Origin: Gemmatimonadetes bacterium T265 | GTDB taxonomy: Bacteria; Gemmatimonadota; Gemmatimonadetes; Gemmatimonadales; Gemmatimonadaceae | Direction: 5' to 3' | Assembly (NCBI GenBank): GCA_019973575.1 | Contig: BPUI01000002.1 | Location: 744,001-808,000 of the forward strand | DNA length: 64,000 nt | Shown here: positions 1 through 64,000 of the stretch, piece after piece | Numbering within the stretch: position 1 is the stretch's first letter | Layout: every line of letters starts with the position of its first letter | Program-made: the position numbers and the translations under genes | The notes under the pieces: generated by a model | The model's input: the letters and a program-made list of their open reading frames with translations, nothing else | What the model was told of the DNA's origin: nothing | Database searches by the model: none

Positions 1-1187
1 TGACGATCAAGCGCTACCACGAGGCGCGCGGCGAGAAGCACCGCAACGTCTGCCTCATCCCGCAGAGCGCGCACGGCACCAACCCGGCGAGCGCGGTGAT
101 GGCCGGGATGAAAGTCGTCGTCGTGAACACGGCGCCGAACGGGAACGTCGACGTCGACGACCTGCGGAAGAAGGCCGAGCAGCACGCGGGCGACCTCGCG
201 GCGCTGATGATCACGTATCCGAGCACGCACGGCGTCTTCGAGGAGACGGTGCGCGAGGTGTGCGAGGTCGTGCACGCGCACGGCGGGCAGGTGTACATGG
301 ACGGCGCGAACATGAACGCGATGGTCGGCCTCGCGCGTCCGGGCGAAGTCGGCGCCGACGTGTGCCACCTCAACCTGCACAAGACGTTCTGCATCCCGCA
401 CGGCGGTGGCGGCCCGGGGATGGGGCCGATCGGCGTCGCGCCGCAACTCGTGCCGCACCTGCCGGGGCACCCCGTCGTGAGCCCGAAGGGCGACGGCTCC
501 GACCGCGTCGACGGCCCGGTGAGCGCCGCGCCCTGGGGGAGCGCGAGCATCCTGCCGATCTCGTGGGTCTACGTCAGGCTCATGGGCGGCGAGGGCCTAA
601 CCGAGGCGACGAAGGTCGCGATCCTCAACGCGAACTACGTCGCGCACCGCCTGAAGGACGCGTTCCCGGTGCTCTACAAGGGCGCGAACGGGCTCGTCGC
701 GCACGAGTGCATCCTCGACACGCGCGTCGTGAAGCAGGCGAGCGGGGTCGAGGTCGAGGACATCGCGAAGCGGCTGATGGACTACGGCTACCACGCGCCG
801 ACGGTGAGCTTCCCGGTCGCGGGGACGCTGATGATCGAGCCGACGGAGAGCGAGAATCGGGCGGAGCTCGACCGGTTCTGCGACGCGATGCTCAGGATCC
901 GCGAGGAAATCCGCGAGGTCGAGTCGGGCGCGCAGGACCGAGCGGACAATCTGCTGAAGAACGCGCCGCACCCGGCGCCGCGGCTGCTCGCCGACGCGTG
1001 GACGCACGGGTACTCGCGCGAGCGGGCCGCGTACCCGGCGCCGTGGGTGCGGGAGCACAAGTTCTGGCCGAGCGTGGGGCGCGTGGAGAGCGCGTACGGG
1101 GACCGGAACCTGGTGTGCGCGTGCGTCCCGACCGAGGTGTACGCGGACGCGGGGTACGCGGCGTCGCTGGCGCAGGACACGGACTGA
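1..1187 (+). CDS. gcvP: Glycine dehydrogenase (decarboxylating), P protein, 3' part
   Basis: The open frame enters from the left edge (first full codon at base 3) and leaves about 394 C-terminal residues of the PLP-dependent P protein of the glycine cleavage system, which decarboxylates glycine and passes the aminomethyl group to the lipoyl arm of GcvH. Visible are the [10 protein letters not shown] segment, the PLP-lysine motif LNLHKTF (Lys codon at 381-383) followed by a glycine-rich loop, and the C-terminal [12 protein letters not shown] signature. That C-terminus matches the long single-chain GcvP (about 950 residues) better than the short GcvPB subunit. gcvH lies 0.7 kb away on the other strand, so the two are convergent, separated by a membrane protein gene. 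The N-terminal half lies outside the window. Confidence 0.93.
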
Positions 1188-1246
1188 CGCCGGGGTGTTA
1201 GGCCGTACGGGGCGGGGGGCGCGCCGCCCGCGCGCGGCTCCCGCCG

Positions 1247-1870
1247 TCAGTTCCGGAGCCGTGTGATCGCCGAGTCGATGCGGGGCAGCAGCGTGTCGTA
1301 CGCGGCGAGGATCTGCGGCTCCTGGTAGGTCGCCGCGTCGACGGTGTACGCTTGCAGCGTCCTCGCGAGAGGCAGCGGGTCGTTTTGCCCGAGGGCGGTG
1401 GGGCTGACCACGTTCTGCAGCGTGATGTCGCCGTAGCGTGCCAGCGACTCCTGGTTCTCGTACAGGTCGGCGATGGCGAAGGCGAGCGACGGCTCGAGGT
1501 ACGTCAGCGACTGGTTCCCGAGCGCGAGCTGCCACGCCGCGTGGCGGAACGTGGACGGGCTCAGCCCGTTGAGGTGGACGCGCGCGGCGAACTCGTTGGT
1601 CGTCTTCGGGGGTCTCCCGCTCGCGTTCAGCGCGGCGATGTCGTCGCGCAGCGCGGCGTGGACCGCGTGCGTGGTGCGGAGCCGCGCCCGGTTGCGCCGG
1701 ATCTCGTCGCGGAAGTTGAGGAGCGTCGCGCGCGCCGCCTCGCGGTGGCTGCGCTCCTCCTTCCACGCGTCGGCGCGGTTGCCGAGGTACACGCCGGCCG
1801 CGACGAAGAAGAGCTGCGCGACGAGGGTGCCCGCGCGCTCGAGCAGGCGCCACTCGGACGCGCGCGACAC
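1247..1870 (-). CDS. Membrane-anchored helical protein, DUF6090-like
   Basis: This 207-residue protein has one N-terminal hydrophobic segment (about residues 13-29), followed by an Asn-Arg-x-x-x-Trp-Lys-Glu stretch and a mostly helical, charged domain. That layout (single membrane helix, N/DxWxE motif, then a helical region beginning with a Leu-Arg-rich stretch) resembles the DUF6090-type proteins common in Bacteroidota and Gemmatimonadota, whose function is unknown. The family match is from memory of the pattern and is tentative. It begins 7 bases after the gcvH stop on the same strand, so the two are probably co-transcribed. It ends about 60 bases from the convergent gcvP stop. No catalytic motif is visible. 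Confidence 0.6.
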   Translation of the reverse strand: MSRASEWRLLERAGTLVAQLFFVAAGVYLGNRADAWKEERSHREAARATLLNFRDEIRRNRARLRTTHAVHAALRDDIAALNASGRPPKTTNEFAARVHLNGLSPSTFRHAAWQLALGNQSLTYLEPSLAFAIADLYENQESLARYGDITLQNVVSPTALGQNDPLPLARTLQAYTVDAATYQEPQILAAYDTLLPRIDSAITRLRN

Positions 1871-1877
1871 GCGGCTG

Positions 1878-2267
1878 TTAGGCCCCGACGAGCTGCCCGT
1901 ACGCCGCCGCGTCCATGAGGGCCGAGCGGTCCGCGTCGCCCGCGACGCGGACCTTCACCATCCAGCCGTCGCCGTACGGGTCGCCGTTCACGAGGGCCGG
2001 CTCGCCGTCGAGCCGCGGGTTGACTTCGACGACCTCGCCCGCGACGGGCATGTACAGCTCGCTCACCGCCTTGACGGCCTCGATGGTGCCGAACGTCTCG
2101 TTCGCGCCGAACGTCGCGCCCGGCTTGGGGAGGTCGAGGTAGACGACGTCGCCGAGCTCGCCCTGCGCGTAGTCCGTGATGCCGACGACGACGACCGCGG
2201 GGTCGTCGGTGGCCTTCACGTACTCGTGCTCTTTGGTGTAGTGCAGGTCGGCGGGGAAGTTGGCCAC
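1878..2267 (-). CDS. gcvH: Glycine cleavage system H protein
   Basis: A 129-residue lipoyl carrier, full family length. It shuttles the methylamine group of glycine from GcvP to GcvT and presents the dihydrolipoyl arm to the L protein. The lipoyl-attachment hairpin ETFGTIEAVKAVSEL is clear, with the modified lysine at residue 66, preceded by the GITDYAQGELGDVVYLDLP segment typical of H proteins. The start is a GTG with a CGGAG element about 10 bases upstream. The stop TAA is formed by a GCCTAAC heptamer, a motif repeated through the window. gcvP is convergent on the opposite strand; no gcvT is in the window. Confidence 0.96.
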   Translation of the reverse strand: MANFPADLHYTKEHEYVKATDDPAVVVVGITDYAQGELGDVVYLDLPKPGATFGANETFGTIEAVKAVSELYMPVAGEVVEVNPRLDGEPALVNGDPYGDGWMVKVRVAGDADRSALMDAAAYGQLVGA

Positions 2268-2311
2268 GGCGTGCTCCGGGTAGGCGAGGGGCGGACGGAT
2301 CGCGCGCCAGT

Positions 2312-2920
2312 CTAGGCCGCGACCGCGCGGGCTTCAAGCGCCCGCCACACCTCGTCGACGCGCGCGGCGAGCGCGTCGCGGCCGCCGGTGTTTTCGACCA
2401 CGTAGTCCGAGCGCGCGCGCTTCAACTCGGCCGGCATCTGCGCGGCGATCATCGCCATCGCCTCGTCGGCGCGCAGGCCGCGGTCGCGCACGAGCCGCTC
2501 GAGGCGCAGCTCGCGCGGCGCGTCCACCAACACGACCGTGTCGACCTCCGCGGCGAGGTCACGCTCGAAAAGGAGTGGCACGTCGTAGATCACGACGCGG
2601 TCGCCGCGCGCGCGCGCGGCGGCGACCGCGTCGTCGCGCAGGCGCGCGACCTCGGGGTGGACGATCGCGTTGAGTGCCTCGAGCTCGTCGCCCGCGCCGA
2701 ACACGCGTGCGCGCAGCGCGGCGCGTTCGAGCGTGCCGTCGGGCGCGAGGACGTCGCGTCCCCACCGCCCGACGATCGCGGCGAGGGCGGCCGAGCCCGG
2801 CCGCACCGCGTCGCGCGCGAGCACGTCGGCGTCGACGACGGCCGCGCCGCGCGCGGCGAAGAGGCGTGCGGCGGTCGACTTCCCCGCCGCAATGTTGCCC
2901 GTAAGGCCGACGAGAAGCAT
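2312..2920 (-). CDS. coaE: Dephospho-CoA kinase
   Basis: 202 residues, the usual CoaE length. It catalyses the last step of coenzyme A synthesis, ATP-dependent phosphorylation of the ribose 3'-OH of dephospho-CoA. The P-loop G8-N-I-A-A-G-K-S-T16 is at the N-terminus, followed by the VVDADVLARDAV segment characteristic of the family (around residues 28-39), a helical CoA-binding region and the LLFE motif. ATG start. It lies between gcvH and tdk on the minus strand with gaps of 44 and 77 bases, in a run of small metabolic genes. Confidence 0.95.
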   Translation of the reverse strand: MLLVGLTGNIAAGKSTAARLFAARGAAVVDADVLARDAVRPGSAALAAIVGRWGRDVLAPDGTLERAALRARVFGAGDELEALNAIVHPEVARLRDDAVAAARARGDRVVIYDVPLLFERDLAAEVDTVVLVDAPRELRLERLVRDRGLRADEAMAMIAAQMPAELKRARSDYVVENTGGRDALAARVDEVWRALEARAVAA

Positions 2921-2997
2921 GCGCGAAACTACGGCCGGCGGCCGGGGCGAACAATAGTCACGTGCGACAAACGCGGTGCGGCAGATCTGCTACTGGG

Positions 2998-3609
2998 TCA
3001 GAGAAGGCGCCCCTGCGCGTCGTCGCGCCGGGGCACTTCGTGGCACGCGCGGCAGCGCGCCTCGTACGTGTCGGCCGCGCCGACCATGATCGTCGGCGAG
3101 TCGTAGGACGCAGGGCGGCCGCCGATGAGCCGCTGGTTGCGGCTGGCCGGCGCGCCGCAGAGCACGCAGATCGCGTGCAGCTTGTCGACGACTTCGGCGA
3201 CCGCCATGAGCTGCGGCATCGCGCCGAACGGCTCGCCGCGGAAGTCGGTGTCGGTCCCGGCGAGGACGACGCGCCGCCCGCGCGCGGCGAGCGCGGTCGC
3301 GACGTCGACGATCGCCGTGTCGAGGAACTGCGCCTCGTCGACCGCGACGACCTGCGCGCCCGGGTCGAGGCGGAGCATGAGCTGCCGCGCCGAGTCGATC
3401 GGCACCGCCTCGACCGTGCGGCGGTCGTGGCTCGACACGGCGAACACGCCCGCGTAGCGCGCGTCGAGGTGCGACTTGAACACCTGGACGCGCCGCTTCG
3501 CGATGAGCGCGCGCCGCACGCGCCGGATCAACTCCTCGCTCTTGCCGCTGAACATCACGCCGGCGACGACCTCGATCCAGCCGCCGGCGGTCTGGAACCC
3601 GTCTGGCAC
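2998..3609 (-). CDS. tdk: Thymidine kinase
   Basis: 203 residues, type II (TK1-like) thymidine kinase of the dTMP salvage pathway. The P-loop [11 protein letters not shown] spans residues 17-27 (Lys23), the DEAQF motif with the catalytic glutamate is at 91-95, and the structural zinc site is complete: C148-x2-C151 and C186-x2-C189. The lasso region with RNQRLIGG follows the first cysteine pair, and Tyr/Ser-rich residues follow it. GTG start. Only 12 bases separate it from the upstream DbpA-domain gene, so the two likely share a transcript. Confidence 0.95.
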
Positions 3610-3621
3610 GCGCGCCGGCCG

Positions 3622-5541
3622 TCAGCGTTCGGCGACGTCGTCGGGCGTCCCGCCGTGGGCTTCGCCGCGGGCGTCGTCGCCGCGCGGCGCGACGTTAGGC
3701 CGCGCGCGCCGCAGCCGCTCCGCGCGCTCCGCCCACTCGCCGCGCTGCTCGGCCCGCTCGCCGACGCCGCGGTCGTCGGGCACGCCGAACCCGCGGGGCC
3801 CGTCGCGGTTGGCGTCGAACCCGCGTCCGCCGCCGCTGAATCCGCCGCTGCCGAAGCCGCCGCGCGGGCGGTCGCCGCGCTCGGGGCGATCGCCCCGTTC
3901 GGCCCGGTCGCCGCGGTCGGGACGGTCCCCGCCGCGCGGCGCGCGCGGCCCGCGTGCGTCGCCCCGGCCGCCCGGCCCACCGCGCCCGGCACCGCCGGGC
4001 GGCGCGTCGCGTTCGGGCCGCACTGCGACGCGCCGCCCGCGGATCATCGTCCCGTTCAGCTTCGCGATCACCCGCTCGGCCGTCGCCGCGTCGACTTCGA
4101 CCAGCGAGAAGTTGTCGCGGAGCTCGATCCGTCCGATCTTGTCGCTCGTGATCCCGGCCTCGCCCGCGATCGCGCCGACGAGGTCGCCCGCGCGCACCTC
4201 GTCGCGCGTGCCGACCGTGAAGAACAGCCGGACGGTGCCCTTCGGCGGGGGGGCCGCGGGACCAGCGCCCGCCGTGACAGCCGCCGCCGGTGCGGGTGCG
4301 GTCGCGTGTCGGGCACGCTCGCGTTCCAGGATGCGTACGGCCGCCGCGGCGAGGTCGGCCGCGTCGTAGTCGGCGAGCAGCGGCTCGAGCGCGACGACCT
4401 CGCGCGGGGGGAGCCCGCGCTCGAGTTCGGCACGCAACTCACCACGCAATGCCTCGTCGCGCCCCCGGGCGCGGCGCGCGGCGTCGCCGAGGGTGAGCGG
4501 GCGCACGGCGCCCCCGACGAGCGTGCGGAGCGCCGCGAGTTGGCGCGGCTGCACGAGCGCGACCGTCTGGCTGGGCTGGGCGGCGAGCACGCGGTCGAGC
4601 GCCTCGCGCGTCGTCGGCACGTCGTAGAGCACGGCGAGCGCGACATGCGCCGGGAGCGCCGCGTCGCGCACGAGCGTGAGCGCGCCCGCGACCGCGGCGG
4701 CCGGCGCCGCGGCGAGCGCGTCCGCGCCGTGCGAATCAGCGGCGGTGTCGGGTCCGGCCTCGTCGGCCGGCGCGGTCGCCAGGCTCGGGTAGCCGAGCGT
4801 GGCGCGCAGGTGTCGCACCTCGCGCTCCGACGGCTCGCTCGCGACGACGACGGCCGCGGTCACGGGGTCGAGTTCGTCGAGGACGCGGCGGAGCGCCGCC
4901 GGGCGTGCGGCCGTGGCCGTGAGTACGTAGCCGATCGGCGCGGCGACGGGCGCCCCCGCCGCGGCGCCGTCGACGCGGCGCGCGCGCCAGAGGACGCGTT
5001 CGGCGAGGGCCTCGACGGCGTCGGTCATCTGTGCGGCGACGAGGATGCGAGCCGCCTCGCGCGGCACCTCCGCGAGCACGGCCTCGAGGTCGGCCGCGTC
5101 GGGGGAGGCGAGGATTTCGTCGGCCCAGGCGATCGCGAGCGTGCGCACGCCGTCGAGCTTGAGCGCCGCGCCGCGCACGAGGGCGGCGAGCGCGGCCGGT
5201 GTGCCGGCGACCGCCGCGGGCATGGAGCCGGCCGCCTGCCGCGCCGCGAGCTGGCGGGCGGCGCGCTCGGCGCGGCCGACGGGGAGCACGAGCGGGGTGC
5301 CACCCGCCTCGCCGCCGCCGCGGCGGGCGAGGGCGAGGTCGGCGACGGCGAGCGCCGTCTCGGGATCTGGCGTGACGACGAGAAGTTGCGGGCCACCCGC
5401 CTGGGGGTCGAGCCGGTCGAGCGGGGCGCCGAGGAAGGTGGGGATCGTGCCCCAGTCCTGCGGCAGCGTGTAGACGAGGTGCTGCGCGCGGCTGGCGGCG
5501 GGCGCGCTCTGCTCGGTGTCGGTCTCGGTCGTCTCGGTCAT
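3622..5541 (-). CDS. Degenerate DEAD-box-like protein with DbpA RNA-binding domain and RGG tail
   Basis: The ATG at 5541 was chosen because GGGAGAG precedes it by about 6 bases; this gives 639 residues. Residues about 437-510 form a DbpA-type RNA-binding domain (VRLFFTVGTRDEVRAGDLVG, then NGTMIRGRRVAV), and 511-639 is an Arg/Gly/Asp-rich RGG tail. The N-terminal 350 residues follow the order of DEAD-box helicase motifs but in decayed form: TPDPETALAVADLA (57-70) where motif Ia should be, GTPAAL (113-118) for motif Ib, AWADEIL (138-144) for DEAD, VAAQMT for SAT, and LVRDAALPAHVALAVLYDVP for motif V. No Walker A GKT is present, so ATPase activity is unlikely. It is probably a ribosome- or rRNA-associated RNA-binding protein derived from a helicase; this is inference. 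A G7 tract lies in the linker at about 4247. Confidence 0.75.
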   Translation of the reverse strand: MTETTETDTEQSAPAASRAQHLVYTLPQDWGTIPTFLGAPLDRLDPQAGGPQLLVVTPDPETALAVADLALARRGGGEAGGTPLVLPVGRAERAARQLAARQAAGSMPAAVAGTPAALAALVRGAALKLDGVRTLAIAWADEILASPDAADLEAVLAEVPREAARILVAAQMTDAVEALAERVLWRARRVDGAAAGAPVAAPIGYVLTATAARPAALRRVLDELDPVTAAVVVASEPSEREVRHLRATLGYPSLATAPADEAGPDTAADSHGADALAAAPAAAVAGALTLVRDAALPAHVALAVLYDVPTTREALDRVLAAQPSQTVALVQPRQLAALRTLVGGAVRPLTLGDAARRARGRDEALRGELRAELERGLPPREVVALEPLLADYDAADLAAAAVRILERERARHATAPAPAAAVTAGAGPAAPPPKGTVRLFFTVGTRDEVRAGDLVGAIAGEAGITSDKIGRIELRDNFSLVEVDAATAERVIAKLNGTMIRGRRVAVRPERDAPPGGAGRGGPGGRGDARGPRAPRGGDRPDRGDRAERGDRPERGDRPRGGFGSGGFSGGGRGFDANRDGPRGFGVPDDRGVGERAEQRGEWAERAERLRRARPNVAPRGDDARGEAHGGTPDDVAER

Positions 5542-5679
5542 GTCTCTCCCAGGGTGGTGCTCGCAACTGCTCCCAGGCCGGCGCGCACGCCGGACCACGC
5601 GCGGTCCGATCACTTGTCAACACGCGAAGGCCCCGGGACCCCGTTGGGTCCGGCCGCGCGCGGGGCGGAAACATAGCGC

Positions 5680-5685
5680 TATCTT
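5680..5685 (+). promoter_or_regulatory. Putative -10 element for the RAM-domain gene
   Basis: TATCTT lies 7 bases before the ATG at 5693, in an otherwise G+C-rich stretch. A start of transcription 7-8 bases downstream of this box would fall on or next to the ATG, so the mRNA would be leaderless, which fits the absence of a Shine-Dalgarno sequence. No convincing -35 box at normal spacing was found, so this is weak. Confidence 0.35.
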
Positions 5686-5692
5686 CTGCCGC

Positions 5693-5971
5693 ATGATCAC
5701 GACGATCGTGCTCATCAAGGCCGACCCGAAGTCGATCGTCGGGGCCGCCACGCGCATCGCCGGGTTCGACGGCGTGCACGAGGTCTACTCGGTCTCGGGC
5801 GAGTGGGACCTCGTCGCGGTCGTGCGCGTCGCGGAGTACGAGCGGATCGCCGACGTCGTGACGCACCAGATCGCGGGGGTGCCCGGCGTCGTGCGGACGC
5901 AGACGCTGACCGCGTTCCGCACCTACTCGAAGGCCGACCTCGAGCAGGCGTGGGACATCGGGGTCGAGTGA
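5693..5971 (+). CDS. Stand-alone Lrp/AsnC ligand-binding (RAM) domain protein
   Basis: 92 residues, equal to just the C-terminal RAM domain of Lrp/AsnC regulators, without the DNA-binding helix-turn-helix. The pattern is typical: hydrophobic first strand MITTIVLIKAD, helix, GVHEVYSVSGEWDLVAVVR, a second helix, then VRTQTLTAF. Stand-alone RAM proteins form rings and bind amino acids; they may act as metabolic sensors or modulate full-length Lrp proteins. The start is the first ATG after a possible TATCTT promoter box. It is divergent from the DbpA-domain gene and 29 bases before the NurA-like gene on the same strand. Confidence 0.85.
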   Translation: MITTIVLIKADPKSIVGAATRIAGFDGVHEVYSVSGEWDLVAVVRVAEYERIADVVTHQIAGVPGVVRTQTLTAFRTYSKADLEQAWDIGVE

Positions 5972-6000
5972 CGCCCGCCGCACCGCGCGCCGCCTAACGC

Positions 6001-7011
6001 GTGCAGCCGAGCGTCCACGACGTCCGCCGCCGGCTCGGCGTGCTGTTGCCGGCGGCCGCGCTGGCCGGCGCCGACGACGGCCCGGGGCTCGAGCGGACGG
6101 CCGGGCCGCCGGTCGACCCGCCGCGGGTGCGCGCGGCCGCGCCCGTCGAAGGGCACGCCGTGCGGGCGCGCCCCGTGCCGCCCGCGCCCGGCGCGGAGGA
6201 CGGCTTCGCGGCATTCCTCGACGGGACCCAGCACTCGCGCGTGATCGGGTACGTCGACGGGCTGCCGGTCGTGCACGGGACGGTGGCGGCGGTCGTGCGC
6301 GTGCGCCGCAATCGACGCCTCACGACCTGGGGTCGCGGGCCGGTGGTCGAGCGGCGGGTGTACGCGCCGCTCGCCTGCTTCGCCGCGGCGCCCCGGGCGG
6401 CGCTCGACGCGCTCGCGCGCGAGCTCGGACTCGACCTCGTCGACACGGCGGAGCTCCGCCCGGGCGACGACGTCGTCCCGGCGCACCCGTTCGCGGTGAG
6501 CGACCGCGCGCTCGGGATGGTGAAGGAAGACCGCGAGCGGGCGGAGAAGTCGCTCGCCGAGCGCTGGTGCAGGCAGGAGCACGAGCCGCTATTCGTCGAC
6601 GGCGGGATCCAGGAGAGCGAGGTCGTCGCGCGCGCGGCGTGCGTGGCCGGCGTGGTCAAGAGCCACCGCACGCTCTACGTCGACGCGGACGCGTTGCGCA
6701 CGGTGCTCGCCCTCCGCCAGGGCGAGCGCTCGACGGCGTTCCTCGTCGGCAGCGCGCGCCGCACGGCGGTGGCGAGCTGGTACCTGCGGCTGCGCGACCC
6801 GTCCGGTCGCGACCCGATGTGGGGGCTCGTACGGGTCGAGGCCGCCGCGCCCGACGCGGGGGACGCGCCCGACGCGTTCACCGCGCGCGTCGACCGGCTG
6901 TCGCGCTGGGTGCTCGCGGAGGCCGCGCCGCTCTCGCTGCCGGACGCGCGGTGGGACAAGCTCGCCTACGGGGTGCACGACTGCGAGCAGTTCCTTCGCG
7001 CGGTGTGTTAG
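6001..7011 (+). CDS. NurA-like nuclease domain protein (tentative)
   Basis: A 336-residue protein with GTG start. Features resembling the NurA 5'-3' nuclease fold are an acidic Asp-Gly motif in FLDGTQHS (Asp74), a second hydrophobic-Asp-Gly-Gly motif FVDGGI (Asp200), the GVVKSHRTLYVD segment with Lys220, the strand pattern WGLVRVE (274-280), and an Asp/Lys-rich C-terminal helix. NurA usually works with the HerA/FtsK-like ATPase in end resection, but no such gene is in the window. The first 60 residues are Ala/Pro-rich and probably disordered. The TAG stop lies within a GTTAGGC heptamer. The family call rests on motif pattern only; it could be a different RNase H-like fold protein. Confidence 0.45.
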   Translation: MQPSVHDVRRRLGVLLPAAALAGADDGPGLERTAGPPVDPPRVRAAAPVEGHAVRARPVPPAPGAEDGFAAFLDGTQHSRVIGYVDGLPVVHGTVAAVVRVRRNRRLTTWGRGPVVERRVYAPLACFAAAPRAALDALARELGLDLVDTAELRPGDDVVPAHPFAVSDRALGMVKEDRERAEKSLAERWCRQEHEPLFVDGGIQESEVVARAACVAGVVKSHRTLYVDADALRTVLALRQGERSTAFLVGSARRTAVASWYLRLRDPSGRDPMWGLVRVEAAAPDAGDAPDAFTARVDRLSRWVLAEAAPLSLPDARWDKLAYGVHDCEQFLRAVC

Positions 7012-7051
7012 GCCGGACGGCGTTGGGCGGCGCGGCGCGTGCGTTAGGCGT

Positions 7052-9235
7052 TCACCCCACCGCGCCGCGGGGGGCCGTGGCCGGCGCGGCGTCCGGCGCG
7101 GCCGGCGCCCCGCACGCGGCCGCGCACCGCAGCAGCTCGGCCACGCTCCACGCCTGCGCGATGCAGCCGCGCGGCGTGTAGGGCGCCTCGGCGTCGAAGA
7201 CCTCCGCGACCGAGCCGACGCCGAAGTCGCCGAGGTGGTCGAGCAGCCGGTCGAGGAAGCGGCGCGCGCCCGCGTCGTCGCCGGGGTGGAGCTTGCGCCA
7301 CGCGTCGACCCACGGGCCGATCAGCCAGCCCCACACCGTGCCCTGGTGGTAGGCCGCGTCGCGCGCGCGCAGGTTGCCGAAGTACTGCGCCTTGTAGTCC
7401 GGGCTCCCGGGCGCGAGCGAGCGCAGGCCGTAGGGCGTGAGGAGCTTCGCCTCGCACGCGCCGAGCACCGCGTCCCACCGCGGGCGGTCGAGCACCGGGT
7501 TGGGCAGCGAGACCGCGAGCACCTGGTTGGGGCGGAACTCGGTCGAGTCGCCGTCCGGGCCGTCGACGACGTCGTACAGGTAGCCGCCCGCGTCGTACCA
7601 GAAGCGCGCGTTGAACGCGTCGCGCGCGCGGTCGGCCGCGTCCTCGTAGAGCGCGGCCGCGTCGGCGCCGCGCTCGTCGCGCGTCCACGCCGCGACGTTG
7701 GCGAGCGCGTTGTACCAGAGCGCGTTGATCTCGACCGGCTTGCCGCGCCGCGGCGTGACGACCCAGCCGTCGACCTTCGCGTCCATCCACGTGAGCTGGT
7801 AGCCCTCGGCCCCCTCGCGCAGCAGCCCGTCGGCGGGGTCGACGCCGATCCCGAAGCGCGTGCCGGCCAGGTGGTGCGCGATCACGTCCTGCAGCACCGG
7901 CAGCAGCTGCCTAACCGTCGCGCGGTCGCCGGTCACGCGCGCGTAGCGGTCGAGCGCGTGGAAGAACCAGAGCGTCGCGTCGGCCGTGTGGTAGAGGCCC
8001 TCGTTGCTCCCGTCGGGGAACATGTTGGGGATGAGGCCGTCGCGCACGTACTGCGCGAACGTGCGCAGGATGAATCCCGCCTCGCGCCAGCGGCCGGTCG
8101 TCAGCGTGAGCCCTTCGAGCGAGATCATCGTGTCGCGGCCCCAGTCCGTGAACCAGTGGTAGCCGGCGATCACGGTGCGCACCTCGTCGCCGACGGCCTG
8201 CGCGCGCACGCGGTCGTGCAGGCGCCCCGCGGGGGTGATGAGGAACTGGTCGGCCGCGAACACCAGCTCCGCCGCGCGCGGGTCTGCCTCGAGGACGCGG
8301 CGTACGTCCGCGGGCGGCAGATCCAGCAGCCGGCGCCGGCGTTCGTGCTCGGCCGCCGCCGCGTCGGCGGGGCTCAGCGCGCGCATCACGTCGGCGCTCT
8401 CGGTGGACGCGACGAGCGTGACGGGCGCGCCGGGCATGAGGCGGAACGCGAAGTGCCCCGGCGACCAGAGCGCGCCGCGGTCGGCGTACCCCCGCGCCTC
8501 CTCGACGCGGTAGAGCAGGTCGCGCGAGCGGAGCGGGTCGAGCGTCGCCGTCACCTCCGCCCCGACGAAGCCGAGCCGGAGCGGGGGCACGTCCGCGCGC
8601 TCGGCGCAGGTGACGACGTAGTGCTCGTCCTCCGCGCCCAGTCGGTAGTGCTGGTCGCCCGCGTTGGTCGTCACGTCCGCCTCGTAGCCGCGGAAGTCGA
8701 GCGCGGGCCGCAGCTCGACCTGCGCCGGCCCGTCGCCCGCGAGCGTGTACGAGATGTAGACGCTGTTCTGCCGGTAGAGCATGAGCAGCCGCTTCTCGAT
8801 CGTGACCGCCGCCCCGCCCGCGCCGACGCGGTAGGTCCACACCGGGAGCCCCGCGTCGAGCCGGAACTCGACCAGCTGCCGCGGCCCGTCGGCCTCGAGC
8901 AGCCGCCCCTCGGCCGGCTCCGCCGCGCTCAACGTCGCCGCCGTTCCGTCGGCGAGCGTCACGCGCTCGACCAGGTGGTTGAGCATGACGATCCGGCCTA
9001 ACGGGTTCGGCAGCGCCGCGACGAGCACGCCGTGGTACTTGCGCGTCGGCAGCCCGGCGACGCTCGCCGACGCGTAGCCCCCGAGCCCGTTCGTGACGAG
9101 CCACTCGCGGTCGACCAGCGGGGAGACGTCGGCCGAGCCGGCGCCGCCGGCGGCGGGGCCGGGGATGCGGCGAACGACCCGGTCGACGAGCCGGTACGAG
9201 TCGGCGGGGTCGGGGGCTTCAGGAACGGTGAGCAC
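7052..9235 (-). CDS. Glycogen debranching enzyme (amylo-alpha-1,6-glucosidase, GH133-type)
   Basis: 727 residues, GTG start. The N-terminal beta-sandwich domain carries the signature REWLVTNGLGGYASAS and the LPTRKYHGVLVAA motif of the bacterial AGL family; the C-terminal part is an (alpha/alpha)6 barrel with the hallmark HWFTDWGRDTMISLEGL around residues 357-373. It removes alpha-1,6 branches of glycogen or limit dextrins. It lies 55 bases downstream of treZ on the same strand, suggesting a shared glycogen/maltodextrin-to-trehalose transcript. No glycogen phosphorylase or branching enzyme is in the window. Confidence 0.92.
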   Translation of the reverse strand: MLTVPEAPDPADSYRLVDRVVRRIPGPAAGGAGSADVSPLVDREWLVTNGLGGYASASVAGLPTRKYHGVLVAALPNPLGRIVMLNHLVERVTLADGTAATLSAAEPAEGRLLEADGPRQLVEFRLDAGLPVWTYRVGAGGAAVTIEKRLLMLYRQNSVYISYTLAGDGPAQVELRPALDFRGYEADVTTNAGDQHYRLGAEDEHYVVTCAERADVPPLRLGFVGAEVTATLDPLRSRDLLYRVEEARGYADRGALWSPGHFAFRLMPGAPVTLVASTESADVMRALSPADAAAAEHERRRRLLDLPPADVRRVLEADPRAAELVFAADQFLITPAGRLHDRVRAQAVGDEVRTVIAGYHWFTDWGRDTMISLEGLTLTTGRWREAGFILRTFAQYVRDGLIPNMFPDGSNEGLYHTADATLWFFHALDRYARVTGDRATVRQLLPVLQDVIAHHLAGTRFGIGVDPADGLLREGAEGYQLTWMDAKVDGWVVTPRRGKPVEINALWYNALANVAAWTRDERGADAAALYEDAADRARDAFNARFWYDAGGYLYDVVDGPDGDSTEFRPNQVLAVSLPNPVLDRPRWDAVLGACEAKLLTPYGLRSLAPGSPDYKAQYFGNLRARDAAYHQGTVWGWLIGPWVDAWRKLHPGDDAGARRFLDRLLDHLGDFGVGSVAEVFDAEAPYTPRGCIAQAWSVAELLRCAAACGAPAAPDAAPATAPRGAVG

Positions 9236-9290
9236 GTGTACGGGCGTTCAGGAAAGAGAAAGGGGGTGCACGGCGACGGGCGCGCGCCGG

Positions 9291-11255
9291 TCAGCGCGTC
9301 GCGTCGGCGGCGAGTACGACGGCGCAGCCGCCGAGCAGGTGCCAGTTTTCGCGCGGCCAGCGCAGCGCGGGCTTCTGCTCCGGCGAGCGCGGCGCGTCGC
9401 CCGCGTCGAATTCGACGCCGCCGAGCCCGCCGTACGACGGGTGCTCGCTCGACCAGATCATGTGCCAGCGCGCCTCGGCGGGCGGGGCCAACAGCGGCTC
9501 GGGCGCGACCTCGAGGTGCGCCGAACGCCCGACGTTGATGACGAGGAGTCGGTCGTCGCCGCCCGCCCCGAAGTAGCGCAGGACGAACGCGTGCTCCGTG
9601 AGCGTGGCCGCGTCCAGGGCGCCGGCGGTCGTGCCCACGCCCGTGCGCGGCGTCGAGAACACCGGGTCGGCGCGGCGGAGCGCGATGAGATCGCGGTAGA
9701 GGCGGAGCCAGGCGCCGTGCCACGCGCGCTCGCGCTCGTCCCAGTCGAGGACGCAGGAGCGGAACGTCGCGGGGTCGTGCGGGACGGGCAGGATCGCCTG
9801 CATCTCGGGGCGGGCGAGGCTCCGGAACTGCGCCAGCTCCGCGAAACGGCCGCGCTGGACCTTGGGGGCGAGCTCCGCGTTGTGGTCGGCGAAGTACTGG
9901 AACGGCGCGCTCGCGCCCCACTCCTGCCCCTGGAAGAGCATCGGGAGCTGCGGGCCCAACAGCAGCGCGGCGGTCATCGCGCGGAGCGGCCCCGGCGCGG
10001 CGAGCCGGTGCAGCCGCTCGCCGACGCCGGCGTTGGCGAGCTGGTCGTGGTTCTCGAGGAAGTGGACGAAGCGCGACGGCGGAAGGCCTAACGCGGGCGT
10101 GCCGCGGCGCTGGCGCTGCCAGCGGTACCACTGCCCCTGGTACAGGAAGCCGTGCTTCGCCGCGGCGACGAACTCGCGCGCCGAGCCGCGGTAGTCGGTG
10201 AAGTACGCCTCGTCGCGGAGCGCGAGCGCGACGAAGGCGCTGTGGTGCCAGTCGTCGTTCCAGAGCGCGTCGAGGCCGCGCCCGCCGTCCGCCGCCGGCG
10301 CGACGAGGGCGGCGTCCTGCGGCTCGTTCTCGTTCACGATCCAGGTCGCCCGGCCGCCGAGCGCCTCGCCCGCCGCGCGCACCGCCGCGCCGGCCTCGGC
10401 GAGCACGTGCACGAGCGAGTCGTCGACGATCGCCTGCGTGGCGTCGAGGCGTAGCCCGTCGACGCGGAACTCCTCGACCCAGTAGCGCGCGTTGGCGACG
10501 TAGAACGCCCGCACCGGCCCCGCGTGCGGGCCGTCGAAGTTGATCGCCGCGCCCCAGTCGGTGTGGTGCGCCGGGTTGAAGTAGTACGGCGAGAACTGCG
10601 GGAGATAGTTTCCGTCGGGACCTAAATGGTTGTAGACGACGTCGAGCACGACCGCGAGGCCGAGCGCGTGCGCGCGGTCGACGAAGCGGCGCATGTCGTC
10701 GGGCGTGCCGTACTGCGAGGCGGGGGCGAACAGCTGCACGCCGTCGTAGCCCCACCCGAAGCGGCCCGGGAACTGGTGGACCGGCATCACCTCGACGGTC
10801 GTGACGCCGAGCTCGGCGAGCGCCGGGAGACGCGCGGCGGCGCCGGCCCACGTGCCCTCGGGGGTGAAGGTGCCGAGGTGCAGCTCGTAGAGCACCTGGC
10901 GCGCGGGATCGGTGACGCCGCGCCACGCAGCGTCGCTCCAGGCGAACGCGGCGGGGTCGACGACGACCGAGGCGCCGTGCACGCCGTCCGGCTGCTGACG
11001 CGATGCGGGGTCGGGGTACGCGTCCCCGCCGTCGAGCCGGAGCCGGTACCGCGCGCCCGCGCCGACGCCGGGCGCGGTGCCGCTCCAGTACCCGTCGGGG
11101 TCGCCCGGCTCGCGCGAGAGCGGGACGACCCGGGTGTCGTGTTCGAGCACCACGTCGACACGCTGTCGTTCCGGCGCCCAGACGCGAAAGTGCGTCCCCG
11201 CGGGCGAGGGTTCGGCGCCGACGGGCAGGCGCCGGACGGTCGTGCGTTCGGTCAT
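9291..11255 (-). CDS. treZ: Malto-oligosyltrehalose trehalohydrolase (GH13)
   Basis: The ATG at 11255 gives 654 residues and places the N-terminal CBM48-like beta domain (FRVWAPERQRVDVVLE) correctly. The GH13 barrel shows VVLDVVYNHLGPDGNYL (about residue 203), GLRLDATQAIVDD with the nucleophile Asp near 268, the acid/base region WIVNENEPQD near 305 and LENHDQLAN near 402. The N-E-N sequence and the LGPDGNYLPQFSPYYF run are typical of TreZ rather than GlgB or GlgX. The enzyme releases trehalose from maltooligosyl trehalose made by TreY; treY is not in the window. A longer upstream frame exists but lacks family similarity. Confidence 0.9.
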   Translation of the reverse strand: MTERTTVRRLPVGAEPSPAGTHFRVWAPERQRVDVVLEHDTRVVPLSREPGDPDGYWSGTAPGVGAGARYRLRLDGGDAYPDPASRQQPDGVHGASVVVDPAAFAWSDAAWRGVTDPARQVLYELHLGTFTPEGTWAGAAARLPALAELGVTTVEVMPVHQFPGRFGWGYDGVQLFAPASQYGTPDDMRRFVDRAHALGLAVVLDVVYNHLGPDGNYLPQFSPYYFNPAHHTDWGAAINFDGPHAGPVRAFYVANARYWVEEFRVDGLRLDATQAIVDDSLVHVLAEAGAAVRAAGEALGGRATWIVNENEPQDAALVAPAADGGRGLDALWNDDWHHSAFVALALRDEAYFTDYRGSAREFVAAAKHGFLYQGQWYRWQRQRRGTPALGLPPSRFVHFLENHDQLANAGVGERLHRLAAPGPLRAMTAALLLGPQLPMLFQGQEWGASAPFQYFADHNAELAPKVQRGRFAELAQFRSLARPEMQAILPVPHDPATFRSCVLDWDERERAWHGAWLRLYRDLIALRRADPVFSTPRTGVGTTAGALDAATLTEHAFVLRYFGAGGDDRLLVINVGRSAHLEVAPEPLLAPPAEARWHMIWSSEHPSYGGLGGVEFDAGDAPRSPEQKPALRWPRENWHLLGGCAVVLAADATR

Positions 11256-11291
11256 GGCGCCGCGCACCGAGCACGACGGGTGCCACGGTGC

Positions 11292-11320
11292 GTGCGCGCC
11301 CGTTGACGACGGGCGCGCAC
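11292..11320 (-). terminator. Stem-loop between a small gene and treZ
   Basis: GTGCGCGCCCG and CGGGCGCGCAC form a perfect 11-bp stem with a 7-base loop, downstream of the minus-strand small gene and upstream of treZ. There is no T-tract, so termination strength is uncertain. Confidence 0.45.
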
Positions 11321-11377
11321 CGGGCACCGGACGTCAGCCCGAGGTCGTCAAACGCCGGCGGTCAGTCGGCGCGGTCG

Positions 11378-11737
11378 TCAGTCCGCGCGATGGTACCCGT
11401 GGGCTGCCCACCACGCGACGTGAACGCGGAGGTCGGCGGCGACCGCGGCCGGCAAGCGGCCGAGCGCGGGCGCGAGTCCGAAGTCGAGCGCCTCGGTCAG
11501 CTCGGCCACGCTCGCGCCCGCATCGCGCGCGGCCGCGGCGTAGCGGACGACCGCGCTGCGCAACGCTCCGCGCGAAAATGGGACGCCGCGGAGCGCGTCG
11601 CGCGCGGCGGCCAGCGCCGCGCACGTGGCATTGGCCAACGCTCGGGGCGGCGCGAAGCTCGTCGTCTCACCGCGGCCGGACGGCACGACCATCGGGACGA
11701 CGGTCGGCGCGGCGCGGTCTGATCGGAGTTGGGACAT
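11378..11737 (-). CDS. Small hypothetical protein
   Basis: Starting at the ATG at 11737 this encodes 119 residues. The sequence is helical and Ala-rich, with a PRALANATCAALAAARDAL segment and a C-terminal hydrophobic stretch DLRVHVAWWAAHGYH. No known domain or catalytic motif was recognised. An alternative start is 45 bases upstream at 11782. It precedes treZ on the same strand, with a strong stem-loop between them. The absence of a long uninterrupted frame elsewhere in this interval supports it as the real gene, but it may not be expressed. Confidence 0.45.
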   Translation of the reverse strand: MSQLRSDRAAPTVVPMVVPSGRGETTSFAPPRALANATCAALAAARDALRGVPFSRGALRSAVVRYAAAARDAGASVAELTEALDFGLAPALGRLPAAVAADLRVHVAWWAAHGYHRAD

Positions 11738-11891
11738 GGGCACGCGGGGCTGGAGACGCCCCGGCTCTGCGCGGCGGGACACTCACCGCCGCTGCGGATA
11801 CCGGGGAAGCGTGGACTGCAAGCGATGCGCCGCCGAGGCCGGCGGGCGGCGGACGTTTCACACGCGGCGCGTACAGCTATCTTTGTTCAGA

Positions 11892-11964
11892 GACCCTGTA
11901 GCTCAGTCGGTAGAGCAAGCGGCTTTTAACCGTTAGGTCGTGGGTTCGAGCCCCACCGGGGTCA
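11892..11964 (+). tRNA. tRNA-Lys (anticodon TTT)
   Basis: A full cloverleaf of 73 bases: acceptor arm GACCCTG pairs with CGGGGTC (one G-T pair), D-arm GCTC/GAGC, anticodon arm with loop CTTTTAA giving anticodon TTT, and T-arm GTGGG-TTCGAGC-CCCAC. Discriminator A; CCA is not encoded. A possible -10 element TATCTT lies about 10 bases upstream. The sequence CGTTAGGT in the anticodon arm looks like, but is not, the window's recurrent heptamer. Confidence 0.97.
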
Positions 11965-12135
11965 TACGTGTCGGGCATCGGGGTGTATGCGTCCGATCGG
12001 TGTCTGACGGGTGAATAGAGCCCGCGGTCGCGTGCGCCGACACCAGCGCGGCGTCACTTCGCCGTCACGCGCGCGTCACGCCGCGCAGCGCCCTCCCGCC
12101 GCGCGTCCCCCGCTTTGCCGTCGTTCCCACCGCCG

Positions 12136-13545
12136 ATGCCTTCCCACCCCGCTGTCCGGCGTCCGACGGGCACGCCGCTCGCCGCGCTCCTGCGCACCGC
12201 ATGTGGGATCGCCGCCTGTGGGCTCGCCGCGTGCGGCGCCCCGGTGCGGCCGAGCCCGGCGCCCGCACCCGTCCCGGTGGCCGCGGTCGAAGCGCCGGTC
12301 CCCGTCGTCGCAGCACACGACTCCGCCGACGGCGCGATCGCGATCCCGACGGCCCCCGTCGGACTCGGCGCCCCCCTCGCCACACCGCACTTCGAGCACA
12401 CGCCCGGCGTCACGTGGGACCTCGACGTGCTGCCGTACGAAGGGCACGAGCGCGTGCAGCGCTACGTCGCGCTGTTCAGCACCGGCGCGCGCGACCGCTT
12501 CACCGAGTGGCTCCGCCGCGGCACGCGCTACGACGCGCTGATCCGTACCAAGCTGCGCGCCGGCGGACTCCCCGAGGACCTCACCTACCTCGCACTCGTC
12601 GAGAGCGGCTACGACGTGCACGCCGTCTCGCACGCGCGCGCGGTCGGCATGTGGCAGTTCATGGCCGAAACGGCGCGCGACGCCGGGCTGCGGGTGGACT
12701 GGTGGGTCGACGAGCGGCGCGACCCGGTGCGCGCGACCGACGCGGCCGTACGCACCCTGCGCTGGCTCAAGGGGCAGTTCGGCTCGCTGTTCGTCGCGGC
12801 GGCCGCCTACAACGGCGGGCCCGGGCGCGTCTCGCGCGGCCTCGCGCAGCTCGCGAGCGTCGACAGCGCGGGCGCGCTCCCGGCCGGCGACGCGCGCTTC
12901 TTCGCGCTCGTCGAACGCGACGTCCTGCGCGACGAGACGAAGAACTACGTGCCGCAGCTGATCGCGGCCGCGCTCGTCGCGAAGGAGGCCGCCCGTTACA
13001 ACATCCGCCCGCGCGTCGAAGCGCCGCTCGCCTACGACGAGGTGCGCGTCCCCGGCCTCACGCCGCTCGCCGCGGTCGCCGCCGCGAGCCGCGCGTCGCG
13101 CGCGGAACTCCTCGACCTCAACCCGCACCTGCTGCGCGGCCTAACGCCGCCCGGCGCGGGCCTCGCGGTCCGCGTCCCGGCGGGACGGGGCGCCGCGGCC
13201 GCGGGACGCTTCGTCGCACTCGGCGACGAAATCCGGCGCGCCTTCCGGGGCGCCGTCACGCGCAAGCGCGAGACGTGGGGCGCCCTCGCCGACCGGCTCG
13301 GCACGCCGCGCGGGTGGCTCGAGGCGTACAACGGCCGGCTCGAGACGGTGCGGCACGGGAAGAACAAGGGCCGGCTCGTGAGCGGGCAGACCGTGCGCGT
13401 GCCGACCGAGGCCGTGCTCGCCTACGCGCGCGACGTCGTCAGCGACGGCGACGGGCCCGGCGCGCTCCCGGCGCTCGTCACCCCGTCCGAGCGAACCCCC
13501 CGACCAACTCACGCACCAGCTCGGCGGCCACGAGCTGCGGAGTAA
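12136..13545 (+). CDS. mltD: Membrane-bound lytic murein transglycosylase with LysM-like repeats
   Basis: The ATG at 12136 gives 469 residues with a lipoprotein signal ending GLAAC (Cys33); a start 21 bases earlier is possible. The SLT domain carries the catalytic glutamate in ALVESGY (Glu156), GMWQFMAETAR, and AAYNGGPGRV (Tyr225), as in MltD, which cleaves the MurNAc-GlcNAc bond with formation of 1,6-anhydro ends. Two LysM-like peptidoglycan-binding modules follow (LDLNPHLLRGLTPPG... and WLEAYNGR...SGQTVRVP). The protein should sit on the periplasmic face of the outer membrane. The 3' end overlaps the convergent holB gene by 68 bases; the last 20 residues are Pro/Arg-rich and probably non-essential. 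Confidence 0.9.
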   Translation: MPSHPAVRRPTGTPLAALLRTACGIAACGLAACGAPVRPSPAPAPVPVAAVEAPVPVVAAHDSADGAIAIPTAPVGLGAPLATPHFEHTPGVTWDLDVLPYEGHERVQRYVALFSTGARDRFTEWLRRGTRYDALIRTKLRAGGLPEDLTYLALVESGYDVHAVSHARAVGMWQFMAETARDAGLRVDWWVDERRDPVRATDAAVRTLRWLKGQFGSLFVAAAAYNGGPGRVSRGLAQLASVDSAGALPAGDARFFALVERDVLRDETKNYVPQLIAAALVAKEAARYNIRPRVEAPLAYDEVRVPGLTPLAAVAAASRASRAELLDLNPHLLRGLTPPGAGLAVRVPAGRGAAAAGRFVALGDEIRRAFRGAVTRKRETWGALADRLGTPRGWLEAYNGRLETVRHGKNKGRLVSGQTVRVPTEAVLAYARDVVSDGDGPGALPALVTPSERTPRPTHAPARRPRAAE

Positions 13546-14596
13546 CGTTCCCCGCCGCCCGCTCCTTCGCGCGTTCCACCGCGTCGATCCCGCGCGCCGC
13601 GGCGAGCGCGCGTCGCGCGCGGTCCGGCTGACCCGCGCCCGCGCCGTCGCGCGCGAGTCCGTGCAGCCGAACGACGAGCGCGTCGAGTACGTCGGTGAAC
13701 GCGCCGCGCGCCTTCGACGCGCCCTGCCCCATCACCACGCGCATCCGCTCGGCCCGGTCGCCGTCGAGCACGGCGCGGAGCAGTCGCTCCGCCTCGTCGC
13801 CCGCCGCCCGCGCCTCGGCGCGACCGAGGAGCGCCCCGGGCGCGCCGGCGGCGCTCGCGACCGCGGCGGCCACCGCCTGCGCGCCGTCGACCCGCACGCC
13901 GTGCGCCGTGAGGTGCGTGGCGACGCGCGGTTCGGCCACGAACGCGGCCACGTCGGCGTCGGCGAGCGTCGGGACGCGGACGCCGACCACGCGCGAGCGG
14001 ATCGTCGGCAGCAACGCCCCGGGCTCGCTCGACGTCAGCACGAGCGTCGTGTCCGCCGGCGGCTCTTCGAGCAGCTTGAGGAACGCGTTCGCCGCCTCGG
14101 CCGTCGCGTTCTCGTGCGGCATGAGCGTTTCGGCGCGCCCGACGACGAAGACCTTGCGGCGGCCGAGGGCGGGAGCCATGGCGGCCTGCTGCACGATCGC
14201 GCGCACGGTCGAGAGGAACAGCCCGTCGGTGCCCGGCGTCGGCGCGTAGAGGCCGTGGGCGCGCGCGCGCTCCGCGCGCGCCTCGGCGTAATCGGCGCGT
14301 ACCTCGTCGGCGTCCGCATTGCTGAGGCGCGGGCGCGGGAAGAACCAGGCGAGGTCGGGGTGCGCGAACTGCTCGCTGTATCGACACGCCTGACAGCTCC
14401 CACACGGCGCCCCGCTGGGGCGCTCGGCGGCCGGACGCTGACAGATGAGCGCCTGCCCCAGCCAGAGCGCGAGGCGCTGCTTTCCGACTCCGGGGAGTCC
14501 GTGCAGGAGCAGACTCGCCGGCAGGGCGCCGCGGGCGTGCGTCGCGAGGAGCCGCGCGCGGAGCGCGTCGTGGCCGAAGAGTGGGACGAGGGGCAC
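13478..14596 (-). CDS. holB: DNA polymerase III delta' subunit
   Basis: 372 residues with the clamp-loader ATPase fold. The P-loop-like GLPGVGKQ (33-40), four zinc-binding cysteines (C52, C65, C68, C71), the SSEP sensor region and an IRSRV motif match HolB/DnaX relatives; the retained GKQ suggests it may still bind nucleotide although delta' is usually inactive. It assembles with tau/gamma and delta to load the sliding clamp. ATG start; the C-terminal helix VTPQLVAAELVREL is well formed, which argues that the 68-base convergent overlap with mltD is real. Confidence 0.88.
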   Translation of the reverse strand: MPLVPLFGHDALRARLLATHARGALPASLLLHGLPGVGKQRLALWLGQALICQRPAAERPSGAPCGSCQACRYSEQFAHPDLAWFFPRPRLSNADADEVRADYAEARAERARAHGLYAPTPGTDGLFLSTVRAIVQQAAMAPALGRRKVFVVGRAETLMPHENATAEAANAFLKLLEEPPADTTLVLTSSEPGALLPTIRSRVVGVRVPTLADADVAAFVAEPRVATHLTAHGVRVDGAQAVAAAVASAAGAPGALLGRAEARAAGDEAERLLRAVLDGDRAERMRVVMGQGASKARGAFTDVLDALVVRLHGLARDGAGAGQPDRARRALAAARGIDAVERAKERAAGNVTPQLVAAELVRELVGGFARTG

Positions 14597-14740
14597 GTCA
14601 CAATATCACCGCGCCGCCAACTCCGGCGCGTGCGGCACGCGCGCGTTTCGGCCGGCGGCACGCTTCGTGACCGGAGCACCGGTGCTCCCGCGACCACCCC
14701 TGCGTGGCGCGCCGAAGCGACCCATCCCCAGGAGGTTTCG

Positions 14741-15034
14741 ATGCCCAGCCAGCGCTCGAACCAGTACAAGGTCGACCCGGGCGAATTCAGCGCCCCGACC
14801 GACGAGAACCCGCCCGACGCGCACCTGCACGACGCGCAGAAGGCGGATTACAAGCAGACCCTCGCCGACGAACGCGAGAGCATGATCCCGCGCCGGGGCG
14901 AGAACCCCGCGCTCGCCGACCTGCGTGCCCGGCGCGACGCGGCGCGCGCCGCCGAGGCCAACGACCGCGCGGACGAGCGGGCCGACGGCGCGACCTCCAC
15001 GGCGCGCGCGAGCGACGCCGAACGCACGGAGTAG
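14741..15034 (+). CDS. Small hydrophilic, probably disordered protein
   Basis: 97 residues rich in Asp, Glu, Arg and Ala with no hydrophobic core, so likely disordered. The start is well defined: AGGAGG lies 6 bases before the ATG. Its middle part YKQTLADERESMIPRRGENP resembles no family I can name. Only four bases separate its stop from the PfpI-type gene, so both are one transcript; small hydrophilic proteins next to PfpI/DJ-1 proteins are often stress-linked, but this is only a contextual guess. Confidence 0.7.
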   Translation: MPSQRSNQYKVDPGEFSAPTDENPPDAHLHDAQKADYKQTLADERESMIPRRGENPALADLRARRDAARAAEANDRADERADGATSTARASDAERTE

Positions 15035-15038
15035 CCCC

Positions 15039-15749
15039 ATGCCCCAGGCGAACGATGCGATGACCGAGGCGGGCCAGTCCGCGCTCGCCGGACGCCGGGT
15101 CGCGGTGCTCGCGGCCGACGGCGTCGAGCAGGTGGAGCTGGTGCAGCCGATGGAGGCACTCAAGCAGGCGGGCGCGACGGTCGACCTGATCTCGCTGCAC
15201 GACGGCGAGATCCAGGCGATGAACCACGACTCCGAAAAGGGCGACCGCTTCCCGGTCGACAAGGTCGTCGCCGACGTCGCGGCGGGCGACTACGACGCGC
15301 TCTTCGTCCCCGGCGGGGTCGGCAACCCGGACAAGCTGCGGGTGAGCGAGCAGGCGGTGAGCTTCGTCCGCGACTTCGTCGAGCGCGACAAGCCGGTGGC
15401 GGCGATCTGCCACGGCCCGTGGGTGCTCGTCGAGGCCGACGCCGTGCGCGGGCGGACGCTGACGTCGTGGCCGTCGCTCAAGACCGATATCACGAACGCG
15501 GGCGGCGAGTGGCAGGACAAGGAGGTCATCGTCGACCAGAAGTTCGTGACGAGCCGCAAGCCCGACGACCTCCCGGCGTTCTGCGAGAAGATCGTCAGCG
15601 TGTTCGCGTCGGCCGTAGAGGAGCGCACGCTCGACCGGCAGCTCGAGCAGACGTTCCCGGCGAGCGACCCCCTCCCGGGGCCGACGAGTACGGGCGCGAT
15701 GGACGAGAAGCGGCGCGTCTCGCGCGACGAGTCCGCGTCGCTCGCCTAG
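15039..15749 (+). CDS. PfpI/DJ-1 family protein (stress-type deglycase/protease-like)
   Basis: 236 residues. The DJ-1/PfpI core is clear: VAVLAADGVEQVEL with the conserved glutamate (Glu30), ALFVPGGVGNP, and the nucleophile elbow AAICHGPW (Cys124, His125). The PfpI-type helix PVDKVVADV follows the first half of the domain. The C-terminal 45 residues (LEQTFPASDP...) are an extension seen in several general-stress homologues. Members act as general stress proteins, some as deglycases of methylglyoxal adducts. A strong rho-independent terminator follows 50 bases downstream. Confidence 0.9.
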   Translation: MPQANDAMTEAGQSALAGRRVAVLAADGVEQVELVQPMEALKQAGATVDLISLHDGEIQAMNHDSEKGDRFPVDKVVADVAAGDYDALFVPGGVGNPDKLRVSEQAVSFVRDFVERDKPVAAICHGPWVLVEADAVRGRTLTSWPSLKTDITNAGGEWQDKEVIVDQKFVTSRKPDDLPAFCEKIVSVFASAVEERTLDRQLEQTFPASDPLPGPTSTGAMDEKRRVSRDESASLA

Positions 15750-15799
15750 CGCGGGTGGGGCGGCGGGCTTGTCCGCCGGTCACGGGGCGGTAACGTAAG

Positions 15800-15835
15800 G
15801 CGGTCGCGGACGACTCCGCGACCGCTTTCGCTCGT
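15800..15835 (+). terminator. Rho-independent terminator after the PfpI-type gene
   Basis: GCGGTCGCGGA (15800-15810), loop CGAC, TCCGCGACCGC (15815-15825) form a perfect 11-bp stem followed by TTTCGCTCGTT. This is the best intrinsic terminator shape on the plus strand in the window. Confidence 0.8.
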
Positions 15836-15847
15836 TCCCCGCGAGGC

Positions 15848-15875
15848 CCGCCCGTCGAGCGCGCCGACGGGCGGG
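15848..15875. repeat. Second inverted repeat behind the PfpI terminator
   Basis: CCCGCCCGTCG and CGACGGGCGGG pair around a short AGCGCG-type loop and are followed by TCTTCG. It may be a second terminator or a remnant junction; the truncated gene begins inside its right arm. Confidence 0.6.
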
Positions 15876-15880
15876 TCTTC

Positions 15881-16147
15881 GTGCACCTCCACCCGTCGGG
15901 CACCGTCTCGATGGCCGCGCAGGATCGCCTCGTCCGGCGCGAGCGCGGCGACACGGCGCTCCACGGCGCCGACCAGCCCGTCGGCGCGGACGCGATGCCC
16001 GGGATGACGCCCGGCGCGCCCGACCGCTACCCGGGCGCGCTGAGTTTCCCGTTCGCGTTCCCCGCGCCGGGCGCGTACCGCGTGTGGGTGCAGGCGCGTG
16101 TCGCGGGCCACGTACGGACCGCCGCGTTCGACGTCGCGGCGGTTTGA
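15881..16147 (+). pseudogene. C-terminal remnant of a larger secreted/envelope protein
   Basis: The frame encodes about 88 residues beginning VHLHPSGTVSMAAQ and ending FPFAFPAPGAYRVWVQ...AFDVAAV. The beta-rich pattern (VFxHLHPSGT, then FPxxFPxPGxYRxWVQ) looks like the C-terminus of a larger periplasmic or lipoprotein family seen in Bacteroidota/Gemmatimonadota that normally has an N-terminal domain and signal peptide. Here the upstream part is missing: the frame is interrupted by a stop at 15791 and by two hairpins. No Shine-Dalgarno precedes the GTG. I therefore read it as a decayed 3' end, though an expressed short protein cannot be excluded. Confidence 0.5.
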
Positions 16148-16156
16148 CGGTTCCAT

Positions 16157-16182
16157 GTCACCCCCGCTTTCGCGGGGGTGAC
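16157..16182. repeat. REP-like palindrome (GTCACCCCCGC type)
   Basis: GTCACCCCCGC, loop TTTC, GCGGGGGTGAC: perfect 11-bp stem between convergent genes, where it could terminate both. Related palindromes are at 21947-21967 and 25694-25714. Confidence 0.7.
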
Positions 16183-16190
16183 GCCCGACG

Positions 16191-16673
16191 TTAGGCGTCC
16201 TGCGCGGCGCCTTCCCCGCCCGACTCCACGCCGCCCGTCGTCGCGCCGTACGCGCCGCTGTCGGGCTCGCCGCGCACGCCGGCGTCCTTTTCGGCGCCGC
16301 GCGCCCTCGTCAGCTCCGCGGGGTCGAAGTAGGCCGTGAAGCGCGTGATCTTGCCGTCGCGCGTCTCGAACACGCTCACGCCGTCGTAACTCGTCAGGAC
16401 GCCGGCCGCGGTCTCGCAGTCGCTCGTCCACTCGAGCATCGCCTTGTCGTCGCTCTCGAGGATCGAGTGGAACCGCGAGTGGATCCGCTCGAACGACTTG
16501 CGGTACCCCTCCCAGAACTTCCGGGCGCCGTCGACGCCGGTCGCCGGCTCGGGCTGGACGGGGTTGCTCGTGCGCGCGTCGTCGGCGTAGAGCGCGGCGA
16601 GCGCGTCGACGTTCCCCGCGTCCTCGCACTCGCGGAGCGTCGTGATGAAGGCGTCGGCGGTCGGGTTGGCCAT
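16191..16673 (-). CDS. SnoaL-like / NTF2-fold protein
   Basis: 160 residues, ATG at 16673 with GGAGG about 10 bases upstream. The first 120 residues show the SnoaL-like NTF2 pattern: helix ADAFITTLRECEDAGNVDAL, ALYADDA, the FWEGYRKSF helix, then strands AMLEWTSDCE, GVSVFETRDGKITRFTAYFD. Such proteins are polyketide-cyclase-like enzymes or small-molecule-binding stress proteins; substrate unknown. The last 35 residues are Gly/Ala/Glu-rich and probably disordered. It follows the nucleotidyltransferase-fold gene by 20 bases. The stop TAA is part of a GCCTAAC heptamer. Confidence 0.8.
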   Translation of the reverse strand: MANPTADAFITTLRECEDAGNVDALAALYADDARTSNPVQPEPATGVDGARKFWEGYRKSFERIHSRFHSILESDDKAMLEWTSDCETAAGVLTSYDGVSVFETRDGKITRFTAYFDPAELTRARGAEKDAGVRGEPDSGAYGATTGGVESGGEGAAQDA

Positions 16674-16693
16674 CGTGTGGTCCTCCGGTGCGT

Positions 16694-17572
16694 TCAGGGT
16701 TTCGACCCGATGGCCGCCGTCCAGTCGGCGATCTCCCCGGGCGTCATGTTGCCATTTGGCGCGAGCCGCCCGTCGGCGTAGCCCCACTCGGTCACATCCG
16801 GCAGGTACTGCTGCCGGGAGAGTACCGTGCCGCGGCACAGCCGACCAACGTCGGCGTCGGTGTCCAGCTCGGGACCCACGCGGCCGAGTAGCTCGTCCAT
16901 GACCGCGCGTGGGACGCGCGTGCGCTCGCCCGGATAAACGAACCCGAAGAGGAGCAGGTTCGCGAGCAGCACCCGCCAGTTCTCGCCGAAGCGGTCGAGC
17001 ACGCGGCTCCAGTCGAGTTGGTCGGCGCGCGCGCGCAGCAGGTGGATCACGTCGCCGCCGTCGTACCGCTCGCGCTCCATCACGAAGCTCTTCGACCAGA
17101 GCATCTCCTCCGCCGGCGCGAGGCGCACGTCCCTGTTGAGCACGCGGCCCGCGGGGGCGTGCTCGAACCATCCCGCGTCGACCGGCGCGACGCCGTTGCC
17201 GGAGCCGAAGATGAGGTCCACGAACTCCTTCCCCCAGAACGCCTTGCCGAGCCAGTGCGGGAAGGTCAGTTCGGTGCGGAAGCCCGCGCCGTCGAGCACC
17301 GCGAGCGCACGCCGGATGTCGTCGCGCGCGACGAACACGTCGAAGTCCTTGGTCGAGCGCGGGATGCCGGTAACCGGGGTGAACGCGTACGCGCCGCCGA
17401 CGAGGAAAGGGACGCCGCTCTCGTCGAGCGCCGTCATCACGCGCCGGTAGACGCCTTGCGCCGCGGGCGACGCGAGGTCGGCGCGGCGCGGCGGCCGCTC
17501 GCGGGTGCGGCGCTCGTCGTCGCCGTTGGGCGCGGCTTCCGGCGGGGCGACTGGGGGTGGGGCGTCGAGCAT
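16694..17572 (-). CDS. Nucleotidyltransferase-fold protein
   Basis: 292 residues. The minimal nucleotidyltransferase motif is present: FLVGG (residues 56-60), then STKDFDVFV with Asp76 and Asp78 as the metal-binding pair. The first 30 residues are Pro/Arg-rich and likely disordered. Later helices (MLWSKSFVMERERYDGGDVIHLL) match the AbiEii/DUF6036-like nucleotidyltransferase group. Such proteins include toxins and tRNA/antibiotic-modifying enzymes, but no antitoxin partner is adjacent; the downstream neighbour is a SnoaL-like protein. Function unknown. Confidence 0.65.
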   Translation of the reverse strand: MLDAPPPVAPPEAAPNGDDERRTRERPPRRADLASPAAQGVYRRVMTALDESGVPFLVGGAYAFTPVTGIPRSTKDFDVFVARDDIRRALAVLDGAGFRTELTFPHWLGKAFWGKEFVDLIFGSGNGVAPVDAGWFEHAPAGRVLNRDVRLAPAEEMLWSKSFVMERERYDGGDVIHLLRARADQLDWSRVLDRFGENWRVLLANLLLFGFVYPGERTRVPRAVMDELLGRVGPELDTDADVGRLCRGTVLSRQQYLPDVTEWGYADGRLAPNGNMTPGEIADWTAAIGSKP

Positions 17573-17610
17573 CGCGAGCGGAACGGTTGTTGAATCGGCC
17601 CGGCACGGCT

Positions 17611-17646
17611 GTCACCACGGATGTCACCACGGATGTCACCACGGAC
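17611..17646. repeat. Three tandem copies of a 12-bp unit in a divergent intergenic region
   Basis: GTCACCACGGAT occurs at 17611-17622 and 17623-17634, with a third copy (last base C) at 17635-17646. It lies between the divergent nucleotidyltransferase-fold and metallophosphoesterase genes, close to both starts, so it could be a regulator-binding array or a variable-number repeat. Confidence 0.9.
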
Positions 17647-17691
17647 ACTCCCACGACCGCGCGCCGCCGTCGCCCCGACTGAGCATCGACC

Positions 17692-18498
17692 ATGCCCAAC
17701 CTCCGCATCGCGGCGATGAGCGACGTGCATGTGACGAAGACGTCGCAGGGCGCGCTCGCGCCGATCCTCGCCCAGCTCGCCGACCGCGCCGACGTGCTCC
17801 TGCTCTGCGGCGACCTCACCGACTACGGCAACGCCGACGAGGCGCGCGTGCTCGTGAAGGAGCTCTCCGCGCTGCGCATTCCCATCATCACGGTGCTCGG
17901 CAACCACGACTTCGAAGGCGGTCACCCGGAGCAACTCGTCGACGCGCTCCGCGACGCGGGCGTCGTCGTACTCGACGGCGAGTCGCACGAGGTGGGCGGC
18001 GTCGGGTTCGCCGGCGCGAAGGGGTTCGCGGGCGGCTTCGGCCGCGGCGTGCTCGGCGCGTGGGGCGAGCCGACGATCAAGCACTTCGTGCAGGAGGCCG
18101 TGAACGAGACGCTCAAGCTCGAGACCGCGCTCGCGCGGCTCCGCACGCGGCAGAAAGTCGCGTTGCTGCACTATTCGCCGATCCGCGCGACCGTCGAGGG
18201 CGAGCCGCTCGAGATCTTTCCCTGGCTCGGGTGCGGGCGGCACGAGGAGCCGCTGCTCCGCTACCAGGTAAGCGCGGTGTTCCACGGGCATGCGCACAAC
18301 GGCACGCCCGAGGGCGCGCTCGCGAACGGGACGCCGTGCTACAACGTCGCGCTTCCGCTGTTGAAGAAGCACTCCCCCGACCGGCTGCCGGTGAAGTTCA
18401 TCGAACTCGACCCGGACGCCCCGCCTAACGGTCCGGCGGACGCCTACGCGGGGATGGAGCGACGGAAGGCGGGGGTTGGGCGGGACGGGGCGGGGTAG
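17692..18498 (+). CDS. Calcineurin-like metallophosphoesterase
   Basis: 268 residues with all five metallophosphoesterase motifs: MSDVHV (Asp11, His13), LCGDLTDYG (Asp41), LGNHDF (Asn71, His72, Asp73), the LHYSPI histidine and the C-terminal FHGHAHNG. It hydrolyses phosphomono- or diesters with a dinuclear metal centre; the substrate is not evident. The last 25 residues are charged and probably disordered. It is divergent from the nucleotidyltransferase-fold gene and is followed by a long inverted repeat. Confidence 0.9.
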   Translation: MPNLRIAAMSDVHVTKTSQGALAPILAQLADRADVLLLCGDLTDYGNADEARVLVKELSALRIPIITVLGNHDFEGGHPEQLVDALRDAGVVVLDGESHEVGGVGFAGAKGFAGGFGRGVLGAWGEPTIKHFVQEAVNETLKLETALARLRTRQKVALLHYSPIRATVEGEPLEIFPWLGCGRHEEPLLRYQVSAVFHGHAHNGTPEGALANGTPCYNVALPLLKKHSPDRLPVKFIELDPDAPPNGPADAYAGMERRKAGVGRDGAG

Positions 18499-18533
18499 GC
18501 GCCCGCGCGCGGAGCCGAGGCGGCGCCGCAGCT

Positions 18534-18635
18534 GTCATCCTGAGCGCAGCGAAGGATCGCCGTCCCGGCCGACCGACCCGCGTGGGTTCGTCGGCCGGGA
18601 CGGCGATCCTTCGTCGCTCCGCTCCTCAGGATGAC
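18534..18635. repeat. Long imperfect inverted repeat (GTCATCCTGAGCGCAGC family)
   Basis: The left arm (18534-18573) begins GTCATCCTGAGCGCAGCGAA and the right arm (18590-18635) ends CTCAGGATGAC. Twenty-four bases next to the loop match perfectly and the outer ends match as well, with a short divergent patch near 18614-18625. The 16-base loop is itself nearly self-complementary. Located between the convergent metallophosphoesterase and alcohol dehydrogenase genes. A shorter relative is at 51452-51518. Confidence 0.9.
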
Positions 18636-18670
18636 ACTCCGGTCGGCCGACCTCGCCTCCCGACTCTGCC

Positions 18671-19849
18671 TTACGGCTTCAACACCACCTTGATGCACCC
18701 GTCCTTCTTGTCCCGGAACGTCCGGTACATCTCGGGCGCCTTGTCGATCGGCACGCGGTGCGTGATGATCTGCGACGGGTCGATCTTCCCGCCCTCGATC
18801 ATGTCCAGCAGGGGCTTGAGGTACTTCTGCGTGTTCGTCTGCCCCATCTTGAACGTGAGCCCCTTCGCGAACGCCGCGCCCATCGGGAACTTGTCGATGA
18901 ACCCGATGTAGACGCCCGGAATGCTCACCGTGCCGCCCTTGGCGCACGCCATGATCGCCTCGCGGAGCGCCGTCGCGCGGTCGAGCTGGACCTTGGTGAA
19001 CTGCTTGAACCGGTCGACCTGGTCGTAGATCCCGGTGCCGTGCGCCTCCATGCCAACCGCGTCGATCACGTGGTCCGGCCCGCGCCCGCCGGTCATGTCC
19101 TTGAGCACGAAGTTGATCGGGTCGTCGATCTCCTCGTAGTTCACGACCTCCGCCTTGCACAGGTCGCGCGCTTTGGCGAGCCGGTCCGGGAAGCGGTCGA
19201 CCGCGATCACCCGCTCCGCGCCTAACAGGTACGCGCTCTGGATGGCGAACAGGCCCACCGGCCCGCACCCCCACACCGCCACCACGTCGCCCGGCTTGAT
19301 CCCGCACGCCTCGGCCGCCTGGTAGCCGGTCGGGAAGATGTCCGTGAGGAAGAGCACCTTCTCGTCGGCGATGTCGCTCTCGATTTTGAGCGGCCCGACG
19401 TCGGCGAACGGCACGCGCGCGTACTCCGCCTGCCCGCCGGCGTACCCGCCGTAGAGGTGCGAGTACCCGAACAGCCCGGACGGGCTGAACCCGCCGGTCG
19501 ACGCTTCGACGAGTGCCGCGTTCGGGTTGGAGTTGTCGCACTGCGACCAGAGGTCGTTGCGGCAGTACCAGCAGTTGCCGCAGGCGATGCCGAACGGCAC
19601 CACCACGCGGTCGCCGCGCTTGAGGTGCTTGACGCTCGGCCCCACCTCCTCGACCACGCCCATGAACTCGTGGCCCATGACGTCCCCCTTCATCATCGAC
19701 GGCACCTTGCCGTCGTAGGGATGCAGGTCCGAGCCGCAGATCGCGGTCGAGGTGATCTTGATGATCGCATCGCGCGGATTGACGAGTTCGGGGTCGGGCA
19801 CGCGCTCGACGCGCATGTCGCCGACGCCCTGCCAGGTGACGGCCTTCAT
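18671..19849 (-). CDS. Zinc-dependent alcohol/formaldehyde dehydrogenase-like protein
   Basis: 392 residues, start ATG at 19849 overlapping the stop of the upstream SRPBCC gene by one base (TGATG). MDR-family features: catalytic zinc region ICGSDLH (Cys38, His43), GHEFMG (His60, Glu61), structural zinc cysteines C90, C93, C96, C104, and the Rossmann motif [11 protein letters not shown]. Length and the [11 protein letters not shown] motif fit the formaldehyde-dehydrogenase-like subgroup of zinc alcohol dehydrogenases. Substrate not determined. Last gene of an SDR - SRPBCC - ADH operon. Confidence 0.9.
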
Positions 19850-20901
19850 CAGCGGCCTTCCTTGGGCGTGAGGGTGGAGTTGGCCCCGCGCGCCTGGTCG
19901 GACGGCATGGGCTGGTGGACGGCCTGGTGCGCGTCGCCCACGGCCTTCTGTTGCGCCGCGCGGACGTCGCCGCCAGTCTTGCCCTGGTTGACCTGCGCGT
20001 CGAACGTCTGGTGCGGCGGTTTGCCCTGACCCGGGTTGTAGCTGACGGGGATCTCCCCGGCCTCCATGAGGTTCTTGTACCGCCGCAGGTCCTCGCGCAC
20101 CTGCACGCTCGGCTCCTCGCCGAAGAGCTTCGCGACCGCGACGCCGAGCTTCCCGAGCGGCGGCTCGTACTCGAGATTCACCTTGACCTCCGTGCCGCGC
20201 CCCCCGGGCGCCTCGCGGAACGTCACCGCGCCGGCGTTGGGCACGCTCGCCTTGGGCAGCGAGCGCCACGCGATCACCTCGCCCGGCACGTCGTTGATGA
20301 TCTCCGCGTCCCACTCGACCGTCTGCCCGGCCGGGGCCTTCGCAACCCAGTGCGAGCGCCGGTTGTCGAGCTCCTTCACGCTCTCCAGGTGCCGCAGGAT
20401 GCGCGGCAGGTTCTCGAGGTTGCGCCAGTAGTCGTACAGCTCGCCCGGGTGGCGGCCGAAGATCGTGAACGTCTGGATGACCCGCTTCGCGGACTTCGCG
20501 TCGACCGAGCCCGACCCGCCGTGCTGGCGCGTGAGCCCCTCCTCGCGGTGCGGCAGCGCCGCGCCCTCGTCGTCGCCGACGCTCGTCAGGCCTAATGCGT
20601 CGTAGGCGACGCAGTGGCCCGTGACGCCGCGCTCGACGAGGAAGCCCCCGACCACGCCGGCCGCCACGCCTGCCCAGTCCTTCCGCTTCAGTCCGTAGGC
20701 CGCGAGCGCGCCTCCCGCGGCGACCGACAGCGCGCGCTCGACGGTGTTGAGGTTCTGCTCCGGCCCCTCGCGCTCGCCGTCGCGCGCGGTCGCGCCGTGC
20801 TTGCCGTGCTCCTTCTCGGGGTCGCTCGGGCCGTTGCTGCGGCCCCCGTTCCAGCGGTCGGCGTACGCGCCGCCGTACGTCGCCTCGGCAGATCGTGCCA
20901 T
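19849..20901 (-). CDS. DUF2892-like membrane segment fused to SRPBCC (START-like) domain
   Basis: 350 residues from the ATG at 20901. Residues about 1-50 are polar; then a DUF2892/YgaP-like segment ([18 protein letters not shown], a [16 protein letters not shown] stretch) with two membrane helices; then an SRPBCC/cyclase-dehydrase domain (about 140-290) with [17 protein letters not shown] and [18 protein letters not shown]. The C-terminus is Gln/Lys-rich and disordered. SRPBCC domains bind hydrophobic ligands, and this two-part architecture recurs in stress-associated clusters. It is translationally coupled to the dehydrogenase (1-base overlap). Confidence 0.85.
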
Positions 20902-20921
20902 GGTCGTCTCCGTGATGCGCG

Positions 20922-21815
20922 TCAGAGCGCGCTGTGGGTGGGCTTGTTGCGCAGCCCGTCGCGCGTGTGGTCGAGCTTGAGGTCGGTCTCGGGCTCCCGC
21001 TTGAGCGCGCGGTCCGCCTGCTCGCCCGCGGCGCCCTTGACGATCGTCGTCCCGCCGTCGACGAAGAACAGCGCGCCCGTGACGTAGCTCGCCTCGTTCG
21101 AGGCGAGGAAGGCGAACGCGTTCGCCATCTCGGTCGCGGTGCCGCGGCGGCCTAACAGCGTCGCGCTCACCGTCTCCTTCTCCATCTTGGCCGTCATCGG
21201 CCCGGTCTCCTTGTGCGTCCACGCCGTGTCGACCGGCCCCGGGCAGACGCAGTTCGCGCGCACGCCGTGCTTCGCCTGCTCGCCGGCGACGCCCCGGATG
21301 AAGGCGTGCATGAAGCCCTTCGTCCCGCCGTACGGAGCGTTGTTCGGCTCGCCCTTGTCGCCGGCCTCCGACCCCGTGCCGAGCACGACGCCCTTGCTCT
21401 TCTGCAGGTGCGGGAGCGCGAACTTCGTCATCAGGAACGCCGAGCGCACGTTCATCCGCAGCGTGCGGTCGAAGTCGTCGACGGGGTAGTCGGTGACCTC
21501 GCCCGTGAAGAGGAACACGCCGGCGTTGTTGACGAGCACGTCGATGTGACCGAACGCGTCGACCGCCTTCTCGACCGCGCCGCGCGCCTCGGCCTCGCTC
21601 GCGATGTCGCCCGGATACCCCGCGGCCGTCCCGCGGCCGTATTCCTTGTTGATCGCCTGGACGACGTCGTCGACCGGGTCGTCCGGCAGTCCGACGACGA
21701 GCACCTTCGCCCCCTCGGCCGCGAACTTGTGGGCGGTCGCCTCGCCGATCCCCGTGGCGGCGCCGGTGATGATCGCCACCTTCCCGTCCAGCCGTCCCTT
21801 CCGATCTCCTGCCAT
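20922..21815 (-). CDS. Short-chain dehydrogenase/reductase
   Basis: 297 residues, ATG preceded by GGGAGG. Classical SDR: cofactor loop TGAATGIG (17-24), NNAG (96-99), catalytic Ser149, Tyr162 and Lys166 (YGGTK). The substrate is not evident; the sequence is nearest to the glucose-1-dehydrogenase/YhxC-type group. First gene of a three-gene operon with the SRPBCC and alcohol dehydrogenase proteins. The C-terminal 45 residues are charged and beyond the usual SDR core. Confidence 0.92.
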
Positions 21816-21920
21816 CCCCCGCCTCCCGTGTGAGTCCGCTACTGCGGTAGAGCGGGCGGGGCAGGCGCAAAGCGAGTGCCGCCGGAGTCACACGAACGCG
21901 ACTCCAGCGGGAGGATGGTC

Positions 21921-21967
21921 GGGCCGCGGCCGGCCCGATACGTCGTCACCCCCCGCGAACGCGGGGT
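21921..21967. repeat. Two adjacent palindromes between sodC and the SDR operon
   Basis: GGGCCG-CGGC-CGGCCC at 21921-21936 and CCCCGC-GAAC-GCGGGG at 21951-21966, the latter preceded by GTCACC, making it a REP-like element of the same type as 16157-16182. Downstream of sodC on the minus strand, so possibly its terminator. Confidence 0.65.
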
Positions 21968-22011
21968 CGATCGCGGCCCTACGCCATCGCTCGACGCGGG
22001 CGCTGACCGCC

Positions 22012-22659
22012 TTACCGGCGCGGCGCCGGGTTGGCCGTGCGCGCGGTCGAGTCGCGCACGATCACGCCGCACGCGATGCGCGTCCCCGCGTTGCCGCCGG
22101 GGTCGCTCGCGTAATCGTCCGGGTCACTGTGGATCATCAGCGCCGTCCCCTGCGACGAGAACAAGGAGTTCGCGCCCGGGCCGAGAATGACGTCGCGCGT
22201 GATCGCGTCGACGCGGACCGTACCGCTCGCCGGGGCGGTGAAGTTGGGCAGGTCGCCCGCGTGATAGCCGCCGCGGTTCTTCACGCCGTGCTGGCGGAAG
22301 GCCGGGTTGAAATGCCCGCCCGCGCTCGTAAACGGTGGCTCGCAGCGGCCGACCTCGTGGATGTGCATCGCGTGCACGCCCGCCGGCAACCCCGTGAGCT
22401 GCGCCGACACGAGCACGCCGTACGGCGCCTGCGTGAACGTCGCCGTGCCCACCGACCGCCCGTCGAGGTCGTGCAGCTCGGCCCGGGCGAGGGGGGCGTT
22501 GGTGTTGAAGCTCGGCGCGTTGAACGGCCCGCGCGGCCCGCTGGGGCCGCCTAGGCCACTGGGGCCGTTAGGGGACGGCCCCGACCCACCGGGGCCAGAC
22601 GCGCAGGCGGCGAGCAGGGCGGCCGCCCCGGCGGCCGCGAAGGTCGGATGTAGTCGCAT
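22012..22659 (-). CDS. sodC: Cu/Zn superoxide dismutase, lipoprotein
   Basis: 215 residues. Lipoprotein signal ending LAAC (Cys19), then a Gly/Pro/Ser-rich linker to about residue 55. The SOD domain carries the copper ligands H99 and H101 (MHIHEVG), bridging/zinc ligands H116 (GGHFNP), H133 and D136 (GYHAGDLPN), H177 (LMIHSDPDDY), the disulfide cysteines C106 and C197, and the active-site Arg194. It dismutates superoxide in the periplasm, anchored to a membrane. Confidence 0.95.
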   Translation of the reverse strand: MRLHPTFAAAGAAALLAACASGPGGSGPSPNGPSGLGGPSGPRGPFNAPSFNTNAPLARAELHDLDGRSVGTATFTQAPYGVLVSAQLTGLPAGVHAMHIHEVGRCEPPFTSAGGHFNPAFRQHGVKNRGGYHAGDLPNFTAPASGTVRVDAITRDVILGPGANSLFSSQGTALMIHSDPDDYASDPGGNAGTRIACGVIVRDSTARTANPAPRR

Positions 22660-22675
22660 GAGCGGAAAACTACGG

Positions 22676-23920
22676 TCAGAAGCGTGCCGGGACGTCGGCG
22701 AGCACGCGGTACGTGTCGCGTGCGATGAGGAGTTCTTCGTTGGTCGGGATTACCCAGGCCGGCAAACGGCTCCCGTCGGTCGTCAAGATCCCTTCGCGGC
22801 CGCCGGCGAGCGCGTCATTTCGGCCCGCGTCGACTTCGATCCCGGCCCACGCCAGCCCCTCACACACGCGCGACCGCACCTCGGCGCTGTTCTCTCCGAT
22901 CCCGCCCGCGAAGACGATCGCCGACGCGCCGCCGAGCGCGGCGAGGTAGGCGCCGATGTACTTGCGGACGCGGTAGCAGAAGACCTCGACCGCGAGGCGC
23001 GCACGCCGGTCGTCGTTCTCCTGCGCCTCGGCCAGCAGCTCGCGCATGTCGTTCGTCAGCCCCGAGATCCCGAGCAGCCCGCTCTGCTTGTTGAGCAGCG
23101 CCTCGGCCTCGGCGAGCGACAGCCCTTCCTTGCTCGCCAGGTAGTCGAGCACCGCGGGGTCGACGTCGCCCGAGCGCGTTCCCATCACGAGCCCCTCGAG
23201 CGGCGTGAACCCCATCGACGTGTCGACCGAGTTGCCGCCCCGGATGGCGCACGCGGAGCAGCCGTTACCGAGGTGCAGCGTGATGAGCTGGGTGTCCTCG
23301 CGCGCCGTGTTCGTCAGCTGCCGCCAACGGTGCGCGACGTAGCGGTGCGAGGTCCCGTGGAAGCCGTAGCGGCGGATCTGGTAGCGACGGTACAGCTGGT
23401 AGGGGATCGCGTACAGGTACGCGTGCGCGGGGAGCGTCTGGTGGAACGCCGTGTCGAAGACCGCCACCTGGGGTACCCCGACGCCGAGCACCGCGCGCGC
23501 GGCCTGGATCCCGCGCAGGTTGTTCGGGTTGTGAAGCGGCGCGAGGTCGATCATGTCGGTGATCCCGCGCTCGACCTCGTCGGTGATCTTGACCGAGCGC
23601 GTGAACCGCTCGCCGCCGTGTACGACGCGGTGCCCGACCGCGTTGATGTCCGCGCGCCCGCCGAGCGCCGCGCCGCTCTCCGCGCCGACGAGCCACGCGA
23701 CGATGTACTCGACCGCGGCCCGGTGGTCGCGCAGCGGGGCCGTGCTCTTCGCCGCCGCGCCGCCGTGCGGGCGGAGCGTGACGACGGCCTCGCCCCCAAG
23801 CCGCTCGATCTCGCCGCCGGCGAGCGTCTCGTCGGTGTTCGCGGCGAGGCGCTCGGCGTCGGTGCGAATGAGCTGGAACTTGAGCGAGCTCGAGCCGACG
23901 TTGAGGACGAGGACGTTCAT
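22676..23920 (-). CDS. ackA: Acetate kinase
   Basis: 414 residues. All acetate kinase motifs are present: [11 protein letters not shown] near the start, [54 protein letters not shown] and FAGGIGENS. It interconverts acetate + ATP and acetyl phosphate. Its ATG overlaps the purK stop by four bases (ATGA), so translation is coupled to purine synthesis genes, an unusual arrangement. No pta gene is adjacent; the nearest phosphotransacetylase-like sequence is the C-terminal domain of MaeB at 39-40 kb. Confidence 0.96.
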
Positions 23921-25092
23921 GGCGGCGCGGGTGAGCGCGGGATTGGTGCCAACCCCGTTGGCCGGAACGCATCGTACGCGTCCTGCACGCGCGCCAGTGC
24001 CTCCTCCGGCCGCGCGCCGACGGCCGAGAGGTGCCCCATCTTCCGCCCCGCCCGCGCCTCGCGCTTGCCGTACAGGTGCAGCCGCGCCGTGGGCACCCCG
24101 AGCGCCGCCGTCGGCCGCGGCGCCTCGTCGGCCAACCACAGCTCACCCAGCAGGTTCGCGATCGCGCCCGCCCCGACCGGCGCGGGGCTGCCTAACGGTA
24201 GCGCGCAGGCCGCGCGCACCAGCTGCTCGAACTGGCTCGTCGCGTTCGCGCGCTCCGACGCGTGGTACGTGTTGTGCGGCCGCGGCGCGAGCTCGTTCAC
24301 GAGGACGCGCCCGTCGCCGGTCAGGAACAGTTCGACCGCGAGCAGCCCCTCGATCCCGAGCCCCTCGGCAATCCCGATCGCGACCTCGGCCCCGGCGCGC
24401 GCGACGGCCGGCTCGATCGGCGCGGGCGTGGCGGCCCACGTCAGTACGCCGGCCGCGTGGTAGTTGAGCGACGGCGGGTACACGGCGAGCTGCCCGCCCG
24501 CGCCGCGCGCGACGAGCACCGAGAATTCGAGCGCGAGGTCCAGCCGCTGCTCGACGACGCTCCGCCGCGCGCCGACCGCGTCCCACGCCGCGCCCGCGCC
24601 GTCGACGTCCGCCACGTGCGCCTGGCCGCGTCCGTCGTAGCCGCCGTGCGCCGCCTTGACGATGCTCGGCCCGAGCATCACGACGGCGGCCTCAACGTCC
24701 TCGGCTGACTCGGCGCGGTGGAACGGGCCGACAGGAAACGCTTGCGTGGCGAGCCACTCTTTCTGCCGCACACGGTCCTGGATGATCCACACCGGCTCCG
24801 CGCCCGGCCGCAGCGGCGCGTGGCGCGCGGCCGCCTCGAGCGCCGGCCGCGCGATCTGCTCGATCTCGAGCGTGACCGCGTCGGCGCCGCGCGCGAGCTC
24901 GGCCGCGGCGTCCGGGTCGCCGTACGGCGCCACGATCACGCGCGAGGCGAGCGGCTTCGCCGCGCACTCGGCGTCGGGGTCGAGCACGTGGACGTCGTAG
25001 CCCATGCTCCGCGCGGCCATTGCCGTCATGCGGCCGAGCTGCCCACCGCCAAGGATGCCGAGTGTGGCACCGGGGAGGATGGGGTCAGCCAC
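23917..25092 (-). CDS. purK: N5-carboxyaminoimidazole ribonucleotide synthase
   Basis: 391 residues from a GTG at 25092, which places the nucleotide-binding loop [10 protein letters not shown] at residues 13-22. ATP-grasp features include [12 protein letters not shown] and the C-terminal [20 protein letters not shown] metal-binding segment. It uses ATP and bicarbonate to carboxylate AIR at N5; PurE then rearranges the product. The gene follows purE after 29 bases and its stop overlaps the ackA start. Confidence 0.95.
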
Positions 25093-25121
25093 GGGCGGAC
25101 GGGAACGGGAAGCGCACGTCG

Positions 25122-25646
25122 TTAGGCGGGCGGCAGTGTTTCGCCGAGCACCGCGTCCCGCCGCGCGTCGCGCCGCACCTGGAGCCGCGCGCGGAGCGCC
25201 GGGTCCGCCGTGGCGATCAGTTGCGCGGCGAAGAGCGCGGCGTTGATGGCGCCCGGCTTCCCCACGGCGAGCGTCCCCACGGGCACCCCGGCCGGCATCT
25301 GGACGATCGAGAGCAGCGAGTCGACGCCGTTGAAGAGCGTCGCGGGCACCGGTACGCCGAGCACCGGGACGAGCGTCTTCGCGGCGAGCATCCCGGGCAG
25401 GTGCGCCGCGCCCCCCGCCCCCGCGATGATCGCCCGGAGCCCGCGCCCCTCGGCCTCCTCGGCGTAGCGGAAGAGCAGGTCGGGCGTGCGGTGCGCGCTG
25501 ACCACACGCGCCTCGTGGGCGACGCCGAGCTCCGCCAGCGTGTCGGCCGCGTGGCGCATGATCTCCCAGTCGCTCGTGCTGCCCATGACGACGCCGACGA
25601 GCGGCGGGGACACGTCGGGCGATGCGGAGGTCGGCGGCTCGCTCAC
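25122..25646 (-). CDS. purE: 5-(carboxyamino)imidazole ribonucleotide mutase
   Basis: 174 residues, class I Pur[11 protein letters not shown] (21-30), the catalytic SAHRTP (50-55) and [11 protein letters not shown] (76-86) are intact. It converts N5-CAIR to CAIR in purine synthesis together with PurK, encoded next. GTG start. The stop TAA is part of a GCCTAAC heptamer. Upstream is a REP-like palindrome. Confidence 0.95.
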
Positions 25647-25693
25647 GTGCGGGAAAATAATCGCGCCGTAGACGGCCGCGTCCGGTCACGGTG

Positions 25694-25714
25694 TCACCCC
25701 GGCGAAACCGGGGT
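25694..25714. repeat. REP-like palindrome (GTCACCCCGG-CGAAA-CCGGGGT)
   Basis: ACCCCGG and CCGGGGT pair around CGAAA, preceded by GTC. It lies between purE and the DUF1800 gene and belongs to the same family as the elements at 16157 and 21947. Confidence 0.6.
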
Positions 25715-25729
25715 CCGTCCGCCGTCCCC

Positions 25730-27433
25730 TTACCGCCGCTGGAACTCCGGCGTCCCGAGCGCCAGCCCGACCAACGACGCGAGCGGCAACGGCGCCGCGC
25801 GCACCGAGTCCGGCGCCGCGGGCCCGAGCAACTGCGCCCGCGTCGCCGGCGCGACGTCGCCGCCTAACAGCAGGCGCACGACCCCGTCCACCTGTCGGGA
25901 GGGCTGCTCGAAGGCGAGCGTCCACCCCGGCGACCAGCGGTCGAGGCTCGCGCCGGGGAAGCGCCCCGCGCCGAGCTGCAGGCCGAAGTTGACACGGTCG
26001 AGCAACGACCCGCTGGCGAGCCACGGCTCGCCCGTCTCGGGCCACCCGTCGGGCGTGAGGCGGCCGAAGAACGGCTCGCCGAGCCGCGCGACCTGCGCCG
26101 CCGAACGGCCCGTCGTGTCGGGCGTCGCGTTGAGCGCGCGCAGGCCGCTCACGACGAGTTCGAACGGGGTCTTCACCTTCGCCCGGTAGGTCTGGCGCGA
26201 GTAGAACTCCGGGCTGTGCAGGATCGTGCCGAGCGTGGCCGCGACGTCGCCGTCGCTGGAACGGAACGTCGCCGCGGCGCGCGCGACCAGCGCGGGCGGC
26301 GGCGCGTCGCCGACGAACCGGACGCACAGCTTGCGGGCGATGAACCGCGCCGTGCTCGGGTGCTGGGCGACGACGTCGAGCACCTCCTCCCCGTCCTCGA
26401 CCCCGCGCCCGGGCGGGAGGCGTCGGCCGAGCACGAGCTTCGGCTCGGCGTCGTGCAGCTCGGGGCGGAACACGAAGCCGCCGCCCTCCTGCGGCGTCGC
26501 GAGCGTCCACCCCGTGAGCGCGCGCGCGACGTCGCCCACGTCCTGCTGCGTGTAGCCGCCGTCGACGCCTAACGTGTGCAACTCCAGCAGCTCGCGGCCG
26601 TAGTTCTCGTTGAGCCCCGCGCCGCGCCGCCCGCGGCGCGGCGGCGGCCGGCGCGCGGCGCGGGCGGCCGAGTCCGCACGCCACTCCGGAAGGCTCATCC
26701 GCTCCGGCGCGACCCGGCTCTGGTAGCCGTCCAGGTACCAGAGCATTGCCGGGCTGTGCGCGACCGCGCCTAACAGGTCGCGGAAGCGGCCGAGCGCGCG
26801 CGGGCGGATCACGTCGCGGTCGTAGGCGGCGAGCGCGAACCGGTTGGGCATCTTGCCCGAGAAGACCGAGAAGTGGTTCTCCCAGAAGTCGGTCATCACC
26901 TCCTGGAGCTGCCGGTCGGTCACGAGCGCGCGCGCGACGCGCACCGGCCCGAGCTCGCCGGCGAGGCGGTTCCCCGTCGCGTCGAGCGTCTTCCACTCGG
27001 CGCTGTCCTGCGCCGTGAGGACGAGTTGCGCGGTGTCCGGCAGGCCGCGCGCGCGGCGTAGGCGCTGCAGCCAGACGTTCTGCGGCGGGTAGTCGTGCGC
27101 GAGGCGGGCGAGGTCCGCGCCCTCGACCGGAAAGAGCGGCGCGATGCGCTCCCACGCGGCGTCGTTCACGCCCGCCGGGTGCAGCTGCGCATCGATCCAC
27201 CGGTCGACCCCGACCGCCTCGACGTGCGCCACGTCGCCCGGGCGCGGGCCGAACGCGGCGCGCGACAGCGCCTGCCACGCCTGTTGCTCGGCCGACAGCT
27301 CGCGCCCCCCGCGCGCCGGGGCGGGCGATGCATCCTCCGGCGCGCCGCCGTTCGCGCTCGCGCACCCGAGCATGGCGAGGCAGACAGCGGCGGTCGCGGT
27401 GTACGCGAGACGGGGACGGACCGAAGACGACAT
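25730..27433 (-). CDS. DUF1800 family lipoprotein
   Basis: 567 residues from the ATG at 27433 (GGAG about 10 bases upstream). Signal with a lipobox-like MLGC (Cys24). The DUF1800 pattern follows: HLLNRAAFGP-like QALSRAAFGPRPGDV, DFWENHFSVF, LGRFRDLLGAVAHSPAML, LNENYGRELLELHTLGVDGGYTQ, DVARALTGWT and HPSTARFIARKLCVRFV. Function of the family is unknown; members usually pair with a DUF1501 protein, which is absent here. A longer upstream frame exists but lacks similarity. An insert rich in Arg/Pro lies near residue 270. Confidence 0.9.
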   Translation of the reverse strand: MSSSVRPRLAYTATAAVCLAMLGCASANGGAPEDASPAPARGGRELSAEQQAWQALSRAAFGPRPGDVAHVEAVGVDRWIDAQLHPAGVNDAAWERIAPLFPVEGADLARLAHDYPPQNVWLQRLRRARGLPDTAQLVLTAQDSAEWKTLDATGNRLAGELGPVRVARALVTDRQLQEVMTDFWENHFSVFSGKMPNRFALAAYDRDVIRPRALGRFRDLLGAVAHSPAMLWYLDGYQSRVAPERMSLPEWRADSAARAARRPPPRRGRRGAGLNENYGRELLELHTLGVDGGYTQQDVGDVARALTGWTLATPQEGGGFVFRPELHDAEPKLVLGRRLPPGRGVEDGEEVLDVVAQHPSTARFIARKLCVRFVGDAPPPALVARAAATFRSSDGDVAATLGTILHSPEFYSRQTYRAKVKTPFELVVSGLRALNATPDTTGRSAAQVARLGEPFFGRLTPDGWPETGEPWLASGSLLDRVNFGLQLGAGRFPGASLDRWSPGWTLAFEQPSRQVDGVVRLLLGGDVAPATRAQLLGPAAPDSVRAAPLPLASLVGLALGTPEFQRR

Positions 27434-27564
27434 GCGAGGCTCCGACGGCGGAAGGATCCGACCGCCCGTCAGACGCCGGACGCGCGCCGACGTTCGCGCG
27501 CCGGGCGCTGGGTCGCGTCGGTTTAACGCGGCGTTAGTGCGAACCTCCTCCCCGCAACGACGAC

Positions 27565-27593
27565 GCGGGGCCCGCATGCAATGCGGGCCCCGC
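27565..27593. terminator. Strong stem-loop behind tRNA-Asn
   Basis: GCGGGGCCCGCAT, loop GCA, ATGCGGGCCCCGC: a perfect 13-bp stem 14 bases downstream of the minus-strand tRNA-Asn. No T-tract, but position and stability suggest a tRNA terminator/processing element. Confidence 0.65.
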
Positions 27594-27607
27594 ACGGACG
27601 TCGTCAG

Positions 27608-27680
27608 CTCCCGAGACAGGACTCGAACCTGTGACCCGACGATTAACAGTCGTCTGCTCTACCAACTGAGCTACTCGGGA
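27608..27680 (-). tRNA. tRNA-Asn (anticodon GTT)
   Basis: On the minus strand: acceptor TCCCGAG pairs with CTCGGGA, D-arm GCTC/GAGC, anticodon stem GACGA/TCGTC with loop CTGTTAA (anticodon GTT), T-arm ACAGG-TTCGAGT-CCTGT. Discriminator G; CCA not encoded. It lies between uvrA and the DUF1800 gene. Confidence 0.97.
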
Positions 27681-27716
27681 ATACACGCGAAACATAAGCC
27701 GCCCCGAGGACGACGG

Positions 27717-30647
<2,931 letters not shown>

Positions 30648-30697
30648 GTCCGAAAGTTACCCGAAACGCGCCCCGGGCGCCGGGCCGTGAAACGCGA

Positions 30698-30723
30698 TGA
30701 GGGCGCCCGGCTGGGCGCCCTCA
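30698..30723 (-). terminator. Stem-loop between the YmgE-type gene and uvrA
   Basis: TGAGGGCGCCC, loop GGCT, GGGCGCCCTCA: perfect 11-bp stem downstream of the minus-strand YmgE-type gene. No T-run, so a modest terminator. Confidence 0.55.
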
Positions 30724-30765
30724 CGCGAGAACCGTCTGGCGGACCTTGCGGCGCCCGCGCCGCCG

Positions 30766-31029
30766 TCAGACCGCTGAGCGGCGGGTCACCATGCGGTAGA
30801 TCCACAGCAGGACGAGCGCGCCCACGACCGAGATGAGAATGCTGCGCAGGTCGACGCCGGTCACGCCGGCGATCCCGAAGATCAGGTTGCCGAGGAACCC
30901 GCCGATCACGGCGCCGACGATGCCGATGAGCGCCGTCACGATGAAGCCGCCCGGGTCGCGGCCGGGCATGATGGCCTTGGCGATGGCGCCCGAGATCAGG
31001 CCGAGAATGATCCACGCGAGAATGCCCAT
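30766..31029 (-). CDS. GlsB/YeaQ/YmgE family stress membrane protein
   Basis: 87 residues with three hydrophobic segments: MGILAWIILGLISGAIAKAI, GGFIVTALIGIVGAVIGGFL and ISVVGALVLLWIYRMV. The glycine-zipper-rich first two helices and the PGRDPGGF loop are diagnostic of the transglycosylase-associated/GlsB family, inner-membrane proteins induced by stress. The ATG at 31029 follows a GGAGG. It is divergent from the ABC transporter gene, with a repeated 11-mer in between. Confidence 0.92.
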   Translation of the reverse strand: MGILAWIILGLISGAIAKAIMPGRDPGGFIVTALIGIVGAVIGGFLGNLIFGIAGVTGVDLRSILISVVGALVLLWIYRMVTRRSAV

Positions 31030-31090
31030 CTGAAGCCTCCGACGAACGGTGTGTGGTGCGGGGTGGCGAGCGGCGGCGTGGAATAGCAAC

Positions 31091-31129
31091 GCGCGTACCA
31101 CGTCCCGCACGCTGTGGCGCGCGTACCAC
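31091..31129. promoter_or_regulatory. Direct repeat of an 11-mer in a divergent promoter region
   Basis: GCGCGTACCAC occurs at 31091-31101 and again at 31119-31129, 28 bases start to start, between the divergent YmgE-type and ABC exporter genes. The second copy also sits inside GTGG-CGCGCG-TACCAC, a near palindrome. This is a plausible operator; no regulator gene is adjacent. Confidence 0.4.
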
Positions 31130-31180
31130 ATCCGGCGCCGTGTAGCGGGTGGGCCACGCACGCCGTACCCTTCGCCGCAC

Positions 31181-33139
31181 ATGGCCACTCCGACCAACCC
31201 CGACCCGCACGAGGACGAACCGCTCGCCGCGGCGTACGACGCGCGGCTCATGCGCCGCCTGCTCCACTACGCGCGGCCCTACGCCGGCCTCGGCGTCGGC
31301 GCCGTGCTCCTGCTCTGCCTCGAGGGCGGCACGCAGCTCGTCGGGCCCGCGCTCACGCGCCGCGTCATCGACGTCGCGATACCCGCGCGCGACACGGGGA
31401 TGATCCGCACGGCCGCGCTCCTCTACCTGCTCGCCCTCGCGCTGCAGTTCGGCGCCGGCTACGGCGAAACCGTGCTCACGGGACTGCTCGGCCAGCGCGT
31501 CATGCGCGACCTGCGCGGCGAGCTCTTCGCGCACCTCCAACGCCTGCCGATCGCGTACTTCGACCGCACGCCGGTCGGCCGCCTCGTCACGCGTGTCACG
31601 GGCGACGTCGAGGCGCTCAACGAGCTGTTCACCGCGGGCGTCGTCGCCGGGCTCGGCGACCTGTTCACGCTCCTCGCGATCTCGGTGATGATGCTCGCCG
31701 TCGACTGGCGGCTCGCGGTCGCGGCGTTCGTCGTCATCCCCTTCGTCGTCCTCGTCTCGCGCGTCTTCCAGACGCGGGTGCGCACGTCGTACCGCGACAT
31801 TCGCGCGCGCGTCGCGCGGATCAACGCGTTCGCCCAGGAGCGCCTAACGGGTCTGCGCGTCGTGCAGCTGTTCGGGCGCGAGCGGGCGGAGCGGGCGCGC
31901 TTCGACGCGCTCAACCAGTCGCACCTGCGCGCGCAGCTGCGCTCGATCACCGTCTACGCCCTCTACTTTCCGGCCATCGAGGTCCTCACCACGGTCGCCC
32001 TCGCGAGCCTGCTCGTCGGCGCGTCCGGCCGCTTGGGGGGGGGAATGCTCACGGTCGGGACGGTGGCCGCGTTCCTTCAGCTCGTGCGGCGCTTCTTCCA
32101 GCCGCTGCAGGACCTGTCGGAGAAGTTCAACATCCTGCAGGCCGCGATGGCCGCCGCGGAGCGGATCTTCGGCCTGCTCGACACGCCGGTCGAGCCGGAC
32201 TCGGTGGCGAGTCCCGCGGCCGCCGAGGTCGCGCTCGCGGGCGCGGCCCTGCCGCGCGGCGTGACGGTCGAGTTCGAGGACGTCTGGTTCGCGTACGACC
32301 TCGCCCACCTGGCGGCCCCGGGCGGGACGCCCGGCGCGCCGAAACCCGAGCACCCGGAGTGGGTGCTGCGCGGCGTGAGCTTCCGCGCCGCGCCCGGCGA
32401 GACGCTCGCCCTCGTCGGGCACACGGGCGCGGGCAAGTCGACGATCGTCGCGCTCCTGCTGCGCTTCTACGACCCGCAGCGGGGGCGCATCCTGCTCGAC
32501 GGCGTCGACGTCCGCACGCTGCCGCGCGAGCTCGTGCGCGCGCGCGTGGGCTACGTGCAGCAGGACATCTTCCTGTTCGCCGGCGACGTCGCGTCGAACG
32601 TGCGCCTGTCGGCCCCGCTCTCCGACGCGGCGCTCGACGAGGCCGCGGCGCGCGTCGGCGCGGACCGCGTCGTCGCGCGGCTCCCCGGCGGCTGGCACCA
32701 CGAACTCGGCGAGCGCGGGGCCACGCTCAGCGTCGGCGAGCGGCAGCTGCTCTCGTTCGCGCGCGCGATCGCCGCCGACCCCGCGCTGCTCGTCCTGGAC
32801 GAGGCGACGAGCGCGGTCGACAGCGAGGCGGAGGCGGTGATCCAGGCGGGGCTCGCCTCACTGCGCCAGGGGCGGACGACGATCGCGATCGCGCACCGGC
32901 TCTCGACGATCGTCGACGCGGAACAGATCCTCGTCCTGCATCACGGGCGCGTTGTGGAGCGCGGGACGCACCGGGAGCTGTTGGCCCGCAACGGGCTCTA
33001 CGCCCGCCTGTACCGGCTTCAGGTCGCAGACGCCACGGATCTGCTGGAGCACGGCGCATACGACGACGGCGGGCCGGGCGGCGTCGCCGCGGGCGGCGCG
33101 CGAGGAACACTGCTTGCTCCCTCCGGAGCCCGCCCGTAG
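31181..33139 (+). CDS. ABC exporter, fused permease and ATP-binding domain (MsbA/MDR type)
   Basis: 652 residues from the ATG at 31181. Six membrane helices over about residues 30-330, then an NBD with Walker A GHTGAGKST (about 412-420), a Q-loop region QQDIFLF, signature LSVGERQL (about 516), Walker B LLVLDEAT and the switch AHRLST. The C-loop is LSVGE instead of LSGGQ, a common variant. A Pro/Gly-rich insertion of about 20 residues precedes Walker A. Homodimeric exporter of lipids or drugs; substrate not visible. A run of nine G residues lies at about 32035-32043. Confidence 0.93.
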   Translation: MATPTNPDPHEDEPLAAAYDARLMRRLLHYARPYAGLGVGAVLLLCLEGGTQLVGPALTRRVIDVAIPARDTGMIRTAALLYLLALALQFGAGYGETVLTGLLGQRVMRDLRGELFAHLQRLPIAYFDRTPVGRLVTRVTGDVEALNELFTAGVVAGLGDLFTLLAISVMMLAVDWRLAVAAFVVIPFVVLVSRVFQTRVRTSYRDIRARVARINAFAQERLTGLRVVQLFGRERAERARFDALNQSHLRAQLRSITVYALYFPAIEVLTTVALASLLVGASGRLGGGMLTVGTVAAFLQLVRRFFQPLQDLSEKFNILQAAMAAAERIFGLLDTPVEPDSVASPAAAEVALAGAALPRGVTVEFEDVWFAYDLAHLAAPGGTPGAPKPEHPEWVLRGVSFRAAPGETLALVGHTGAGKSTIVALLLRFYDPQRGRILLDGVDVRTLPRELVRARVGYVQQDIFLFAGDVASNVRLSAPLSDAALDEAAARVGADRVVARLPGGWHHELGERGATLSVGERQLLSFARAIAADPALLVLDEATSAVDSEAEAVIQAGLASLRQGRTTIAIAHRLSTIVDAEQILVLHHGRVVERGTHRELLARNGLYARLYRLQVADATDLLEHGAYDDGGPGGVAAGGARGTLLAPSGARP

Positions 33140-33248
33140 GTTGGACTTTCCGCACCTCGCCTTCGACGTTGTGGTCGTGATCGTGTCCACCACTTCGGCC
33201 TGACCGTTTCTCTTCCGGCCCACCGCCGCTCTCCTGGCACCACCTCTC

Positions 33249-34037
33249 GTGCAGCTTGCCGTGGCCGCCCGTACGGACGTCGGACGCGTCCGTAGCGGGA
33301 ACGAAGACAGTCTCTACGCCGACGCCACGCCCCACCGCGGGCTGTTCATCGTGGCCGACGGTATGGGCGGCCACGCCGCGGGCGAGGTCGCGAGCGCGAT
33401 GGCGGTGCAGATCATTGCCCGGGAGCTCGCCGCGCTCGCCGCGGCCGACGACGCGGACGCGACGGGGCGGATGGCGGCCGCGCTCGTCACCGCGAACCGG
33501 GCAATCCACGAACGCACCGAGCGCGAGTCCGACAAGCAGGGCATGGGGACGACCGCGTCGGTGCTCGCGGTCTCGGACAGCGGCTACCTCATCGGCCAGG
33601 TCGGCGACTCGCGCGTCTACCTGCTGCGCGACGGCGCGCTCCGCCAGCTGACCCGCGACCACTCGTACGTGCAGGAGCAGGTCGACGCCGGGCTGCTCTC
33701 GCCCGAGCAGGCGCGGTACCACCCGTACAGCAACGTGATCACGCGCTGCATCGGCGCGAACGGCAAGGTCGACCCCGACGTGTTCACGGGCGAGGTCGCC
33801 CCCGGCGACGTCTTCCTCATCGCGAGCGACGGGCTCACGGGGATGGTCGACGACCGGCGCCTGCAGCAGCTCCTCTCGTCCCGCGCCGCGCCCGCGCGCG
33901 TGGTCGACGCGCTGATCGCCGAAGCCAACGGGCGCGGCGGGTTGGACAACATCACGGCGATCATCGTCCAGGTCGTCGCGGCCGGCAACGGCGCGGCCGC
34001 GGGCGGGGCGGTGGCGGGCGGCGCCGGGCGTGGCTGA
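33249..34037 (+). CDS. PP2C-family Ser/Thr protein phosphatase (Stp/PrpC type)
   Basis: 262 residues, GTG start. The metal-coordinating aspartates are all present: GNEDSLYA (Glu19, Asp20), ADGMGGHAAGE (Asp37), GDSRVYLLRDG, ASDGLTGMVDD and GLDNITAIIVQV. The bacterial Stp/PrpC phosphatases antagonise Hanks-type Ser/Thr kinases; no kinase gene is adjacent. The C-terminal tail is Gly/Ala-rich. A short gene overlaps the 3' end by 8 bases. Confidence 0.93.
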   Translation: MQLAVAARTDVGRVRSGNEDSLYADATPHRGLFIVADGMGGHAAGEVASAMAVQIIARELAALAAADDADATGRMAAALVTANRAIHERTERESDKQGMGTTASVLAVSDSGYLIGQVGDSRVYLLRDGALRQLTRDHSYVQEQVDAGLLSPEQARYHPYSNVITRCIGANGKVDPDVFTGEVAPGDVFLIASDGLTGMVDDRRLQQLLSSRAAPARVVDALIAEANGRGGLDNITAIIVQVVAAGNGAAAGGAVAGGAGRG

Positions 34038-34224
34038 CGCGCCGGCCGGCGCGGGCGAAACGGTCGGCGACGTCGCGGGGCTCTACCTCGGCAACATCCT
34101 CTACGCGCTCGAGCTTGCGGCGCTCACGCTCGACGGGCAGGAGAAGCGCGAGGACGCCGCGTTCTACCGCGGGATCGCGCGGAAGCTGGCCGAGGCGCGG
34201 GGGCGGGAGCGGCCGGCGGGGTAG
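34030..34224 (+). CDS. Small hypothetical protein coupled to the PP2C gene
   Basis: 64 residues from a GTG that overlaps the PP2C 3' end by 8 bases, the arrangement of a translationally coupled gene. The central part GLYLGNILYALELAALTLDGQE could be a short amphipathic or membrane-associated helix; the rest is charged. I recognise no family. Its role may be connected with the phosphatase, but nothing in the sequence shows it. Confidence 0.55.
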   Translation: MADAPAGAGETVGDVAGLYLGNILYALELAALTLDGQEKREDAAFYRGIARKLAEARGRERPAG

Positions 34225-34250
34225 GCGCGGAGCGGCCCGCGCGCCAGCCG

Positions 34251-35549
34251 TTAGGCGCCGAGCAGCGCGCCCCCCGCGCGTACCATCCCGCGCACCTCGT
34301 CCGCCGGCCGCCTGAGCAGCGCCAGCAGCGCGTCCCGCGGCACCGTGACGCGCCCGGCCACGTCCCGCGAGACGAACACGCGCAGCCACCGCGCCGACCG
34401 GTAGAACTGCTCCGCGAGCGTCGGCAGGTTGATCGCGCCCTCCCACCCGGCCGCCGTGAGCCGCGCGACCTCGCCGCCGCGGCGCAGCACGAGCAGGTCG
34501 AGCCCGAGCATCTGCGTCTTCGCCGGGTAGTCGAGCAGCAGCTTCCCCGGCGCAACCCCCAGTTCGCGCGCGAGCGCGTCCTCGACCGCGGTCGCGAGCG
34601 CGTGGTCGGCCGCGATCCAGTCGCCGAACCCGTCCGGGAACTCAGCCGCCGGACACTCGAGCGCCCGCTTGTAGAGCCGCCGCCCGCGCAGGTCGTCGCG
34701 CAGCGCGGCCACGCCCGCGGGCACGCCGTCGCCGTCGAGCGCGTGCAGCGCGCCCTCGTCGGTCAGGCCCGCGATCGCGCGCAGCGCGACGACGCCGGCC
34801 GCGAGCGCGTCCGCGACGAGGCGCTTGTACATCGCCGTCGCGGAGCGGACCGCGTGGTGCCAGTACACGTTGCGGTACATCTGGTACTTGGCGAAGAGCA
34901 GCGACTCGAGCGCGGAGAGCCCCTTCTCGCGCAGCCCGACCGCGGGCCGCCCGGTGCCGGGCTCGGCGACGACGACGAACGCGTTGAGCAGGCGGTCGAC
35001 GTCGACCTCGCCGTACGGCACCCCGCACATGCGCGCGTCGCGCTTGAGGTACTCGATCTTGTCGAGGTCGAGCGACCCGGAGATGAGCCCCCGGAGCGGG
35101 CTCGCGCTCGCGCCGCGCACCAGGGCGTGGACGCGCTCGGGCGCGTCCGGCGCGAGCCGCGCGCGCAGCACGTCGGCCACCGGCCCGGCGCAGAGCAGCG
35201 GGCGCGCGACCTCCTCGTGGTGCGGCAGCCCGATCTCCTCCAGCGCGTGCGAGAACGGGTAGTGCCCCACGTCGTGCAGGAGCGCCGCCGCGCGCACGAC
35301 GGCCGGCTCCTCCGCCGGCAGGCCGGCGAGTGCGCCTTCCGCGGCGAGCATGTCGAGCGTCACGCCGGACAGGTGGTACGCGCCTAACGCGTGCTCGAAT
35401 CGGGTGTGCGTCGCGCCGGGGTAGACGAGGTACGCGAGGCCGAGCTGGCGCACGTAGCGCAGGCGCTGGAACACCGGCGTGTCGACGAGCGCGAGCGCGA
35501 CCGGGTCGACGCGGATGTTGTCCCAGAGCGGGTCGCGGATGATCTCCAC
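34251..35549 (-). CDS. HD-domain phosphohydrolase (SAMHD1/dGTPase-like)
   Basis: 432 residues, GTG start. Metal-binding residues of the HD fold are visible: the RFEHALGAYHL motif (His53), LLHDVGHYPFSH (His92, Asp93) and later LDLDKIEYLKRDA with the fourth ligand aspartate. The first 30 residues, PLWDNIRVDP..., match the HD/SAMHD1-like family. Family members hydrolyse dNTPs or other nucleotides. The stop TAA is part of a GCCTAAC heptamer. It ends about 25 bases from the convergent small gene. Confidence 0.9.
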   Translation of the reverse strand: MEIIRDPLWDNIRVDPVALALVDTPVFQRLRYVRQLGLAYLVYPGATHTRFEHALGAYHLSGVTLDMLAAEGALAGLPAEEPAVVRAAALLHDVGHYPFSHALEEIGLPHHEEVARPLLCAGPVADVLRARLAPDAPERVHALVRGASASPLRGLISGSLDLDKIEYLKRDARMCGVPYGEVDVDRLLNAFVVVAEPGTGRPAVGLREKGLSALESLLFAKYQMYRNVYWHHAVRSATAMYKRLVADALAAGVVALRAIAGLTDEGALHALDGDGVPAGVAALRDDLRGRRLYKRALECPAAEFPDGFGDWIAADHALATAVEDALARELGVAPGKLLLDYPAKTQMLGLDLLVLRRGGEVARLTAAGWEGAINLPTLAEQFYRSARWLRVFVSRDVAGRVTVPRDALLALLRRPADEVRGMVRAGGALLGA

Positions 35550-35650
35550 GAGGGCGGAACTTCGCCGACGCCGCGCGGCCGCGCCAGCGGTGCGCCCGTC
35601 AGCGGCGCGCCGGTCGCGGTTGCGCCGCGCGCGGGCGGACGTCCTCTCCC

Positions 35651-37486
35651 GTGCCCCTCGCGACCGTCCCGGCCTCCGTCATCCCGCCCGCCCCGTCGTC
35701 GGCCGACGACGCGCGCGTCGAGGCGGTCGTCGCGCACGTCCTGCAGGCCGACGACGTCCCGGCGTTCTCGAAGGCGATGCAGGAGCTGATGACGGCGATC
35801 GGGCGCGACGACGGTTCGGCGCAGCGTCTCGCGAACGTCGTACTCCGGGATTACGCGCTCACCGTCAAGGTCCTGCGCGCCGCCAACACGGCGCATTACA
35901 ACCGCGGCGGCCGCCCCGTGCAGAGCGCGACGCACGCGCTCATGTTGCTCGGCGCCCGCACGGTGCGGGACCTCGCGAGCGCGCTGCTGCTCTTCGAGCA
36001 CTACCGCCGTCGGTCGCCGGGGCTCAAGGAGCTCATGCTCCTGTCGCTCCTCACGGCGAGCGTCGCGCGGGCGGCCGCGGAGCGCTGTGGAGGCGGCGCG
36101 GACCCCGACGCCGCCCACCTGGCCGGGATGTTCCGCAACCTCGGCGAGGTGTTGACGGCGGCCCACCTGCCCGACGAGTACGCGGCCGCGCTCGGAATGC
36201 TCTCGGGTGGCACGGGCACGTCGCACGCACCGCGCTCGCTGCCCGCGCTCGCGGCCGCGCGGACGGGCGCGGCACGTGCGGCCGTCGGATGCACGTACGA
36301 GGACGTCGGGGCCGCCATCGCGCGGCACTGGGGCATGCCCGAAACGGTACGCCGGGGGATGCACGCGGACGGCGGCGCCGGCGAGGACCTGTGCGCGGTC
36401 TGCACCGCCTTCGCGCACGACCTCACGACCGCCGTGCACCGCGCCGACGCCGTGCTCGCGCCGGCCGAGTTGGCGCGGATCGTCACGCGGTACGGCGACC
36501 GGCTGCACCTCACGCGCGACGCACTCGCCCAGATCGCCGAACGTGCCGTGGACGAGACGCGCGAGATTTTCGCCGCGGCCGGCGTGCGACTCGACGACCT
36601 GCGGCTCACGCGGCAGATCGCGGCCTCGTTGCTCGGCGGGAGCGAGACCGCCCCCGCGCCCGCCAGAGTGGACGGCACCCGCGCGCCTACGGTCGCCCGC
36701 GCGGAGGTGGCCGCGCCGACGCCCGCGCTCGCCGAAGCGCGCGTCCGGCTCGGTTCTGAACTCGCCGCCGCGGCCGGCGACCTCCGCGGCTACGATGTGT
36801 CGCGCGTACTGCTCCTAACGCTCGAGGCCGTGTTGCGCGGTGGACCGTTCGACCGCGCTTGCTTCCACGCCGCCGACCCGGTAGCCGGCGAGTTCCGTCC
36901 CCGCACGGGCCTCGGCGAGGGCGTCGACGCGCTCCTCGCGGGGCCGGGCGTCCCGTTCGGCGCGGAGCACGGCCCGGCGGGACCGGCGCTCCGCCGCGGC
37001 GACGAGGTGCACCTCGCGCACGGCGTGCGACTCACGATCAGCGAGTCGCAGCTGCTGCGCCGCTGGAGCGTCGCGAGCGCCGCCCTCTACCCGGTGCGCG
37101 TCGGCGGAGCGGTGATCGGGTGCGTGCACGCGGACCGTCGAACCGCGCTCGCGGCACCCGAAGCGGCGACGACGTGGTACGTGCGGGAACTGGTGCGGAC
37201 GTTCGAACGCGGCCTCGAGCTGCGGCGCGGCGGGCCGCGCCCAGCCGCGTCGACGACGTCGGCGCCCGCGGAGCCGGCGCCGGTCGAGCCGACGCGCGCC
37301 GAGCCGGCCGCGTCCGAGTCGGTCGCGGGCGACGCCATGTCGGTGAAGATGGACGCCGTGCTGCGCGTGCTCCGCGGCGAGCCGCTCGACGTCGTCGCCG
37401 CGGCGGTCGGCGCGCCCCCGGACGTGCTCGCGGCGTGGCGCGCCGAGTTCCTCGCCGGCGCGGCCGCGCGGCTCGCCGGCGGCTGA
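35651..37486 (+). CDS. HDOD - GAF-like - helix-turn-helix protein
   Basis: 611 residues from a GTG at 35651. Residues about 20-280 form an HDOD domain (DDVPAFSKAMQELMTAI, MLLGARTVRDLASALLLF, AAHLAGMFRNLGEVLTAAHL). About 370-520 is GAF-like (ILLLTLEAVLRGGPFDRACF-type segment and ALYPVRVGGAVIGCVHAD). The last ~49 residues resemble a transposase-type helix-turn-helix (LRVLRGEPLDVVAAAVGAPP, LAAWRAEFLAGAAARL). HDOD proteins take part in signalling, often with c-di-GMP or motility links. The combination with a GAF and a C-terminal HTH suggests a sensor with nucleic-acid-binding capacity; ligand unknown. Confidence 0.8.
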   Translation: MPLATVPASVIPPAPSSADDARVEAVVAHVLQADDVPAFSKAMQELMTAIGRDDGSAQRLANVVLRDYALTVKVLRAANTAHYNRGGRPVQSATHALMLLGARTVRDLASALLLFEHYRRRSPGLKELMLLSLLTASVARAAAERCGGGADPDAAHLAGMFRNLGEVLTAAHLPDEYAAALGMLSGGTGTSHAPRSLPALAAARTGAARAAVGCTYEDVGAAIARHWGMPETVRRGMHADGGAGEDLCAVCTAFAHDLTTAVHRADAVLAPAELARIVTRYGDRLHLTRDALAQIAERAVDETREIFAAAGVRLDDLRLTRQIAASLLGGSETAPAPARVDGTRAPTVARAEVAAPTPALAEARVRLGSELAAAAGDLRGYDVSRVLLLTLEAVLRGGPFDRACFHAADPVAGEFRPRTGLGEGVDALLAGPGVPFGAEHGPAGPALRRGDEVHLAHGVRLTISESQLLRRWSVASAALYPVRVGGAVIGCVHADRRTALAAPEAATTWYVRELVRTFERGLELRRGGPRPAASTTSAPAEPAPVEPTRAEPAASESVAGDAMSVKMDAVLRVLRGEPLDVVAAAVGAPPDVLAAWRAEFLAGAAARLAGG

Positions 37487-37521
37487 GCGTCGCGCCTAAC
37501 GGCCCGGCCGCCGGGCGAGAC

Positions 37522-39150
37522 TCAGCCGCGCGGCCCGGCGGCGCGGACCGCGGGCGACACGGCCGCGCCGAACTTCTCGATGTTCCGCCGGAACATCTCG
37601 GCGAGGCGGCGGGCCTGCGCGTCGTACGCCGCCGCGTCCGCCCACGTCCCGCGCGCGTCGAGCACCGCGGCCGGCACCCCCTCGACGGCCGTCGGCACGG
37701 CGAGCCCGAACACCGGATCCGTCGCCATCGGCACCCCGTCGAGCGCGCCCGAGAGCGCGGCCCGCACCATCGCGCGCGTGTGGGCGAGCTTCATCCGCGC
37801 GCCGGTGCCGTACGCGCCGCCGCTCCACCCCGTATTCACGAGCCACACCTGCGACCCGTGCTCCGCGAGCTTCGCGCCTAACATCTCGGCGTACTTCGTC
37901 GGGTGCCAGACCAGGAACACCGCGCCGAAGCACGCGCTGAACGTCGCCTGCGGCTCGGTGACGCCGCGCTCGGTACCCGCGACCTTCGCCGTGTAGCCAG
38001 ACAAGAAGTAGTACATCGCCTGCTCGGGCGTCAGCTTCGCGAGCGGCGGGAGCACCCCGAACGCGTCGGCGGTGAGGAAGACGACGTTCTTCGGGTGGCC
38101 GCCGCGCCCGCCGCGCACGTGGTTGGGGATGTACGGCAGCGGGTAGCTGGCGCGCGTGTTCTCGGTGATGCTCTGGTCCTCGAAGCGCACGCGGCGCCGC
38201 TCGTCGAGCACGACGTTCTCGAGCACCGTGCCGAACATCTGCGTCGTGCGGAAGATGTCGGGCTCGCCCTCGGCCGAGAGGTTGATCGCCTTCGCGTAAC
38301 AGCCGCCCTCGAAGTTGAACACGCCCTCGTCGCTCCAGCCGTGCTCGTCGTCGCCGATGAGGGCGCGCTCGGGGTCGGCGGAAAGCGTCGTCTTGCCGGT
38401 GCCCGACAGCCCGAAGAAGAGTGCGGCGTCGCCCGCGTCCCCGACGTTGGCCGAGCAGTGCATCGAAAGCACGTCCTGCTTCGGCATGAGGTAGTTCATG
38501 ATCGTGAACATCGCCTTCTTCAGCTCGCCTGCGTAACGCGTGCCGCCGATGAGGATCGTGCGGCGGCCGATGTGCACGACGATGAACGTGCCGCTGCGCG
38601 TGCCGTGGCGCGCGGGGTCGGCCTGCATCTCGGGCGCGTGCAGCACCGTAAAGTTGGGCGCGAAGTCGGCCAGCCCGGCCGCCTCGGGGCGGATGAACAT
38701 GTTGCGCACGAACAGCGTGTGCCACGCGTTGGGCAGCACGTAGCGCACGCTGAGGCGGTGGGCGGGGTCGGCGCCGCAGTACAGGTCCTGGACGAACAGC
38801 TCGGGGAGTGCGCCGAGGTACGCCCGCACGTCGGCGAGCAGCGCGTCGAAGTGCGCCTCCGTCATCGGCTGGTTCACCTTGCCCCAGTCGACGTCGCCCT
38901 CGCTCGACGGCTCGCGGACGACGAACTTGTCGTTGGGTGAGCGGCCGGTGTGCGGCGAGGTGACGGCGACGAACGGCCCCATGTCGGCGAGCTCGCCCTC
39001 GCCCCGGCGCACGGCGTCCTGCACGAGCTCCGGCGCGACGAGGTTCCAGTGCACGGCGCCCGTGGGCGCGAGGCCGAGCGCGGCGAGGTCGTCGCGGGCG
39101 GCCGCGTTCGCCGCCTCCGCCGGTGCGTCGGGGCGGGTGAGGGTAGCCAT
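37522..39150 (-). CDS. pckA: Phosphoenolpyruvate carboxykinase (ATP)
   Basis: 542 residues from the ATG at 39150 (a TTG two codons earlier is also open). The kinase-1a P-loop [15 protein letters not shown] is at about residues 245-259, followed by [21 protein letters not shown], and the substrate-binding [14 protein letters not shown] and AYPLPYIPN-like segments. ATP-type enzyme converting oxaloacetate to PEP in gluconeogenesis. It lies 40 bases downstream of maeB on the same strand. Confidence 0.96.
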
Positions 39151-39190
39151 ATGCAAAAAAAGCCGAAGATGCGGTCGGGGGTCGTGCCGG

Positions 39191-41458
<2,268 letters not shown>

Positions 41459-41560
41459 GCGGAGCAAAGCTAGCCGCCGCGCCGGGCCCGCTCCCCTCGC
41501 GTGGCACTCCGCCCCGGGGCGGTCTGCGGCGAGCGGCGTCCGGCGCGCAGCGGCGCGCCC

Positions 41561-43987
41561 TCAGATCCCGACGTTCAGCCGCAGCTGGATGCTCCGCGGT
41601 CGTCCCACCGAGGCGCCGCTAAAGAACGCGCCCTTGAGCAGGTACGTCTTGTCGAACAGGTTCTCGATGTAGAGCTGCGGCGTGACGACCGTCTGGCCGC
41701 GCGAGAACGTGTACCCGGTGCTCAGGTTGAAGATCGCGCTCGGCCTGACCTTCACCCCGGAGTTGAAGTCGAACAGTCCGGTGCCGTAGCTACATCCGCA
41801 CGCCGCCGGATCGCGCCCGTTCGTGAGGCCGCTGCCGTAGATGCCGGTCGCGCTGACGAAAAAGCTGTGCGCGGCGTAGTAGCCGTTGGCCGTGATCGAC
41901 AGGCGCTGGTCGTGGTCGAGGTCGAAGTACCCGGACGGCGGCACCGTCGGGAAGAAGCCGCCCGTCACGGGCCCGAGGCCGTACGCGTGGTTGAGCGCCG
42001 CGTTGACGTAGCCCGAGAACGGGCCCGACGGCCGCACCTCGATCGCCGTCTCGATCCCCGTCACGCGCACCCGCGCGATGTTGACCGAGGTGACGATCGC
42101 CGAGCCGGGGATCGTGTTGTCGTCGATGCCGGGCGTCGACTCCTTGTGGAAGCCGGCGAGCTTGAGGGTCGTGCCTAACGCCGGGATGCGCTGCACCGCG
42201 CCGAGCTCGTAGAAGTTGTCCCGCTCCGGCAGCGTCGGCACGGGCGTCACCGCGCTCCCCAGCGCCGAGCTCGTGATCGCCCGCAGGTCCTCGACGTTCG
42301 TCGGCACGAAGAGGCGGCCGTAGTAGGCGTAGAGCGTCGTCGCGGACGTCGGGAAGAAGTTCAGGCGCACGCGCGGGCTCAGCTGGCGCTGCGTCCCGGC
42401 GAACGGCGCGGTGTGCGCGTCGTACCGCGCGCCCGTCCGCAGCTCGAACCACTCGACCGGCGCGTACGCGGTCTGCGCGTAGACCCCGACGTCCGACCCG
42501 CGGAGGCCCGAGTTCGAGGCGGGCCCCTGCGTGGTGGAATTGAACGCCGAGAATGCCTCGCTGCCGCGGGTGATCGAGGACTGCGTGCCGACCTTGAACT
42601 CCAGCTCGCGCTGCGGGTGCACGGTGTACGCGGCGACCAGGCCGTAGCTGTTGAACGTGCGCTGCTCGCGGAGGTTGTAGCGCGTCGTGTCGGGGGCGAA
42701 GACGAACTGCGCCGAGTCGTTCGCGCCGGGGTCGTAGGCCAGCGATCCGTGGCGGTAGTACACGCCGCCGAAGAAGTCCGACGCCGCCCCTTCGCCCGAG
42801 GTCGACGTGTTCGCCGCCCCCGTCGACGTCGCGCTCGCGCCCCCGGGTCCGAACTGGTGTCGCCAGCTCAGGTTGACGAAGCTGTTGCGGTCCGTCTGCC
42901 GGTCGTTGTTGAAGATGTTGCCGGTCGAGTCGTACGGGACCGCGAAACGCGTCGTCGAGAGGTTCGCGTCGAGGTTGACGACGTCGTTCGAACCGGGCGT
43001 GTACTGCACCTTGCCGAAGCCGAACAGGTCGGTGCCGTCGTTGTGGAAGTTGAGGATCTGCCCGCGCGCCGTATCGAACACCAGCGGCTCGCGGCGCATG
43101 CCGGTCGACTGGCGCGTCCCGGCGAAGTAGAAGCCCCACTTGCCGCTGTTGGTGCTCGCGCTCACGCTCTGCCCGTTGAGGCCGGACGGCCCGTTCAGGT
43201 CCGCGTGGCTGTACGCGCCGGCGTACGTCCCGAGGTCGAGGTGGAAGCCGCCGGCCGGGATGCGCGTCGCGACGTTCACCACCGCCGCGTTCTTGTTCCC
43301 GTACTCGGCGTCCCACCCGCCGGTGATGAAGTCGATCTTGTTGACGACCTGCGGGTCGAACAGCTCGTTGAGCGACCCCGAGATCCCGGCCGGCACCGGC
43401 ACGCCGTCGATGTAGTACGTGTACTCGGCGTGCTGCCCGCGGATGTGCACCTCGCCCGTCGGGGCGCGCGCGGCCCCCGCGATCGTCTGCTGCAGGATCT
43501 GCGACGTCGTGTTGGTCGGCGCGCCCTTGTAGTTGTCCTGCTGGAACGTCTGGTTCCCCGTGCGCGTGTCGACCGCGACGGGGGCCGTGCCGGTGACGTT
43601 CACCGCCGAGAGCGACGCCGCGACCGCCGTGAGTGCGAAGTCGATCCCGCGCAGCGTGCCGCCCGCCGCGCCGACGTCAACCGTGCGCTGCTCGGCCCGG
43701 AACCCGATGAAGCGGGCGGTGACCACGTAGCGCCCCGCCGCGAGGTTGTGCAGGGTGTACCGCCCGAATGCGTCGGTCTGCGCGTTCGCGACGACCTGGC
43801 CGTCGCGCTGTGCGCTCACCTCGGCGGCCTCCAACGTCCGCCCCGACGCGCTGTCGCGCACCGTCCCGACGACGTCGGCGGCGGCGGTGCGGGCGGTCGT
43901 TGAAGTTCGGCCGCCAGATGCGACGGCGGCGACCCGCGCCACGACGGCGGGGGGCGAGGTGAGCGAGGCGGACGGCAGCAGTGGCAT
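41561..43987 (-). CDS. TonB-dependent receptor with carboxypeptidase-like regulatory domain
   Basis: 808 residues from the ATG at 43987. Residues about 45-125 form a CarboxypepD-like beta-sandwich (VVGTVRDSASGRTLEAAEV, GRYVVTARFIGFR), followed by a plug domain (EVHIRGQHAEYTYYIDGVPV, KIDFITGGWDAEYGNKNAAV) and a beta-barrel to the C-terminus (DLDHDQRLSITANGYYAAHS, PQLYIENLFDKTYLL). The N-terminus is hydrophobic only weakly, so the signal peptide is not convincing and the start may be further upstream. Substrate unknown; no TonB box was recognised. In this phylum such receptors take up glycans or siderophores. Confidence 0.87.
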   Translation of the reverse strand: MPLLPSASLTSPPAVVARVAAVASGGRTSTTARTAAADVVGTVRDSASGRTLEAAEVSAQRDGQVVANAQTDAFGRYTLHNLAAGRYVVTARFIGFRAEQRTVDVGAAGGTLRGIDFALTAVAASLSAVNVTGTAPVAVDTRTGNQTFQQDNYKGAPTNTTSQILQQTIAGAARAPTGEVHIRGQHAEYTYYIDGVPVPAGISGSLNELFDPQVVNKIDFITGGWDAEYGNKNAAVVNVATRIPAGGFHLDLGTYAGAYSHADLNGPSGLNGQSVSASTNSGKWGFYFAGTRQSTGMRREPLVFDTARGQILNFHNDGTDLFGFGKVQYTPGSNDVVNLDANLSTTRFAVPYDSTGNIFNNDRQTDRNSFVNLSWRHQFGPGGASATSTGAANTSTSGEGAASDFFGGVYYRHGSLAYDPGANDSAQFVFAPDTTRYNLREQRTFNSYGLVAAYTVHPQRELEFKVGTQSSITRGSEAFSAFNSTTQGPASNSGLRGSDVGVYAQTAYAPVEWFELRTGARYDAHTAPFAGTQRQLSPRVRLNFFPTSATTLYAYYGRLFVPTNVEDLRAITSSALGSAVTPVPTLPERDNFYELGAVQRIPALGTTLKLAGFHKESTPGIDDNTIPGSAIVTSVNIARVRVTGIETAIEVRPSGPFSGYVNAALNHAYGLGPVTGGFFPTVPPSGYFDLDHDQRLSITANGYYAAHSFFVSATGIYGSGLTNGRDPAACGCSYGTGLFDFNSGVKVRPSAIFNLSTGYTFSRGQTVVTPQLYIENLFDKTYLLKGAFFSGASVGRPRSIQLRLNVGI

Positions 43988-44166
43988 GCGGATCGTAGAC
44001 ACGAAGCGCCCGGCGAACCGGCCGGGACACCACGAGCGTATCGCGAAAGAGGAACAAACAGTTGTGTCGTTGCCGACGAACGTTCGGAACGCGCCGGCGC
44101 GTGGTAGTCTCGCGATGGTAGACGGCGAGCAGGCCCGGACTGTTGCCGGGCGAGCCGGCGCCGCGA

Positions 44167-45021
44167 TCACCGGTCCCGCTCGTACCCCCGGAGCCGCTGC
44201 ATCATCCGCGTGTCCGTCGCGGTCGCGTCGTCGCCCTTCGGCGTCTCGAGGATCTTCGGCACGTCCGCCAGCCGCGGGTCCGTCATGATCCGCCGGAACG
44301 GACCTTCGCCTAACGTCCCCTCCCCGATCAGCTCGTGCCGGTCCTTGCGCGACCCGAACGGGAACTTCGAGTCGTTCAGGTGCAGCACGCGCAGCCGCCC
44401 GAGCCCGAGCACGTCGTCGAACCGCGCCCACACGCCGTCGTAGTCGCCGACGAGGTCGTACCCGGCCGAGTACGCGTGGCACGTGTCGAGGCACACGCCG
44501 ACCCGCGCCTGCTGCCCGGCCGGCAGCCGCTCGATGATTTCGGCGATCTCCTCGAACGTGCGGCCGAGCACCGTGCCCGCGCCCGCCGTCGTCTCGAGGC
44601 AGAGCACCGTGCGCCCCGGCACGCGGGCGAGCGCCTCCGCGATCCCGTCGGCGTTGCGCGCGATCCCGGCGTCGCGCTCGTCCATGTAGTTGCCGGGGTG
44701 CGAGACGAGGTAGTCGATGCCGAGCGCCTCGCACCGCGCGAGCTCCGCGGCGAACGAGTCGACCGACCGCGCGCGGAGCGCGTCGTCCGGCGAGGCGAGG
44801 TTGATGAGGTAGCTGTCGTGCGACACCGTCGCGCGCACGCCGGTCGCGCCTAACGCGTCCCGGAACCCGGCCGACTCGGCGTCGTCGCACGCGCGCTCGG
44901 CCCAGCGGTTCGCCTGCTTCGTGAAGAGCTGCAGCGCGGTGGCGTCGATGGCCTGCGCGCGCGGGGGCGCCTGGGCGACGCCGCCCGCGGTCGAAACATG
45001 AGCACCGAGGAGGGTGGGCAT
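44167..45021 (-). CDS. nfo: Deoxyribonuclease IV (AP endonuclease)
   Basis: 284 residues, standard Nfo length. TIM-barrel zinc enzyme with GAHVSTAGGV, SHDSYLINL, YLVSHPGNYMDE, LCLETTAGAGTVLG, CLDTCHAYSAGYD, LHLNDSKFPFGSRKDRHELI, GEGTLGEGPF and LETPKGD; these contain the His, Glu and Asp ligands of the trinuclear zinc site. It cleaves the backbone 5' to abasic sites. ATG at 45021 with GAGGAGGG upstream. Last gene of the metB-ftsEX-envC run. Confidence 0.95.
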   Translation of the reverse strand: MPTLLGAHVSTAGGVAQAPPRAQAIDATALQLFTKQANRWAERACDDAESAGFRDALGATGVRATVSHDSYLINLASPDDALRARSVDSFAAELARCEALGIDYLVSHPGNYMDERDAGIARNADGIAEALARVPGRTVLCLETTAGAGTVLGRTFEEIAEIIERLPAGQQARVGVCLDTCHAYSAGYDLVGDYDGVWARFDDVLGLGRLRVLHLNDSKFPFGSRKDRHELIGEGTLGEGPFRRIMTDPRLADVPKILETPKGDDATATDTRMMQRLRGYERDR

Positions 45022-45071
45022 GGCGCAAGATAGCCGCGCCCGGCGCGCACTCGCCCTGCCCCGACGACCGC

Positions 45072-46490
45072 TCAGCGTCCGCCGAGCAGCGCGAGCGGGT
45101 CGGTCGCGTGCCCCTGCGGGCGGAGCTCGAAGTGCAGATGCGCGGGGAGGTCCGGGTCCGCCGCGCCGACCGCGCCGATCACCTGCCCGCGCTGCACCGC
45201 GTCCCCCACCTGCACGTCGACGCGCGCGAGCGAGCCGTAGACGCTGTAGTCGCCGCCCTCGTGCTGCAGGATCACGGTCTGCCCGTACGAGCCGATGCTC
45301 TGCGCGACCGCGACGCGCCCCGCGGCCGCCGCGTGGACCGGCGTGCCGGGCGCGGCGCTGATGCCCACGCCGTTCCAGCGTGTGGCCGTGTTGTTGGCGC
45401 CGACCACGCGCCCGAAACGGTAGAGCAGCGGCCCGCGGAGCGGCCAGCTGAAACTCGTCGGCGCCGCGGCCGCGATCGCGAGCGCTGGGCGCTCCGGGGC
45501 AGGCGCCGTGGCGGCCGGCGACGCCGCGGTCGTCGTCACGGGCTCGGGCGGGCGCACGGCCACCTCGGGGCGACGACCGTTCGCGCGCGCGGCCGCGTTC
45601 CGAGCGGCGAGCCGCGCGGCCTCGCGGCGGGACGCCTCGCGCGCGGCGGCCTCGCGCAGCGCGGCGTCCCGCGCGGCAGCCCGCGTCGCGGCGAGGCGCG
45701 CCGCCGCCTCGCGCCGCTTCCGGGCGGCTTCGATCTCGGCGAGCAGCGACGACACCCGCGCCTCGTCGCGCGCGAGCTGCGCGATCCGGTCGCGCGTGCG
45801 CGCCGCACGCCCTTCGACCTGCGCGAGCGACTGCCCGCGCTGCGCCTCGAACCGGCGCAGCTCCGTCTCCTCGGCCGCCTTCTCGTCGCGGTTGCGCGCG
45901 AGCTCGATCTGCAGCCGGACGAGCAGCGCGCGTTGGGCGGCGACGTCGTTGCGCAGCCGCTCGACGCGGCGCACGAGTGTCCGGTCGCGGCGCGCAAGTT
46001 CGTGCAGGTACTTGTAGCGCGCAACGAGGTCGGCGAAGGAGGCCGCCGACAGCAGCGCTTCCGCGTCGGACAGCGGGCCGCGCTTGTAGATGTCGACGAG
46101 GCGTCGGCGCAACCCGACCTGCTGCCGCGCGAGCTCGCCCGAGACCTGGTCGTACCGCACCGACGCCGCCTCGACCTCCGCGTGCATCGCGGCGAGCTGA
46201 CGGTCGAGCGCGCCGACCAGTCGGGCCGTCGCGCCCGCGCGCCGATCGAAGGCCGCGGCCTGCACGCGCAGGTCGTGCGCCGTGTCCTGGAGTACGCGCA
46301 GCTGTGCTTCGAGCCCCGCCCGCTCCTGGCGCGCGCGGGTCAGCTCGTCGCGGCCGGCGCGCAGTCGCGCGTCCGACGCGGCGCTCGCAGCCCCGGGCGT
46401 CTGCGCCCGCGCGGCCGCCGCGCCGAGCGCGAGCAAGGTCGCGACGGCGAGGAGCGCGCGGGCGCGGCGCTGACGCGTGGTGGCCTGCAT
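45072..46490 (-). CDS. envC: EnvC-like murein hydrolase activator with degenerate LytM domain
   Basis: 472 residues. A signal peptide (about 1-29, ending ARAQ) precedes a long coiled coil (about 35-330, many RxxLxxxL heptads) and a C-terminal LytM/M23 domain. The zinc-binding residues of active M23 enzymes are missing: the HxGxD motif reads W372-N-G-V-G376, and the YxHL histidine reads YGSL. HLHFELR is kept. This is the EnvC pattern, where the domain activates amidases rather than cleaving itself. It directly follows ftsE and ftsX in one operon, as expected for the FtsEX-EnvC septal module, so I call it EnvC rather than an active endopeptidase. Confidence 0.88.
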   Translation of the reverse strand: MQATTRQRRARALLAVATLLALGAAAARAQTPGAASAASDARLRAGRDELTRARQERAGLEAQLRVLQDTAHDLRVQAAAFDRRAGATARLVGALDRQLAAMHAEVEAASVRYDQVSGELARQQVGLRRRLVDIYKRGPLSDAEALLSAASFADLVARYKYLHELARRDRTLVRRVERLRNDVAAQRALLVRLQIELARNRDEKAAEETELRRFEAQRGQSLAQVEGRAARTRDRIAQLARDEARVSSLLAEIEAARKRREAAARLAATRAAARDAALREAAAREASRREAARLAARNAAARANGRRPEVAVRPPEPVTTTAASPAATAPAPERPALAIAAAAPTSFSWPLRGPLLYRFGRVVGANNTATRWNGVGISAAPGTPVHAAAAGRVAVAQSIGSYGQTVILQHEGGDYSVYGSLARVDVQVGDAVQRGQVIGAVGAADPDLPAHLHFELRPQGHATDPLALLGGR

Positions 46491-46511
46491 CGTCGGCGGT
46501 GCCGCGGCCGC

Positions 46512-47387
46512 TCAGGCCGGCGGCCGCCGGCGGTCGTGGCCCACGAGCCGCAGGTGCCGCCCGACCGACGCCGCGCTCCCGAGCAGGCCGAGCACGCCGC
46601 CCCCGACCACACCGAGCGCCGCCGCGGCCGGCGGCAGGAACGCGACCGCGAACACGTAGCGCCGCACGACCGCGCACGCCGCGTACGTCAGCAGCAACGC
46701 GAGCGCACCGCCTAACACACCGCCGGCCGCCCCCTCGAGCAGGAAGGGGAGGCGCACGAAGCCGTCGGTCGCCCCGACGAGCCGCATGAGCTGGATCTCC
46801 CGCGCGCGCGCGAACACGGCGATGCGGATCGTCGCGCCGGTGATGATGAGCGCCGCGACCGCGAACGCCGCCCCGAGCGCGACGCCGGCCGCGGTCGCCA
46901 CCGCGCGGATCGCCGCCAGCTTCTGCACCCACTCCTCGCCATACCGCACGTCGTCCACGCCCGGGAGCGTCCGCACGCGCTCGGCTACCGCCCGCACGTC
47001 GGCGGCGTCGCGCCGTCCGGCGCGCAGGTGCAGCTCGGCCGACGCGGGAAGCACGGCGGCGTCGAAGACGTCGCGGAACTCGCCCAGTTCGCGCCGCGCG
47101 CGGCGGAGCGCCTCGTCCGAACTCACGACCTCGACCGCCGCGACCTCGGGGTAGGCGCGCGCCGCGGCCGCGCTGCGGGCGACGACCTCGGCCGCAGTGC
47201 TGTCGGCGAAGAACGCGCGCACCTCGACCCGCTCCTCGACCCGGCCGAGCGCGTCGCGGATGTTGAGCGCGACGAGCCCGAACAGGCCGAGCGAGAAGAG
47301 CGAGAACGCGATCGTCGCCACGCCGAGCGCGCTCAGCAGCGGCGCGCGGCGGAAGGCGAGCAGCGCCTCGCGGAACGCGTACCTCAC
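46512..47387 (-). CDS. ftsX: Cell division ABC transporter permease FtsX
   Basis: 291 residues from a GTG at 47387. One N-terminal membrane helix (LLSALGVATIAFSLFSLGLF), a periplasmic extracellular domain with VEVRAFFADSTAAEVV, then three membrane helices (AVAALIITGATIRIAV, GGVLGGALALLLTYAA, AAAALGVVGGGVLGLLG). This is the FtsX topology. With FtsE it couples divisome assembly to peptidoglycan hydrolysis by the EnvC-type activator encoded next. Nineteen bases from ftsE, 21 from envC. Confidence 0.93.
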   Translation of the reverse strand: MRYAFREALLAFRRAPLLSALGVATIAFSLFSLGLFGLVALNIRDALGRVEERVEVRAFFADSTAAEVVARSAAAARAYPEVAAVEVVSSDEALRRARRELGEFRDVFDAAVLPASAELHLRAGRRDAADVRAVAERVRTLPGVDDVRYGEEWVQKLAAIRAVATAAGVALGAAFAVAALIITGATIRIAVFARAREIQLMRLVGATDGFVRLPFLLEGAAGGVLGGALALLLTYAACAVVRRYVFAVAFLPPAAAALGVVGGGVLGLLGSAASVGRHLRLVGHDRRRPPA

Positions 47388-47406
47388 GCGTCCCCCAGGC
47401 GGTCTC

Positions 47407-48117
47407 TCACGCGGCCGCCGCCGGCACGCCGTCGTGCGCGACGCGCCCGCGCTCCAGCACGATCGTGCGTAGCCCCGCACGCGCGACGAGCTCCGCGTGG
47501 TGCGTCGCCATGAAGACCGCGGTGCCGCCCGCGTGGATCTCGCGCAGTAGCTCGAACACGCCCGCCGCGGCCCGGTCGTCGAGGTTCCCCGTCGGCTCGT
47601 CGGCGAGCAGGAGGACCGGGCGGTTGACGAGCGCGCGCGCGATCGCGACGCGCTGCTGCTCGCCGCCCGACAGCTCGTGCGGCAGCCGCATCCCGCGCCC
47701 CGAGAGTCCGACGCGCGCGAGCGCGTCGTTCGCGCGCTCCCGCAGCCCGGCGCGCGGCGCGCCGGTCACCTCGAGCGCGAACGCGACGTTCTGCTCCGCG
47801 GTCCGATCGCCTAACAGGCGGAAGTCCTGGAACACGACGCCGAGTTGCCGGCGGACGAGCGGAACCGCGCGCGCGAGCGCGCGCCCGGCGAGCGCGCTCG
47901 TGTCCTCGCCCGCGACGACGACGGTCCCGCTCGTCGGCCGCTCCTCCAGGTACGCGAGCCGGAGCACCGAGCTCTTCCCCGACCCGCTCGGCCCCGTGAG
48001 GAACGCGAACTCGCCGCGCCCGAGCGCGAACGACACGCCGTCGAGCGCGGGCGCGCTGGGCGCGCCGGCGGCGCCGCCGCGCGCGTACGTCTTCGCGACG
48101 TCGTCGAAGGTCAGCAC
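47407..48117 (-). CDS. ftsE: Cell division ATP-binding protein FtsE
   Basis: 236 residues with Walker A GPSGSGKSS (42-50), the signature LSGGEQQRV, Walker B LLLADEPTGNLDD and the switch histidine ATHH. The ALDGVSFALGRGEFAFLTGP opening is typical of FtsE. GTG start. It heads the ftsE-ftsX-envC operon, 68 bases downstream of metB. Confidence 0.95.
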   Translation of the reverse strand: MLTFDDVAKTYARGGAAGAPSAPALDGVSFALGRGEFAFLTGPSGSGKSSVLRLAYLEERPTSGTVVVAGEDTSALAGRALARAVPLVRRQLGVVFQDFRLLGDRTAEQNVAFALEVTGAPRAGLRERANDALARVGLSGRGMRLPHELSGGEQQRVAIARALVNRPVLLLADEPTGNLDDRAAAGVFELLREIHAGGTAVFMATHHAELVARAGLRTIVLERGRVAHDGVPAAAA

Positions 48118-48184
48118 GGGATGACGTTAGGCAACCGGCGCGGAATCCGGCGCCGGCCCGCCCGCGGCAAGCCGCAGCCCGTCT

Positions 48185-49423
48185 TCACGCCGCGAGCGCC
48201 TGGTCGACGTCCGCGATCAGGTCCGCCGCGTCCTCGACGCCGACGCTGACGCGGAGGAACCCGTCCGGGATGCCGATCGCGGCGCGCTCCTCGCTCGTCA
48301 TCCCCACGTGCGACGTGTACCGCGGCTCGATGACGAGCGAGTCGACCCCGCCGAGCGACGTCGCGTGCGTGATGAGCTTGAGCGCGCGCAGGAACCGGTC
48401 GGCCGCCGGCGCGCCGCCGGCGAGCTCGATCGCGAGCATCCCGCCGAACCCGTCGAGCGTCTCGGCCGCGAGCCGATGGTCGGGGTGCGACCCGAGCCCG
48501 GGGTAGTGCACCCGCGCGACCGCGGGCTGCCGCGCGCACCACTCGGCGAGGGCCATCGCGTTCGCGTTCTGGCGCTCGACGCGCACGCCGAGCGTCTTGA
48601 GGCCGCGCTCGAGGAGCCAGCAGGCGAACGGGTCGGGCGCCTGGCCCCAGAGCACCATTTTCTGCCGCACCTCGCCCACGTAGGCCGCCGAGCCGACGAC
48701 CACGCCGCTCAAGACGTCGTGGTGCCCGTTGAGGTACTTCGTGGCCGAGTGGATCACGACGTCCGCGCCGTGGGCGAGCGGGCGGAAGTTGATCGGGCTC
48801 GCGAAGGTCGAGTCGACGACGAGCGCGACGCCGAGTTCGCGCGTGAGCTGGCTGAGCGAGCGCATGTCGACGACGCGCGTCGTCGGGTTCACCGGCGACT
48901 CGACGAACACCGCGCGCGTGTTCGGCCGAAGCGCGTTGCGCCACCCGCGCGATCGCGTCGGCTCGACGAACGTCGTGCGGATGCCTAACGACGCGAACTC
49001 CTCCGCGAACAGCGCGCGCGTGCCGCCGTAAATCCAGGCGCTCGACACGAGGTGGTCGCCGGGGCGGAGCAGGGCGAGGAGCGCGCACGCCGTCGCGCCG
49101 ATCCCGCTCGCGAGCACGAGCGCGGCCTCGCCGCCCTCGAGCAGCGCGAGCCGCTCCTGCACGCGCTCCGCGTTCGGCGTGTTGCCGTAGCGCGTGTAGC
49201 GCACCCCGTCGCCCGTGCCGAACGGCTGCGTGAAGTTGACCGACTGCACGAGCGGCGCGACGACCGGGCTGGGCTCCGCGTACGGGTCCGCAGTCCCCTC
49301 GCTCGACGGACGGCCGAACGCGCGCGCGCCGTGTAGGGCGACCGTCGAGAGGCCCGGGCCCGCGACGTCGCGGACCACCGAACCCGGCGTGGCCGGCGCG
49401 CTCGCCGCCACGCGCTCACGCAT
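48185..49423 (-). CDS. metB: Cystathionine gamma-synthase/O-acylhomoserine sulfhydrylase (Cys/Met metabolism PLP enzyme)
   Basis: 412 residues of the Cys/Met-metabolism PLP family. PLP lysine in HSATKYLNGH (Lys229), YTRYGNTPNAERVQERLALL, SSAWIYGGTRALF, and PVNPTTRVVDMRSL. It uses an activated homoserine or cystathionine; family members include MetB, MetC, MetY and MdeA, and the sequence does not separate them securely. The start overlaps the upstream small gene by 8 bases. Confidence 0.87.
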   Translation of the reverse strand: MRERVAASAPATPGSVVRDVAGPGLSTVALHGARAFGRPSSEGTADPYAEPSPVVAPLVQSVNFTQPFGTGDGVRYTRYGNTPNAERVQERLALLEGGEAALVLASGIGATACALLALLRPGDHLVSSAWIYGGTRALFAEEFASLGIRTTFVEPTRSRGWRNALRPNTRAVFVESPVNPTTRVVDMRSLSQLTRELGVALVVDSTFASPINFRPLAHGADVVIHSATKYLNGHHDVLSGVVVGSAAYVGEVRQKMVLWGQAPDPFACWLLERGLKTLGVRVERQNANAMALAEWCARQPAVARVHYPGLGSHPDHRLAAETLDGFGGMLAIELAGGAPAADRFLRALKLITHATSLGGVDSLVIEPRYTSHVGMTSEERAAIGIPDGFLRVSVGVEDAADLIADVDQALAA

Positions 49424-49736
49424 AGGGCCCGACGTCGGGCGGCGCGTCGAGGTCGGGCTTCGTCACGTGGACGATCTCCGACGGCGCGACCCCGGCGATG
49501 TCGCGCACGACCACCGACCCGCGCGGCAGCCCGTCGTCGATCGCGAGCGTCGCGAATTGCTGCCCGCGCGGCCCCTCGACGATCACGAGCTCGCCATCGG
49601 CGGCCATGCGCGCGCGCGCCTCGTTCGCGTTCATGCGGATTTGCGGGCCGCGCTCCGGGTCGGCGCGACGGGTGGCGATGTAGCCGTCGACGCGCAGCGG
49701 GCGCGAACTCTGGGGACGTCGGTACAGGGGACTCAT
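49416..49736 (-). CDS. Small protein with a molybdopterin-dinucleotide-binding-like (double-psi barrel) domain (tentative)
   Basis: 106 residues from the ATG at 49736. The central sequence MNANEARARMAADGELVIVE, then GPRGQQFATLAIDDGLPRG, follows the pattern of the C-terminal double-psi beta-barrel that binds molybdopterin dinucleotide (NPxDAxxxGIxDGDxVxVxSxRG). Here it stands alone with no molybdoenzyme, and the residues usually binding cofactor cannot be confirmed. The stop overlaps metB by 8 bases, so translation is coupled. The fold match is by pattern only; it may be a distinct barrel protein. Confidence 0.55.
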   Translation of the reverse strand: MSPLYRRPQSSRPLRVDGYIATRRADPERGPQIRMNANEARARMAADGELVIVEGPRGQQFATLAIDDGLPRGSVVVRDIAGVAPSEIVHVTKPDLDAPPDVGPYA

Positions 49737-49753
49737 GCGTCGACAGCGGAAGG

Positions 49754-50386
49754 TCAATCGCGGGCAGGGAGCCCGACGGGAAGCCAGCCGCCGCCAGCGG
49801 CCGGCATCACGAGGCGGCGCGCGGCGAGCCGGGCGAGCACCGCCGCCGCGCGGTCGACCTCGCCGCCGGCCGCCGCGGCGAGCCGCGCCGCGTCGGCCGG
49901 CGCAACCGCGTGCAGCGCCTGCCACGCCGCGCGCTCCTCGGCCGGCACGTCGCCGACTAGGCGGACCTCGCCGTGGACGACGGCGACGATCGCGATCGCG
50001 TGCCGCTCGAGCACCGCTTCGACCGCGTCGAGGTGCCCGTCGCCGACGCCGCGGAACACGAAGTACGCGTCCGCCGTCGGGGCGACTCCGTCGTCAGCTC
50101 CGTCATCGGCCCCGGCGTCCACCGCCGCGCCGTCCAACGCCGCGCGCACATGCCGCAGCATCAGCTTCGCAACGATCTCGTCGGCGCACGAGAAGTCGAG
50201 CAGCGTGACCTCGGAGAAGTCGATCACGCTGACCACGGGCCCGGGCGCCCCCGGGGCGGCAGCATCCGCGATCGCACGCTCGATCTCGGCGCGCACGGCC
50301 GCACCGGTCGGACGGGTGACGAGATTCGAGTACAAGGCGCACACGGTACCTCGGAGCACCGTGCCCAGGTCGATGTGGTGGTGCAT
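49754..50386 (-). CDS. STAS-domain-like protein
   Basis: 210 residues from the ATG at 50386 (GGGGCC upstream; a GTG at 50413 is an alternative). Residues about 45-75 match a STAS/anti-sigma-factor-antagonist strand-helix: VVSVIDFSEVTLLDFSCADE IV-type sequence; a phosphorylatable serine or threonine could be the Ser in DFSCAD. The C-terminal half is helical and Ala-rich with a winged-helix-like end. It follows the ATPase-domain gene by 48 bases. The partner-switching role is inferred from the neighbour. Confidence 0.7.
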   Translation of the reverse strand: MHHHIDLGTVLRGTVCALYSNLVTRPTGAAVRAEIERAIADAAAPGAPGPVVSVIDFSEVTLLDFSCADEIVAKLMLRHVRAALDGAAVDAGADDGADDGVAPTADAYFVFRGVGDGHLDAVEAVLERHAIAIVAVVHGEVRLVGDVPAEERAAWQALHAVAPADAARLAAAAGGEVDRAAAVLARLAARRLVMPAAGGGWLPVGLPARD

Positions 50387-50434
50387 CAGGCCCCGCCCGA
50401 CGGCGCGGCGCACGCGACGGCGCTCACGCCCACG

Positions 50435-51412
50435 CTAGAGCAGCTCGAGTGGAGGCGCCGGTCGCGCGGCGGGAGCCGCGGTGGCGGCCGGCTTCGCGGA
50501 CGCGCGCCCCCCGCCGCCCGCGCCGCCGTCCGCGGGCACCGCCTGCGGGATCGTGATCTGCACCTGCGCGCCCGGGAACGGCGCCAGCCCCTCCCGGAGC
50601 GCGACGTCGTCGTCCCAGTCGGGCACGAGGGCGATGCGGGCCGTGCCGCTCCGCACCGCGAGCTTCCCCTGGAACTTGGTCACGAAGCTCCGAATCTGTG
50701 ACAGCCCTTGCCCGCGCCCCGATTCGCGGAACCGGCTCACGTTGCGCAGCACGCCCTCTTCGAGCGCCATCCCGTCGTCCCACCGATCGTTGCGCGGGCG
50801 CGCGACGTTCGACTCGAGCGAACGACGGAATCCGATTCCCGCGTCGCACACCGCGATCACGACGACCCGGCGGCCGAGCCGCTGCTTCCACGTGTAACTC
50901 TGGACCGCGACCCAGCCGTCGCGTCCCGCGTGCTCGGTCACGTTCTGGCACGCCTCGGACAGCGTCATCGAGAACCGCATCGTCGAGCGCGGGTCGAGCC
51001 CGAGTCCGTCGCGCAGGATCGCCGTCGCCCGCTCCTGGATGCGCCCGACGATCTCGTGCACGTCGTTCGCGATCGTGATGCGCGTGATGCCGAGCAGCAC
51101 GTTCGACTCGGCCGGCGCGCGCCCGCGCGGCACGGCGCGCGTGAAGTCGTACAGCTCCTCCGCGTGCGCAAAGAACCCCGTCCGCGCCCAGTACGAAAGC
51201 GTGTCCTCCGCCTCGGGCGGCGCGAAGCTCGGCCGCACCTCGCGCGACTGCGCCAGCGCGAGCAGCGCCGTCAACCCGTACGGCGACGCCCAGCGTGCGT
51301 GCCGCGCGTCGACCAACACCTTCGCGTCGGCGGGCGCGTCGGCGAGCTTCGCCGCGACCTGCTCGAAGGTGACGTCGTCGAGCGACGACGGGATCGGGAC
51401 GACGGCCGTCAA
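50435..51412 (-). CDS. GHKL ATPase-domain protein with N-terminal STAS-like segment (partner-switch kinase candidate)
   Basis: 325 residues; the open start is a TTG. Residues 1-95 contain a STAS-like helix-strand pattern (KVLVDARHARWASPYGLTAL). About 120-280 is a GHKL ATPase: N box SEACQNVTEHA (Glu153, Asn157), G1 CDAGIGF (Asp190, Gly192) and G2 ESGRGQGLSQI. This combination resembles the anti-sigma/serine kinases of partner-switching systems, with a STAS protein encoded just downstream. No sigma factor or phosphatase is adjacent. The last 30 residues are low-complexity. Confidence 0.78.
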   Translation of the reverse strand: MTAVVPIPSSLDDVTFEQVAAKLADAPADAKVLVDARHARWASPYGLTALLALAQSREVRPSFAPPEAEDTLSYWARTGFFAHAEELYDFTRAVPRGRAPAESNVLLGITRITIANDVHEIVGRIQERATAILRDGLGLDPRSTMRFSMTLSEACQNVTEHAGRDGWVAVQSYTWKQRLGRRVVVIAVCDAGIGFRRSLESNVARPRNDRWDDGMALEEGVLRNVSRFRESGRGQGLSQIRSFVTKFQGKLAVRSGTARIALVPDWDDDVALREGLAPFPGAQVQITIPQAVPADGGAGGGGRASAKPAATAAPAARPAPPLELL

Positions 51413-51451
51413 GGCGGGGAGAGGAGGAGCCGAGCTGGAACGGAGCGGAAT

Positions 51452-51518
51452 GTCATCCCGAGCGCAGCTAGGAATCGGTGGGCCTGGCGGAGCGATCCTT
51501 CGCTGCGCTCGGGACGAC
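51452..51518. repeat. Imperfect inverted repeat of the GTCATCC(T/C)GAGCGCAGC family
   Basis: GTCATCCCGAGCGCAGC (51452-51468) pairs with GCTGCGCTCGGGACGAC (51502-51518) with one mismatch; the inner arms (TAGGAATCG / CGATCCTT) are less well paired. It lies between the pfkB-type gene and the ATPase-domain gene and is a relative of the 18534-18635 element. Confidence 0.8.
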
Positions 51519-51543
51519 GGCCGACTCGGCAGGGACGACGGTG

Positions 51544-52569
51544 TCAGGCGAGGCCGATCTCGCCCCGCAGATGCGCCGCGAGCCCACTCGCGCCGCGGTG
51601 CGTGAGGTTCCGCCCGGCGGCGCGGTGCGCGGCGACGATCGCGTCGTCCAAGGTATCACCCGCGAGCAGACGCGAGAAATGGGTCGCCCCCCACACGTCC
51701 CCGCACCCCGTCGGGTCGCCGCCGTCCGTCACCGGCACGCGCTCCGCCGCGATCAACGCCGTCCGGAGCGGCCCCGGCGCTCCACCGCCGACGCCGGTCA
51801 CGATCGCCGCCCGCGCGTCCGCCCGCGCCGGCCCGCCCGCGAGCGCCACCACACCGTCCTCGCGGCGGAGCCCGTCGTAGTCACCACGCGCGAAGTACAC
51901 CGCGCCGCGCGGCCCCATCGTCACGTTCAGGCAGCGCACGCCGTTGCCGAGCGCCGTCGCCGCGAGCGCCATCGGGTCGGGCGCCATCATCGCCAACTCG
52001 TCCTCGTTCACCTGCACCAGGTCGAAGCAACGGCACCACGCCGCCACGTCCGGCAGCGGGCGCGCCGTCCGCAGCCCGCCCGGTTGGACCGCGAGCGTGA
52101 GCGAGTGCAGGTCGCCGTAGATGATGCCCTTGAAGTGCTGCCGCAGTAGCTGCGTCGTCTCGAGGTCGAGTTCGAACCCCGAAATAAAGTTGACGTAGAG
52201 CGCGTCCAGCCCTTCCACGAGCGGGCGCATGCCGAGCCACGTCCACCCCGGCACGCCGCCGCGCAGCACCTCGCTCCGCCGCTCGTTCGAGTAGTAGAAC
52301 AGCTCGACGCGGTTGTTCGGGTACGGCACCTCGACGAGCGCCGCGTCCGGCGCCGCGCGGCGGAGCGTGTGCAGGTACCCGTCCGCCCGCGCCCGCAAGT
52401 CGTCCCCGACCTTGATGACGGGGACGATCTCCCAGTCGGGCGGCAGCGCCGCGTCGAGCGCGCCGAGCGCGTAAGTGATCCCGCCCCACTCCTCGACGGG
52501 CGCCGCGCGCACGTCGCGCCCGTGGATCACGTCCCAGACGAACGTGCCGATCACGCCGAGCCGCGGCAC
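51544..52569 (-). CDS. PfkB-family carbohydrate kinase
   Basis: 341 residues, GTG start. The PfkB signature 2 and catalytic base are in DPTGCGDVWGATHFSRLL (Asp291), with N-terminal GVIGTFVWDVI and substrate-binding IVPVIKVGDDL. It phosphorylates a sugar, nucleoside or similar compound with ATP; the substrate is not identifiable. A GCCTAAC heptamer directly precedes the start codon. Upstream is a glycosyltransferase gene of the same strand (42 bases apart). Confidence 0.87.
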   Translation of the reverse strand: MPRLGVIGTFVWDVIHGRDVRAAPVEEWGGITYALGALDAALPPDWEIVPVIKVGDDLRARADGYLHTLRRAAPDAALVEVPYPNNRVELFYYSNERRSEVLRGGVPGWTWLGMRPLVEGLDALYVNFISGFELDLETTQLLRQHFKGIIYGDLHSLTLAVQPGGLRTARPLPDVAAWCRCFDLVQVNEDELAMMAPDPMALAATALGNGVRCLNVTMGPRGAVYFARGDYDGLRREDGVVALAGGPARADARAAIVTGVGGGAPGPLRTALIAAERVPVTDGGDPTGCGDVWGATHFSRLLAGDTLDDAIVAAHRAAGRNLTHRGASGLAAHLRGEIGLA

Positions 52570-52611
52570 GTTAGGCGCTCCGGGAGACGGCGCGCGCGAC
52601 GGACCCGGCGG

Positions 52612-53670
52612 TCAGCGATCCGGCGGCGTCAGGCATGTGGAACGGGAATCGGGGAGAGAGAGGTCGGCGAGCATCGCGCGCGCCCGCGCCGCGACCGCGC
52701 CCGGCGCCTGCTCGCGCATGCAGCGCCAGTGGCCGAGCGGACAGACGCGCGGACCGTGCCGATCACACGGCCGGCACGCGAGGTCGTCCACCCCCACCGT
52801 CACGCTCCCCGGCGCGAGCGGCCCGAACCCGAACGCCGGCACCGTCGGCCCGAAGATAGCCAGCGTCGGCGTTCCGACGGCCGACGCGAGGTGCTGCGGC
52901 GCCGAATCGTTCGTCACGAGCAGCGCGGCACGCCCGATCAGCGCCGCGCTCGCGAGCAGCGACAATCGCCCCGCCGCGTCAACCGCCGTCCCCGGCGGGC
53001 ACGCCGCGACGATCTCCCCCGCGAGCCCCGCGTCCCCCGGCCCGCCCACGAGCACGATCGCGACGTCCCCCGCCAACGCCCCGGCGAGTTCGGCGTAGAA
53101 CGGCCACCGCTTCGTCGCCCACACGCTGCCCGGCGCGAGCGCGACGAAGCGCCGCCCCGTGAGCGGCGCGAGCACCGCATCGACCGCCGCCCGCTCGTCC
53201 GCGCCTGGGTACAGCGCCGGCCGCACCTGCTCGGCCGTCGGCGCCCCGTCCGGGCTCGCCAATGCCCAGAGCCGCTCCGCGTGATGCCGGTCCGCCCGGT
53301 ACCGCACGACCCGCGTGTAGAACGCCCGCGCGTTCCGCGACGTATCGAACCCCACCCGCTCGCGACACCCCGCGACCACCGCGAGCATCGCGCTCCGCGG
53401 CGACCCCTGCGCCAGGTACGCCGCCCCGTACGGCCCGCCCGCGCGCAGCCTTCGCCCGACCCGCCACAGCCCCCCGATCCCGCCGTCCCGCCCGCGCTTG
53501 TCGTACACGATCACCCGCCTAACGCCCGGATTCCCCGCGAGCACCCCCGCCGCCTCCGCCCGCACGACGACGTCGACCGGTCCGCTCGCCGCCAACTCCC
53601 GGAGTAACGCGGTCGTCAACACCACGTCGCCCAAGAACGACGTCTGCACGACCAAGCTCGCCTCAACCAT
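52612..53670 (-). CDS. Glycosyltransferase family 9 (heptosyltransferase-type)
   Basis: 352 residues with the two-domain GT9 pattern: N-terminal VVQTSFLGDVVLTTALLREL, AAYLAQGSPRSAML and the C-terminal VALAPGSVWATKRWPFYAEL and LVTNDSAPQHLASAVGTPTL, the latter the nucleotide-sugar-binding signature. Members include WaaC, WaaF and related lipopolysaccharide core transferases. Several cysteines near the C-terminus (CRPCDRHGPRVCPLGHWRCM) are also seen in WaaF-type proteins. No other LPS-core gene is adjacent. ATG start. Confidence 0.9.
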   Translation of the reverse strand: MVEASLVVQTSFLGDVVLTTALLRELAASGPVDVVVRAEAAGVLAGNPGVRRVIVYDKRGRDGGIGGLWRVGRRLRAGGPYGAAYLAQGSPRSAMLAVVAGCRERVGFDTSRNARAFYTRVVRYRADRHHAERLWALASPDGAPTAEQVRPALYPGADERAAVDAVLAPLTGRRFVALAPGSVWATKRWPFYAELAGALAGDVAIVLVGGPGDAGLAGEIVAACPPGTAVDAAGRLSLLASAALIGRAALLVTNDSAPQHLASAVGTPTLAIFGPTVPAFGFGPLAPGSVTVGVDDLACRPCDRHGPRVCPLGHWRCMREQAPGAVAARARAMLADLSLPDSRSTCLTPPDR

Positions 53671-53715
53671 GCGCCGAACGCCCGAGGCGCGGGGCGGCGG
53701 GGGGCCCCCCCACCC

Positions 53716-55512
53716 CTAGTCGACCTGCAGCACCGCCAGAAACGCCTCCTGCGGGATCTCCACGGCCCCGACCTGCTTCATCCGCTTCTTCCCTTCCTTC
53801 TGCTTCTCCAGCAGCTTGCGCTTCCGCGAGATGTCCCCGCCGTAGCACTTCGCGAGCACGTCCTTCCGCAGCGGCTTGACCGTCGTCCGCGCGATGACCT
53901 TCTGCCCGATCGCCGCCTGGATCGCCACCTCGAAGAGCTGCCGCGGGATCAGGTCCTTGAGCTTGTCCGCGATCTTCCGCCCCCAGTCGTACGCCTTGTC
54001 CTTGTGGATGATCACGGAGAACGCGTCGATCGGGTCCCCGTTGATCAGCATGTCGAGCCGCACGAGGTCGCTCTCGCGGTAGCCGAGCATCTCGTAGTCG
54101 AGCGACGCGTAACCCCGCGACACGGTCTTCATCCGGTCGAAGAAGTCGAGGATGATCTCGCCTAACGGAAACTCCCAGTCGAACTCGACCCGCTCCGCGT
54201 CGAGGTAGGTCATGTTCTTGTAGACGCCCCGCCGCTCCGTGCCCAACGTCATCAGCGGCCCGATGTACTCCTTCGGCGCCATGATCCGCGCCTTCACGTA
54301 CGGCTCCTCCACCCGGTCGATCACCGCCGGCGCGGGCATCAGCGACGGGTTCTCGACCGCGACCAGCTCGCCGTCCGTCGTGTAGACCTTGTACTCCACG
54401 CTCGGCACCGTCGTCACGAGGTCGAGGTCGAACTCGCGCTCCAGCCGCTCCTGGACGATCTCCATGTGCAGGAGTCCGAGGAACCCGCAGCGGAACCCGA
54501 AGCCTAACGCCGTCGACGTCTCCGGCTCGTACTGCAGCGACGCGTCGTTCAGCTGCAGCTTCTCGAGCGCGTCGCGCAGCAGCTCGTACTGCGTCGTGTC
54601 CGTCGGGTAGATCCCCGCGAACACGAACGAGCGCACCTCCTGGTAGCCCGGCAGCGGCTCGGCCGCCTTGCGCGTCGCGTCGAACACCGTGTCGCCCGCG
54701 CGCGTCTCGCGCACCGACCGCACGTTCGCGACGACGTAGCCCACCTCGCCCGGCCCCAGCTCGTCGGCCTGCACCTGCCGCAGCTGGTTGTACCCGACCT
54801 CGGCCACCTCGTACACGGCGTCGTTCGCGCCGAAGGTGATCTGCATCTTCGGCCGGAGCACGCCGTCCACCACGCGCACGCTCGGGATCGCCCCGCGATA
54901 CTTGTCGTAGTACGAGTCGTAGATCAGCGCGCGGAGCGGTGCGCGCACGTCGCCCTCCGGCGCCGGGACGCGCGCGACCACCGCCTCGAGCAAGTCCTCG
55001 ATCCCGATCCCGGCCTTCGCGGAGACGCGGAGGATCCCGTCCGGGTCGACGCCTAACAGGTCGGCAACCTCCTGCGCCCGCCGCTCGGGCTCCGCGCCCG
55101 GCAGGTCGATCTTGTTCAGGATCGGGATGATCTCGAGCCCCGCGTCCATCGCGAGAAACAGGTTCGAGAGCGTCTGCGCCTGGATCCCCTGGCTCGCGTC
55201 GACGACCAGCACCGCCCCCTCGCACGCGGCGAGCGAGCGCGACACCTCGTACGTGAAATCGACGTGCCCCGGCGTGTCGATCAGGTTCAGCTCGTACGTC
55301 TCCCCGTCCTTCGCCGTGTAACTCATCCGCACGGCGTTCAGCTTGATCGTGATCCCGCGCTCCCGCTCGAGGTCGAGCGTGTCGAGGACCTGGGCCTTCA
55401 TCTCACGCTTCTGCAGCATCCCCGTGAACTCGATCAGCCGGTCGGCGAGCGTCGACTTGCCGTGGTCGATGTGGGCGACGATACAGAAATTGCGGATCCT
55501 GTCGAGCTGCAA
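53716..55512 (-). CDS. lepA: Translation elongation factor 4 (LepA)
   Basis: 598 residues from a TTG at 55512, which yields the usual N-terminus [21 protein letters not shown] (G1 motif AHIDHGKST, 13-21). The remaining GTPase motifs [12 protein letters not shown]-type sequence and the C-terminal domain with [20 protein letters not shown] are intact. No ATG lies near this position, so TTG is the best start. It back-translocates ribosomes. Ends 46 bases from the GT9 start, with a C7 tract in between. Confidence 0.95.
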
Positions 55513-55694
55513 CGGAAGACTGGAAAGTAGGAAGCGGCACCTGGGACTCGGCGCCAAACACGGGGCACGCCCGCCGGACGGCGAGTCACGCGAGTCCCGT
55601 GTGCCGGGCGCACGACGGGCCGCGCACGGCGGACCCTGCCCGCGGCCCCCCGCAGCGGCGTCGAACGCGCAAGTGCCTGTCGTATCGAAATATA

Positions 55695-55730
55695 GCGGCC
55701 CCACGCAGGCCGCGATCCGCGTGGGGCCGC
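55695..55730 (-). terminator. Rho-independent terminator of the Gly/Tyr-rich lipoprotein gene
   Basis: GCGGCCCCACGC (55695-55706) and GCGTGGGGCCGC (55719-55730) form a perfect 12-bp stem with a 12-base loop. On the minus strand it is followed by TATATTTCGA, a weak T-rich tail, and it lies 28 bases after the gene's stop. Confidence 0.75.
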
Positions 55731-55758
55731 GGGCGTCCGATGGACGCGGGCGTCGGCG

Positions 55759-57201
55759 CTAGTTGTGGCCCGGCCGCGGCTCCGACCGCGTCTGCGCGGC
55801 GGCCGGCGACGAGGACGACGACGGCGTATATGTCGGCGTGTAGGTCGGCGCCGGACGGCTGACCGGCTGACTCGGCGCCGAGCTGACCGCCGGGGTCGGC
55901 ATGTGACGCGGCTCCGAGAACGCCTGATCGCCCGAGGGCCGCATCATCGGGTGATCGACCGGACGCGTGTCGAATCCGCGCCGCTCGATCGGGTGGACGA
56001 CCGCGGTAGGTCCCAGCCCGGAGACGCGGCCGAGCGACTGGACCTCGCCCGGCCCGCGCCGGCCGTCGAGCGCGCGCCAGCCGAACTGCGGCGGCGCGAA
56101 TCCATTCGGGCGCAACGCGTTCGTCGCGCCACCGGCACCCGGTCCGGTGCCCGCCACCTGCGCCGGGCCGGGGAGGTTCGGCGTCCGCGGAATGCGCAGC
56201 GGTGGAACGACCCGCGTTGCCGCGCCGCCCGACGCGATCACCCCGACGCCGATTGGATACCCGTACGGATAGCCATACGGGTACCCGTACCCATGGCCGT
56301 AGCCGTACCCGTAGCCATACCCCCACGGCCCGTACCCATGGAGGTACGCGCCGGGGTAGCCCGCGTACGCGAACGCGCTGCTCGCCGAATACGGGAACGT
56401 CGGCCCTTCACACCCCGCGTAGAACGCCGTCGTCGCAAACTGCGCCCGGTACTGGGCGAGCGGCAGCAGGCTGTACGAGCTCCAGCCCAGCGCCGGCGAG
56501 AACAGCCAATTGGGATTGATGCTCAGCCTCTGGTCCGCCGGCGTGAACACCGCCCAGAGGTCGCGATAGTAGTCGTAGTCGTGCACGTCCTCGAGCGGCC
56601 GCGCGCACTCGGCGACGAACTGCCGCTCACTCCCGCGCAGATACGGCCCGATATAGGCATAGTCGGCACCGTACGCCGGAGCGTCCGCCAACACGCGACG
56701 CGCGACGTCGACGATCGCGCTGTCCGGCTCGCGCGCGCCGACGACGAGGTCGTGTCCCCACGTCCGGCCCGTGCCGAACGCCGAGAGGTCGAGCGGGGTG
56801 TCGGACGTGAGCACGAACACGAACGGCACGCGCGAAAAGTCCGTCGTGGAACTCAGGAACTCGCGGCTGAGCGTCCGCAGCTGCGGGTACAGGAGGAAGC
56901 TCTGTCCCGCCGGGCGCCGGGCCTCGTCCCGCGGCGAACTCGGCGACAGCACGCGGACTGTCCCGCGCTGGTCGACCTCGAACGCGGCCGCGTACGCGTC
57001 CCGCGTCAGCGAGTACGAGATGAGCCCCGATCCCGCACCGTACGGCGCCTCGTCGAAGTTGTAGAACGCGACGTCCGGCGCCGGCAGTTGTTCTTCCTGC
57101 GGGCGCGGCCCGACACCCGGCGGCGGGATGACACACGCCGCGGCGACCGACACGAGCCCGGCAGCCGCGGCGCTGCGGAGCAGTTGGTGGGCGACGCGCA
57201 T
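55759..57201 (-). CDS. Lipoprotein with Gly/Tyr-rich segment, function unknown
   Basis: 480 residues, ATG at 57201. Lipobox-like VAAAC (Cys23) after a hydrophobic signal. Residues about 45-270 form an unidentified globular region (LLSLFFLYPQ-like strand/helix pattern, DYAYIGPYLRGSERQFV). Residues about 285-320 are a Gly-Tyr-Pro-rich repeat (GYGYGYGHGYGYPYGYPYG) encoded by a DNA repeat. The last 130 residues are Pro/Ser/Arg-rich, ending TPTYTPSSSSS. A likely envelope or surface protein; no family recognised. A strong terminator follows. Confidence 0.8.
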   Translation of the reverse strand: MRVAHQLLRSAAAAGLVSVAAACVIPPPGVGPRPQEEQLPAPDVAFYNFDEAPYGAGSGLISYSLTRDAYAAAFEVDQRGTVRVLSPSSPRDEARRPAGQSFLLYPQLRTLSREFLSSTTDFSRVPFVFVLTSDTPLDLSAFGTGRTWGHDLVVGAREPDSAIVDVARRVLADAPAYGADYAYIGPYLRGSERQFVAECARPLEDVHDYDYYRDLWAVFTPADQRLSINPNWLFSPALGWSSYSLLPLAQYRAQFATTAFYAGCEGPTFPYSASSAFAYAGYPGAYLHGYGPWGYGYGYGYGHGYGYPYGYPYGYPIGVGVIASGGAATRVVPPLRIPRTPNLPGPAQVAGTGPGAGGATNALRPNGFAPPQFGWRALDGRRGPGEVQSLGRVSGLGPTAVVHPIERRGFDTRPVDHPMMRPSGDQAFSEPRHMPTPAVSSAPSQPVSRPAPTYTPTYTPSSSSSPAAAQTRSEPRPGHN

Positions 57202-57272
57202 CACGACGACCCTCTCGGCGACTGGGATCCCGCGGATGACCGCGGGCGGGCGTCCGTCCGCCCGGAAGCTCA

Positions 57273-57278
57273 AGTATA
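57273..57278 (-). promoter_or_regulatory. Possible -10 element of the lipoprotein gene
   Basis: On the minus strand TATACT stands about 70 bases upstream of the ATG at 57201. It is the best AT-rich hexamer in the area; no good -35 was seen. Confidence 0.35.
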
Positions 57279-57388
57279 CCACGCGGTACGGGCGCCGGGC
57301 GTTGCGCCCGCTGTTGCAACTCCCGGCGCTACGGAACGCCGCCGTGCCGACTTGGACGACCCGCCGTCCGAGGTTACGCATTCGCCCG

Positions 57389-58333
57389 ATGCCGACGCTC
57401 CGCGCGGACCTCACCGACCCGTCCGCCCTCGCCGCGCTCGGCGACCTCGAGGTCGTCGCGCGCTGGATCGTCGACGGCTTTCTCGCCGGCTTGCACCGGT
57501 CGCCCCGCCGCGGCTTTTCGGCCGAATTCGCCGAACACCGCGCGTACCAGCCCGGCGACGACCTGCGCTACCTCGACTGGCGCATCGCGGCGCGCGCCGA
57601 CCGCTGGGTCATCAAGCAGTTCGAGGAAGAGACCAACCTGCGCGCCGCCCTCGTCCTCGACGTGAGTCGTTCGATGGCCTGGTCCGGCGTGCCGGTCGCG
57701 CGCGGCGGCCGGCCCGCACGCCTCACCAAACTCGCCTACGCGCAGCGGCTCTGCGCGGCGCTCGCGCTCCTCCTGCTTCGCCAGCGCGACGCCGTCGGCG
57801 CCGTGCTCGTCGATGACGCTGTACGCGACGCCGTGCCGCCGCGCGCCAACCGTGACCAGTGGCGGCGCCTGCTGACCACGCTCGCCGCTGCCGACGCCGA
57901 CCGGTCGCCGGCCGCCCACACCGGATCCGCACCCGCCGTAGGCCTCGCCCGCGCCGCGCGCCTCGTCCCCCGGGCGGGGCTGATCGTCCTCGTCTCCGAT
58001 CTCCTGACCGACGTCGCCCCGGTGCAGGACGCGCTCTCCGCCGCGCGCGCGGCCGGGCACGACGTCGCCGTCGTCCAGGTACTCGACCCCGCCGAACGCG
58101 ACCTCGACCTCGCCGTCGAGGACGGCCGTTTCGAGGATCCGGAAACGGGCCAGGCCGTGAGTGCGACGGTCGCGACCGTCCGCGCGGAGTACCAGCGCGC
58201 CATGGACCAGGCGCTCGCTACGTGGCGCAGCGTCTGCCGTCCGCTCGGCGTTCGCTACACGCTCGCGACAACCGACGCCCCGTTCGGCCCGCCGTTGCGG
58301 GCGGCCTTCGCGGCGCACGAAGCGCTGGCGTGA
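57389..58333 (+). CDS. DUF58 domain protein with VWA-like segment
   Basis: 314 residues, ATG at 57389. The DUF58 core is clear: YQPGDDLRYLDWRIAARADR WVIKQF-type segment and ETNLRAALVLDVSRSMA with the metal-site-like D91-x-S93-x-S95. DUF58 proteins sit in MoxR/BatA-type operons and are thought to act in membrane protein maturation or stress tolerance. The BatA-like gene follows by 44 bases; no MoxR AAA ATPase is in the window. Confidence 0.9.
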   Translation: MPTLRADLTDPSALAALGDLEVVARWIVDGFLAGLHRSPRRGFSAEFAEHRAYQPGDDLRYLDWRIAARADRWVIKQFEEETNLRAALVLDVSRSMAWSGVPVARGGRPARLTKLAYAQRLCAALALLLLRQRDAVGAVLVDDAVRDAVPPRANRDQWRRLLTTLAAADADRSPAAHTGSAPAVGLARAARLVPRAGLIVLVSDLLTDVAPVQDALSAARAAGHDVAVVQVLDPAERDLDLAVEDGRFEDPETGQAVSATVATVRAEYQRAMDQALATWRSVCRPLGVRYTLATTDAPFGPPLRAAFAAHEALA

Positions 58334-58377
58334 CGCAACGCCCCGACCCGGCCGCCGCCTGATCGACTTCCGCGCTC

Positions 58378-60237
58378 GTGCAGTTCTTCGCCCCGCTCTG
58401 GCTCGCGCTCGGCGCCGCGGCCGCCGTCCCGCTGCTCCTCCACCTCTGGAACCGGCGCCGCTCGGGCGAGCGCGTGCTGTTCCCGCCCGTGCGCCTGCTT
58501 ACGGCCGCGACCGAGGCGCGGGGGGCGGCCATCCGCCTTCGCGAGTGGATCCTGCTCGCCCTCCGCGTACTGGCCGTCGTTCTCCTCGCCGCCGCGGCCG
58601 CGCAGCCGTCCGTCTCCGGCCGCGTCGGCGCGCGCGCGCCGGCCGCCGTCGCCCTCGTGCTCGACAATTCGCTCAGTACGAGCGCGGTCGTCGACGGCCG
58701 GCCGGTCCTCGACGCCCTTCGCGGCGAGCTTCGCGCCGCGCTGGCCGGCCTCACGCCGGGCGACCGCGTGTGGCTCCTCACCGCCGACGGGAGGGTCGTC
58801 GCCGGCGACGTCGCGACTGTGCGCGCCGCGCTCGACGCGGTGCGGCCACTCGCCGGAGCCGGTGAGGTACCGGCCGCGCTGCGGCGCGCCGCGGGGCTCG
58901 TCGCGGCCGCCCGCGCCCGCGGTGAGCACGACGGAGGCGTTGTCGTCGCGACGGACGCGCAGGCGACGACGTGGCCGCGTCCCGTCACGGTCGCCGGCGT
59001 CCGCGTAGGCGTCGTGCGAGCGCGCGGTGACGCGCCCGCCGACCGCGCCGTCGCCGCGCTCCGCGCCGAGCCGGCGCGCTGGAGTCCCGAGGGCGCCGTC
59101 ATCGGACGACTGACCGCGGCCGGCGACTGGCACTTCGCGCTGCGCGATAGCGCCGGCCGCGTTGTCACCGAGGCCCGCGGGACGGCCGTGGCGGCGGACA
59201 GCTTCGACGCGCGTGTTGTCCTCCGCCCCACGGCGCGCGGTTGGCTCGCCGGCACGCTCGACCTCGCTCCCGACGAACTCCGGGGCGACGACGCGCGGCA
59301 CGTGGCGGTCTTCGTCGGCCCGCCCCCGCAGCTCGCCGCCGACCCGTCGGCCGGCCCATTCGCCGCGGCCGGCGTCACGACCCTGACCGAAGCGCGTGCA
59401 GTTGGCGCGGCGCCGGGCGGGTCGTCCGCGGGCGCGCCGCCTCTGATCAGCGAGCCGCAAGCGTCGACGCGACTTCCGGCCATCCTCGTCGCGCCGGCCG
59501 ACCCCGCCCGCCTCGCCGTCGCCAACCGCGCCCTCGACCGGCTCGGCGTGCCCTGGCGGTACGCGGCGAGCGTTGCCCTCCCGACGACGGCCGCCTTCCG
59601 CGCCGGTTCGTCCGTGCCGGTGCTGCGCCGCTGGCGGTTGGAACCTCGCGCGCCACGCGCGGCCGATACGCTCGCCGCCGTCGCCGGCGAGCCGTGGATC
59701 GTTGCCGGCGACGGGTACGTGCTCCTCGCCTCCCCGCTCGATACCACGTGGACGCGGTTCCCAGCGCGCGCCGCGTTCCTCCCTTGGTTGATGGCCGCCG
59801 CAACGCGCCTCGCCGACCCGGGCCGCGTCGCGACCCGCCCGCAAATGGTCGCGCCCGGCGCCGTCGTCCCGGTGCCCGCCGGCGCCGACGCGCTCCTCGG
59901 TCCCGCCGGTGCCCGACCGGTCGGCGACGTCCGCATCACAGCCCCCGCCCGACCGGGCGTTTACTTTTGGCTCCGGACGGGCGCCCGCGTGGGCGCGCTC
60001 GTCGTCGACCCGGAAGCCGAGGAAGTAGTGCTGGCGCGGTTGGATGCGAAGGGGATGGGCGATCGGGTCCGCGTGGGCGCGGGCGGGGCAGTAGACGTGG
60101 GCACGAGCGGCGCGGACGCGCGCGCGTTCGTACTCGGCGCGGGCGGCCGCCGCTCGCTCGCCCCGTTGCTCGCCGCGGTCGCCGTGCTGCTGCTCGGCGG
60201 CGAGGCGATCGCTGCGCGCTCGCGCGCCGCCGCCTAA
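58378..60237 (+). CDS. BatA-like membrane protein with VWA-type domain
   Basis: 619 residues, GTG start. The N-terminus has the Aerotolerance regulator-type helix APLWLALGAAAAVPLLLHLW, a second membrane helix (EWILLALRVLAVVLLAAAAA) and then a VWA-like core with a DNSLS site. The middle is a long Ala/Arg/Gly-rich region with no obvious fold; the C-terminus contains a third possible membrane segment. Paired with the DUF58 gene upstream, and followed by mfd after 14 bases. The TAA stop is in a GCCTAAC heptamer. Confidence 0.85.
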   Translation: MQFFAPLWLALGAAAAVPLLLHLWNRRRSGERVLFPPVRLLTAATEARGAAIRLREWILLALRVLAVVLLAAAAAQPSVSGRVGARAPAAVALVLDNSLSTSAVVDGRPVLDALRGELRAALAGLTPGDRVWLLTADGRVVAGDVATVRAALDAVRPLAGAGEVPAALRRAAGLVAAARARGEHDGGVVVATDAQATTWPRPVTVAGVRVGVVRARGDAPADRAVAALRAEPARWSPEGAVIGRLTAAGDWHFALRDSAGRVVTEARGTAVAADSFDARVVLRPTARGWLAGTLDLAPDELRGDDARHVAVFVGPPPQLAADPSAGPFAAAGVTTLTEARAVGAAPGGSSAGAPPLISEPQASTRLPAILVAPADPARLAVANRALDRLGVPWRYAASVALPTTAAFRAGSSVPVLRRWRLEPRAPRAADTLAAVAGEPWIVAGDGYVLLASPLDTTWTRFPARAAFLPWLMAAATRLADPGRVATRPQMVAPGAVVPVPAGADALLGPAGARPVGDVRITAPARPGVYFWLRTGARVGALVVDPEAEEVVLARLDAKGMGDRVRVGAGGAVDVGTSGADARAFVLGAGGRRSLAPLLAAVAVLLLGGEAIAARSRAAA

Positions 60238-60251
60238 CGCGGGCGGCGGTC

Positions 60252-63200
60252 GTGGCACTCCCGACGCTTCTCGACGCGGTCGAGAACCTCCCCGCATTCA
60301 CGCGCCTCGTCCAGACGCTCCCCGGCCCCCGGGCCCGCGTCACGGTTGGCGGGCTGCACGGGTCGAGTGACGCGGTCCTGCTCGCCGCCGTCGCGCGCCG
60401 CTTCCCGCAGCGACTGTTCGTTCTGCTCGCGCCCACCGTCCCCGACGCGGAACGCTGGCTCGCCGATCTCGATTCGATCGGCGGCGGCGTGAAGACAGCG
60501 CTCTACCCGCACCGCGAATCGTTCGGCGAGGTCGAGGCGCACTCGGAGGTCGCGGGCGAGCGCGTCGAAACGCTGGAGCGCCTCACGCGCGGCGACGTGC
60601 AGCTGCTCCTCACGACGCCGCGCGCGGTCCTCGAGTGTACGCAGCTCGCCCGCGCGCTGCAGGACGCGCGGCTCGAGCTGCGCCGCGGCGACGTGTGGCG
60701 CCCCACCGACCTCGCCGCGCACCTCGACCGCGTCGGCTTCGAGCGCGTCCCGCTCGTCGATGACGTCGGCCAGTACTCCGTCCGCGGCGGGATCTTCGAC
60801 GTCTACGGCTTCGGCATGGCCGAGCCGGTGCGCCTGGAGTTCTGGGGCGACGAGGTCGCCGAGCTGCGCCACTTCGACCTCTACTCGCAGCGCTCGACGC
60901 GCGCGGCCGAGGTCGCGGTCGTCCTCCCCGTCGACGGCCGCCCGCACGGCGTCGGCGGCGGCGAACACGGCGCTACCGGCGGCGCGTTGGGCGCCGACGC
61001 CTTCGAGCGCGTCACGCTCGCCGAGCTCTGGACGCCCGACGCGGTGCTCTTCCTCCCCGACGGCCTCGACGCCGCGCTCGAGTTCCGCCGCACGTGGGAA
61101 GAGGCGCAGCACCACCTCGACCTCGCACGCCGCCGCGGCGAGGAGGTCACCCGCCGCGAGACGCTCTTCCTCGACCCGGCCGACGCCGCGCGCCGCCTCG
61201 CCGCGTTCGGCACGATCGCCGAGCTCGCCCCGGACCGCCCGGGCGCCGACCCCGCCGACGTCGGCTTCCCGACCCGCGCCCCGGAGCGGATCGACCGCGA
61301 CATCCGCGCGCTCCGCCGCCTCGTGCGCGACGGCCTGCCGACGATCATCCTCTGCGACAACCAGGGACAGGCCGAGCGGCTCGACGAGCTGCTGAACGAG
61401 GACGAGCGCCACCCGTCCCCCGCGGGGCTCGTCATCGGCGTGTTGGGCGGCGGGTTCGTCCTGCCGCCAGGGGTCGGGGTAGGGCAGGGGCTCCGCGTCC
61501 TCACCGACCACGAAATCTTCCGGCGCGACCGGCGCATCCGCCGCGCGCGCAAGTACAGCGCCGGCACCGCGCTCGACGCCGCGAGTGCGCTCAAGCCCGG
61601 CGACTTCGTCGTCCACCTGGAGCACGGCGTCGGCATTTACCGCGGCATCGAGACGAAATTCGTCGGCACGGGAACGATCGAGGTCGCCGTCATCGAGTAC
61701 GAGGGCGGCGACAAGCTCAACGTCCCGCTCTACCGCCTCGACCAGGTCGAGCGCTACCGCGCCGCCGGCGAGAACGACGGCGAGACTCCGCCGCCGCGGC
61801 TGCACAAGTTAGGCGGCAGGCGCTGGTCGCAGCAGCGCGACAAGACGCGCGCCGCGATCCAGGAGATGACCGTCGAGCTCTTGGACCTCTACGCGCGCCG
61901 CAAGGTCGCCGGACGGCCACCGCACGCCCCCGACGGCGCGTGGCAGCGCCAGCTCGAGTCGAGCTTCCTCTTCGAGGACACCCCCGACCAGCGCCGCGCG
62001 ACGACCGACGTCAAGCAGGACATGGAGGGCCCGCGCCCGATGGACCGCCTCCTCGTCGGCGACGTCGGCTACGGCAAGACCGAGATCGCCGTGCGCGCCG
62101 CCTTCAAGGCCGTGCAGGGCGGGCGCCAGGTCGCCGTCCTCGTCCCGACGACGATCCTCGCCGACCAGCACTACCGCACCTTCTCCGAGCGCTTCGCCGA
62201 CTTCCCGATCCGCGTCGAGGTCCTCTCGCGCTTCCAGGGCGCGAAGGAGCACACCGCCACGCTTTCGGCGCTCGCCGAGAAAAAAGTCGACGTCGTTATC
62301 GGCACGCACCGCCTGCTCTCGCCCGACGTCGTCTTCAAGGACCTGGGCCTCATCGTCGTCGACGAGGAGCACCGCTTCGGCGTTAAACACAAGGAGCGCC
62401 TGAAGCAGCTCCGCCTCGAGACCGACGTCCTGACGCTGACGGCGACGCCGATCCCACGCACGCTGCACCAGTCGCTCGCCGGGCTGCGCGACATGACGCT
62501 CATGCAGACGCCGCCGCGCGACCGCTCCCCCGTGCTCACCTTCGTCGAGCCGAGCATGGACGACGGCCTCATCGAGGAGGGCATCGCGCGCGAGCTCGAC
62601 CGCGGCGGCCAGGTCTTCTTCGTCCACAACCGCATCGAAACGATCGAGGCCGTCGCCGACCACATCCGCCGCATCGTCCCGCGCGCCCGCGTCGCCGTCG
62701 GCCACGGCCAGATGCGCGAGCGCGAGCTCGAAGAGGTGATGCGCCAGTTCGTCGCGGGCGAGGTCGACGTGCTCGTCTCGACGCTCATCGTCGAGACCGG
62801 GCTCGACGTGCCCAACGCGAACACGATGTTCGTCAACAACGCCCACCACTTCGGCCTCGCGCAGCTCTACCAACTGCGAGGCCGCGTGGGCCGCTCGCAC
62901 CGTCGCGCCTACTGCTACCTCATGGTGCCCGACGGGATCGACGAGGACGCCGAGCGCCGCCTCTCGGTGCTCGAGCACCACACGGAGCTCGGCGCCGGCT
63001 ACCGCGTCGCGCTCAAGGACATGGAACTCCGCGGCGCGGGCAACCTCCTCGGCCCTGAGCAGAGCGGCTTCGTCCACGCGGTCGGCTTCGACATGTACCT
63101 CCGCATGCTCGACGAGACCGTGCGCCGGCTCGCGAGCGGCGACACGCCGGCCAAGCCGACCCCGTCCGACGTCTCGCTCGACCAGCCCGCCTTCCTCCCC

Positions 63201-63668
63201 GACGACTACGTCGCGAGCGGCGAGGCCAAGCTCGACCTCTACCGCCGGCTCGGCGCGGCGGAGACCCCTGACGACATCGACGCGATCCGCGACGAGATGC
63301 GCGACCGCTTCGGCCCGCTCCCGCCCGCTGCCGAGGCGTACCTGGCGGTCGCCTACCTGCGCGTGGTCGGGGGCGCGCTGGCCGTCGAAGGCGTGCTCGT
63401 GCGCGGCAACGAGGCGCGTGTTACCTTCCGCGATTCCGCCGTGCCGCGCATGAAGTCGCTCGGCGCGGCGTTCCACGGCGTGCAGTTCCAGACGGAAGTG
63501 AAGCGCGCGCAGCCCCTCGCCCTCAAGCTGACGCGCGTGGGCAGCGAAGCGATCCTCCCCGGCCTGGTGCGCGCGCTGCGCAGCCAGCTCCCGTCGACGT
63601 CCTCCACCCCGGCGGCCCCGACGCCTGGCCCCTCCTCCGCTACCGCCTCGCTTTCCGCCGCCCGATGA
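60252..63668 (+). CDS. mfd: Transcription-repair coupling factor
   Basis: 1138 residues, a full-length Mfd, from the GTG at 60252 (14 bases after the BatA-like stop). The UvrB-like N-terminal module (LPTLLDAVENLPAFTRLV, QLLLTTPRAVLECT), the RNA-polymerase-interaction region, and the RecG-like helicase motifs (VGDVGYGKTEIA, VDEEHRFGV, LTATPIPRTLHQSL, YLMVPDG) are all present, ending in a TRCF domain. It removes stalled RNA polymerase at lesions and recruits UvrA. It overlaps the next gene by 4 bases (ATGA). Confidence 0.96.
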   Translation: MALPTLLDAVENLPAFTRLVQTLPGPRARVTVGGLHGSSDAVLLAAVARRFPQRLFVLLAPTVPDAERWLADLDSIGGGVKTALYPHRESFGEVEAHSEVAGERVETLERLTRGDVQLLLTTPRAVLECTQLARALQDARLELRRGDVWRPTDLAAHLDRVGFERVPLVDDVGQYSVRGGIFDVYGFGMAEPVRLEFWGDEVAELRHFDLYSQRSTRAAEVAVVLPVDGRPHGVGGGEHGATGGALGADAFERVTLAELWTPDAVLFLPDGLDAALEFRRTWEEAQHHLDLARRRGEEVTRRETLFLDPADAARRLAAFGTIAELAPDRPGADPADVGFPTRAPERIDRDIRALRRLVRDGLPTIILCDNQGQAERLDELLNEDERHPSPAGLVIGVLGGGFVLPPGVGVGQGLRVLTDHEIFRRDRRIRRARKYSAGTALDAASALKPGDFVVHLEHGVGIYRGIETKFVGTGTIEVAVIEYEGGDKLNVPLYRLDQVERYRAAGENDGETPPPRLHKLGGRRWSQQRDKTRAAIQEMTVELLDLYARRKVAGRPPHAPDGAWQRQLESSFLFEDTPDQRRATTDVKQDMEGPRPMDRLLVGDVGYGKTEIAVRAAFKAVQGGRQVAVLVPTTILADQHYRTFSERFADFPIRVEVLSRFQGAKEHTATLSALAEKKVDVVIGTHRLLSPDVVFKDLGLIVVDEEHRFGVKHKERLKQLRLETDVLTLTATPIPRTLHQSLAGLRDMTLMQTPPRDRSPVLTFVEPSMDDGLIEEGIARELDRGGQVFFVHNRIETIEAVADHIRRIVPRARVAVGHGQMRERELEEVMRQFVAGEVDVLVSTLIVETGLDVPNANTMFVNNAHHFGLAQLYQLRGRVGRSHRRAYCYLMVPDGIDEDAERRLSVLEHHTELGAGYRVALKDMELRGAGNLLGPEQSGFVHAVGFDMYLRMLDETVRRLASGDTPAKPTPSDVSLDQPAFLPDDYVASGEAKLDLYRRLGAAETPDDIDAIRDEMRDRFGPLPPAAEAYLAVAYLRVVGGALAVEGVLVRGNEARVTFRDSAVPRMKSLGAAFHGVQFQTEVKRAQPLALKLTRVGSEAILPGLVRALRSQLPSTSSTPAAPTPGPSSATASLSAAR

Positions 63669-64000
63669 CCCGCCTGCGTTCCCTCGCCCTCGCCCTCGTC
63701 GCCTCCGCGTCGGCGCTCGCCGCCTGCGGCGGTCTCAAGGACGCGATGTCGGCCCACACCGACACCGTCGCCAAGGCCGGCTCGCAGGAGCTCTCGGTCG
63801 AACGCCTCGCCACCCTGCTCGGTCGCTCGCAGATCCCGCTCCAGCGCGAGGTCGTCAAGAACCTCGCCGGGCTCTGGGTGAACTACCAGCTGCTCGGCCA
63901 GGCCGCCGCCCGCAACGACTCACTCGCCGACCCGAAAACGATCAACGACGCGCTCTGGGCCGTCATCGCGCAGGAGCGCCTTCGCAAGCTCGGCGACCGA
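63665..64000 (+). CDS. Lipoprotein, SurA/PpiC-type chaperone, 5' part
   Basis: The ATG at 63665 overlaps the mfd stop (ATGA). The visible 112 residues are a lipoprotein signal ending SALAAC, then a helical segment with VERLATLLGRSQIPLQREVV and LAGLWVNYQLLGQAAARNDS, the pattern of the N-terminal domain of SurA-like peptidylprolyl isomerases that assist outer-membrane protein folding. The PPIase domain would lie beyond the window, so the assignment is provisional. Confidence 0.65.
   Translation, partial: MTRLRSLALALVASASALAACGGLKDAMSAHTDTVAKAGSQELSVERLATLLGRSQIPLQREVVKNLAGLWVNYQLLGQAAARNDSLADPKTINDALWAVIAQERLRKLGDR

Follow-up and report, generated by a model that had tools for sequence, protein, structure and literature searches.

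The open reading frame at positions 3622–5541 (minus strand) of the window, the 64,000-nucleotide stretch of DNA from Gemmatimonadetes bacterium T265 that we analysed, runs from ATG to stop and encodes a protein of 639 amino acids that is almost certainly a conserved pseudohelicase of the CshA/DeaD/DbpA type. It is kept under selection across the class Gemmatimonadetes. Its helicase motifs have been erased, while selection has maintained the predicted fold, the C-terminal helices, and, in this genome, the DbpA domain. On the whole, we consider it likely that this account holds together with a role of the protein as a passive platform for RNA. A preliminary description of this DNA had proposed an ATP-independent RNA-binding descendant of a DEAD-box helicase; the pseudo-DEAD-box identity is strongly supported by the comparisons presented below, while the loss of ATPase activity and the binding of RNA are features that we infer from the sequence.

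Homology and predicted fold

Judging from sequence comparisons and from the structural model, residues 20–410 of the window protein share their ancestry with the two RecA domains and probably also with the dimerisation helices of CshA/DeaD-type helicases. In phmmer searches against the PDB, residues 36–410 matched CshA (5ivl, E 4.4e-13), with the C-terminal helices of the core aligned to the CshA C-terminus, and residues 37–185 matched DeaD (5gju, E 1.3e-8). Furthermore, when an HMM was built from the pseudo-cores of the same family, its matches included canonical DEAD-box helicases of the DbpA type, covered for the greater part of their length and, with E-values of 1e-25 to 1e-43, well beyond what chance would give. 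Pfam found no match to DEAD in the window protein and called the DbpA RNA-binding domain as its sole domain, but deeper relatives in the class do pass the DEAD cut-off (L047, E 4.5e-14; L064, E 6.5e-12; L072, E 2.5e-11). Similarly, DeaD_dimer is above the cut-off only in relative L072 (E 2.3e-5) and is not called in the window protein.

The AlphaFold model, obtained with 13 sequences in the alignment (mean pLDDT 78.5), contains two alpha/beta (RecA) domains, C-terminal, putatively dimerising helices, and an RRM, and thus predicts a DEAD-box fold rather than an unrelated one, with a pTM of 0.42 that leaves the relative placement of the domains, including that of the two RecA domains, uncertain. 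The top Foldseek matches to this model were DbpA (7pli/7pmq, E 2.4e-20) and CshA. The comparison of the model with CshA by VIA gave a Z of 23.1, and its RecA1 domain superimposes on those of CshA and DeaD with an rmsd of 2.0–2.1 Å over 164 residues.

All parts of the protein are encoded on the minus strand. The RecA1-like domain (amino acids 20–193; 4963–5484), in which model residues 3–177/179 fit the RecA1 of CshA/DeaD (6aib, 5gju), is followed by a RecA2-like domain (amino acids 200–352; 4486–4944) that has lost motifs IVa, V, and VI, and by C-terminal helices (amino acids 353–414; 4300–4485) resembling the CshA/Hera/DeaD dimerisation domain. The best-conserved part of the core, LEPLLADYDAADLAAAAVRILERE, lies within these helices: the mean frequency of the most common residue is 0.71 for amino acids 375–405 (the putative dimerisation helix) compared with 0.42–0.52 for the RecA domains. 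The conservation windows around amino acids 257–268 were set aside as an artefact of a gapped insertion. Beyond the core lie a DbpA-type RNA-binding domain (amino acids 438–508; 4018–4230; PF03880, E 9e-25) and a low-complexity RG/RGG-rich tail (amino acids 509–639; 3625–4017). As a side observation, the window contains a second DEAD-domain match (61980–62468, plus strand, E 2.3e-25), located at its far end in an open frame of 1505 amino acids.

Erosion of the catalytic and RNA-contact motifs

The preliminary description had read a series of short segments, in the order Ia-Ib-II-III-V, as the trace of a DEAD-box helicase in which motif I (GKT) is absent and the DEAD and SAT segments lack their catalytic residues, and our alignments bear out each of these points. 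Relict motifs Ia (TPDPETALA, 5347–5373) and Ib (GTPAAL, 5188–5205) are placed by the phmmer alignment to CshA together with the multiple alignment, motifs II (AWADEIL, replacing DEADE.L, 5110–5130) and III (VAAQMT, replacing FSATM, 5023–5040) by the same phmmer alignment and the motif count, and motif V (LVRDAALP, 4651–4674) by the multiple alignment, all on the minus strand. The position of motif I, or Walker A (5440–5463, minus strand), reads PQDWGTIP instead of ATGTGKTA, and that of motif VI (HRIGRTGR; 4573–4599, minus strand) reads LDRVLAAQP. Five motifs (I, II, III, V, and VI) are thus destroyed, with AWAD and AAQ in the places of motifs II and III, and the signatures expected of an active DEAD-box protein (Walker A GKT, DEAD with the catalytic Glu, and HRxGRxGR) are all absent. 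From these residues, it would appear that the window protein has lost its ATPase activity.

The same erosion is seen across the family. Motifs were counted in 74 pseudo proteins, using an alignment that included 31 canonical DbpA-type and 16 RhlE-type helicases. Among the 44 pseudo proteins of the same family (f1), neither the Walker A Lys nor the first Asp of motif II occurs even once, and the catalytic Glu of motif II is found in a single protein; its position is taken by Trp in 25/44, and the final Asp is retained in 37/44. Most of the residues that contact RNA in active enzymes (the Arg of Ia, the Gly and Arg of Ib, and IVa) are also gone. Relatives from other families retain more: 26/27 still have the glycines of motif I and 21/27 the first Asp of motif II, but the Walker A Lys is present in only 2/27 and the catalytic Glu in none. 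Arginines R5 and R8 of motif VI are missing from every protein counted (0/44 in the same family, 0/27 in the other families, and 0/74 overall), although the alignment of RecA2 motifs is less sure than that of RecA1 motifs in proteins this diverged. An intact P-loop was sought in the closest homologues and found in none of the same-family orthologues; GSGKT occurs in some distant relatives within the class. The P-loop is not missing through faulty sequencing or an assembly cut short, given that different genera share the conserved replacement region.

Distribution, locus, and selection

The protein is present in all 28 of the sampled genomes of the same family (E <= 2.5e-94), and relatives occur in families f2–f7 and f9 of the class; those with names belong to the Gemmatimonadaceae or, in one case, to a MAG of a Gemmatimonas sp. 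Searching contigs with the single protein gave no matches, and a profile was required; profile A1 proved too diverse for contig scanning, and profile A2 worked. With regard to conservation across the phylum Gemmatimonadota, which the preliminary description had raised, the three genomes from outside the class showed no pseudo member, as the A1 model matched only one of them and this match was a canonical helicase (GTGKT, DEAD).

In the tdk loci examined, the pseudohelicase gene adjoins tdk, and the full order is usually lrp, pseudohelicase, tdk, coaE, gcvH. In the window, these neighbours are a divergent upstream gene for a protein with an Lrp/AsnC ligand-binding domain (5693–5971, plus strand) and, downstream on the minus strand, genes for thymidine kinase (tdk, 2998–3609), dephospho-CoA kinase (coaE, 2312–2920), and the glycine cleavage H protein (gcvH, 1878–2267). 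A similar arrangement is found in two relatives from the same order (L087 and L090). Clustering of neighbours over all open reading frames was not used, as antisense frames swamp it in high-GC DNA. A gene without a Pfam match (6001–7011, plus strand) is another conserved neighbour: it is found next to the lrp/tdk locus throughout the family and also in relatives from the same order.

Estimates of dN/dS for the pseudo-core (Nei-Gojobori), which are rough owing to saturation and GC bias, lie between 0.08 and 0.35 for all but one of the 11 pairs; L052/L055 gave 0.64 at low synonymous divergence. Values for the RNA-binding domain (RBD) are similar to those for the core or lower.

Graded decay and origin

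None of the relatives that show graded decay has a full set of motifs, and none has HRxGRxGR. GSGKT is retained without the catalytic Glu in two f6 proteins (L045 and L047) and one f9 protein (L189, 1597–3048, minus strand); all three are DbpA-domain relatives, and they might bind ATP without hydrolysing it. The opposite intermediate is found in an f7 relative (L186, 1464–3263, minus strand), in which VDEAD is kept and GAGSGHE, which has no Lys, replaces the P-loop. In an f5 protein (L192), the Q-motif region is still recognisable.

In a tree of the core under a site-heterogeneous model, all 32 sampled pseudo rows fall on one side of a 100/100 branch, with the canonical DbpA-type and RhlE-type helicases on the other, although eroded sequences such as these are open to long-branch attraction. 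A quick tree of greater size, which included 74 pseudo rows, gave the same split, and so did a tree of the RBD, which is not eroded, with weak support (53/80). In addition, an IG[KR] signature in the RBD, as opposed to the canonical IGA, sets most pseudo proteins apart from canonical ones. The best reading of these sequences is that there was one old origin, early in the history of the class Gemmatimonadetes. If the clade is single, then, with HRxGRxGR found in no relative, the simplest reading would be that RecA2 was hit first, with the loss of motif V and of motif VI and its arginine fingers, and that the RecA1 motifs then decayed, and the nucleotide pocket eroded, separately in different lineages.

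The RNA-binding end

The preliminary description had considered both the DbpA domain and an RGG tail to be intact. This is correct for the domain, whereas the tail is better described as RG-rich, since it contains only three strict RGG triplets. The window protein keeps the I/V-G-x-I/V main-chain guanine pocket known from the RBDs of YxiN and Hera (PMC3695512), and it may well bind RNA. The suggestion that its target might be 23S rRNA is weak: the guanine pocket agrees with it, but in YxiN, the uridine in the loop of 23S rRNA hairpin 92 is contacted by K427 (PMC3695512), and the window protein has Gly at this position.

The RNA-binding end also varies within the family. No DbpA domain was detected in 14/44 same-family proteins, a rate that is biased because the set was partly chosen for the lack of a DbpA match. 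Orthologues without the domain are L123, L125–L129, L133, L134, L141, L147, L153–L156, and L158, and those whose sequence was taken in full carry a long RG/RGG-rich repeat tail directly after the core. As many same-family copies have no detectable DbpA domain, the core, and not the RBD, is the part kept by selection.

Possible functions

Given that a whole class retains this protein under selection, it probably serves a job other than unwinding. The role that we consider the likeliest, though with about even confidence for and against, is that of a scaffold that dimerises and an adaptor that binds RNA independently of ATP. The protein would dimerise through its C-terminal helices and hold structured RNA through the DbpA domain, the RG-rich tail, or both, without ATP, while the dead RecA1-RecA2 core, as a passive adaptor or chaperone, would offer a platform on which RNA or active enzymes of RNA processing could dock. 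As the RNA-contact residues of the core are gone too, there may be no direct contact between the core and RNA, and the copies without a detectable DbpA domain weaken any mechanism centred on that domain.

A different use of the same helices is possible, though we regard it as the less probable of the two: the protein could be a regulatory subunit that pairs with an active helicase in a mixed dimer, held together by a shared dimerisation helix, and that activates, inhibits, or recruits this partner. The putative dimerisation helix is, after all, the best-conserved part of the core, and there are candidate partners: the genome to which the window belongs has two canonical DEAD-box proteins, one a DbpA-type helicase (C1:2362809) and one a further DEAD-box protein (C1:2944231), and a gene for an RhlE-type helicase lies about 2–5 kb away on the opposite strand in 16 f5 loci. 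Nevertheless, in several f1 and f5 genomes the pseudohelicase is not accompanied by a second protein with a DbpA domain, and Hera has been described as a stable homodimer (PMC3695512). The f5 loci with a canonical RhlE-type gene upstream are L038, L061, L064–L067, L069, L070, L072, L073, L075, L079, L083, L085, L086, and L092. A tandem duplication beside a canonical helicase was considered for f5 and rejected, as the neighbour is of the RhlE type, on the other strand, and about 2–5 kb away.

It is very improbable that we are dealing with an enzyme of unusual design, in which replacement residues still allow a nucleotide to be bound or hydrolysed. The final Asp of motif II and the Trp at the Glu position are common enough in f1 to bring this idea to mind, as is GSGKT in L045, L047, and L189, but the Walker A Lys, the catalytic Glu, and the motif VI arginines are missing at the frequencies given above, and the residues that fill their positions are varied and form no conserved substitute pocket. 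Even less can be said for a functionless gene in the course of degeneration: motif losses do differ in combination between lineages, but dN/dS is well below 1, the frames are intact, the gene occupies one locus family-wide, and some core residues are invariant. Finally, one might suspect from the high-GC, Ala-rich sequence, and from the lack of a Pfam DEAD match in the window member, that an Ala/Arg-rich protein merely happens to look like RecA domains. This can be dismissed, as the profile and fold matches are specifically to DEAD-box proteins, cover both domains in order, and are joined by intermediate relatives that exceed the Pfam DEAD cut-off.

More tentatively, the adaptor proposal and the evolutionary evidence can be set beside a broader picture that we think may, but probably does not, hold in full: a pseudohelicase family of roughly the same age as the class, whose RecA2 catalytic motifs disappeared in a single event, before parallel erosion of the ATP site. 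The dead core would then have been retained to regulate active RNA helicases by dimerising, and RG-rich tails would have taken the place of the RBD several times.

Comparison with known systems and significance

The best sequence and structure matches to the window protein are the CshA, DeaD, and Hera helicases, from which it differs by having no motif Q and none of the ATPase motifs, and by the loss of most core RNA-contact motifs. With DbpA and YxiN, the helicases of 23S rRNA hairpin 92, it shares the DbpA-type RRM (PF03880) and the guanine pocket, but not the catalytic motifs or K427, which is replaced by Gly. The nearest precedents are proteins described as pseudohelicases. Utp25, from the yeast SSU processome, is likewise a non-catalytic protein with a DEAD-box fold and vestigial motifs that is kept by selection (PMC9539457), and it has been described as the second proposed pseudohelicase after Deinococcus radiodurans PriA (PMC9539457, PMC4504706). 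Two of the features that define Utp25 as such apply here as well, namely non-functional motifs, as judged from the sequence, and a conserved helicase structure, as predicted by the model; the third, a biological role that needs no catalysis, is putative here, alongside the selection seen on the core. However, Utp25 is eukaryotic and takes part in small-subunit assembly, whereas the family described here is bacterial and class-wide, has a DbpA domain, and shows graded decay. PriA is likewise a bacterial helicase homologue with variant motifs, whose loss of activity was shown by assay (PMC4504706), but it is a DNA helicase of another family that acts in replication restart. Utp25 and D. radiodurans PriA were the only proteins named pseudohelicases in the literature that we found, and our searches of the open-access literature turned up no family of DEAD-box pseudohelicases in bacteria.

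The remodelling of RNA at the expense of ATP is classically exemplified by DEAD-box proteins. A dead copy kept under selection by a whole bacterial class would show that the DEAD-box fold is useful apart from ATP. Furthermore, the intermediates, some with GSGKT and no Glu, some with DEAD and no P-loop Lys, and some with nothing left, would provide a natural series for testing the order in which parts of the cycle disappear.

Follow-up and report, generated by a model that had tools for sequence, protein, structure and literature searches.

In the genome of Gemmatimonadetes bacterium T265, a gene for a GHKL-type ATPase is followed by a gene for a STAS-like protein, here called STASb. Both lie in a 64,000-nucleotide stretch of DNA (the window), and their arrangement raises the question of how an apparent partner switch could operate with no sigma factor encoded beside it. 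A sequence-only reading had proposed a two-gene ATPase/STAS pair at 49754-51412, and both genes are indeed found there, on the minus strand (Table 1).

Table 1. Coordinates in the window of the gene pair, its domains and the neighbouring genes.
Feature	Position	Strand	Size or basis
Cys/Met metabolism PLP enzyme gene, downstream	48185..49423	-	PF01053, 403.5 bits
Stand-alone Molydop_binding protein (106 aa), downstream	49416..49736	-	PF01568, 31.1 bits
STASb, CapS-like: divergent DUF4325/STAS domain plus winged helix	49754..50386	-	210 aa
Winged-helix domain of STASb, residues 146-206	49769..49951	-	VIA Z
STASb Ser66, equivalent of the phosphorylated CapS Ser54	50189..50191	-	alignment
DUF4325-type, STAS-like domain (STASb residues 1-145)	49952..50386	-	fold and profile comparison
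STAS-GHKL kinase-like ATPase, CapK/VapK-like, lacking an N-terminal HTH	50435..51412	-	325 aa
GHKL domain (ATPase residues 102-293), most similar to SpoIIAB	50534..51109	-	VIA Z
STAS-fold domain at the N terminus (ATPase residues 1-93)	51134..51412	-	VIA Z
PfkB-type kinase gene, upstream neighbour	51544..52569	-	PF00294, 32.1 bits

A conserved gene pair among housekeeping genes

The ATPase gene begins with a TTG at 51412, and most relatives carry an ATG at the matching residue. This start is conserved at the STAS domain, giving the protein a STAS-GHKL architecture only, with no HTH of the CapK type. For STASb, the ATG at 50386 is most likely the start, rather than the GTG at 50413, and it would leave 48 nt between the end of the ATPase gene and the STASb gene.

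The pair is widespread in the phylum. Among 150 sampled genomes, the STASb profile finds a match in 142 and the ATPase profile in 141, and both genes are present in 141. The eight genomes with neither gene comprise all six from another class and two from the class of the window, and one further genome (G152) retains only a fragment of the STASb gene. Within the window's class the best STASb-profile matches score 124-274 bits, except for the G152 fragment at 37 bits. An initial search of the window's order, from which its 40 loci were taken, had hit 57 of 59 genomes. At every core locus fetched (58/58: 40/40 of the order and 18/18 of other orders), the ATPase gene comes before the STASb gene on the same strand, these loci having been chosen for a match to the STAS or the ATPase protein. 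With starts chosen automatically, the two genes overlap in 22 of 40 relatives; in other orders, 3 of 18 pairs have 0.36-1.3 kb between the genes. We read the ATPase and STASb genes as a vertically inherited, class-level core pair.

The most constant upstream neighbour is the PfkB gene, present at 38 of the 40 order loci and 15 of 18 of other orders; in 33 of 40 relatives it shares a 4-bp overlap with the ATPase gene. Against PDB sequences, PfkB gave two matches, neither of them usable (E 0.22 and 0.36). Downstream, the Molydop_binding gene recurs in 29 of 40 relatives and the Cys/Met enzyme gene at 37 of the 40 order loci and 10 of 18 of other orders, and an FtsE-like gene is among the neighbours at 39 of the 40 order loci. 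The four neighbours of the window pair scanned with Pfam are PfkB, GT9, Molydop_binding and the Cys/Met enzyme; the names LepA, FtsE, FtsX and M23/EnvC-like, used for other neighbours, are our own presumed assignments from sequence. The neighbours of the window pair are housekeeping genes. No immune gene was recognised beside it with Pfam on the neighbours or with PADLOC, which returned for seven window proteins only a partial DrmA match to the ATPase and ABC-type matches to the FtsE-like protein. In agreement with the earlier reading, which saw no adjacent sigma factor, none of the four scanned neighbours is one.

Predicted folds of the two proteins

The assignment of the first protein as a GHKL ATPase is borne out by Pfam, although narrowly for the window sequence itself: HATPase_c_2 scores 28.1 bits, just above the cut-off of 27.4. 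HATPase_c and HATPase_c_2 match all 38 aligned ATPase sequences at E<=1, and STAS_2 matches only 4 of the 38 (best E 0.011). In the AlphaFold2 model (mean pLDDT 84.9), residues 102-293 most closely resemble SpoIIAB in comparisons with VIA (1l0o and 1til; Z 14.2, rmsd 2.4-2.5, 133-135 residues), followed by RsbW (Z 11.7) and UsfX (Z 11.5), the first histidine kinase appearing at Z 9.7. Across the 56 sequences used for residue counts (see below), E153, N157, D190, G192, G194, R233, G234, Q235 and G236 are invariant, and G232 is present in 55.

The predicted fold of residues 1-93 agrees with the proposed STAS-like N-terminal half, matching 1vc1 over 88 residues (Z 9.3, rmsd 2.5) and, at Z 8.8, the anti-sigma-factor antagonist 4hyl. 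It had also been suggested that this protein might combine kinase and STAS functions. A fused STAS domain is indeed there, but it is unlikely to be a phospho-substrate, because the position of the RsbV phosphoserine, as read by eye from the common D-S-S-G pattern, is proline (Pro44) in 56 of 56 sequences.

STASb by itself is more elusive. Even with the limit relaxed to E<=10 the window protein hits no Pfam family, it matches no NCBIfam family and no PDB sequence credibly, and no match to DUF4325 (PF14213) in the window's genome exceeds the Pfam cut-off. Among the 38 aligned STASb sequences, a scan at E<=1, lax enough to match 42 families in all, finds DUF4325 in 12 (best E 0.0012), TrmB in 10, MarR_2 in 7 and STAS_2 in 6. 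The AlphaFold2 model (mean pLDDT 92.2) has no Foldseek match at E<=0.001. VIA superposes residues 1-142 on the sulfate transporter chain 9ias over 98 residues (Z 8.7, rmsd 2.7), in a part that we take to be its STAS domain. By the tool's own warning, a middling Z may reflect a common arrangement, and the STAS assignment therefore leans also on profile comparison: hhalign aligns this domain with the DUF4325 domain of fused proteins at a score of 57.3 (reversed control 10.0). Given the empty Foldseek search, the assignment rests on these two results. Neither STAS domain aligns significantly with single RsbV, RsbR or RsbS sequences (hhalign prob 0.1-2.7).

Thus, the second protein is STAS-like as proposed, and a STAS fold is predicted in the models of both proteins. 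The earlier reading had missed the C-terminal winged helix of STASb (residues 145-208 in the fold comparison), which matches MarR-type and other winged helices over about 60 residues (VIA Z up to 10.3). A PDB sequence search with the STASb profile places an ordinary ArsR winged helix first (E 0.0012) and CapS 9z71 second (E 0.0017), the latter match running from the end of the STAS domain through the winged helix. Fourteen of the 142 phylum matches to the profile reach no further than position 142 of 184 and so stop before or early in the winged helix, which is therefore not kept everywhere. Of two such loci that were read, L058 lacks the winged helix and L063 has only a short remnant.

Comparison with CapK-CapS and VapK-VapS

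The closest known system is CapK-CapS, a recently reported switch for anti-phage defence. CapK is an HTH-STAS-GHKL kinase and CapS a STAS-winged-helix repressor (Chambers et al., EMBO J 2026, PMC13373217). According to that report, ssDNA stimulates CapK to phosphorylate CapS at Ser54, upon which the CapS dimer falls apart and the immune operon is derepressed; the STAS domain of CapK is predicted to form an ssDNA groove with the GHKL domain, as a W68A mutant supports. CapS structures (9Z71-9Z73) are reported, as is a related toxin-antitoxin form, VapK-VapS-VapC, with a VapS-VapC structure (9Z7O) (PMC13373217). A capK gene precedes a known or predicted immune operon at 348 of 443 loci (PMC13373217), and hence an adjacent immune operon is not universal for CapKS either.

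Profile comparisons connect both window proteins to this system. The ATPase profile aligns with five CapKs over 270 columns (hhalign prob 99.1, score 133.9; reversed control 16.2); by domain, GHKL gives prob 98.4 (103.3) and STAS prob 80.9 (40.0). The STASb profile aligns with eight CapS homologues over 150 columns (prob 96.3, score 64.3; reversed control 11.4); by domain, the winged helix reaches prob 88.2 (36.1) and the STAS domain is weak (49.5; 32.0). As in CapK-CapS, the gene for a STAS-GHKL kinase comes first and that for its STAS-winged-helix partner second. However, CapK-CapS is accessory and mostly found beside immune operons, whereas the window pair belongs to the core of its class and has a housekeeping neighbourhood. 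VapK-VapS-VapC resembles the pair in its STAS partner and in a STAS-GHKL kinase whose description mentions no HTH (PMC13373217), and the DUF4325 profile finds VapS at E 2.3e-7. It differs in that neither the four scanned neighbours nor the gene order followed at other loci includes a VapC/PIN gene, and in that VapS has a short C-terminal region where STASb has its winged helix.

Independently of these profile comparisons, the window ATPase matches just one of 72,556 plasmid records (28 percent identity, E 7e-4), in which a gene for an ATP-binding protein is followed by a CapS homologue and then by multiubiquitin and ThiF-family genes. STASb has no plasmid match, nor has the CapS-like protein of locus L258, and a search of phages with CapS gave nothing. 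Across 297 genomes from the phylum to which a Thermoanaerobaculia record belongs, with at most 11 candidates scored per genome, the STASb profile gives two matches (61 and 35 bits); both have a kinase-like gene just upstream, and one is a clear CapS (E 3.3e-27 to 9z71).

Residues retained and lost

To place individual residues, we numbered those of CapK and CapS by the E. roggenkampii pair (WP_001567866.1 and WP_001567865.1), in which W68, N218, K237, K239, S54, N145, K151 and G169-G170 were checked. Counts refer to 56 loci, namely 38 sequences of the window's order and 18 loci of other orders. Of the 40 order loci fetched, the STASb alignment omits L054, L058 and L063, and the ATPase alignment omits L043 together with L029 and L059, which are interrupted by contig ends. 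Outside the 56, the Ser66 motif is nonetheless present in L054, L058 and L063, and the L043 ATPase keeps its W-A-S-P-Y-G and SEACQN motifs.

The kinase-substrate core is retained. STASb Ser66 aligns with the CapS phosphoserine, Ser54, and is serine in 56 of 56 sequences, a stricter record than in the eight aligned CapS homologues themselves (Ser 5, Cys 2, Thr 1); ATPase N157 aligns with CapK N218 and is asparagine in 56 of 56. One could therefore ask whether the pair is simply a CapKS, in which ssDNA activates the ATPase, the STASb repressor is phosphorylated and its own operon is derepressed. Gene order, folds and the phosphoserine are as in CapK-CapS, and R178, aligned with CapK K237, is arginine in 54 of 56. 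The sensing and output residues, however, argue otherwise. The position of the ssDNA-stacking Trp68 holds S38 T6 R3 N3 H2 V2 Q1 E1, with no Trp, Phe or Tyr in the 56, and that of K239 is glycine (Gly180) in 51 of 56. At the DNA-contact positions of CapS, no STASb has asparagine for N145 or lysine for K151 (0/56 each), the latter position being acidic in 34 of 56; the window protein has Arg179 and Ala185, respectively. The recognition helix carries a mean charge of -0.6 over 15 residues, compared with +1 to +3 over 12 residues in the eight CapS homologues. The kinase also lacks the HTH, immune genes were not recognised nearby, and a search upstream of PfkB for an operator yielded no convincing palindrome, the best being common to 4 of 39 loci against a maximum of 1-3 loci in 30 crude shuffles of a sequence that is mostly coding. 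A true CapKS is thus an unlikely description of this locus.

Since the equivalents of Trp68, N145 and K151 are absent, the residues speak against sensing and DNA binding of the CapKS type, while the kinase-substrate core is kept. Judged by sequence, the pair is a new, widely inherited variant that we do not file as CapKS, because a search for its HTH, ssDNA tryptophan, DNA-contact residues and neighbouring immune genes found none of them. The literature covered, which leaves out most subscription journals, contained, apart from the CapKS paper on the related system, no account of the pair, and the string 'gemmatimon' does not occur in PMC13373217. In a second tree, fusion proteins (see below), CapK and the core ATPases separate, with support for the core of only 63/35; in a first tree the RsbW branches were too long to use, and L194 was excluded for a stop in the translated stretch.

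The conserved serine also permits a reading with no phosphotransfer, in which the ATPase is an ATP-dependent scaffold whose nucleotide state governs STASb binding and Ser66 is a structural helix cap. Ser66 does lie at the N-terminal end of a helix in the model (helix 2, residues 65-84), and none of the three SpoIIE-type phosphatase matches in the genome adjoins the pair. Yet the aligned Ser54 of CapS is phosphorylated (PMC13373217), the CapKS stretch that was read likewise has no annotated phosphatase, and the ATPase retains its kinase motifs. We regard a pure scaffold as quite unlikely.

Single-chain relatives

The proposal that the ATPase and the STAS protein form a functional pair gains from their conservation and synteny, and also from single-chain fusions in other lineages. 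DUF4325 exceeds the Pfam cut-off in 18 of 200 phylum genomes; one such protein (L098) is a single chain of 417 aa with STAS_2, HATPase and DUF4325 matches, and nine full-length STAS-GHKL-DUF4325 proteins were aligned. A scan of genome contigs for their relatives kept 80 of 85 loci, which by title belong to Gemmatimonadetes but also to Pseudomonadota, Nitrospirota, Bacteroidota, Chloroflexota and other groups. By a crude comparison of ORFs, the largest other cluster among their neighbours covers 6 of the 80 loci. In 41 genomes reached through the fusion loci, the STASb profile has a match in 21, at best 34.9 bits. The fusions contain the same domains in the same order as the window pair and, as far as sequence goes, support a partnership of the two halves. 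They differ from the pair in being sporadic; the pair, in turn, is divided between two genes, has the added winged helix and falls below the Pfam threshold.

Sigma factors and other partner switches in the genome

That the GHKL domain is nearest to SpoIIAB, and that its partner is a STAS protein, recalls SpoIIAB-SpoIIAA and RsbW-RsbV, and the pair might accordingly be a canonical RsbW-RsbV switch whose sigma factor has its gene at another locus. In the genome search for targets that the earlier reading had suggested, the SigBFG model gives 105-124 bits to four sigma-70-type genes, which could be considered, but no gene in the genome reaches its cut-off of 234 bits. STASb also lacks the DSSG motif. 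Its position 65, which by eye corresponds to the RsbV phosphoserine, is F32 Y16 C4 W1 I1 L1 V1 (n=56), and thus never Ser or Thr (0/56). A loss of the phosphosite, as this RsbV pattern at first implied, was dropped as an interpretation, the CapS phosphoserine aligning with the next residue, Ser66. The window pair differs further in its extra STAS and winged-helix domains, and the genome has partner switches of its own elsewhere: a trio of RsbV-like (DSSG), RsbW-like and PP2C genes, and an RsbR-RsbS-RsbT-like set, the Rsb names being our own presumed assignments, made in part by position. A canonical switch of this kind is very unlikely.

Neither of those two loci shows a sigma factor by eye among the ORFs listed beside it, and the absence of one next to the window pair is therefore not special to the pair. 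A PP2C gene at 33249-34037 of the window was considered as a phosphatase partner and rejected; it lies 16 kb away and, judged from its sequence, is presumably a general PrpC-type enzyme. Related roles of RsbW-like kinases that involve no sigma factor are treated in PMC12826045, and STAS domains are reviewed in PMC8256260. The earlier reading was right that no sigma factor is adjacent, but the absence is not odd: with CapK-CapS as the closest system, no sigma factor is needed.

A proposed kinase-substrate switch

We propose that the ATPase and STASb constitute a two-protein kinase-substrate switch of the CapK-CapS/VapK-VapS kind, and give this reading a probability of roughly 0.65. It draws on homology, predicted folds, the conservation of acceptor and catalytic-motif residues, and the pairing and broad inheritance of the genes, from which we infer the phosphorylation of STASb and its effect. 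The ATPase would be a SpoIIAB-like GHKL kinase with a STAS domain in cis that lacks the usual phosphosite and is probably a sensor or regulatory part. The kinase would phosphorylate STASb on Ser66, where helix 2 of the STAS domain begins, so that as far as phosphotransfer the pair would act as CapK-CapS does. The modification would alter how the STAS domain contacts its dimer mate or a partner, and thereby the activity of the winged helix.

The signal is probably not ssDNA as sensed by CapK, and the output probably not operator binding of the CapS type, because both sets of residues have been lost. Another conserved aromatic residue of the ATPase, W41 (Trp in 54/56), could serve a different ligand. 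By analogy with VapS, which has VapC, a protein target appears more likely than a CapS-type DNA output, and PfkB is a candidate by its constant neighbouring position alone.

A broader view can be offered only tentatively, and we consider it less probable than not to be right. The pair might represent a housekeeping branch of CapKS/VapKS: a switch fixed in the class that responds to a signal other than ssDNA, in which phosphorylation controls a target protein, for which the sugar kinase encoded alongside may be a candidate, and the winged helix has come to bind proteins. An ancestral sigma-free switch would then be common to this branch and the immune regulators.

The published account of CapK-CapS presents it as accessory, a regulator of immune operons (PMC13373217). 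Its likeness to the window pair explains how a partner switch can occur with no sigma factor, and the pair provides a natural comparison for sorting the residues of sensing, phosphorylation and output. The presence of a syntenic CapKS relative in nearly all sampled genomes of the class suggests that the kinase-STAS-winged-helix architecture also serves a core function.

Genomic context of the ATPase-STASb pair

In the window, the gene for the STAS-GHKL kinase-like ATPase is separated from the upstream PfkB gene by a gap of 131 nt that holds a REP-like inverted repeat, whose two arms, one of them TCATCCCGAGCGCAGC, pair with a single mismatch, whereas in 33 of the 40 relatives from the same order the two genes instead overlap by 4 bp. 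The PfkB gene is itself directly preceded by a GT9 gene. At four of the fetched loci (L026, L028, L030 and L031), a coding tail that ends just before PfkB occupies the upstream position; by its sequence this tail resembles a ROK-type sugar kinase. Two other partner-switch-like loci of the same genome (L153 and L154) both lack a SigB-type sigma factor scoring over the cut-off.

Coordinates of features discussed in the text
Feature	Location	Remarks
REP-like inverted repeat	window 51453-51517	
Stand-alone Molydop_binding domain protein	window 49416-49736	106 aa; downstream of pair; conserved in 29/40 relatives
PP2C-type phosphatase gene	window 33249-34037	16 kb from pair
RsbV-RsbW-PP2C-like locus (L153)	G000:C2:1115488-1117844	same genome as pair
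RsbR-RsbS-RsbT-like locus (L154)	G000:C1:2278755-2281565	same genome as pair
Single-chain STAS-GHKL-DUF4325 proteins	L098:5850-7103; loci L168-L247	

Related kinases and STAS proteins elsewhere

The window ATPase (50438-51412) matches positions 103-249 of the 1750 in the PADLOC model for DrmA of DISARM (E 9.2e-9), and CapK (L260:541-1647) matches positions 73-189 (E 8.5e-5). The two stretches overlap and both are N-terminal: a related GHKL region is apparently part of this model.

CapK-CapS-like pairs are present at L259 (genome G469) and L258 (genome G431), in genomes that were scanned as members of the phylum to which a Thermoanaerobaculia record belongs, and the CapS at L259 is a clear relative of the CapS structure 9z71. 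ORFs located downstream look similar to ubiquitin-pathway proteins. In CapS homologues from Acinetobacter and Pseudomonas plasmids (L264, L265 and L266), Cys or Thr occupies the position of the phosphorylated serine S54, and no kinase or ATP-binding protein is annotated among the genes just upstream.

The single-chain STAS-GHKL-DUF4325 proteins are distributed sporadically among many phyla, and the largest neighbour cluster comprises 6 of 80 loci. These proteins are possibly self-contained switches resembling CapKS or VapKS.
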